A stretch of DNA of 37,019 bases from Candidatus Daviesbacteria bacterium (GTDB lineage Bacteria > Patescibacteriota > Microgenomatia > Daviesbacterales > UBA10151). The notes beneath the pieces were generated by a model. That model was given only the letters and a program-made list of their open reading frames with translations, ran no database searches and had not been told where the DNA came from. Both the position numbers and the translations under genes were made by a program. The stretch lies in assembly GCA_027451625.1 (NCBI GenBank), contig DAIDIY010000033.1:1-37019 (forward strand), given 5' to 3'. Of the stretch, positions 1 through 37,019 are shown in pieces. How positions within the stretch are numbered: the first letter of the stretch is position 1; every line of letters starts with the position of its first letter.

Positions 1-89
1 AATGTCAAGATTAGGAGTCTGTATAATAATATTATCTATTTTGCTTCCTTTTAAGAATCTAAATATTTTTTTTATCCTATATCTACTTT

Positions 90-690
90 AACGAATACAC
101 TTCTATTTCGGTTTAATAATTCTTAACACATTTATACCCTCACCTACATCTTCGATTCTAATATTAACTCCTTTATCTAAAATAGGAAGTTTTTAAAATA
201 AAGGCACTAAAACATTCTGACGAAAAACAACAATCTACTGAATTGCTATGAAACGATAATGTTTTCACCAAAGTTCCATCATATCATTCTGTATTATTTT
301 TGAAATCAACCTTAAATTTCCAAAACGATCTTTTGACTTTTATGAATAACTTTTTAAACCTGAATCTAATAACCAGGCAATAGAGGTAGACATTAATCTC
401 GCGTGACTAGAATATCTTAAGATTGATCCTTTTATAATGTTCATTTGAAAAAATTCTCTGAGAAGATCCAAATCTTTATACCTAAAATCTAAAGAATAAG
501 CTCTGGCTCCCTTTTGACGGAGTTCTTTAGTGGCTAAGGACCTACCTCCCCCAATATCTATAATTACCTTACCCGAAAGATCAACAGGGAAATCTATACA
601 TGATTTTACTAAATCAAAACTTGCTGCCAATACAAATGATTGATAAGGTAAATTAGAGATATTCCAGATATTTTTTCTCTACCATAAATC
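90..690 (-). pseudogene. Degenerate class I SAM-dependent methyltransferase remnant
   Basis: The minus-strand ORF 340-630 encodes VIIDIGGG...GARAYSLDF (SAM motif I-like). A second methyltransferase-like block, DGTLVKTLSFHSNSVDCCFSSECFSAF, lies around 190-290 in another frame, followed by KLPILDKGVNIRIEDVGEGINVLRIIKPK*. In-frame stops separate the blocks. Confidence 0.55.
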
Positions 691-894
691 TATATTCAAA
701 ACCAAATTATAATTTTAAAAAAATCATAAGAGATCATCTGCTCTTTTTATTTTTACAAAAAAAACCTACTTTAGAGATAAAGTAGAAATTGCATAAACAA
801 AATATATTTTTTAATTATTCCTGAATAAAACAAAAGATTAAACTTTCTAAAACATAATCTAGGATTTATACTGAACTTATCTTATTTAAGATAT

Positions 895-2085
895 ATGTTT
901 CAAAAGCCCCATTTTCTATCAAGAGACATTTTATTAATTAGTTTTTCAGCTTTTTTTGCAGATCTTGGTTATCAAGGGGTAACAGCACTTTTCCCTCTTT
1001 TTTTAGTGATCGAGCTACATCAACCAATTTATATTTATGGTTTAATCACCGCTTTAAGTTTTGGGGCGGGTTCATTTTTTGCGTATCTTGGAGGTAAAGC
1101 CGGAGATAAATTTGATAAAAAAACAATATCAATACTAGGAAATATATTCATCCCGCTGATGTCTTTTAGCGCTTTAACTCATATGCTCTGGCTTAGCGGA
1201 GCTTTATTTATTTTTGGTTGGTGGGCTCGATATTTCCGTACTCCCTCCAGACGAGCACTTTTGGTTAATGTATCAGATCCTCAATACCGCTCGAACGTAT
1301 TTGGTTTTTTACATGCTTTAGACATAGGAGGAGGAATGGCATCAACCCTTTTTGCATTACTATTGATAATTATATTCCGTATAAATATAAGCATCATTAT
1401 TCTCTTATCCGCAATTCCTCTTATTATTTCGACTTTTCTTCTATTTTTTGTCAAAAAAGATAGACTATATATAGATAAACCTCATTTTAATCAAAATCCT
1501 CAAAAACACACAAAAAATCACCAAGATAAAATTATATTTATAGCTATTTTAATATCAGCAACTTTCTACGGATTCAGTTTTTATAATCTCGGTTTCCCTA
1601 TCCTTACAGCAGCCCTTCATAGCTATAGCTACAGCCTCGGAATCATTACTTACACTATTTATCTAGGAGTTTCTGCAATAAGCGGTTATATCTTAGGGTC
1701 AGTTAAAATAAAAGCTATTAGAGCTTTATGGATGCTTGGATATCTACCTTCTTCTTTATCATCGTTACTCATTGGGTTGTCTGTTTTACTTCATCTGGAG
1801 TATCTATCATTTTATCTATTTGTAGCTGCCTTAGGGTTCGGGATGGGAGCAGTCGAAACTTATGAACCTACAGCAATATCATATATTGTCGAGCAAGAAA
1901 AGCTCTCTATGGGAATGGGTTGGTTGAGTGTTTCAAGAAGTATTGGCCAATTTTTATCTAATCTAATTATGGGTATTCTTTTTTCATTAAGCCAATTTTA
2001 TTCTTACTTCTATGCTTTTGCTGCAGCCATTATCGCAACAATAATTTTAATGGCTGCTGATTTAGCAAACCCCGATAAAAAATAA
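895..2085 (+). CDS. MFS transporter
   Basis: 396 aa ORF with about 12 hydrophobic segments and an MFS-like loop (GGKAGDKFDKKTISILGN). Confidence 0.85.
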   Translation: MFQKPHFLSRDILLISFSAFFADLGYQGVTALFPLFLVIELHQPIYIYGLITALSFGAGSFFAYLGGKAGDKFDKKTISILGNIFIPLMSFSALTHMLWLSGALFIFGWWARYFRTPSRRALLVNVSDPQYRSNVFGFLHALDIGGGMASTLFALLLIIIFRINISIIILLSAIPLIISTFLLFFVKKDRLYIDKPHFNQNPQKHTKNHQDKIIFIAILISATFYGFSFYNLGFPILTAALHSYSYSLGIITYTIYLGVSAISGYILGSVKIKAIRALWMLGYLPSSLSSLLIGLSVLLHLEYLSFYLFVAALGFGMGAVETYEPTAISYIVEQEKLSMGMGWLSVSRSIGQFLSNLIMGILFSLSQFYSYFYAFAAAIIATIILMAADLANPDKK

Positions 2086-2363
2086 TCATAACTCAAAGCT
2101 CAGATAATATCACAATATCTTAAGCAGGTTTGCAATATTAAGCATTCTTTAAGTTTTTAATTTTATACTTCATTTATTAGTCGTCAAATCAGGTTTAAAA
2201 ACCACAAATACAAAATGACGATAATAACCCTGCTCACCTATACTGTATTATTACACCTAAGCGCGTAATAGCAGATAGGTTAGAGCAGGTATACTTTTTT
2301 AGTAAACCAAACTTTAAAAAACTGATTCTTCCACTTAAAAGTAGAAAACTTGATAATATTTCT

Positions 2364-3620
2364 TTATAAAATATGGCTTTGATCATCTTTAGGTTTAATA
2401 TTACGAAACCATAAAAAATAAAGCACAGCGTTAGCCGCCATAAAAAAACTTCCCGCAAAAAAAGGTAAATCTAAAGATCCTAGGTTTAACCAAAATCCTG
2501 AAATCGCTGGAGAAATTGCTGCTGGTAGCCGTCTAGCTACTCCACTTATTCCTGCAGCTGTTCCTCGCATGTCAGGATCAATTATTCCCATTGTATAGGA
2601 CTGTCTAATCGGCATCGCTGAAAGAGAAGATGCCATTCTCAAAATAACAAAGGTTGCCGCAATTGGATATGTTGGTGCAAAAGCAAGAGAGAGTGTAAAA
2701 AACGCTCCTAAAATTCTGGATGCTGAGATAATATTTACATCTCCAAAACATCGCGCCAGATAAACTACCCAGACAGATGAAAAAGATGTTAAAAGTAGGC
2801 TTAAGCCAATAACGGGTCCGATTTCAGCTGGAGAAGCTCCGAACCTTAAATACAGCCAGTAAGGAAGTATTCCGCTTATAAACCCCAAACCGAAACCATT
2901 TAATACTCCGGCTGTAGCAATCTTCCAAATCCGTTTATAATTAAAAGATCTCTTTTCACTTTCTTCTATTGTTTTCTCCTTCTTATCTTTAGGATTCTCG
3001 GTTATTGGAATCAAGATAATAAGAGTCAGGATACCTATTAAAGATATCCCCATAAAAAATGGTTTATAGGAATTAACTAATGAGAGATGGAAGGTTACTC
3101 GTATAGCCTCCGGAGCTGCAGCAAAAAAAGCTCCTAGTGAGGTTGAAAAAGTACCTACTATGCTATTTATAGTAAATACTTTAGGTCGATTTGTAATATT
3201 GGTCTTTTCTGATATTAATGCTGTTTCTGCTGGAGCAAAAGGCCCTGCTTGTCCTCCAGCTCCGCCGCTTCGACCAATTCCTCCGAGAGCACTTATAAAA
3301 ATAAGAACAAGTGGAAGTGTAGTTATACTAAAAATAACTCCAGAGATTGCCAACAATATAGAATATGCAAGGAGGAAAGGTTTCCTTCCCACTCGGTCAC
3401 TTAAAACACCTGTTACTAAAGTAAGAACCGCACTTGCTGCACTTCCTATACCCAAGGTTATTCCTATAAGCCAAGCAGAAAATCCAATTTGGCTCAAATA
3501 AATTGCAAAGATTACAATAATATACCCTTGACTAAAACTTCTTAGTCCTCTACTCAAAACAAGTCGTTTTAAATCTTTTGTGGGTAGCCACTTTTCCAAA
3601 AAGGGTACAGGTATTTCCAT
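2364..3620 (-). CDS. MFS transporter
   Basis: 418 aa polytopic ORF with the MFS motif A-like loop GVLSDRVGRKPFLLAYS. Confidence 0.88.
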   Translation of the reverse strand: MEIPVPFLEKWLPTKDLKRLVLSRGLRSFSQGYIIVIFAIYLSQIGFSAWLIGITLGIGSAASAVLTLVTGVLSDRVGRKPFLLAYSILLAISGVIFSITTLPLVLIFISALGGIGRSGGAGGQAGPFAPAETALISEKTNITNRPKVFTINSIVGTFSTSLGAFFAAAPEAIRVTFHLSLVNSYKPFFMGISLIGILTLIILIPITENPKDKKEKTIEESEKRSFNYKRIWKIATAGVLNGFGLGFISGILPYWLYLRFGASPAEIGPVIGLSLLLTSFSSVWVVYLARCFGDVNIISASRILGAFFTLSLAFAPTYPIAATFVILRMASSLSAMPIRQSYTMGIIDPDMRGTAAGISGVARRLPAAISPAISGFWLNLGSLDLPFFAGSFFMAANAVLYFLWFRNIKPKDDQSHIL

Positions 3621-3813
3621 ATTTTTAATTAAACAGAATCTTATTCTACCCGCTTTAGATTCTTTTTTTAAGTAGCTTCATAATAATATTAATTATTTAC
3701 AAAATACTCCCTCATAGTTAAACAACAGCAAGGGATGCTATATACTAATCTTTAAGAATAATTATTTAGCTTAAGACATCTAAAATTTACAGATCTTATC
3801 TAAATTCAAAAAC

Positions 3814-4644
3814 ATGAACAACTCATTCCTTATTAGCTGGATTAACAACTCATTAAGCTATTTCCAAATAATTTATCCTTGGATTCTGGTTGGGATAGTA
3901 ATCTCTATTATTTTAAAAAAATATCTTAGTCAAAACATAGTGCGGAAATTTTTAGGAAAATCTGACGTATTATCTATTCTGATAGCAGAAATTATCGGAG
4001 CACTATCTCCTGTTAGTATTATTGCACTGCTTCCTTTGGCTCCAACAATACTTTCCGATGGTGCAAGCCCAACTACTCTGATAGCATTTTTACTCTCAGC
4101 TCGTGCATATAATCCAGAAGCTTTGCCTATCTCAATAAGTCTCTTAGGTTTAAAAATTACTTTTTTTAATCTTTTAATTACTTTTTTGGGTATTACAATT
4201 TGTTCTGTAATCCTCAAAAGAGGTCATTTGCGTATTAAATCTAATATTAATAAAGAATCTAGTTTTTTGATGCAAATTATCTCTTTTATCGGTTATATCC
4301 TTGTTGGTATTATCATCGCCGGATTGCTAGTTAGTATAATGTCTCCCAATATAATATCCCAATATGGCGGCCAGAGTATATTGTCAATCCCCTTCACAAT
4401 ACTTTTTGGATTTTTGGTTTACCTCGGATTTGTAGGTTATTTTCCAATAGCAAAATCGTTTTTGGATTTAGGCGTATCTCATGCAGCAGTCATTACATTC
4501 CTAAATTCAGCCAATATAATAAATCTTACATTTTTACTGATGTTTATCCCTATTATCGGTAAAAAGAATTCAATAAGAATATTTACTGTATATTTTTTAA
4601 TTGTTCTTATATCAGGCATAGTCCTTTATATAGCTCATATCTAG
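3814..4644 (+). CDS. Predicted permease, ArsP_1/UPF0718 (DUF318)-like
   Basis: 276 aa polytopic ORF with internally repeated GALSPVSIIALLPLAPTIL...SARAYNPEALPIS and GYFPIAKSFLDLGVSHAAVITFLNSANIINLTFL blocks. Confidence 0.6.
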   Translation: MNNSFLISWINNSLSYFQIIYPWILVGIVISIILKKYLSQNIVRKFLGKSDVLSILIAEIIGALSPVSIIALLPLAPTILSDGASPTTLIAFLLSARAYNPEALPISISLLGLKITFFNLLITFLGITICSVILKRGHLRIKSNINKESSFLMQIISFIGYILVGIIIAGLLVSIMSPNIISQYGGQSILSIPFTILFGFLVYLGFVGYFPIAKSFLDLGVSHAAVITFLNSANIINLTFLLMFIPIIGKKNSIRIFTVYFLIVLISGIVLYIAHI

Positions 4645-4732
4645 CGATTTATTTAATCTTATTTTCAATAAAGATTGTTTGGGTATTGATATATAGAATA
4701 AGCTATGTGATATTAATATTAGTAAAATTTAT

Positions 4733-7027
4733 ATGAAGGGATTCATGCAAGTTTTGATTGTAGTCCTTTCTTTAATAGGCATCACTGCTGCTGTTTATCT
4801 AGTTCAACAAAAAACCCACTTTCTTTCTCAAGCTTATTCTGGAGATCAAATGCTCCAAATGTTTTCTAATGTAACTAACCCTTCCTTGGCAAATTCTCAA
4901 ACTAAAACATTCAACTTTTCATCTACCTCTCCTAATAATGTAATAAACGCTACTTCCCAATCTATTCCTTCTTCATCTCAAAATCCAGGATCGTCAATAG
5001 TTCTTGGCAATAACAATAGTCCATCGACTTCAGAATCATATAACCAAAACATGATAAACGGGAGCCGTTTTACTACAAACTCAGGCCAAAGTTATGCACA
5101 GTCAATAAGTGTCTATCTTGCCAATTATGATGGTGCCTCTCCACAGATACAGATGGCAATATACACAGATATAAATGGTTCTCCTGGAAGGCTTATTTGG
5201 AACTCTTCAGATATAATAGGAAACCATAAAGGGTGGATTAGTGTATCTCTCCCCTCAATTCCGTTATATCCAAATACCGCTTATTGGTTGATGTTTAATA
5301 CTCATGGCAAAGCTGCAATAGCAGAAGTTAATCCTGGACAAGGAATCTCGTGGAATTCAAACTCTGTAAAATACGGCGATTGGCCTCCAGTTCTAAGTTC
5401 AGGTACTTTGAGCCATAAAGAATATTTTATTTATCTTAGTCTATCCCCAAGTCCTAACCTTATTACACCGACAACAAATCCCTCAGCCACTCTTATTCCT
5501 ACATATTCTGCGACTCCGATAACATCTCCTACCTCTATACCAACTCCTGCACCTACAACACCAATATATCCAACAATTTCTAATTTAATATTAGGCTTTA
5601 AAGGAACTCCAGCAGTAACTGATACCGGAGACTTAAACTCACTGGATGGAGGTGAATTTACAACGGGGAGTCAAGGAGGACCAGCTACTTCAATGAGTAT
5701 ATACATAAACCAAGTTGACAGTACGAATCCCGGAGTCCAATTAGGTATCTACACAGATTATTACGGTAAACCTCAAAATTTACTTTGGCACTCAAGCACT
5801 TTTAATGCTATCCAGGGATGGAATACAGTTCCTATTAGTCAATCTGTAAATCTTTCCGCTAATACTTCTTACTGGCTGCTATTTAATGTAAATGGTGCTG
5901 GAACTGAAGGTGGATGGGATGCAAATTCAGGTAATGGCTGGTACTCAGGTAATAGTAATGTTTCATTTGGGACATGGAGTAATTCAATTAGTTATAGTGG
6001 AAATACAGACTCTCAACTCTATGCAATTTATGTAACATACTCATCTACAAACACATCACCATCCCCAACTATTTCTTCTAATTCTAGCCAATCAAGTTTT
6101 GTAAGCAATTGTAATGGGCAATTTTGTATTAATGGAGTGAATAAAAAATTTGTTGGGGTAAATTTTTATGGATTGTTGGGAAATTGCGGACCTAGTGCTA
6201 ATAGTAATTACGATTCTGTGATGCAGACATTAAGCCAGGCCGGAGTTACATTGGTTCGTTTTTGGCTATTCCAACCCATGGGGAGATCTGTTTCAGATCT
6301 TCAGAACGCGCTTGATGCTGCTCAAAATCACGGAATATATCTTTTGCCTGTTTTTGCTAACCAATGGGCCGATTGTGATGGATCTCAAAAAGATGACAGC
6401 TGGTATGGTGGAGGATATACTGCAAATTATAAGCCGTATGTTTTAAATATAGTTCAACAGTTCAAAAACAATCCAGCTGTTTTTGGCTGGATGCTAATGA
6501 ATGAGGCAGAGGACGGAACTAATCCCAACAATCTATATAACTTCACTCAAGATATGGCTGATTCTATAAGACAGGTTGATCAAAACCATCTTGTAACTCT
6601 TGGTACCATAGGAAGAGGACAGGGAGGAACTTTAGTCTCAACAGGAGATTATGCAAATTTGTACAACATACCAAATATCGGTTTCGTAGAAGCACATGAT
6701 TATGATAGTTTTGATATTGCTTACCCTGATGTACCTTCAGGGGATGGAATTGCTTCCGATGTTCAAGTAGCTCACGACATAGGAAAGCCAATGTTGATCG
6801 GTGAAGAAGGGATGTCATCAACCAATGCTAAGTGTAATAATGGTAATCAAGCTTGGTCTAACAGACCTGCTTACACTCAAAATAAAATTAGCCAAGCATT
6901 CCAACACGGTGTATCAGCCTACATTCTTTGGATGTTCGACTTAAATGGAGGTGGAGATGGATGTGAATTTTCTCCCGGTGATCCTTTAATGAATGTTTTA
7001 AAGACATGCTCTATTGGTTCCTGTTAA
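4733..7027 (+). CDS. Secreted multimodular glycoside hydrolase: two N-terminal beta-sandwich-like repeats, Thr/Pro linker, GH5-like catalytic domain
   Basis: N-terminal signal/anchor helix; two similar modules (about residues 90-240 and 285-440); TPTTNPSATLIPT... linker; C-terminal domain with VRFWLF, GWMLMNEAEDG (acid/base-type NE) and PMLIGEEGMSS (nucleophile-type E). Confidence 0.75.
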   Translation: MKGFMQVLIVVLSLIGITAAVYLVQQKTHFLSQAYSGDQMLQMFSNVTNPSLANSQTKTFNFSSTSPNNVINATSQSIPSSSQNPGSSIVLGNNNSPSTSESYNQNMINGSRFTTNSGQSYAQSISVYLANYDGASPQIQMAIYTDINGSPGRLIWNSSDIIGNHKGWISVSLPSIPLYPNTAYWLMFNTHGKAAIAEVNPGQGISWNSNSVKYGDWPPVLSSGTLSHKEYFIYLSLSPSPNLITPTTNPSATLIPTYSATPITSPTSIPTPAPTTPIYPTISNLILGFKGTPAVTDTGDLNSLDGGEFTTGSQGGPATSMSIYINQVDSTNPGVQLGIYTDYYGKPQNLLWHSSTFNAIQGWNTVPISQSVNLSANTSYWLLFNVNGAGTEGGWDANSGNGWYSGNSNVSFGTWSNSISYSGNTDSQLYAIYVTYSSTNTSPSPTISSNSSQSSFVSNCNGQFCINGVNKKFVGVNFYGLLGNCGPSANSNYDSVMQTLSQAGVTLVRFWLFQPMGRSVSDLQNALDAAQNHGIYLLPVFANQWADCDGSQKDDSWYGGGYTANYKPYVLNIVQQFKNNPAVFGWMLMNEAEDGTNPNNLYNFTQDMADSIRQVDQNHLVTLGTIGRGQGGTLVSTGDYANLYNIPNIGFVEAHDYDSFDIAYPDVPSGDGIASDVQVAHDIGKPMLIGEEGMSSTNAKCNNGNQAWSNRPAYTQNKISQAFQHGVSAYILWMFDLNGGGDGCEFSPGDPLMNVLKTCSIGSC

Positions 7028-7082
7028 TAGGAGCATACGGATACATTGACTAATTTTAATCATTGGTCCAATATATAAATTA

Positions 7083-7274
7083 ATGAAGAAAAAAATGATC
7101 AGTTATTTCAGTAAGCATGTTCTTTTTAATTCAATTACCCACCTTTTAGCTGGAATAGGAATCGGAATATTACTCGATTCACCTTTATTTTTTCCTCATC
7201 CAGTAAGATGGGCTCTTCTTTTTATAATAGCTGCCTTACTCTGTCATATCTATGCTCTAAAAGCTAAAAGATAA
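7083..7274 (+). CDS. Small membrane protein of unknown function
   Basis: 63 aa ORF with two predicted TM helices, in the intergenic space of neighbouring same-strand genes. Confidence 0.5.
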   Translation: MKKKMISYFSKHVLFNSITHLLAGIGIGILLDSPLFFPHPVRWALLFIIAALLCHIYALKAKR

Positions 7275-7307
7275 ATTATTTTACGCTCATCAATTAGTAT
7301 TTATACG

Positions 7308-7313
7308 CTATAA
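7308..7313 (+). promoter_or_regulatory. Putative -10 element (TATAAT) upstream of the NicO gene
   Basis: Perfect TATAAT in the intergenic region; no clear -35. Confidence 0.35.
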
Positions 7314-7354
7314 TCTATTAGTTCATACATTCGAATTATATCTAAATTTTAAGA

Positions 7355-7383
7355 TAGCTTTAGGTAAAAGCTAAATTTTTTTT
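7355..7383 (+). terminator. Terminator-like hairpin (TAGCTTT-AGGTA-AAAGCTA) plus an 8-T run, ending 2 nt before the next start codon
   Basis: 7-bp perfect stem 7355-7361/7367-7373, T-run 7376-7383, ATG at 7386. Confidence 0.5.
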
Positions 7384-7385
7384 AT

Positions 7386-8996
7386 ATGGTAAAGAGATTA
7401 TTCTTTTTGGTGATTTACATAATACCTGTATTTCTTTTAATACTAATTTATCCTAGAAGCGTTTTTGCTGATTTAACTGGACAACCTCCTTATTTAAAAA
7501 TAGATAATAAATACTCATTAATCTACACAGTTCCATTAGAATCCCTTCCTTTTAATGACTTTAAACTCCCTCAAAATAATGCTCCTACAAGCTATTTAGT
7601 CAGTCAACCTATCCATTTTCAGTTAGATAAAGGGTTTTTAGCATACAGTTTAAGCCAAAAGGATTTACAGAATGCGCAATTTATTTGGGGTTTTGGTGAT
7701 GGCACAAAGTCTACCGGAATGGATATTTGGCATATATACCCAAAACCTGGATCTTACATAATAACTTTGCAGATAAAAAATACTACTGATTATATCAACC
7801 CAGATCCTACTAAACCTTTCGGTTCAGTTTTGATTAACATACTTCCCTATCCTAATTATCGACTTCCGAAGGCGATAATTAAAGTTAATAATGAAGAGGT
7901 TCAAAATCCATTATTAGATACATTACAATTAAATTTTGGCCATAGAATATATTTCGATGGTACCGAATCAGAATCTGGATCAGCTCCAATTATCTCTTAT
8001 TTTTGGGACTTTGGAGATACTACATCCTCTGAGAAGAAGATTGTATCTCATCTTTTCGATAAAACTTCATCTAACACTTTTCCTATTCTTCGGGTAAAAG
8101 ATAGTAACGGATTTATCTCTGATAGTTATGTTGAAGTCGATAACAGTTTAATTACCTCAGGGATAAACTTAAATCAAGCTGTTAAATCAGGAATTAGTAA
8201 TTCTGCTAATAACTTATCTGCCAAAAATCCTTTATTTTCACTCTCTTCAAGTCTGAATAACTTTGTCAGGAGGCTCTCATTACAGATTTATAAAAACGGA
8301 ATTATTAATTACAAGTTATTAACTTTCGTATTATTCTTTACATTTCTAGCAGGCGGTGTACATGCGTTAACCCCAGGTCATGGAAAAAGTTTGATGGCAA
8401 CATTCTTAGTGGGGAGTGGAAGGAGTAAGATTATTGATATTTTGGTAATTGCATTATCAATTACCCTGGCTCATACAGCAACTATCTATATCTTAGGGTT
8501 AATCTTTTTAATCATTAACACTCATTTCCCTATAAACCAAATCGTGCCGTATTTTAACAAAGCAAGCGCTTTTTTAGTAGCACTCATCGCTTTAACCCTA
8601 ATTCTTAGAGGCTATAAAAGTTACAGGCATAAACTGCTTCATGACCACAATCACGCACATTCCCATCAGCATAGCCATATGATGGATAATAATAGAAAAA
8701 ATCGGATTAAATCATTAATTTTTGCTGGATTTAGCGGAGGTCTTGTTCCCTGTCTTGATGCTCTTGCTTTATTAATACTTTCAGTTACGATCAACCAAAT
8801 TTTATTCGGGCTATTACTAGTCTTCATTTTTAGCCTGGGGTTGGCTGTGTCAATTATTTGTTTAGGGTTAATGCTGATCATAACCAAAAACAAGCTGAAT
8901 ATCGAACAAAGGTTTGGAACTAAAGCTGAGATTTATGGACCAATTATTGCTGGAGCAATAATTTTGATAATTTCTCTCAATATGTTTCTAGGTTAA
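7386..8996 (+). CDS. PKD-domain / NicO (RcnA-like) nickel-cobalt transporter fusion
   Basis: Signal peptide; PKD motifs FIWGFGDGTKST...PGSYIITLQI and SYFWDFGDTTSS; C-terminal membrane domain with LTPGHGKSLMATFLVG and LAHTATIYILG; His-rich loop HDHNHAHSHQHSH. Confidence 0.8.
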   Translation: MVKRLFFLVIYIIPVFLLILIYPRSVFADLTGQPPYLKIDNKYSLIYTVPLESLPFNDFKLPQNNAPTSYLVSQPIHFQLDKGFLAYSLSQKDLQNAQFIWGFGDGTKSTGMDIWHIYPKPGSYIITLQIKNTTDYINPDPTKPFGSVLINILPYPNYRLPKAIIKVNNEEVQNPLLDTLQLNFGHRIYFDGTESESGSAPIISYFWDFGDTTSSEKKIVSHLFDKTSSNTFPILRVKDSNGFISDSYVEVDNSLITSGINLNQAVKSGISNSANNLSAKNPLFSLSSSLNNFVRRLSLQIYKNGIINYKLLTFVLFFTFLAGGVHALTPGHGKSLMATFLVGSGRSKIIDILVIALSITLAHTATIYILGLIFLIINTHFPINQIVPYFNKASAFLVALIALTLILRGYKSYRHKLLHDHNHAHSHQHSHMMDNNRKNRIKSLIFAGFSGGLVPCLDALALLILSVTINQILFGLLLVFIFSLGLAVSIICLGLMLIITKNKLNIEQRFGTKAEIYGPIIAGAIILIISLNMFLG

Positions 8997-9067
8997 CAAG
9001 AAGACCACATTGAATCGATATATTTATACATGATCTCTTTGTTTACAAATAATTTAAAAGACAACTG

Positions 9068-9096
9068 TTGTAATTTTGACAATTTTTAGTTATAAC
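9068..9096 (+). promoter_or_regulatory. Putative promoter of the SOD gene: TTGTAA-17-TATAAC, -10 ends 7 nt before the ATG
   Basis: -35 at 9068-9073, -10 at 9091-9096, start codon 9104. Confidence 0.45.
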
Positions 9097-9103
9097 TAAA
9101 AAT

Positions 9104-9709
9104 ATGTTTACTCTACCTAATCTTCCTTATGCGTATGATGCACTCGAACCATACTTAGACTCCGAAACAATGCATCTGCATCATGACAAACATCATGCTG
9201 CCTATATTAAAAATTTAAACGATGCTCTGACCGGACATGATGAATTATTAAATATGGATATTAATGATCTGTTAAAAAATTTAGATACCATTCCTGAAGA
9301 AGTAAAAACTAAAGTTCGGAATAACGGCGGAGGTCATGCTAACCATAGCCTTTTTTGGCGGCTTTTAATGCCTAATGGTGGAAGAGAACCTAATGGGGAA
9401 GTTGCAGAGATGATCAATAGTAATTTTGGTAGCTTTAATGATTTTAAGGACAAATTTAGCAAAGCTGCTTTGGGAATATTCGGTAGCGGCTGGGCTTGGG
9501 TAATAAAAAAGGATGGAAAGTTTATTATTTCTACCACTCCCAATCAAGATTCTCCCATAATGGAAGGATTACAACCTATTTTAGGTCTGGATGTATGGGA
9601 ACATGCTTATTATTTAAAATATAATAACCGACGCAATGAATATATTGAGAATTGGTGGAATGTAATCAATTGGGAGGAAGTCAAAAACCAGTTAATTCAC
9701 TCTTCTTAA
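9104..9709 (+). CDS. sodA: Superoxide dismutase, Fe/Mn family
   Basis: 201 aa with [36 protein letters not shown] and the metal-binding signature [11 protein letters not shown]. Confidence 0.95.
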
Positions 9710-9779
9710 AAACTTCTTACAGACAGACGACTCTAGATTACCTGATTGTAATAAAACTGTAATAACGCTTGGATAGCTA

Positions 9780-9808
9780 TTGAGCATAAAATAGACCCTT
9801 GCTATACT
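9780..9808 (+). promoter_or_regulatory. Putative extended -10 promoter: TTGAGC-17-(TGC)TATACT
   Basis: -35 at 9780-9785, 17-nt spacer, -10 at 9803-9808 preceded by TGC; ATG of the response regulator is 8 nt downstream at 9817. Confidence 0.65.
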
Positions 9809-9816
9809 TTCTTCCG

Positions 9817-10485
9817 ATGACCAAGACTATACTGATAGTTGAAGACGATTTAGGAGTACAGAAATACTTGCGTGAATTACTTTTAGACAATGGGTACTCT
9901 GTTCAGACTGCATCTGATGGAATTCAATCTTTAAACTCGATCTCAAAATTACCTCCAGACTTAGTCCTTTTAGATCTGGGACTACCTAATATGAGTGGTG
10001 AAGCAGTCTGTGTTGAAATAAGGAAAAAATATCCAGAGATAAAGATTGTCATTTTAACTGCCAAAGATGGAGTTAATAATATTGTTCAAAATATAAATGC
10101 GGGGGCAGATGACTATGTCACTAAACCATTTGTTGCAGACGAGCTGCTGGCAAGGATTAGAGCTCATCTAAGATCAGCAGGCGGTGATACTAGACTTCAC
10201 GTTGATGATTTGGAGCTGGATAACAAATCTCTTACAGTCTCTCGGAAAGGGCATATGATTCAACTAACTCCCCAAGAGTTCAAACTTTTACAATATCTTA
10301 TGAACAATAAAGGTAGAATTCTAACACGTGACATGATCTTAAACCGAGTTTGGTTGTATTCCCAGGATATTGAAACCAGAGTTGTAGATGTATATATGGG
10401 TTATCTTCGTAAAAAGATTGATCAGGGATATGGGAAAAAACTTCTTCATTCCGTTCGAGGATTTGGATACATGATTAAAGAATAA
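9817..10485 (+). CDS. OmpR/PhoB-family response regulator
   Basis: Receiver domain (VEDD, LLDLGLP, TKPF) plus winged helix (LTPQEFKLLQYLMNNKGRILTRDMILNRVW...VRGFGYMI). The track start at 9799 is a TTG that overlaps the putative -10; ATG 9817 is preferred. Confidence 0.93.
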   Translation: MTKTILIVEDDLGVQKYLRELLLDNGYSVQTASDGIQSLNSISKLPPDLVLLDLGLPNMSGEAVCVEIRKKYPEIKIVILTAKDGVNNIVQNINAGADDYVTKPFVADELLARIRAHLRSAGGDTRLHVDDLELDNKSLTVSRKGHMIQLTPQEFKLLQYLMNNKGRILTRDMILNRVWLYSQDIETRVVDVYMGYLRKKIDQGYGKKLLHSVRGFGYMIKE

Positions 10486-10534
10486 ACTTAATTAGTGCTT
10501 CACTTTTTAGTTTTTTATCAAATAAAAATCAAAC

Positions 10535-11644
10535 CTAATTATTGTTTTTGAAATCCAAAATTATTTGAGGAATAGTTCCTGGATATCGTTTAACAAAAAT
10601 ACTATCATCAAAAAAATAATTCACGAAATTTGTTCTCTCACCATCATTAAATTCAGGAATAGCCCAAATAACATGTCTTGGATTTCTTAAATTTTGATCT
10701 AATTCTTTAAAAAATATCTCTTGTGATGTTTTATCAATAACTCTTGGATAACCCCAGTATTCTAAGATATCTTCAAAATTACTATCCGCAGCAGGTCTTT
10801 TATCTGGGGGTAATGAAAGGCTGCTCATAACCTTAAATATCGCAGCTTTTACTTCTTCATCTGGGAGACTAGAAATTTCAAATTCAAATCCTTGATTAGT
10901 TCTTAAAATTAATCTAGTTATATCAGTTTGTTCATCTGTCATCTCGGTCATACTGCCAATCTGGCGCTGTATAACCTTCCTCCTCCAGGAATCTGCATAG
11001 TCTGTAATTCTAGGAATTCTTTCCGTAAGGAAAAGCAGCATTTTATTCCGAGTATCACTTGAAAGCGCTAAATTAAAAATCGGCGAATTTCCTCTATCCA
11101 CACCTAATATAAGATCATCTTCTAGCGGTATATGGGGAGGATAAGAAGATATGTTCGGATAACTGGCTAATCCTCCTCCTTCTACCAAAAATATTGACTT
11201 CTCTCCACTTTTTTGACTTTGATCAATACTTCTTTTTAATACTTCCCAATGAAACTTACTTATTTTCCGGTAAATGTGAGGGCTGTATGTTCCTGGCTTC
11301 ATAGATGGATCCACCCATAAATCGGGAAACTCTTCTCTAGCTTTTTCTGTTTTTACTGCTCTTGCGGACATAGAATGATGGGATGTATATAAAGTTACAT
11401 CTGAAAATTTGTCATCTGCTCTAATCATCTCATTTAGTCCTCGACATAATCCCCCTTTAACGCTAGATGTCAATCCTAAAGCCGCAATTATTGCAATTCC
11501 GTGTTCGTCGACTAATGATCTAATCCTACTTAAAATAGTAATTATACCTTTTGGAGTATCTTTAAAATGAATCCATGAAAGTTCCTCTGCACCTCTAATC
11601 TCTGTCAATCTCATATTCATTCCTTGTCCCATTTCCATCAGCAT
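10535..11644 (-). CDS. Uncharacterised protein, possible degenerate P-loop kinase-like
   Basis: 369 aa ORF, 15 nt downstream of the histidine kinase gene. Contains GLTSSVKGG (weak Walker A resemblance) and SIFLVEGGGL. Family not recognised. Confidence 0.7.
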   Translation of the reverse strand: MLMEMGQGMNMRLTEIRGAEELSWIHFKDTPKGIITILSRIRSLVDEHGIAIIAALGLTSSVKGGLCRGLNEMIRADDKFSDVTLYTSHHSMSARAVKTEKAREEFPDLWVDPSMKPGTYSPHIYRKISKFHWEVLKRSIDQSQKSGEKSIFLVEGGGLASYPNISSYPPHIPLEDDLILGVDRGNSPIFNLALSSDTRNKMLLFLTERIPRITDYADSWRRKVIQRQIGSMTEMTDEQTDITRLILRTNQGFEFEISSLPDEEVKAAIFKVMSSLSLPPDKRPAADSNFEDILEYWGYPRVIDKTSQEIFFKELDQNLRNPRHVIWAIPEFNDGERTNFVNYFFDDSIFVKRYPGTIPQIILDFKNNN

Positions 11645-11659
11645 TACTATTAAACCTTT

Positions 11660-12850
11660 CTAAATACTTATTAGTGGTAACTGAACTCTCAGAGTTGTTC
11701 CCTTTCCTGGTTTAGAATCAATCTTTATATCTCCCCTGTGAGCTGTAATAATTGTTTTAACTAAATACAGTCCCAGCCCCATCCCTTCAGCTGAATCATT
11801 AGATCTGTAGAACTGATCGAAAACTTGTTCCAAATCGCTTTTTTTAATTCCCTTGCCCTGATCTACTATTTTAATAACCACATGTTTATTTCTTAATTCC
11901 AAAACAATCTGAATTTTTTTATCATTAGAAGAATATTTTGCTGCATTATCCAATGAATTTATAATCATTTGCAACAATTTATCAAAATCTCCGATCACTT
12001 TATGCGGCAAAGAATCAATCCTATCAATAAATTCAACTTCATGCTGGGGATGAATAAATTTAAAATTTAAAATTGCCCGATTAATGATTTCTTTTAAGTC
12101 ACATTCGTTCCAATTATAGTCCAGTTGGCCTGTGCGAATTCTATTAACTTCTAAAAGTTCCCTTACTAAAAGAATAAGTCTCATAGACTCAGCAGACAAG
12201 TCTTCTATCCAGTTAATATCTACTCTCTCTTTATTCTTTACTTTTTGCGCTATAAGCTGAGCATAACCATGAATTGTCGTGATTGGAGTTTTTAGCTCAT
12301 GGGCTGCCATCGCTAAAAACAGGTCTCTTTGTTCTAAGGCTTTTCTTGTTTCATCATATAACTGAGCCTTTCTGATTGCAAGCGTAGCTAGTGATCCGAA
12401 AAGTTTTAATGCATTTAATTCTCCTTTATTAAACGTACGATCTTTAGCCGAGTTAATCGTTAGCACTCCGATAGATTTGTTGCGATAAGAAAGAGGAATA
12501 AAAATTGTCCATTTTATCCCATGCGGCTTAATCTCAGGATGAGCTTTAGCGATACTCTTTGCACTCACAATTTGAGTCTTTTGCTGTTTAAATACCCGAT
12601 AGACATTTCCTCGGCTTCGGTGTTGAGTAACGTATCCTGTTTGATGAGATGAATAGACTCTCTTTAATTCTCCATTTTCTTCTAAGATAATTGTTCCATA
12701 AACGGCTTCCACAAGTGATACTGCTTCATCTACAATGACAGCATATGTGTCGCCAGGAGTTAATGGCTCTAAAAATTTTAATGAAGATTTTGTAATACCA
12801 TTTAAAATACTAGACGTAGTCATTGAAACAATTTTACAAAAATACGGCAC
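11660..12850 (-). CDS. GAF-domain sensor histidine kinase
   Basis: GAF region, HisKA motif MAAHELKTPITTIHGYAQL, and HATPase motifs NSLDNAAKYS, DQGKGIKKSDL, GMGLGLYLVK. Confidence 0.93.
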   Translation of the reverse strand: MPYFCKIVSMTTSSILNGITKSSLKFLEPLTPGDTYAVIVDEAVSLVEAVYGTIILEENGELKRVYSSHQTGYVTQHRSRGNVYRVFKQQKTQIVSAKSIAKAHPEIKPHGIKWTIFIPLSYRNKSIGVLTINSAKDRTFNKGELNALKLFGSLATLAIRKAQLYDETRKALEQRDLFLAMAAHELKTPITTIHGYAQLIAQKVKNKERVDINWIEDLSAESMRLILLVRELLEVNRIRTGQLDYNWNECDLKEIINRAILNFKFIHPQHEVEFIDRIDSLPHKVIGDFDKLLQMIINSLDNAAKYSSNDKKIQIVLELRNKHVVIKIVDQGKGIKKSDLEQVFDQFYRSNDSAEGMGLGLYLVKTIITAHRGDIKIDSKPGKGTTLRVQLPLISI

Positions 12851-12918
12851 TCTAAAAAAGTATCTTTACCTATATATTTCTTAGTTCTTACAATTATTCA
12901 AATTTTTTAGAAGATGTA

Positions 12919-14172
12919 CTATATACTTTCAATAGAAGCACCCAGCGAGGTGAGTTTTGAAACCACGTCTTCATAACCTCTTTCAATCAGCTCAGCACGA
13001 TTGATTATACTTTTCCCTTCAGCAACTAATGCAGCCAAAACCAAAGCCATTCCCGCCCGAATATCAGGAGTCTCTACATTCCTCCCATACAGTTTAGATG
13101 GACCAGAGATAATAACCCGATGAGTATCTGCAATAAAAATATTTGCTCCCATACTAATAAGCTTATCAACGAAAAACATCCTCGATTCATAGATCCAATC
13201 ATGCAGAAGACTAATACCTTCTGCTTGGGTTGCTAAAACTATCATTACACTCATAAGATCTGTAGGGAAACCTGGCCAGACATTAGTAATTAATTTGGGG
13301 ATAGCAATAATTTTTTTAGCCGATACCACCACTGTATCTTTCCCTTGATTAATACTCACTCCCATCTTTTGCATTGGCCAGATAATAGGCTCTAAATCGA
13401 GGTTATAACAATTAGTAATCTCAACCTCACCCCGAGTTACTGCAGCGGCAATAGCATATGTTCCAAACTCCATGTAGTCAGATCCAATAGTAAATTCAAC
13501 TCCATGAAGTGAAGAAACACCTTCTATAATAAGAGTTGATGTTCCTATGCCTGATATCTTAGCACCCATTAAAACGAGTAGATTGCAAAGATCTACAACG
13601 TGAGGCTCAGAAGCTGCATTACGGATAATTGTTACTCCATGACGTTTGACAGCAACGAGTAATAAATTCTCTGTCCCGGTAACTGTAGCAATCTCGAGGA
13701 ATATTTTGACATCTTTATTACGATCTTTTTGGAAAGCTTTATAATGAAGATCCTTTTGGAAGACTTTATAACCCAACTTTTCAAATCCTATAATGTGTTG
13801 ATCTATATCACGCCTTCCAATAACATCTCCTCCGGGATGAAAAAATTCAGCTTTGTGAAACTTAGAGAGTAATGCTCCTACTAAAACTATTGAAGCCCGG
13901 AGCTTTTTCATCTCATCTGGCCCAAGACTGCTTCTATGTAAATTTCTACAGTTGACGATAATAGTATCTTTATCTCTTGAAACCTTCGCACCCAGAGATT
14001 CTAAAATCTCAGAGAAGACTCTTACATCCGAAATATTGGGAACATTATGCAAAATAATATCTTCTTCACTTAAAATTGCTGCAGCAAGACAGGGAAGTAT
14101 AGAATTTTTATTCCCCGAAATAGAAATTCTTCCTGTTAATTTTTTACCCCCATCTATTAAATATTGGCTCAT
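12919..14172 (-). CDS. murA: UDP-N-acetylglucosamine 1-carboxyvinyltransferase (MurA-like)
   Basis: 417 aa EPSP synthase-family fold: GGKKLTGRISISGNKNSILPCLAAAIL, RASIVLVGALL, PDIRAGMALVLAALVAEGKS. Confidence 0.92.
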   Translation of the reverse strand: MSQYLIDGGKKLTGRISISGNKNSILPCLAAAILSEEDIILHNVPNISDVRVFSEILESLGAKVSRDKDTIIVNCRNLHRSSLGPDEMKKLRASIVLVGALLSKFHKAEFFHPGGDVIGRRDIDQHIIGFEKLGYKVFQKDLHYKAFQKDRNKDVKIFLEIATVTGTENLLLVAVKRHGVTIIRNAASEPHVVDLCNLLVLMGAKISGIGTSTLIIEGVSSLHGVEFTIGSDYMEFGTYAIAAAVTRGEVEITNCYNLDLEPIIWPMQKMGVSINQGKDTVVVSAKKIIAIPKLITNVWPGFPTDLMSVMIVLATQAEGISLLHDWIYESRMFFVDKLISMGANIFIADTHRVIISGPSKLYGRNVETPDIRAGMALVLAALVAEGKSIINRAELIERGYEDVVSKLTSLGASIESI

Positions 14173-14210
14173 ATTTTTTAACTTATTTTAAAAATAGTAT
14201 CCATCTAAAA

Positions 14211-15626
14211 TTACAAATTTGGATATTTCTCACTTATATGACTTAGCCTACTCAATGTTTTATCTTCTCCTAATATTTTTAAGCTTTCAAAAAGAGGAGG
14301 TGTTACTAATTGTCCAGAGACTGCTAGCCTTATAAGTTGGAACATATCGGTCGTAGAAATATTGAGAGTAGCTGCAAGACCTTGGAAAGTCTGTTCAAAC
14401 TCAATCTTATTCCATGGTCTTGCCATGGTATTCATCTTGTTATTAACCTCTTCTAATGCTTTTTTATGATCCGGTATTTTTAATTTATTAAATAGAACAA
14501 CATCATATTCTGGTTCTTCAAAAATGAAGTCAGTTAGAGGAATAAAATCTGATAGTTTTTTTATTCGTTCCTTAATAAGTGGTACAAGAGGGGCAATTTT
14601 CTCTCTATCTGGATGATCAACTAAAAATCCTTCTAATCTTTTAGTTAACTCCTCGTCTGACATCTTTCTAATATACTCCCCATTCAGCCACTCTAGCTTA
14701 ACAACATCAAACGCAGCCGGTGACAATCTCATAAGTTGTAGATCAAAATCCTGTTCCATCTCTGCGAGGCTTAGTATCTCTTTATCTTTAGGGAAAGTCC
14801 AACCAAGAAGAGACAAATAATTTATAATCGCTTCAGGTAAAAATCCTTGTTTTCGATATTCGTCTACTGATGTTGCCCCTGTTCTTTTTGATAGTTTACC
14901 GATCCGATCCGGATTTAACATATTTGGCCAGTGAGCAAATTGAGGAAGTTGTGCCCCTAATGCTTCAAATAAAACAATTTGTTTAGGAGTATTTGAGATA
15001 TGATCCTCTCCCCTCAGGACATGGGTAATATTCATATCTATATCGTCAACTACTACTCCAAAATTATAAAGCGGGATACCGCTGCTTCGCATAATTACCA
15101 TATCTCCTAGTAGTTTAGAGTCTACCGATATCTCTCCATAGATTAGATCGTTAAATGATATCTTACCTCTGTCTTCTGGCATTTTAAATCGAACTGCATA
15201 CAATTTTTTTTGCGTAAGAAGTTTTTCTACTTCCGGTCCTGATAAATTACGGCATTTTCCGGAGTAAACAAGAGGAAGACCTTTTTTCTGTTTTTCTAAT
15301 CTTTCTTCTTCTAACTCCTCAGGCGTACAAAAGCAATAATATGCCTTTCCCTCCGCAACCAGCTTCTCCGCCGCCGCTTTATATCTTTCTAATCTATCCA
15401 TCTGATAGTAAGGACCTTCATCCCAAGTCAATCCTAACCATGTAAGTCCTTGCAGAATATTTTCTTCAAACTCTTTTTTACTTCTTGTTTGATCTGTATC
15501 TTCGATTCGAAGAATAAAGGTCCCTTTATTCTTTCGGGCAAAAAGATAATTAAATAATGTTGTATAAGCCGTCCCTAAATGAAGATTCCCAGTTGGGGAA
15601 GGTGCCATTCTCACACGTACGCTCAT
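14211..15626 (-). CDS. gltX: Glutamyl-tRNA synthetase
   Basis: 471 aa with VRMAPSPTGNLHLGTAYT (HIGH-type) and KLSKRTGATS (KMSKS-type). Confidence 0.96.
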   Translation of the reverse strand: MSVRVRMAPSPTGNLHLGTAYTTLFNYLFARKNKGTFILRIEDTDQTRSKKEFEENILQGLTWLGLTWDEGPYYQMDRLERYKAAAEKLVAEGKAYYCFCTPEELEEERLEKQKKGLPLVYSGKCRNLSGPEVEKLLTQKKLYAVRFKMPEDRGKISFNDLIYGEISVDSKLLGDMVIMRSSGIPLYNFGVVVDDIDMNITHVLRGEDHISNTPKQIVLFEALGAQLPQFAHWPNMLNPDRIGKLSKRTGATSVDEYRKQGFLPEAIINYLSLLGWTFPKDKEILSLAEMEQDFDLQLMRLSPAAFDVVKLEWLNGEYIRKMSDEELTKRLEGFLVDHPDREKIAPLVPLIKERIKKLSDFIPLTDFIFEEPEYDVVLFNKLKIPDHKKALEEVNNKMNTMARPWNKIEFEQTFQGLAATLNISTTDMFQLIRLAVSGQLVTPPLFESLKILGEDKTLSRLSHISEKYPNL

Positions 15627-15688
15627 TATAATCTCTATTATACCAGCTTCATCCCTCTCGTGTATAATAATATTAATATTCTTGCCCT

Positions 15689-16699
15689 ATGACATTAACT
15701 CAAGTTGCCGTTTGGACCAAACGAGTAATTTTTATTTCAATCTTTCTAATTATCGTTTCTTTATCAACCATTATTGGCTTAGATTTCTATCGCGCCTATC
15801 AAATAAGTAGGATTCCTCCTCCTGTAGAGAAAGCAGAGATGAAGTTTGGTAAGCTTCCTGATCTTTCTTTTCCAGAGGCTTCAGCTTCTTCATCAAACTT
15901 TTCTTATTCTATTGACACAACTACCGGTACTTTACCTAGTGTTCCAAAATTCGTTAAGGTCTTTTTTATTCCCCAAGCGGGAATATCTTTACTCTCATCA
16001 CAAAAAGCACAAGATATTGCTCAAAGCTTAGGGTTTAATAATGGACCTACCATTCTTTCTACTACTCAACAAAAATTTACTGATAATAATAACGATTCAT
16101 TTATAATAAATCTGGCTACAGGAAACTTTGGATATCAATCTTCCCCTGCCACCACTTCTGCTCAACTCGGTTCTTTAGATTTATCGAATCAAACACAAAT
16201 TATTCAAAATTTTAAAAACTTTCTTTCCAATAAGAACCTTTTACCTCCTGATTTATCTTCAGGACGAGGGAATCTGGTGTATAATCTTGATTCAAACCAA
16301 GCTACCTCATCTGCAGAGGTTAGCATTTGGCCAAATGATATAAATTCTCTTCCTGTTATTACAAGCAGTGATTTAATAGGACCGATTAATGCTCAGTTTG
16401 ATCTTATAACATCTGACCCAAATACCAATCCATACTTTAGTATGAACTATACATATTGGCCAGTTGACCTGACTACATCTTCTACTTATCCAGCAAAGAC
16501 TGCTGATCAAGGATTAAAAGATCTTAAGGATGGGAACGGTTTTGTAATTGAGGTCCCGTCAAATCCTCAAGTTTCAATAACTAATTTATACCTGGCTTAT
16601 TATGAAGGAAATTCATACTCGTCTTATTTACAGCCTGTACTAGTCTTTGAAGGACCTGGATTTAAAGCCATTGTTCCTGCTGTTGTTAATCCACCCTAG
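15689..16699 (+). CDS. Membrane-anchored extracytoplasmic protein of unknown function
   Basis: 336 aa, single N-terminal TM followed by a Ser/Thr-rich extracytoplasmic region; divergent from gltX. Confidence 0.7.
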   Translation: MTLTQVAVWTKRVIFISIFLIIVSLSTIIGLDFYRAYQISRIPPPVEKAEMKFGKLPDLSFPEASASSSNFSYSIDTTTGTLPSVPKFVKVFFIPQAGISLLSSQKAQDIAQSLGFNNGPTILSTTQQKFTDNNNDSFIINLATGNFGYQSSPATTSAQLGSLDLSNQTQIIQNFKNFLSNKNLLPPDLSSGRGNLVYNLDSNQATSSAEVSIWPNDINSLPVITSSDLIGPINAQFDLITSDPNTNPYFSMNYTYWPVDLTTSSTYPAKTADQGLKDLKDGNGFVIEVPSNPQVSITNLYLAYYEGNSYSSYLQPVLVFEGPGFKAIVPAVVNPP

Positions 16700-17682
16700 A
16701 AAAATTTATAATTTTTATACGTCCAATCTATTAAAGCTTTTGTATCAACAAATCTATAGTCACTTCCTAAAACTACAGTTAATATTTCTCTATTATCTTT
16801 ATTTATAAGCCCGATTAAATTTTCTTTGGCTTGAGGGGTGGTCCCAGTTTTCATACCAATAACTCCGTCTTTACCTAAAAGTTCATTTAAATTTTTTAGA
16901 TTATGAACAATTATTCCATCTTCTGAAGTAACCGTTATCGTTTTTGTTCCAAATATCGTTGGAAGAACAGGATTTTCTGCAACTCTAGTTGCAATTTGTG
17001 ATAAATCATAAGCTGAAGAAAAATGATAGGGGTTATCAAAACCAGCAGGATTTTCAAAATTAGTATGGAGAAGTCCCCAGTCTTTAGCATTTTGATTCAT
17101 CTTAGCAACAAATGCACTCTCACCTCCAGGGTAATCACGAGCTAAAGTATAAGCTGCATCGTTTCCTGAATTTAGGAATAATCCATATAAGATATTTAAA
17201 AAAGTAATTTTTTCTCCCTCCTCAAGTCCCATCAGAGATCCATCGATATCAGCAATATATGGTACAGTTAGAACTTCATCCAACCTGTAATACTGCAATG
17301 CGGTAAGCGCAGTCATAAGCTTAGTAGTTGAGGCAATTGCAACTTGGAGATTCGGATTTTTCGCATAAAGATCTTTTCCCGTTTTAAAATCTACAACTAA
17401 GGCTGCATTAGCACTAACAGAAGGAGGAGTAAGTCCCATTGACTGAAAGCTAGGAATAGCTGTGGGAGTAGGAGTAATTAACAATTGAACATGAGCTCCT
17501 AAAACCGCTTCGTTTTGGCTTATATTATTGGCTGAAACAATATTACTTGAGACAAAATTCAGAGCTTTTGGTAATCCTAAAATAATTCCCGTCGATAAAA
17601 ATAAAATTAGACACGACAATATTATTGATATGATTTCTTTGTGCAGCCATTTATCTAGTCGGGAAACAAATTTTTTTGACAT
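16696..17682 (-). CDS. D-alanyl-D-alanine carboxypeptidase (peptidase S11)
   Basis: SxxK motif ASTTKLMTA, SGN motif LNSGNDAAY, KTG motif GMKTGTTPQA. Confidence 0.92.
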   Translation of the reverse strand: MSKKFVSRLDKWLHKEIISIILSCLILFLSTGIILGLPKALNFVSSNIVSANNISQNEAVLGAHVQLLITPTPTAIPSFQSMGLTPPSVSANAALVVDFKTGKDLYAKNPNLQVAIASTTKLMTALTALQYYRLDEVLTVPYIADIDGSLMGLEEGEKITFLNILYGLFLNSGNDAAYTLARDYPGGESAFVAKMNQNAKDWGLLHTNFENPAGFDNPYHFSSAYDLSQIATRVAENPVLPTIFGTKTITVTSEDGIIVHNLKNLNELLGKDGVIGMKTGTTPQAKENLIGLINKDNREILTVVLGSDYRFVDTKALIDWTYKNYKFF

Positions 17683-17690
17683 TAACTTTA

Positions 17691-17720
17691 ATAATACATT
17701 CCATTCAACAACTATTTCAA
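17691..17720 (-). promoter_or_regulatory. Putative promoter of the carboxypeptidase gene: TTGAAA-18-TATTAT, -10 ends 8 nt before the ATG
   Basis: Reverse strand TTGAAA-TAGTTGTTGAATGGAATG-TATTAT-TAAAGTTA-ATG. Confidence 0.45.
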
Positions 17721-17748
17721 TAAAACCTATCTTCCAAGGAATAGTTGT

Positions 17749-19074
17749 TTATTTAAGAGTTGAAAGCCTAACATCAACGCGTTCCATATCCCTGGGGAAA
17801 AGAGAAGCCTCACGGATATTAGCAAGACCTAAGATATGCATCACTATTCTCTCTGATCCAAATGAAAATCCCCCTTCAGGCGGTAGCCCAAATCGAAATG
17901 CTTGTATATATAGTTCACTTTTTTTAATATCGACATTCCTCTCCTTGGCTCTTTCTAATAATAGATCCATATTATTAATCCGTTGTCCGCCTGTTAACCA
18001 TTCTGTCCCTCTCCCGATTAAATCAAAACTTAATGTATACCCGGGGTCTTTTGGATCTTCTGAAGTATAAAATGGTCTCTTACTAACAGGATAATGAGTT
18101 ATAAAAACCAGATCAGAATTCTTTTCTTCTTGAGCCCATCTTGTAATCTCTCTTTCATCTTCCGGATCAAGATCAGACTCCCTGCGATGATCTATCCCAG
18201 TTCTTTGAAAAATTATCTCTTGGGCTTCTCTTAATTTAAGCCTCGGGATAGATTGAGGTACCTTTGGTATAGTTACTCCATAATAGTTTAATGCTTTTAC
18301 ACATTCTTTTTCTACTCTTTCTAAAATATATTTTATAACTTCCTCAACAGTCTCCATAATCTCCTCCCAAGAACTAATAAAACCCATCTCCGCATCTAAT
18401 GTTGTTACTTCAGTAAGATGTCTTGTTGTTACTGATGGTTCTGCCCGTAAAGTTTTATTAACAGTAAATACTCGTTCAAATACACCAACCATGATTTGTT
18501 TATAAAACTGAGGACTTTGAGCAAGATATGCAGTAGTGTCAAAATACTTTACTTCAAACACTTCAGCTCCACCCTCAGCAGTTTGAGGAATGATCACCGG
18601 AGATTGGAACTCTGTAAACCCTTTTTTCTTTAAAAGATCTCTAAATGCATCTATCACTACCTCCTGAACACGAAATATCTCTCTAACCTTAGGATGACGT
18701 AAAGTTAAAGAGCGGTAATCCAGGAGTGTCGGCAGTTGCAGATCAAGATCTTTTCCTCCCATATCAAAAGGTAGTTCTTCAGCTTTTGATAGAATCTCTA
18801 TTCTCTCTGCTTGAATTTCTACTGTGCCAGTTTCTAGATTGGGATTAATTAGCTTTTCTGGCCTTTTTGCTACTTTACCTTCGATACAAACTACATCTTG
18901 AGGATGGAGATTACCTGACAGACTACTTTCAGCTACAACTTGAGCCAGACCAGAACGATCATAGATATCTAAAAACACAATTTTACCGTGGTCCCGTCTA
19001 GTATTAACCCAGCCAAAAATTCTTACCTTCTCATCAGTTTTTTTTATTATATCTGCAATTAAAGTTCTCTCCAT
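17749..19074 (-). CDS. aspS: Aspartyl/asparaginyl-tRNA synthetase (compact archaeal-type class II)
   Basis: OB-fold VRIFGWVNTRRDHGKIVFLDIYDRSG; class II core motifs FRAEPSVTTRHLTEVTTLDAEMGF and GLPPEGGFSFGSERIVMHILGLANIREASLFPRD. The track start 19095 is a TTG; ATG 19074 is more likely. Confidence 0.92.
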   Translation of the reverse strand: MERTLIADIIKKTDEKVRIFGWVNTRRDHGKIVFLDIYDRSGLAQVVAESSLSGNLHPQDVVCIEGKVAKRPEKLINPNLETGTVEIQAERIEILSKAEELPFDMGGKDLDLQLPTLLDYRSLTLRHPKVREIFRVQEVVIDAFRDLLKKKGFTEFQSPVIIPQTAEGGAEVFEVKYFDTTAYLAQSPQFYKQIMVGVFERVFTVNKTLRAEPSVTTRHLTEVTTLDAEMGFISSWEEIMETVEEVIKYILERVEKECVKALNYYGVTIPKVPQSIPRLKLREAQEIIFQRTGIDHRRESDLDPEDEREITRWAQEEKNSDLVFITHYPVSKRPFYTSEDPKDPGYTLSFDLIGRGTEWLTGGQRINNMDLLLERAKERNVDIKKSELYIQAFRFGLPPEGGFSFGSERIVMHILGLANIREASLFPRDMERVDVRLSTLK

Positions 19075-19107
19075 AGGTTGTTTTGATAATAACAATTTGA
19101 GGCCAAC

Positions 19108-19136
19108 TTGACAATATCAGCTTTTGGCCATAAAAT
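19108..19136 (+). promoter_or_regulatory. Consensus promoter TTGACA-17-TAAAAT driving the leader and cassette
   Basis: -35 TTGACA 19108-19113, 17-nt spacer, -10 TAAAAT 19131-19136. Confidence 0.7.
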
Positions 19137-19156
19137 ATCAATCATAAATTGAATCT

Positions 19157-19243
19157 ATGAATATTGAAGTTGAAATTTTATTTACTTATCTCCTTTGGGT
19201 GCTTATTATGGCACCGATCCAAGGGAGGTCTCTTTTTAGGTAA
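19157..19243 (+). CDS. Putative 28-codon leader peptide MNIEVEILFTYLLWVLIMAPIQGRSLFR
   Basis: Complete ATG-to-TAA ORF overlapping the attenuator structure; TAT-CTC-CTT-TGG codons coincide with the 5' strand of stem P1. Confidence 0.45.
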   Translation: MNIEVEILFTYLLWVLIMAPIQGRSLFR

Positions 19244-19295
19244 AAGATAACCTAAAAGAAAGAATCAAGACACCTCCCGAAAGGGGGGTTTTTTT
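19188..19295 (+). promoter_or_regulatory. Putative transcription attenuator with competing anti-antiterminator, antiterminator and terminator stems
   Basis: P1: 19188-19198/19219-19229 (11 bp, 2 GU). P2: 19234-19241/19250-19257 (8 bp). Terminator: 19272-19278/19283-19289 with GAAA tetraloop and T-run to 19295. GGGAGGT (19223-19229) is fully complementary to ACCTCCC (19272-19278). Confidence 0.7.
19272..19295 (+). terminator. Intrinsic terminator ACCTCCC-GAAA-GGGGGGT plus T-run
   Basis: 7-bp stem (one GU) capped by GAAA, then an uninterrupted T-run 19289-19295, ending 7 nt before ATG 19303. Confidence 0.7.
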
Positions 19296-19302
19296 ATGGA
19301 TT

Positions 19303-20652
19303 ATGACAGAATTTATTAAGACAACTGATTCATTTTATCAAGATTTAGTATCCCATACAGAGGATATGGAACATGCTGTGTCACGGTCTAAATATAGAGA
19401 TGATATAGAGTGCATGCAGAAGGCTTTACAGCATAATTACCCTGAAGGTAAATATAGAGTTATTACCGGGGAGCAACCATATGGAGCGTTAGGCACTCCT
19501 AAGGTTCTTGGAAAAAGAATTTTAGCTACAGCTTTAACCAAACATCATCCTGATGTTGTATCAATTGAACTATTTGCCAATCTAGATTTAGTCGGATCGG
19601 AAAAAGGATTTTATCAATTATCCATACCAAATATAGGGTCTCCAGATGGGGTGTTAGGATATAATTTACTCTCAGAACGTATTCGGTCAGACGATTCAAT
19701 TGCAGCTGGTATTCAACTCCCTAATGACTATATCACAAGACAAATAGCAAAAGCATTACAATCATTTAGAGGATATTATCCCGGTCAAATGCCTCATGGA
19801 AGAGGTCCTCGTTATGATATAGATGTAATGTCTAATTGGGCAAGATTATACGGTGTTCCAGAAAAAACTAGTGTTAATCAACTAGGAAATTATGCTGAGG
19901 CACATATTCAATGGCTAACTAATTTAGAGCATACTCTAGGAATAAAACTAGATTATTTGGCTCGCGAAAGCGAAGTAGATCTTTTACTTGCTAAAAATGG
20001 AGGTATAAATATATTAGACAAAACATGGAAGAGAGGAATAAGAAGATTAAGAGAAATTGGATATACTCCTGTAGGAATTAAAATAACGGAAGACCAAGAT
20101 GAAATTACTCCTTTTAATTTATCTTATAATGGCATCAGATTAAGAAGTAGATTCGTAAATAATGACGGCTCAAGAATTTTACTCAGTAATCCGAAAGATC
20201 CTAGCTCATCACATGAGATTACCATTGATGATGCAATAAGCGGGAAATACGGTTTTTCATTTAGAGCCGTTCCAAGAGTACTTCTATATTCTCTGGCCGC
20301 ACTATCAGGTCATATAACTGGAGGCGGGTCTATTTATAATCAGGATGCAAGATATTTCATGGAATTGGAAGGAATGCCTTATTTTCCCATTACTAACATG
20401 CATGCTGAAGAAAACGGAGAGAAACTATCTTGCATACAATATATATCATTAGCCCTATCCCGTTCTAATCACCCTGGAGCAGAAGAAGCTCTTAGAAAAG
20501 GTCATCTTTCTCTTTTGGATTTTGTGTTATCTTGCAATTTAACAGAAGCTAGAGAATGTATAGCAAATACCATAGACAAAAATCAACCATTTAAGACTTC
20601 TCAATATATAGTAGTTCCTAATAAAGAAGGCGCAATACCAAATATTAGTTAA
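19303..20652 (+). CDS. Uncharacterised protein, first gene of the attenuated cassette
   Basis: 449 aa ORF, no recognised family. Distinctive blocks: PHGRGPRYDIDVMSNWARLYG, SGHITGGGSIYNQDARYFMELEGMPYFPITNMHAEENGEK. Confidence 0.85.
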   Translation: MTEFIKTTDSFYQDLVSHTEDMEHAVSRSKYRDDIECMQKALQHNYPEGKYRVITGEQPYGALGTPKVLGKRILATALTKHHPDVVSIELFANLDLVGSEKGFYQLSIPNIGSPDGVLGYNLLSERIRSDDSIAAGIQLPNDYITRQIAKALQSFRGYYPGQMPHGRGPRYDIDVMSNWARLYGVPEKTSVNQLGNYAEAHIQWLTNLEHTLGIKLDYLARESEVDLLLAKNGGINILDKTWKRGIRRLREIGYTPVGIKITEDQDEITPFNLSYNGIRLRSRFVNNDGSRILLSNPKDPSSSHEITIDDAISGKYGFSFRAVPRVLLYSLAALSGHITGGGSIYNQDARYFMELEGMPYFPITNMHAEENGEKLSCIQYISLALSRSNHPGAEEALRKGHLSLLDFVLSCNLTEARECIANTIDKNQPFKTSQYIVVPNKEGAIPNIS

Positions 20653-20659
20653 AAGATTT

Positions 20660-21775
20660 ATGAAAAATTTAGAGGCTGTAATCACTCCAAATCAAGATAG
20701 AACTTTAGTCCTAGGCGCGGCTACAATTGAATCTACGTTTAAATTAATTCCTGGAACTCATCACGAACCTGATACTACATTAACAATTGTTCCGGTAGAA
20801 AAAAGCTATGGAGGATCTGGATTATGCAATGCTCTAGCATACAATCGGACAGGAATAGCTATGACAGATTTAGTTACGACAGGAGCAACAGTAAATGGCG
20901 TTCCCACTCCTGAATCTTTGGATATCAAAGAATTCTTGAAAAAAAACGCGATAACACCATCTATTCAATGGCATAATGGAGTAACCGAGCAAACTCTTAT
21001 AATACTTAGTGGATGTGATGACGATCCCAAACGTGGTTTTAGAACCGCACAATCAGAAGGAACATTATTAAGAGAATTTTTTTTCGTTGATGATCAACTT
21101 AGAAAAAAAATAGTAGATTATCCTTTATTAATAGCAAGTTCGTTCGGACCCAAAATCATCTTGAAGTTGGCAGAACTTTATAAATCTCAAAATAATGATA
21201 GTAAAACTCTATTTGCTTGGGCCTTAAACAAAGAATCTGCAGATAATATTGGAAAAGATAAATCCATTCAAGAATCAATACTTAACGGTAATATAGATAT
21301 AATGTTTATGTCCAGCAATGAACAGGCATCAATTCTTAGTCATTTAGGAGCAATCGGACCAATCGACAAAATAAGGACTATTGTAGTAACTAAAGGAAGC
21401 GCTGGCTGCTCCATCAGAGATCGTCTGAACGGACATACTATAGAGTTGGATATACCTATATTTGATGTACCTAAATATATAAAAAATGATAATGGTGCAG
21501 GTGAAGCTCATCACATGAATTTTCTAGCGACATTATATACATCTCAAGATCTTTTGTCGGATTATCCTAATAAAACTTTTAGAGCAAGAGTTATAGAGAT
21601 TGCTGGAAATATAGGTAATTTAGCTTCATACTTAAAGATACAGCATCCTGAATCTTTATGGTTTCCATCTTTAGACTTCACTTTATTAGATGAAGAAATA
21701 AAAAATGATAAGCTTTCTCCTAAAGAGATAGCAAAAAAAGTATATGAAAGATATTTAGATAGTACATATGACTAA
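20660..21775 (+). CDS. PfkB/ribokinase-like carbohydrate kinase with divergent catalytic motif
   Basis: GGSGLCNALAYNRTGI (PfkB signature-1-like), VVTKGSAGCSI, NDNGAGEAHHMNFLA at the position of the usual DTTGAGD motif. Confidence 0.7.
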   Translation: MKNLEAVITPNQDRTLVLGAATIESTFKLIPGTHHEPDTTLTIVPVEKSYGGSGLCNALAYNRTGIAMTDLVTTGATVNGVPTPESLDIKEFLKKNAITPSIQWHNGVTEQTLIILSGCDDDPKRGFRTAQSEGTLLREFFFVDDQLRKKIVDYPLLIASSFGPKIILKLAELYKSQNNDSKTLFAWALNKESADNIGKDKSIQESILNGNIDIMFMSSNEQASILSHLGAIGPIDKIRTIVVTKGSAGCSIRDRLNGHTIELDIPIFDVPKYIKNDNGAGEAHHMNFLATLYTSQDLLSDYPNKTFRARVIEIAGNIGNLASYLKIQHPESLWFPSLDFTLLDEEIKNDKLSPKEIAKKVYERYLDSTYD

Positions 21776-22475
21776 ACAGAAGAACATACTTGCAATTACT
21801 GCTCATCCAGATGACCACGTAACCTTTGCTGGAACAATTTTTAAATTGAAGGAACAAGGTTACGATTACCATGAATTAATATTAACAGCAGGGGGAGAGG
21901 GCGGTAATTACAAAAATTATAATTCTAAGAATAACAATTCTAAAGTCACTAAAATTAGAGATCGAGAGCTTGAAAAGGCGTCTATAATAATGGGAACAAA
22001 AAAAATATATAAATTTAATCTAGAAGATCAAAATATTTCTTACAATAAAGAACTTATGCAAAAGATAGTCAAGGTTATTCGAGAGATCAGGCCTGATATT
22101 GGCATAACTATGAACTTAATAGATATACATCCTGACCATATTGCAGCTGCTCAACTAGCCAGAGAAGCCTTCCGTTGGTCAGCTAAAGGAACCTATCATC
22201 CAGAATATGGAGAAGGGCACAGAACACCATGTGTATTATTTGCTGAAGGAAATCTTCCTATTACTCCAAACATATTAGTAGATATTACTGAATTTTATGA
22301 CAAAAAATATAAACTATTTAAAGTCTATAATTCCCAGGCTTCTCCTATGGATTTAGAATTATTAAAGAGCTTTGCAATCATCCGAGGATACCACTTGCGG
22401 CGTAAAGGGAGTAAATATGCAGAATCATTTTCTGTAGAACAAAATATCCTTCCCATTCTTTTTGATTATGACTGA
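21768..22475 (+). CDS. PIG-L/LmbE-family deacetylase
   Basis: ILAITAHPDDHVTFAGTI (AHPDD zinc motif), DIHPDHIAAAQLAREAF; start overlaps the previous gene by 8 nt. Confidence 0.9.
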   Translation: MTKQKNILAITAHPDDHVTFAGTIFKLKEQGYDYHELILTAGGEGGNYKNYNSKNNNSKVTKIRDRELEKASIIMGTKKIYKFNLEDQNISYNKELMQKIVKVIREIRPDIGITMNLIDIHPDHIAAAQLAREAFRWSAKGTYHPEYGEGHRTPCVLFAEGNLPITPNILVDITEFYDKKYKLFKVYNSQASPMDLELLKSFAIIRGYHLRRKGSKYAESFSVEQNILPILFDYD

Positions 22476-23139
22476 AAGAACTCCTTCGATTAGAAAAAAT
22501 ATTTACGCTTTTGATTTTGATTCTACTCTTGGAAAAGTCGGTCCAGAAATCGACAACCAAATGTTCGTTTTCATTTCTAGATGTACAGGAATTCCTATTG
22601 ATAAGGTTGAATATTTAGCACCTCGGCCTTATTCTATCAGAACTCACCTTGAGAATCTTTCGAATCATTTTTCTTTATCTGATATTAATCAGACTTTTAA
22701 AGAAATATCTAATTTCTTAAAATATATATTCAGAGATATCCTATATCCAGACACTATAGAAGTACTTAATAAACTAAGAGATCAAGGTAGTATAATTGGC
22801 GTAGTTACCTATGGAGGAAAAGATTACCAAAGGCTTAAGATCGTAGCTAGTGGATTAGAGCCAATTATAGACTTTTTAAAAATAACCTCAATACAGTTAT
22901 CAAAAGGCAACTATTTAGAACAAATACAAAGAAAATACCCCTTTTTACCACTGCACTACATTGATGATAGAGTTGAAGAATTAACATCAATACGTGACCA
23001 TGTAAGTACAAGATACAGAACACCTTCCCTTATCCATATGCGCAGAAGTTCCTCACAAGACACTACGAATACTAAATTACCTTTTCCTGTAATTTCTACT
23101 CTCTATCAACTTTTAGATTCTAATCCAAATGAGACTTAG
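22462..23139 (+). CDS. HAD-superfamily hydrolase
   Basis: IYAFDFDSTLG (motif I DxDST), GVVTYGGKDY (motif II), LHYIDDRVEEL (motif IV); start overlaps the deacetylase gene by 14 nt. Confidence 0.8.
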   Translation: MIMTERTPSIRKNIYAFDFDSTLGKVGPEIDNQMFVFISRCTGIPIDKVEYLAPRPYSIRTHLENLSNHFSLSDINQTFKEISNFLKYIFRDILYPDTIEVLNKLRDQGSIIGVVTYGGKDYQRLKIVASGLEPIIDFLKITSIQLSKGNYLEQIQRKYPFLPLHYIDDRVEELTSIRDHVSTRYRTPSLIHMRRSSSQDTTNTKLPFPVISTLYQLLDSNPNET

Positions 23140-23240
23140 GTTCGTAGCCAAACAAAATAACATTCTTTCTTATATACTAGAAAAGATATTAATCAAAGAA
23201 TAATTAAATATTTAAAGTGCTCACAATTTATCTGTTATAT

Positions 23241-24854
23241 CTACTCTAGATTTATAACTTTAAGTTGTAGTTTATCTTCACCTGTAAAATTATCTATCTC
23301 TAAATAATACATCAGATCTACTATCTGTCTCTCATCAAGAATTTTTGCTTTATCTCCTTTAGAGAAAGCTATCGCTTGGACTCCTGCAATCTTTGCTCGA
23401 AGGTGCTTTCCATTGCCTACTGTTTTAACATTTGAAATTTCTTCTTTTATGGATCCAAAGAGAGGTTTTGGGTTTCCCATCCCGAATGGTTCAAATATTG
23501 ATATAGCTTCGATCCAGCTCAAATCTATAGAGTCTAAAGACAGAATCGCCTCAACTTCTTGGCTACTGTTACTTTCATAAGAAACAGTATCAAAAGCTTT
23601 GGTCAGACTACTTTTAAGGTCAGTAATCTTTTCACTCTTTAGGGTAAAACCAGCTGCTTTTGGATGTCCTCCTAAATCTATAAGTAAGTCTGAGAATACC
23701 CTTATAGTCTCTACAATATTAATACCATCAACTGATCTAGCGGAACCTTTAGACTCAATCTCTCCCTCAGAGATAATAATCGCTGGCAAATGGTACTCCT
23801 CTGCCAATCTTCCTGCCACCAGTCCGATAACTCCAGGAATCCAATCTTTAGAAGAAAGAAAAATTACTTTTTGTCCTTTTAAATTTAAGCCGTCGATTAT
23901 ACTTTTAGCATCCCAAATAGCTTTCTCTGTAATCTTTTTTTTCTGATCATTAGTATCACAAAGTTTAGTTGCCAGATTATATGCTTTTTCTGGATTAGAA
24001 GTACAAAGAAGCCGTAATGCGTCCATTGCATGCTCTAATCTCCCAATAGCATTAAGTCGAGGCCCTAAGATATACCCTATATGATAAGTATTAATACTTC
24101 CTAAATTAAGATTTGTTTTTGCAAAAAGTGCTAGAAAACCTACTCTCTCAGTCCTATTTAAAATTTCTAAACCTTTTTTTACTAAAGCTCGATTTATATC
24201 AACCAAAGGAACAAGATCACACACTGTAGCAACAGCAACTAAATCCAATAAGCTCTCTACAAAATCTTTATCGTCAGATAGTCTTCGTGCCAAAGCCCAG
24301 GCAACACCTGCTCCGGCCATCTTCGTTGAATGAACTACAGCATGTGCTTTTGGTAAACTAGATCCCGGCAAATGGTGATCTGAGATAATTAGATCTATTC
24401 CTATCTTTTTTGCATAGAGTGCTGCCTCTTCTGCAACGATTCCATTATCTACGGTAATAATCAGCTTTGCTCCCTGGTCTCGAGCTTGATCTATTCCATA
24501 TATTGAAAGCCCATATCCTTCTTTTTCCCGATGAGGGATATAAGGCAAGATCTTAGCTCCTAAGGAAGAGAGAGTATGATATATTATTGCTGTTGCGCAA
24601 ACCCCATCGACATCGTAATCACCAAAGACAATAATTTGTTCCTGGTCTTTTATTGCTTGTAGAATCCTCTTTTTGGCTTTTTCTATTCCGGGTATTAGTA
24701 GCTCTTCTTCAAAGTCTGATATATTACAATCAAAAAACTTTTTTTGTTGCTCTTTAGTTTTCAGGCCTCTATTTTTTAATAGTTGATTTATTAAATCATC
24801 CTTAGAGGTAACAACATCCTTAATCTGTACCGGCAGCTTCCACTCCATAACCAT
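23241..24854 (-). CDS. recJ: Single-stranded-DNA-specific exonuclease RecJ
   Basis: 537 aa: FGDYDVDGVCATAI, ISDHHLPGS (DHH), C-terminal DHHA1-type LGGHPKAAGFTL. Confidence 0.93.
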   Translation of the reverse strand: MVMEWKLPVQIKDVVTSKDDLINQLLKNRGLKTKEQQKKFFDCNISDFEEELLIPGIEKAKKRILQAIKDQEQIIVFGDYDVDGVCATAIIYHTLSSLGAKILPYIPHREKEGYGLSIYGIDQARDQGAKLIITVDNGIVAEEAALYAKKIGIDLIISDHHLPGSSLPKAHAVVHSTKMAGAGVAWALARRLSDDKDFVESLLDLVAVATVCDLVPLVDINRALVKKGLEILNRTERVGFLALFAKTNLNLGSINTYHIGYILGPRLNAIGRLEHAMDALRLLCTSNPEKAYNLATKLCDTNDQKKKITEKAIWDAKSIIDGLNLKGQKVIFLSSKDWIPGVIGLVAGRLAEEYHLPAIIISEGEIESKGSARSVDGINIVETIRVFSDLLIDLGGHPKAAGFTLKSEKITDLKSSLTKAFDTVSYESNSSQEVEAILSLDSIDLSWIEAISIFEPFGMGNPKPLFGSIKEEISNVKTVGNGKHLRAKIAGVQAIAFSKGDKAKILDERQIVDLMYYLEIDNFTGEDKLQLKVINLE

Positions 24855-24858
24855 CCGA

Positions 24859-24888
24859 TTGTAACATAAGTGATAAAAATTGTAGAAT
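24859..24888 (+). promoter_or_regulatory. Putative promoter TTGTAA-18-TAGAAT upstream of the CCA-adding enzyme gene
   Basis: -35 at 24859-24864, -10 at 24883-24888, 8 nt before TTG 24897. Confidence 0.4.
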
Positions 24889-24896
24889 AGCCTTAA

Positions 24897-26267
24897 TTGC
24901 CTACTCTCAAAAAAATAATTATGAACTTAAAAGTATCAAAAGAGATTAACGATGTTTTGGATAAATTTACCAAAGCAGGATATAAAATTTACATAATCGG
25001 TGGATCAGTACGCGATCTTTTAATAAACCGCCAAACCCTTGATTGGGATTTTACAACCAGTGCCAAACCAGATGAGATTTTAGATCTTTTTCCCCAAGGA
25101 TACTATGACAATAAATTCGGAACTGTAGGTATCCCCCTTACTAAAAATATAAATGAATCACTAAAAATAGAAATTACCACTATGCGCAAAGAGGGAGATT
25201 ATAAGAATTTCCGCCATCCACTAGAGGTATCTTGGACTGATGAAATTTTAGAGGATTTAAAAAGACGAGATTTTACCATAAACTCTATGGCTTTAGACCA
25301 AAACCTTACTCTTTATGATCCATTTCATGGACAATCAGATTTAGAAGAAAGGATAATTCGTGCTGTAGGTAGTCCGCAAAAACGTTTTTCAGAAGATGCA
25401 CTAAGGATGATGAGAGCTATAAGAATTGCATCACAGATCGGATTTAAAATTGAAGAGAAGACTTTTCAGGCAATTGTTGATAATTGTGATCTTATTACCC
25501 AAATCTCTCCAGAGAGAATAAGAGATGAACTTTTTAAAATTCTCTCCTCAGAAAATCCGACCTTAGGTATAGAACTGCTGAAAAAATCAAAAATCTTAAA
25601 ACTTATTTTGCCTGAAGTTGAAAAATGTTTTGGTATAGTCCAGGAAGGATCAAAGCATGACCGAATTTATGATATTGGAGAGCATCTACTCTCTTCTTTA
25701 AAACACTCTCCTTCTGCAGATCCATTGGTTAACCTTGCTATTTTGCTCCATGATATTGGTAAAGTACCCACTGTTAAAATTGAACCTTCAGGGAATGTAA
25801 CATTCTATAATCATGATCTTGTTGGAGGAGAGATGATTTTAAAAATATCACAGCGATTAAAGCTCTCCAATGAACAAACAGATAAACTTTATAAACTTGT
25901 CCGCTGGCATCTTTTTACTGTTAATGAAAATCAAACAGACGCAGCGATCCGTCGATTTGTTAAAAATATAGGTAGAGAAAATATCGACGACATGATAGCT
26001 CTTCGCATAGCTGATCGTTTAGGAGGAGGTACACAAAAGGCTGTATCATGGCGGATGGAAAAATTTCAGCAGAGAATAAAAGAAGTTCTGAAAAAACCAT
26101 TTTCAATTACAGATCTTAAAGTAAACGGTTATGATATCATGAAAGTATTAAATATTCCCCCGTCTCGGAAAGTAGGTGAGATCTTAGATGCTTTATTCAA
26201 AGAGGTTTTAGAGGATAGTAATAAGAATAACCGGGAATATCTGTTACAAAGGATTGAAAAACTGTAA
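24897..26267 (+). CDS. cca: CCA tRNA nucleotidyltransferase / poly(A) polymerase family with HD domain
   Basis: IYIIGGSVRDLLINRQTLDWDFTT, RRDFTINSMAL, LAILLHDIGKVPT (HD). Start is either TTG 24897 or ATG 24921. Confidence 0.93.
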   Translation: MPTLKKIIMNLKVSKEINDVLDKFTKAGYKIYIIGGSVRDLLINRQTLDWDFTTSAKPDEILDLFPQGYYDNKFGTVGIPLTKNINESLKIEITTMRKEGDYKNFRHPLEVSWTDEILEDLKRRDFTINSMALDQNLTLYDPFHGQSDLEERIIRAVGSPQKRFSEDALRMMRAIRIASQIGFKIEEKTFQAIVDNCDLITQISPERIRDELFKILSSENPTLGIELLKKSKILKLILPEVEKCFGIVQEGSKHDRIYDIGEHLLSSLKHSPSADPLVNLAILLHDIGKVPTVKIEPSGNVTFYNHDLVGGEMILKISQRLKLSNEQTDKLYKLVRWHLFTVNENQTDAAIRRFVKNIGRENIDDMIALRIADRLGGGTQKAVSWRMEKFQQRIKEVLKKPFSITDLKVNGYDIMKVLNIPPSRKVGEILDALFKEVLEDSNKNNREYLLQRIEKL

Positions 26268-26272
26268 TTTAA

Positions 26273-27157
26273 TCAGTGACCTAATTTTTCTTCCCACAAT
26301 ACTAAAAGGGCAGTAGCATTGAAAATAGAGGAGTAAGTACCGGAGATTATTCCTACTAATAAAGCAACTATAAACCATTTTATAGTTTCTCCTCCAAATA
26401 AAAGCAATGCTAAAAGTACAAATATAACTGTCAAAGATGTGTTCAGTGAACGTCCTAATGTCTGATCAATAGAAATATTTGCTACCTCAGAAAATTTCCT
26501 CGATAAAAATTTTGGTAAGTTTTCTCTTATCCTATCGAAAACTACAATAGTATCATGCACAGAAAATCCTATCACCGTTAAGATTGCAGTCATAAAAAGG
26601 ATGTCAATTTCAACTCCAAAAAAATGTCCAAGAATTGAAAATATTCCTAAGACAACCAATACATCATGAAGCAGCGCAACAACAGCAGTTACTCCAAATC
26701 TGTAAGCTGAAGTGGGTTTGGGAACTTTACGAAATGCAATTGCAAGATAAAAAACTATTGCAAACGAAGCAACAATTACCGCAATAAAGGCATTTTTGGT
26801 CGTTTCAGATCCGATCGTAGGACCTATGCTCTGTGTGCTAAGAAGTGTTACATGATATTTCTTTTGAAATATCTGATTTATCAGGATAACTTGTTTATCA
26901 CTCAAAGGAGGAGTTTTAATAATCTCTTCATTTACAGCAGAAGGCGTTATCTCAGATACAATAATTTTTTGTGAAGTAAAGACACTTCTAATTTCTGCGG
27001 TAGAGATACTCTTCGGGAAACGGTAATCAAAAAGAGTTCCTCCGGTAAAATCAATTCCAAGCCTTAACCCATAAAAAATTAATGAAAAAATTCCTGGTAA
27101 AATAATCAGCAAAGACAATCCAAAAAACCACCACTTTCTATCCATTAAATTTGTCAT
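26273..27157 (-). CDS. secF: Protein translocase subunit SecF
   Basis: GLRLGIDFTGGTLFDYRF, TVIGFSVHDTIVVFDRIREN, RSLNTSLT. Confidence 0.95.
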   Translation of the reverse strand: MTNLMDRKWWFFGLSLLIILPGIFSLIFYGLRLGIDFTGGTLFDYRFPKSISTAEIRSVFTSQKIIVSEITPSAVNEEIIKTPPLSDKQVILINQIFQKKYHVTLLSTQSIGPTIGSETTKNAFIAVIVASFAIVFYLAIAFRKVPKPTSAYRFGVTAVVALLHDVLVVLGIFSILGHFFGVEIDILFMTAILTVIGFSVHDTIVVFDRIRENLPKFLSRKFSEVANISIDQTLGRSLNTSLTVIFVLLALLLFGGETIKWFIVALLVGIISGTYSSIFNATALLVLWEEKLGH

Positions 27158-27486
27158 TTTTTAATCCTTTTGGCTTCCTTTATATCTTGATGTAATTCCT
27201 CTTTTAAATTTTCTGAGGCTTCAGTAATTAGATCTTCTATATTATTTATTTTCTCGTTTAAAAATCCCATAATTTCATCTCTGTTTTTGTTATCATGTAT
27301 GAGTATCATAAATTGCTTTTTATCTTCAGCTGATAAATTAGATAAAACAAGATCTAAAATCATATGATATAGTGAGGTATCAATTATTTGAGCCAAATCA
27401 TTTTTTTGAGAACTTGAAAGTTCCAGTTCATCTAAGCTTCCCATTAAAGATTCATATTTTACTAAATGCGAATAAAAATAAATCAT
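27154..27486 (-). CDS. Small uncharacterised protein between secD and secF
   Basis: 110 aa acidic helical ORF; 4-nt overlaps with both neighbours suggest translational coupling. Confidence 0.75.
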   Translation of the reverse strand: MIYFYSHLVKYESLMGSLDELELSSSQKNDLAQIIDTSLYHMILDLVLSNLSAEDKKQFMILIHDNKNRDEIMGFLNEKINNIEDLITEASENLKEELHQDIKEAKRIKK

Positions 27487-28355
27487 TTTTTTGGTTCAAT
27501 AGGTCCAAGTGGTATTGTACCACTGGGATCATTTATAAAAAAATATAGTACTCCCCCTTTTCTTGGACCCTCTCCCAGTCCTAAAAGATACATAACTTCA
27601 GGAGATCCTCCCAGTTGTTTACCCGTCCATTCTGAAGGACCAGCATCAGCAATATCCGCAACAACTGCTTGGCCTGTTTTAGGATTGACTATGAGCATTT
27701 TACGATATTTAAAGAATTCATTATATTTTTGAGGATTTTCTGCGTATCCAGGTGACAGAAACGTTTGTACTGCAATATAATATTTCTCCATATTCTTTTC
27801 TTCAGTAGTAAATTGAGGTTTAGAAGGAGCAAAATAGCCCCAGGCTCCTAGATGAGGTGCAATTCCTGCTGGAGCAAACATAGCCCAATCCGACAAAGAT
27901 TCAAAATGAGCAAGCAAAGTATCTCCAGGATACCTGTAAAGGTGCTGTTCTCCTCCTATTAAACCATAAGTTCTATTTAGTCTTATTCCATTCATCTCAG
28001 CTTCAACCTGAAAACCAAATTTATCAGAGAGTGTTCCTGCTATTTTTGTCTCCTCTGAAGGAGAAAGATTTGTCACCTCATCTGGTAAATTAGGTGCAAG
28101 AGATTGTGAAAGAGTTACTCTTTTATCTAATGTTGTATCTAAATATACTTGCTGCGTATAATTCTCTTTTTGAATTGATGGAGATATTTTCATCCCTGGA
28201 GTTGAAAGGATAACTAAACTCCCTAAACCACCCAAAGTCAGATGTCTTAAGAAGTCAGCATGATTCTCCCAAAACTTCTCTAAAATATTTTTCTGTTTTT
28301 GAATCCATTTTTTTCTTAAATGCTCATAATGCTCATGCTGAGATATAAACTTCAT
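27483..28355 (-). CDS. Uncharacterised membrane-anchored protein between secD and secF
   Basis: 290 aa, one N-terminal TM (LTLGGLGSLVILSTPG), C-terminal domain with AVVADIADAGPSEWTGKQLGGSPEVMYLLGLGEG; 3 nt after secD. Confidence 0.8.
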   Translation of the reverse strand: MKFISQHEHYEHLRKKWIQKQKNILEKFWENHADFLRHLTLGGLGSLVILSTPGMKISPSIQKENYTQQVYLDTTLDKRVTLSQSLAPNLPDEVTNLSPSEETKIAGTLSDKFGFQVEAEMNGIRLNRTYGLIGGEQHLYRYPGDTLLAHFESLSDWAMFAPAGIAPHLGAWGYFAPSKPQFTTEEKNMEKYYIAVQTFLSPGYAENPQKYNEFFKYRKMLIVNPKTGQAVVADIADAGPSEWTGKQLGGSPEVMYLLGLGEGPRKGGVLYFFINDPSGTIPLGPIEPKK

Positions 28356-28358
28356 AAT

Positions 28359-29759
28359 TTATCTTTTAAACCTTGGCAAAAATCGTAAAAAAGTTTGAGT
28401 CACAACAACAGCAGAAAACATAGAAACTAAAACTCCAATAGCTAAGGTAAGCGCAAACCCTCTTACTACACTAGTTCCGAAAGCATAAAGAATTGATGCT
28501 GTAATGAGTGAAGAGACATTTGAATCTCTGATAGATGTCCAAGCCCGACTAAAACCTCTCTCTAAAACTAACCTTCCAGTAAGTCCGCTTCTTACCTCTT
28601 CTTTCATTCTTTCAAAAGTCAAAATATTTGCATCAACAGCCATACCAACAGATAGAATAAATCCGGCGATACCAGCCAGACTCAAACTGACAGGTGGAAT
28701 CAAGAATAATCCGGTTCTAAACACGGTTAGAGTCAAGAGAGTATACAAAAGTAAAGCAAGATCAGCTACGACTCCATAGAGTCCATAATAAGCAATCATA
28801 TAAACAACTACTATCGTCAATCCAATAACTCCAGCAGCAATACTTTTATTAACAGATTCTGCCCCGAGAGTTGCTCCGATTGATCTTTGTTCCAAGATAG
28901 AGATCGGCACGGGTAATGCTCCCGCATTAAGTTGTATAGCTAAATTCTTAGCCTGCTCTACTGTGAATGAACCAGAGATTACTGCTGGGCCACTTACTAT
29001 CTCAGTGGAGACTACTGGAGCTTCGATTGGCAACTTATCTAAAAAAATAGGTAATGGTTTTCCTACATTCCTTTTTGTAATTTCAGCAAATTTTTTTGAT
29101 CCATCAGGTGTAAATTGAATCTGTACTTCTGGCCCAGTATTATTTCCAGCAGTTGCTCCATAAACAACCTGAGCCTTTTGCAAATCTGCACCTGTCAGTC
29201 CTGTAGATTTAGTATTCTGATAAGTTATAAAAGCAGATGGAGAACTCTCTGCGGAAGGTGATGCCTCAATTTCCCGAAATTCCAACTGAGCAGTTTTTCC
29301 AACCAAGTTTACTGCTGTTTGTAGATCGTTGACTCCAGGAAGCTCAACAATAAGCCGTCTCTCATTTCCTACTTTAGCTGATTGAACAGTTGCCTCAGAA
29401 ACACCATAAAAATTTACTCTCCTTTCAATCACTTGGCGAGCAGATTCTAAAGCTGTATCATAGTCTGCTGAATTTATCTTACGCATATCTGCTCTAAGCA
29501 CAAGCTCTGTCCCCCCCTGCAGATCCAACCCAAAATGTAGAGGGTATCGGCCTGTCCAATTCAGAGGTGCCAAAAATGACAAATTTAGGTCTCTACCCAA
29601 TATTTTCACTTCTATTTTGTTCGTCTTAATACCTCTAAAGTCAACTGGAAATCCCAAGATTTTAGTTTTATCTGGAAGAATCATTACAGATGGCAAATTT
29701 ATCCATATAGAGATTACAGCTAAAAAAACTATTAACCAAATTGTCAATTTAGAATTCAT
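28359..29759 (-). CDS. secD: Protein translocase subunit SecD
   Basis: LHFGLDLQGGTELVLRAD, RVNFYGVSEATVQ, GIAGFILSVGMAVDANILTFERMKEE. Confidence 0.96.
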   Translation of the reverse strand: MNSKLTIWLIVFLAVISIWINLPSVMILPDKTKILGFPVDFRGIKTNKIEVKILGRDLNLSFLAPLNWTGRYPLHFGLDLQGGTELVLRADMRKINSADYDTALESARQVIERRVNFYGVSEATVQSAKVGNERRLIVELPGVNDLQTAVNLVGKTAQLEFREIEASPSAESSPSAFITYQNTKSTGLTGADLQKAQVVYGATAGNNTGPEVQIQFTPDGSKKFAEITKRNVGKPLPIFLDKLPIEAPVVSTEIVSGPAVISGSFTVEQAKNLAIQLNAGALPVPISILEQRSIGATLGAESVNKSIAAGVIGLTIVVVYMIAYYGLYGVVADLALLLYTLLTLTVFRTGLFLIPPVSLSLAGIAGFILSVGMAVDANILTFERMKEEVRSGLTGRLVLERGFSRAWTSIRDSNVSSLITASILYAFGTSVVRGFALTLAIGVLVSMFSAVVVTQTFLRFLPRFKR

Positions 29760-29809
29760 GGAAAAAGTATACTTAACTTTAGTGGATCTTACCAGATCAA
29801 AATCTGTTT

Positions 29810-30394
29810 TTAAATAACCACCCCTTCTAATAAATCTTCCTCAGTTCCGACTAACATAATTTTTGGCTGCGTTACTATACCTAAAATAAATGGATCACGC
29901 CTTTTGATACGAAAATTAAATTCAGCTTCATCCATAAATGAATAGTTAATTTCATAAGATCTTTTAGCCTGTTCTGTAGCTATAATAGATTGCAGTTCCG
30001 GAAGAACAATCTGTCCTACTACCAAAACGTCTACTTGATCAGAGGATGAGGGAATTTTTCTAATGAACTTGGTTGACATCATTGCATATTTAACTCTTCC
30101 AATTCGTGATTTGCTTTTCAAAAATGATTCACCTAGCCCTGTGGATTTAGCAACAAATCCTAAAAGTTCCCTATAAAAGACATAATCTTTACGGAAACGA
30201 TAAAGTCTACGATTCGCTCTCCATTCTGATTCAACCATTCCTGCTCTCTCCATTCTTTGGAGTTCTCGCCTTACCGCATTAATTTCTTCATTGACTCTCC
30301 TCACGATCTCACGAACGTGGAGTAATGGTTCATCTGTGGTTAAAAAAAGCTTAAGAAGTTTAACCCGGACTTTTGATATAAACAACTCTTCCAT
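29810..30394 (-). CDS. Winged-helix transcriptional regulator with a C-terminal nucleotidyltransferase-like region
   Basis: N-terminal wHTH (EPLLHVREIVRRVNEEINAVRRELQRMERAGMVES) and C-terminal VDVLVVGQIVLPELQSII block. Confidence 0.65.
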   Translation of the reverse strand: MEELFISKVRVKLLKLFLTTDEPLLHVREIVRRVNEEINAVRRELQRMERAGMVESEWRANRRLYRFRKDYVFYRELLGFVAKSTGLGESFLKSKSRIGRVKYAMMSTKFIRKIPSSSDQVDVLVVGQIVLPELQSIIATEQAKRSYEINYSFMDEAEFNFRIKRRDPFILGIVTQPKIMLVGTEEDLLEGVVI

Positions 30395-30438
30395 ACTATT
30401 TTCTTCCTTTGCAAAAAATCCAGGGCAGTTTATTTAAA

Positions 30439-31665
30439 TCAATAAGTGACGTTCGCTCCTTCTGGGACAGTTTCAATCCAAATAGGTCCACGATTAAATG
30501 CAACTTCATTTCCTTGACTATCAACATATTTACTTCTGGCAAGTCTTGATGTTTTAATCCATTTCCCTTGAATAACCTTTCCATCTTCAAAAATCAGAGC
30601 CTTGCCAGAACCTATCGTTCCATAAAGCAGATGAACATCATTTTCATATCCATCATGGGCGTGTGCCTCTGTTTCAAATTGTACCACTACATCACTCGCT
30701 GTTAACTGTTTGTTTGTATCCAAATCTATATGAGGTACTCCTGCATTATTCCTTTTGTAACAACTGCAAGTCCCGTCATAAAACCAGTCTACCTCATAAT
30801 CTTTAAATCCATTCCAAAACTCTACATGTACTTTCGTAGCAGAGTTCACAGAGCTACCATTGTTGGCACTAGGAATAGCTGGGTCTTTAAATTTCCAAGG
30901 AATAAAATTAGCATCCCATGCCTGTCCTGTTTGTGCATTAATATTAGTCCAGCCGCGGCTGGCTCCAACAGCCCAGAGTTTATCAATCGTCGAATACATA
31001 GTATGCTCAGTGGCAACAGGATGACCTAATCTTTGATAATCTCTCCAGTAGGTAGGAAATCCTATACTAAATTGGTTTAAGTCTAAAATTCCATATTTTA
31101 TAATCTGCCCCAAAGCATCAGCAGGTCCTGGAGCATTTGCTCCTCCAACATGGGCATATAAAGCATTATATTCTGAAAGCCAGTCAATAAAATATGTACG
31201 CGCTGAACGGACAGGTCCAACTTCAGCATCTCCATAATTACAATAAAAGATAGCCATAAACCTCGTTATTCCTCCTTCAGCTACTGTTTCATAAACAACA
31301 TCCGCTGCAGAAAGGCCCGATTGAGGTCGAGCATCTATATGGTTTTCGATCATAACTGCAAGAGGTCTTCTTTTTTCCCATTGATCTTTTGCAGCCTGAA
31401 TATGCATTGACCCATTTAGTGGGCACTCTGCTGTCTTTGGCTGATTGGGGTCTTCAGTAACAATACTAGATCCTTGAGGGGTAGTACCTGTGGTAGCAGC
31501 TGGAGTTTGAGTAGAAGCCGTCATAGCGGCAGGTTTAGTATTACCACTTAAAGCGGTATAGGTAATAATAGTTGAAAAAGCAAACAAAATTAAGGAAAAG
31601 ATAGCAACTACCAAACTTTTTTGCAGAGTAGTTAGTGAATTAAATAAAGATAAAATTTTATCCAT
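30439..31665 (-). CDS. DUF3048 (YerB-like) membrane-anchored protein
   Basis: RRPLAVMIENHIDARPQSGLSAADVVYETVAEGGITRFMAIFYCN and VGPVRSARTYFIDWLSEYNALYAHVGG. Confidence 0.88.
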   Translation of the reverse strand: MDKILSLFNSLTTLQKSLVVAIFSLILFAFSTIITYTALSGNTKPAAMTASTQTPAATTGTTPQGSSIVTEDPNQPKTAECPLNGSMHIQAAKDQWEKRRPLAVMIENHIDARPQSGLSAADVVYETVAEGGITRFMAIFYCNYGDAEVGPVRSARTYFIDWLSEYNALYAHVGGANAPGPADALGQIIKYGILDLNQFSIGFPTYWRDYQRLGHPVATEHTMYSTIDKLWAVGASRGWTNINAQTGQAWDANFIPWKFKDPAIPSANNGSSVNSATKVHVEFWNGFKDYEVDWFYDGTCSCYKRNNAGVPHIDLDTNKQLTASDVVVQFETEAHAHDGYENDVHLLYGTIGSGKALIFEDGKVIQGKWIKTSRLARSKYVDSQGNEVAFNRGPIWIETVPEGANVTY

Positions 31666-31668
31666 TGT

Positions 31669-32112
31669 CTATATTTTTGCCGTCTGACTGACTAATTGTT
31701 CTTCTTCTGCGGAAAAACGAAAATTATCTTCCTTTCCTGTCTTAACCGGTTTAGCAAAAACTCTGGTACCGCTTCTTGAATGAAGACTGGTTAAAACTAC
31801 TCCATTATTCTCCTTATCTAAAAAAACAACTGAGAAGCTTTGATCCCCCCCAGTGTCGTTATAAGGATTATATCTTTTTAAGAGCACTTTGCTAATAAAT
31901 CTGCTGCTCTCTTCTTTAAAACCATCTAACTCTTCCGTTTTTAACAATAAAGATTCTAAGGTTTTCTTATAATCTCCCGCATCTTTTGAAAAGAATCTTC
32001 TTAGAAAAAGATGATCTCTCCACACAACCATTATCAGAAACACAAATATTATTATATCTACTATTCCCAGAGCTATTACCCATAATCCCAAACCTTGTAA
32101 GTACATATGCAA
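31669..32112 (-). CDS. DUF4446-family protein
   Basis: RYNPYNDTGGDQSFSVVFLDKENNGVVLTSLHSRSGTRVFAKPV. Confidence 0.82.
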   Translation of the reverse strand: MHMYLQGLGLWVIALGIVDIIIFVFLIMVVWRDHLFLRRFFSKDAGDYKKTLESLLLKTEELDGFKEESSRFISKVLLKRYNPYNDTGGDQSFSVVFLDKENNGVVLTSLHSRSGTRVFAKPVKTGKEDNFRFSAEEEQLVSQTAKI

Positions 32113-32182
32113 CTCTTTTAACTATACAAAGGGCTTAAACTTTTGTCAACGTATTGCAAACCTATTACACAGATTAAAACAA

Positions 32183-35100
32183 TTATTGACTCTGCTGAAC
32201 GCTTCCATTTGCTATCAATATATTAAGCAGTGATTCATAATCTAGTGAATTTATTACCCCATCATGGTTAAAGTCTAGTGTGTAAGGAATATTTGAGAGA
32301 TTACACGATGTTAAACACCAATCAGAAAAGAGCACTGACATATCCTGCAGGTCTACTTTCCCATCTCCATTTCCATCTCCCATAAGTCCCCCTCCGATAC
32401 CTGGTGTTATTGAAAGTGTCGGTATCAAAGATTGAGTTGGGATTGCCATTGTCCCCATTAATGCAAAATCTGAGAAATTACTCGTTTGACATGAAACATC
32501 TTGAGTTGCTTGATTTACCTGGCAATCATTTAGTTTTTGCCAGTTACTTCCATCATATCGATATATTCCAAGGCTTGTTAGATCTATTCCCGCTACAGTA
32601 TTTGGGTCATAATGCATGGATACTATTATTGGATTTACAAAAGAATCCAGTGTTGTATATGGGTCTATTAATGAATGAATATGGTAGAGATAGCTACCAA
32701 CTACTTCTTTACCTGCAGGTATTGTAACGTTACTCTCATACTGAGTTTTATTTAATTGCTCTACCTGGAATGTTGTTGAGATAATATTCGATCCTTCTCC
32801 TACATAATCTTTTGGTACTGACACCATTACTCCGAAATTATTTTGTCCCAGATTATTGATCTCTCCACCCTGATTTACCAGTATTGCGGACTCTGTTGCT
32901 GAGGTCACTTGAGCACCTCCATTGCACATTGTCGTAAAGTTTTGGTCTGATAATGTCGCAGTACTTCCCGTAGAGTCTTTGGAAACAATATTCATATTAT
33001 ATGTCGTACACGGCACCAGATTACTTATCTGTTCGCTATGGTTTACCTCTCCTTCTGAATCTATTATCCCCGCATCCTCTCCATATTGACTATTTAGTCC
33101 ATACAACACATCTCCGGTTGATTGATTATTGGTACTCCACGAGATTGTTGCTGAATCGGTTGCTGTATTTATCTGAGGGAGTGTCTTTATCAAAAGCCCG
33201 CTACCTGGTATTACTGTAAGGTCTGGTGAATCACTTGTTTGTTTTTGGATTATCTGTCCATCATTTTCAACTGTTACAGTCACATTGTATGTTGGATTAG
33301 TCAACGTGAATCCAAATACTGATGTTGGATGATACTCTGCTACCCATGAACCTAATACTGCTCCTGTATCTCCCATTATCAAATTTTGAGGTTGAGAGTT
33401 TACTTCTCCTGAACTTAAAAGTCCAAAGACAGTATTTATTTGGTTTATCTCAAACTGGATATTATCTCCATAACAATCACCACTTGTTATTACTTTAATT
33501 CCTACATTTACCCCCTCTTCTACATTATCTATTATCTGATTACCATTACTATCCACCCATTTTACACTATTTATTTCACAAGGAACTGGAGTAGGGGTAG
33601 GAGTCTCTGTTGGCGTGGGAGTATTTGAAGGTGTTGGAGTAAGAGTAGGAGTTATAGTTATTGTCGGTGTTGGAGTGAGTGTTGGTATCGGCTCATTTAC
33701 CAATAGTTCTGGATTTTGTGATGTTATCTTACCGCTTCCATCTGCGAATGTTGCTACAAAGAAGTAATTTGCTATTCCACCTAAATTCTGAGGCTGATAC
33801 TCACTTGTCCATGTTCCTTCTCCTATTCCTCCTACTATTGTTCCCACTATTGGCGTTGTATTTATCTGAGTAAATCCTCCTGGATTAAGTAAACTTGAGT
33901 CATCTCTCCACACAGAGAACATCAGCTGCTGCCCGTTGCATGAATTTACCTGATTTGTTATTACTTTCATCCCTACATCAACCCCTGGATTTACTCCGCT
34001 TAAGATGTTATTTCCACTACTGTCTACCCAAGATCCTAATGTCAAAACACAGGGTACTGATGTAGGGACCGGAGTTAGTGTTTCTGTGGGAACTGACGTT
34101 AAGGTAGGAACTAAAGTCGGTGATGGTGTAGGAGTTATAGTTATCGTTGGTGTTGAAGTGAGTGTTGGCCCTCCACCTATTCCTCCACTTGGTGTCGGAG
34201 TAGCTGTCGGAATAATTGTTGGTTCTTGGGTTGGAGTTAAAGTAACTGTTGGTGTGGATGTTGGAGTAAGAGTAGGAACTATATTTGGATAGATTGTAAA
34301 TGTATATCCTGCCGTTGATCCTAAAATATCTGCATTATCTGAGTTTCTATATATTACTGAATTTAAATTATCAAATCCTACCGTTGTATCCCCTGTCTGT
34401 GATGGTACAAAATTTACTGTTGCCAAAAGTTGAGGGGTTGCAGTTTTGATTCCAGGGCTTACTACACCCCCTGTAAGTGATATCTTTCCTTGTGAATTAT
34501 CATAGTATTTCTCTACCCACGTACCTACAAAGGATCCCGTTGTGTCTATGTTTCCAACTTGAAGTGTTAATGGGTCAAACGTGAGTTTTGCTGAAAACAT
34601 ATTTGCTGAGTCTACTCCCGATGCTGCATATATTTTAATCGGGATTATACTACCCACATTTACTGTATTAAGTACCGATGTAGCTGAAAAACTAGCTGTT
34701 CCTCCTGGTACTACTCCTAATGCTCCTATTAATGTAGGAGTAGGAGTCTCTGTTGGCGTTGAAACTGTTTGAGTAGGAGTAATTGTAGGAAGTCCAGCTA
34801 GATTGTTCGTTAATGTATAACACGGGCTAGATGAACAGGTATTACTGGCAGCATCACCTCCAAAGAAAACTACACCTGTCGGGTTAATATACCAATTGTC
34901 ATGAATATTTCCTGTTGACAGATTAGTTGTTGGCCAGGAAATGATTTCGATTTGTCCTGGATTAGTAAAATTTTTCTCCCAGCCGTTATTTACAAATATT
35001 GAATTTTTAACTTCCGTATTTAAATTATTTCCACCGTTATCTAAGAATTCAATTGCCCCTCCAGGGTTATTTTCAAACCAGGAGTTTTCGATAATGGTAT

Positions 35101-37019
35101 TACTGGCACCTGATTCAAAGTCAATCCCCGTGTTGTCAGTTGCCCAAGATAAAGGGGTGTCTTTAATAGTTGCATTATCAAATATAACATTTGAGCTCCC
35201 GCCGAAAAATACTGATGAGGTACCTTTTGGGGCACCCCCTGTTCCTCGATCAATAATAAAATTAGATATTGTACACGTATGACAATCAGCAGCACTTAAA
35301 CTGGCATAGGAAACATCTGGTAACTCATTATCATGTAAATAAAAATTATCAAACAACACATTATCATATCCTCCAGTTCCATAAAGTCCATTTCCGCTAC
35401 CGCTCCAATCAAGCATGAAACCAGTTCCGGAGTTGTAGGCTTCTGAATTAGTGATTCTAAGATCAGTCATTATAGGGGCATAGGTTGGACTTGATGAACC
35501 AAGTCCAGTAACTCCTATTGCATACGACATATTTACTCCATCAGGTGAGACATAGTTTTGCCAATTAGGATTGTTGCTGCTTGATCCATTACCATCATAA
35601 AGACCGTTGAACCCATGTCCTAAAATATCATTAAAATATACAGAATGATTATTAAAAACGTTATTATAGAATAGAATTATTCCTGCTCCGGCATTGCACA
35701 CTTCAAGACTATTAACATTCATATATGAAGCATCATTTATAACCACCGCTCTTTGAGATATATCCCCGTCCCTGCAGATCTTTGGTCTTGGCCCTGAACC
35801 GTACGCACCAATAGTTATAAAGTTGGTAGATGTTCCAGACCCATTTATGGTCAGTTGTTGATCCCAAACTCCTCCTCGTTTTAACAATACTTGATCTCCT
35901 GGTTGAAGCGTTATTTGAGCTAAGTTTGTAAAATCTGCCCAGGGAGTACTCACACTTGTTCCATTATTAGAATCTGACCCCGAAGGATCAATATAGTAAG
36001 TAAGCGGAGGGGTCAGATTAGAAGAAATAGATAACATCTCTCCTGTACTGGTAACTGAAACTACCGGATCAGAAACAAGATAAGCTTGGATATAATAATT
36101 AGGATTCCCAAATACATCCAAAAACCCTGAAGATATATACTCAGCTTTCCAGGTAGTAGATGCTCCGTTAGTAAGTAAATCTACTGGATCTATATTATCC
36201 GCAACAACAATAGAAGGAAGCAGGCCACCTGATTTATATACTTGAAATTTAACTTGCTGTCCCACACAATCTCCTGTACTTACCACATTTAAAGGTACTA
36301 ACGTTTGATCAGCGATAGGATTTGTTGTTGATATCCCAAATGAAACTCCTGTTAGTTGGCATGCTCCTAAAACTTGAACTGTAGTTGGAGTCGGAGTAAC
36401 TGATGTTGCCCCATATACTTCAAGTGTTGCTAGTTGATAATCATTTGCATTTACTCCTGAATGCATGTATATACGCAAAAATTGCGCATTCCACCCGCCT
36501 ATATTATTATCAAAATTACCATTAATTCCTCCCCATACTCCCGAAAAATCCTTACCGTTACCTGAAACTTGCAAATCATAATTAGTTGCGCTATCTGTAC
36601 CCCAGACAACTTTTACTTCCCCTATTTTAAGATAGCTTCCCAAGTTAACTGTATATATAACACCATCTCCTCCAGATGCTGAAGTCCAATAAGTACCATC
36701 ATTATTATCAACTGCATTTAAAACCGCAGAACCTGTAGCTGTTGGTGAAATCTGATATGTAAATGGATGAGCATAAGCTAAGTCTCCAACTTTTCCGCTA
36801 GTTGAAGAACTTGCAGGAGTTGGAAGTAATGTCGGAGTAGCCGTAGGTTGAACGACGGTAGTTGGTGTTAAGGTAGGGATTAAAGTCGGTGATGGTGTAG
36901 GAGTTATAGTTATTGTCGGTGTTGAAGTGAGTGTTGGCCCTCCACCTATTCCCCCACTTGGGGTTGGAGTAGGAGTTTCTGTTGGTGTAGAGGTTGCCCC
37001 TGATATGGAGGTTGGAGTA
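32183..37019 (-). CDS. Giant modular secreted/surface protein, 5' end beyond window: Thr/Pro linker, discoidin-like (F5/8C), beta-helix, cohesin-like, Ig/FN3-like modules and terminal dockerin
   Basis: The frame is open to the window edge; the track start 36643 is a TTG inside the discoidin-like domain. Upstream reads ...GKVGDLAYAHPFTYQISPTATGSAVLNAVDNNDGTYWTSASGGDGVIYTVNLGSYLKIGEV. C-terminus has GDGNGDGKVDLQDMSVLFSDW and LDFNHDGVINSLDYESLL. Confidence 0.88.
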   Translation of the reverse strand, partial: TPTSISGATSTPTETPTPTPSGGIGGGPTLTSTPTITITPTPSPTLIPTLTPTTVVQPTATPTLLPTPASSSTSGKVGDLAYAHPFTYQISPTATGSAVLNAVDNNDGTYWTSASGGDGVIYTVNLGSYLKIGEVKVVWGTDSATNYDLQVSGNGKDFSGVWGGINGNFDNNIGGWNAQFLRIYMHSGVNANDYQLATLEVYGATSVTPTPTTVQVLGACQLTGVSFGISTTNPIADQTLVPLNVVSTGDCVGQQVKFQVYKSGGLLPSIVVADNIDPVDLLTNGASTTWKAEYISSGFLDVFGNPNYYIQAYLVSDPVVSVTSTGEMLSISSNLTPPLTYYIDPSGSDSNNGTSVSTPWADFTNLAQITLQPGDQVLLKRGGVWDQQLTINGSGTSTNFITIGAYGSGPRPKICRDGDISQRAVVINDASYMNVNSLEVCNAGAGIILFYNNVFNNHSVYFNDILGHGFNGLYDGNGSSSNNPNWQNYVSPDGVNMSYAIGVTGLGSSSPTYAPIMTDLRITNSEAYNSGTGFMLDWSGSGNGLYGTGGYDNVLFDNFYLHDNELPDVSYASLSAADCHTCTISNFIIDRGTGGAPKGTSSVFFGGSSNVIFDNATIKDTPLSWATDNTGIDFESGASNTIIENSWFENNPGGAIEFLDNGGNNLNTEVKNSIFVNNGWEKNFTNPGQIEIISWPTTNLSTGNIHDNWYINPTGVVFFGGDAASNTCSSSPCYTLTNNLAGLPTITPTQTVSTPTETPTPTLIGALGVVPGGTASFSATSVLNTVNVGSIIPIKIYAASGVDSANMFSAKLTFDPLTLQVGNIDTTGSFVGTWVEKYYDNSQGKISLTGGVVSPGIKTATPQLLATVNFVPSQTGDTTVGFDNLNSVIYRNSDNADILGSTAGYTFTIYPNIVPTLTPTSTPTVTLTPTQEPTIIPTATPTPSGGIGGGPTLTSTPTITITPTPSPTLVPTLTSVPTETLTPVPTSVPCVLTLGSWVDSSGNNILSGVNPGVDVGMKVITNQVNSCNGQQLMFSVWRDDSSLLNPGGFTQINTTPIVGTIVGGIGEGTWTSEYQPQNLGGIANYFFVATFADGSGKITSQNPELLVNEPIPTLTPTPTITITPTLTPTPSNTPTPTETPTPTPVPCEINSVKWVDSNGNQIIDNVEEGVNVGIKVITSGDCYGDNIQFEINQINTVFGLLSSGEVNSQPQNLIMGDTGAVLGSWVAEYHPTSVFGFTLTNPTYNVTVTVENDGQIIQKQTSDSPDLTVIPGSGLLIKTLPQINTATDSATISWSTNNQSTGDVLYGLNSQYGEDAGIIDSEGEVNHSEQISNLVPCTTYNMNIVSKDSTGSTATLSDQNFTTMCNGGAQVTSATESAILVNQGGEINNLGQNNFGVMVSVPKDYVGEGSNIISTTFQVEQLNKTQYESNVTIPAGKEVVGSYLYHIHSLIDPYTTLDSFVNPIIVSMHYDPNTVAGIDLTSLGIYRYDGSNWQKLNDCQVNQATQDVSCQTSNFSDFALMGTMAIPTQSLIPTLSITPGIGGGLMGDGNGDGKVDLQDMSVLFSDWCLTSCNLSNIPYTLDFNHDGVINSLDYESLLNILIANGSVQQSQ
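34098..34203. repeat. Near-identical 106-bp direct repeat, copy A (Thr/Pro linker)
   Basis: 7 mismatches by eye against 36867-36972. Confidence 0.85.
36867..36972. repeat. Near-identical 106-bp direct repeat, copy B (Thr/Pro linker)
   Basis: 7 mismatches by eye against 34098-34203. Confidence 0.85.

Follow-up and report, generated by a model that had tools for sequence, protein, structure and literature searches.

A predicted leader-peptide attenuator ahead of an orphan gene cassette in Candidatus Daviesbacteria, and related leaders in Microgenomates

The locus and its leader

The window, by which we mean the whole stretch of 37,019 nucleotides analyzed here (Candidatus Daviesbacteria bacterium, contig DAIDIY010000033.1), contains a four-gene cassette, ORF1 to ORF4, preceded by a leader and bordered by aspS on one side and a recJ-like gene on the other. 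The features, with the basis of each assignment, are as follows.

17749-19095, minus strand: aspS of the non-discriminating type, divergent border of the slot (NF003483, 468 bits; synteny)
19108-19136, plus strand: promoter TTGACA-17-TAAAAT (direct reading; 11 of 12 consensus matches)
19157-19243, plus strand: uORF, ATG to TAA, 28 codons, MNIEVEILFTYLLWVLIMAPIQGRSLFR (translation; homologous uORFs at the equal place in the family)
19188-19198, plus strand: segment 1 (strand A), 5' strand of P1, with the putative control codons CTC CTT (Leu Leu, 19190-19195) (pairing, codon reading)
19219-19229, plus strand: segment 2 (strand B), 3' strand of P1, of which GGGAGGT (19223-19229) doubles as the 5' strand of the antiterminator (folding, family pairing)
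19234-19257, plus strand: P2 hairpin (19234-19241 with 19250-19257), nested in the antiterminator and containing the start of the uORF stop codon (folding, two-sided changes)
19272-19278, plus strand: segment 3 (strand C), ACCTCCC, whose partner is segment 2 (antiterminator) or segment 4 (terminator) (folding, family pairing)
19283-19295, plus strand: segment 4 (strand D), GGGGGGT and T-run, predicted intrinsic terminator (terminator scan, family pairing, folding)
19303-20652, plus strand: ORF1, 449 aa, without a Pfam, NCBIfam or PHROG match, modeled fold resembling BshC and class I aaRS (family search, fold comparison)
20660-21775, plus strand: ORF2, PfkB-like sugar kinase (E 0.01 in the window, E 1.6e-8 in a homologous cassette)
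21768-22475, plus strand: ORF3, PIG-L deacetylase, best NCBIfam model BshB1 (99.4 bits, under the 182.5-bit cut-off)
22462-23139, plus strand: ORF4, HAD-type hydrolase; the listed start is TTG, and the true start is maybe slightly downstream (family search)
23241-24854, minus strand: recJ-like gene, convergent border of the slot (sequence reading; synteny with relatives)
24897-26267, plus strand: cca-like gene, next after the recJ-like gene (sequence reading; synteny with relatives)

Elsewhere in the window, two large secreted-looking proteins were noticed by eye, one glycoside hydrolase-like (4733-7027) and one Pro/Thr-rich with a dockerin-like end (32183-36643).

The promoter, with its -35 box TTGACA (19108-19113), 17-nt spacer and -10 box TAAAAT (19131-19136), ranked first among 38 promoter-like sites in a scan of 6.9 kb. 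P1 has 11 pairs, two of them G-U (19188-19198 with 19219-19229), and encloses an inner stem (19199-19203 with 19210-19214). The terminator is laid out as 19272-19278, a GAAA loop and 19283-19289, and the ATG of ORF1 (19303) lies downstream of the T-run. The initial annotation had placed the promoter, P1, P2, the terminator and this ATG correctly, including the terminator stem and loop, although the T-run that it gave as T6 has seven residues (19289-19295). Direct reading also bears out the perfect complementarity that it described between GGGAGGT (19223-19229) and ACCTCCC (19272-19278).

The 110-nt core of the RNA (19186-19295) folds at -42.6 kcal/mol, compared with -26.4 ± 3.5 in dinucleotide shuffles (z -4.6; 0 of 200). 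Folded alone, P1 reaches -21.4 kcal/mol (z -4.0), the antiterminator, that is, segments 2 and 3 with P2 nested, -21.6 kcal/mol (z -4.2), and the terminator -12.5 kcal/mol (z -2.2). From the folding in the window and the pairing in the family, the 1:2, 2:3 and 3:4 helices are mutually exclusive, in the layout of a classical attenuator. These energies and the mutual exclusion support the proposed logic, in which P1, when formed, allows the terminator and, when open, releases GGGAGGT to take ACCTCCC. A chance origin of the leader hairpins was considered and is excluded by the same-family homologs and the shuffle test.

The uORF (19157-19243), a putative sensor overlooked by the initial annotation, begins some 20 nt downstream of the -10 box, spans both P1 strands and ends inside P2, its stop 12 nt behind segment 2. 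No Shine-Dalgarno sequence precedes it in the window. Chance alone can give an ORF of such size in any single leader; the retrieved family leaders have a uORF at the equal place, with its stop typically 14-22 nt past the start of segment 2. Codons 12 and 13 are CTC CTT (Leu Leu), within the 5' strand of P1. The 28 residues include 5 Leu, 4 Ile and 2 Val, as well as Trp, Tyr and Phe; the peptide has no long single-residue run, and a strict composition rule assigns it to the class 'other'.

The window leader is very probably a ribosome-mediated transcription attenuator with a leader peptide and four competing segments. Its helices and uORF are apparent from the sequence and from comparison; on this basis, RNA polymerase would start just past 19136 and, as synthesis of the leader proceeds, a ribosome would translate the 28-codon uORF. 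When charged tRNA for the control codons is scarce, we infer that the ribosome would stall on segment 1 (19188-19198), and segment 2 (GGGAGGT) would then be free to pair with segment 3 (ACCTCCC) around P2. This pairing would block the terminator, and thus the cassette would be transcribed. Without translation, segments 1 and 2 would pair and termination would be expected too.

In 61 of 85 family leaders, GGGAGG of the terminator 3' strand is followed directly by the T-run and then by an ATG or GTG. The terminator 3' strand may double as a Shine-Dalgarno sequence, both in the window (19283-19303) and in the family leaders.

Related leaders and their peptides

With the window leader only as the query, blastn against 95 related genomes gave same-family matches with E values down to 2e-15 and, for the strong ones, about 71-81% identity; ORF1 is absent from the same-family genomes that carry these leaders. 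The retrieved leaders have the promoter, uORF, segments 1-4 and P2 in common. R1, a covariance model restricted to the core of segments 2-4, was built from 24 leaders, the window among them; strand A was left out after a misaligned MAFFT alignment, and its pairing was tested separately. R1 matched in 42 of the 45 family genomes, with 1 to 6 copies per genome, and at E <= 1e-3 in 81 of 281 class genomes. The names of the family records are Ca. Daviesbacteria and Microgenomates, and named contigs, scanned independently by pattern, likewise gave mostly Candidatus Daviesbacteria and Microgenomates records. Matches of R1 outside the class, from a search of the phylum, are in part ordinary 3' terminators (L175, L177) and are not counted as evidence of a wider spread.

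Pairing was evaluated in 115 distinct leaders. On an alignment fitted to the terminator and P2, 99.5% of the terminator pairs are kept. Two-sided changes occur in 6 of the 7 terminator pairs (0 of 500 shuffles) and in all 9 P2 pairs. The antiterminator, which is not contained in R1, is 89.9% paired, compared with 39-64% when slid. Its covariation is modest (20 cells with a two-sided change, 1 of 500 shuffles; by pairs with a two-sided change, 147 of 500), because segment 3 is also constrained by the terminator. Segments 1 and 2 pair at 6 or more of 7 positions in 44% of the leaders, compared with 6.6% when the upstream DNA is shuffled. Across the relatives, neither the loop nor the inner stem of P1 is conserved. 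Conserved or covarying pairing, on which the initial annotation had staked its claim, is thus present in the related leaders, and the claim survives.

Genes behind the leaders were named by NCBIfam, and the uORF of each leader was read. Phe/Tyr/Trp-rich peptides precede DAHP synthase, AroB, PheA, TyrA, PheS, TyrRS and TrpE, and Ile-rich peptides precede IleRS and citramalate synthase (CimA). Leu/Val/Ile-rich peptides are found ahead of acetolactate synthase, LeuA-like enzymes and IlvD, Thr-rich peptides ahead of ThrRS, Thr/Lys-rich peptides ahead of aspartokinase, and one Lys-rich peptide ahead of DapF. Furthermore, Cys-rich peptides precede CysK and CysRS, and Ser-rich peptides precede SerB-SerA. 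Across 47 leader-gene pairs, chosen for having an annotated amino-acid gene and with expected residues set from gene function, these residues are enriched by a mean log2 value of 1.26, compared with -0.54 ± 0.23 in permutations (0 of 20,000). When seven awkward pairs, AspRS and LysRS behind non-matching leaders, were added, the 54 pairs gave 0.92, compared with -0.45 ± 0.22 (0 of 50,000). Counting peptide types by 'best class' was set aside, since rare residues confound it.

There are exceptions. Aromatic leaders stand ahead of short ORFs and AspRS, and an Ile leader ahead of a short ORF and PheA. A CCPLMTT leader (peptide MSKLSVSCCPLMTTPDKGGFFV) ahead of a ValRS-like gene (L081:2083-4245) does not fit valine. 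In two genomes, attenuator-like leaders precede greA-like genes (L119:6064-6134, L130:7644-7717), with uORFs of no clear amino-acid bias; these may sense something other than an amino acid. With the exceptions included, the composition of the predicted peptides mostly matches the downstream gene across the class, and it is this match that argues for ribosome-mediated attenuation rather than a riboswitch.

Judged from its sequence, the window copy belongs to the Leu/branched-chain leader type, and its control codons are most likely CTC CTT and the neighboring Leu, Ile and Val codons. We infer that the signal sensed is probably leucine or the branched-chain amino acids.

The slot and the orphan cassette

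In nearly all genomes with a long enough contig, the Leu-type family leaders are divergent from aspS and convergent with recJ, which is followed by cca. What stands between the leader and recJ varies: short lineage-specific ORFs, genes resembling ALS or LeuA/CimA, a RelA/SpoT gene or large orphans. The window slot is filled by a large-orphan cassette. The RelA/SpoT-family gene (L102:3476-4918) is preceded by a Leu-type leader and then a short ORF. Lineage-specific ORFs of 60-180 aa, some sharing motifs such as NRSRW, lie directly behind the leader in the Leu-type slots of L095, L103, L112, L117, L118 and others. Divergent attenuator pairs, a Leu-type leader toward recJ and an aromatic one toward aspS, were seen in L075, L099, L105, L106, L107, L108 and L126. 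Large proteins without a Pfam match also occur directly behind attenuators (L115:4348-5994, L120:7842-9230, L111:4897-6480, L152:1088-3835), with no convincing relation to one another or to ORF1. Similarly, ORF1 has no convincing similarity to the orphan proteins behind Leu-type leaders in G021, G008, G010 and G130.

Whole-genome searches found ORF1 homologs in just two genomes, G631 and G646, which belong to another class; scans with ORF1 peptide patterns of genome and viral contigs, and of phage records, found nothing. PfkB, PIG-L and HAD genes are present in these two genomes too (G631 by family search, G646 by reading). In G631 and G646, an attenuator stands directly ahead of the ORF1 homolog, with the uORFs MNTSLCHNLYIAMLIFVWADSAWEVT and MKTINSTIFFLIITPN and model scores of 46.0 and 23.6 bits, respectively. 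The leader peptides of these homologous cassettes include LYIAMLIFVW and STIFFLIITPN, and Leu-Ile is present in all three cassette peptides. Since both other-class cassettes have an attenuator and all three peptides contain Leu-Ile, the cassette and a predicted branched-chain-rich attenuator recur together across classes, via shared descent, transfer or convergence. The cassette is not recognizable as a leucine pathway.

An AlphaFold2 model of ORF1 from three sequences has low confidence (pLDDT 56, pTM 0.59), and a single-sequence fold (pLDDT 34) was of no use. With the low-confidence model, Foldseek pointed to the BshC/class I aaRS fold (E 5.5e-5, probability 1.00), and VIA-align placed it nearest to Bacillus subtilis BshC (4wbd; Z 12.1, 278 aligned, rmsd 5.5) and class I LysRS (1irx_A; Z 11.0, 249 aligned, rmsd 4.3), the next fold having Z 7.1. 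At the level of sequence, the BshC profile TIGR03998 has no match in the window's genome, the BshC-family profile has none at E <= 1e-5 in the relatives and the phylum, and an ORF1 profile gave only chance-level matches to PDB sequences (E 0.2). ORF3 is in the PIG-L superfamily (95.4 vs 28.2 bits) and under the BshB1 cut-off (TIGR04001). The cassette has no glycosyltransferase like BshA. Because the modeled ORF1 fold resembles BshC and class I aaRS and ORF3 resembles BshB1, the cassette can reasonably be guessed to encode a bacillithiol-like or aminoacyl-sugar pathway.

Alternative readings and known attenuators

A leader-peptide attenuator might instead sense a general slowdown of translation, for example by a ribosome-targeting drug or by shortage of several hydrophobic amino acids together. 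All three cassette peptides, that of the window and those of G631 and G646, do draw on a mixture of Leu, Ile, Val, Phe, Tyr and Trp, and in one genome a Leu-type leader precedes RelA/SpoT. However, the other family peptides are sharply biased, mostly in agreement with amino-acid biosynthesis or aaRS genes, and the cassette has no resistance gene; thus we consider this reading unlikely. A new class of metabolite riboswitch, in which P1 forms the aptamer stem, would account for a stable P1 that excludes the antiterminator. The initial annotation had left the choice between riboswitch and leader-peptide attenuator open, and only the latter is supported: the P1 loop and inner stem vary among relatives without any conserved aptamer-like element, yet the peptide that the leader could encode varies with the downstream gene. 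As no Rfam family matches in the window at the gathering score, and no riboswitch family appears among the leader matches up to E 10, a riboswitch is very improbable. A constitutive promoter with a leaky, unregulated terminator and coincidental inverted repeats is extremely improbable, given the leader in 42 of 45 family genomes with its pairs kept and covarying, and the peptide-gene match. The probability of a tRNA-sensing T-box leader is negligible, although the short motif TGGCACC in P1 resembles the T-box bulge and an aaRS gene adjoins, since T-box (RF00230) has no covariance-model match even at E <= 10, the leader lacks a specifier loop and the length of stem I, and TGGCACC is simply one side of the P1 inner stem and is not retained in most relatives.

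The mechanism favored here, ribosome-mediated attenuation, is itself a textbook one, described for amino-acid operons (PMC1183508). The window leader resembles E. coli trpL, pheL, leuL and ilvL in the control-codon uORF over segment 1, the exclusive 1:2, 2:3 and 3:4 pairing, the stop placed for the ribosome to cover segment 2, and the intrinsic terminator. In contrast to the E. coli leaders, the window family is patescibacterial, its uORF is nearly leaderless and lacks a Shine-Dalgarno sequence, and a related RNA core carries many peptide specificities. Proteobacterial amino-acid leaders are separate Rfam families. The best sub-threshold Rfam match of the leader is RF01859 Phe_leader (31.1 bits, compared with a gathering score of 55; E 0.0019); the overall layout is alike, but the score is far under gathering and the window peptide is not Phe-rich. 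The earlier view that the leader belongs to no known class thus holds for Rfam, where nothing reaches the gathering score, but not for the mechanism, which is of a known kind.

A leucine-rich attenuator peptide is described for the Staphylococcus aureus ilv operon (PMC5794164) and a three-hairpin attenuator for Corynebacterium glutamicum ilvBNC (PMC11857589); by these descriptions, they are alike in that a branched-chain-rich peptide controls an attenuator, and differ in belonging to other phyla and to biosynthetic operons. Leader-peptide attenuators of aaRS genes are described for trpS and leuS in Streptomyces (PMC1262725) and for hisS in bacilli (PMC2965389), a likeness by description to the leaders of IleRS, ThrRS, TyrRS, PheS and CysRS here. 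In the open literature, we found no paper joining attenuation, leader peptide and CPR. As far as searched, the use across a class of Patescibacteria, the related RNA core for many amino acids and the link to an orphan cassette are new.

Most amino-acid biosynthesis is described as missing from Patescibacteria (PMC11665869). Little is known of their gene regulation. We tentatively propose that Microgenomates may sense amino acids in general through a single inherited attenuator core, whose leader peptides can be exchanged and are tuned to several amino-acid groups (Leu/branched-chain, Ile, aromatic, Thr, Thr/Lys, Lys, Cys and Ser). This core would drive biosynthesis genes, aaRSs, a RelA/SpoT gene and lineage-specific slot genes, and in the window it may place a pathway that is new and bacillithiol-like, with a BshC-like ligase, a BshB-like deacetylase, a kinase and a phosphatase, under leucine or branched-chain supply. 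Attenuator peptides that name the sensed amino acid would give a sequence-readable map of what uncultured bacteria monitor, and the set of attenuators would predict functions for unknown genes behind the leaders. The attenuator may also serve as a natural expression-control part for organisms without inducible systems. In the window, an anonymous cassette would thus become a testable pathway under amino-acid control.
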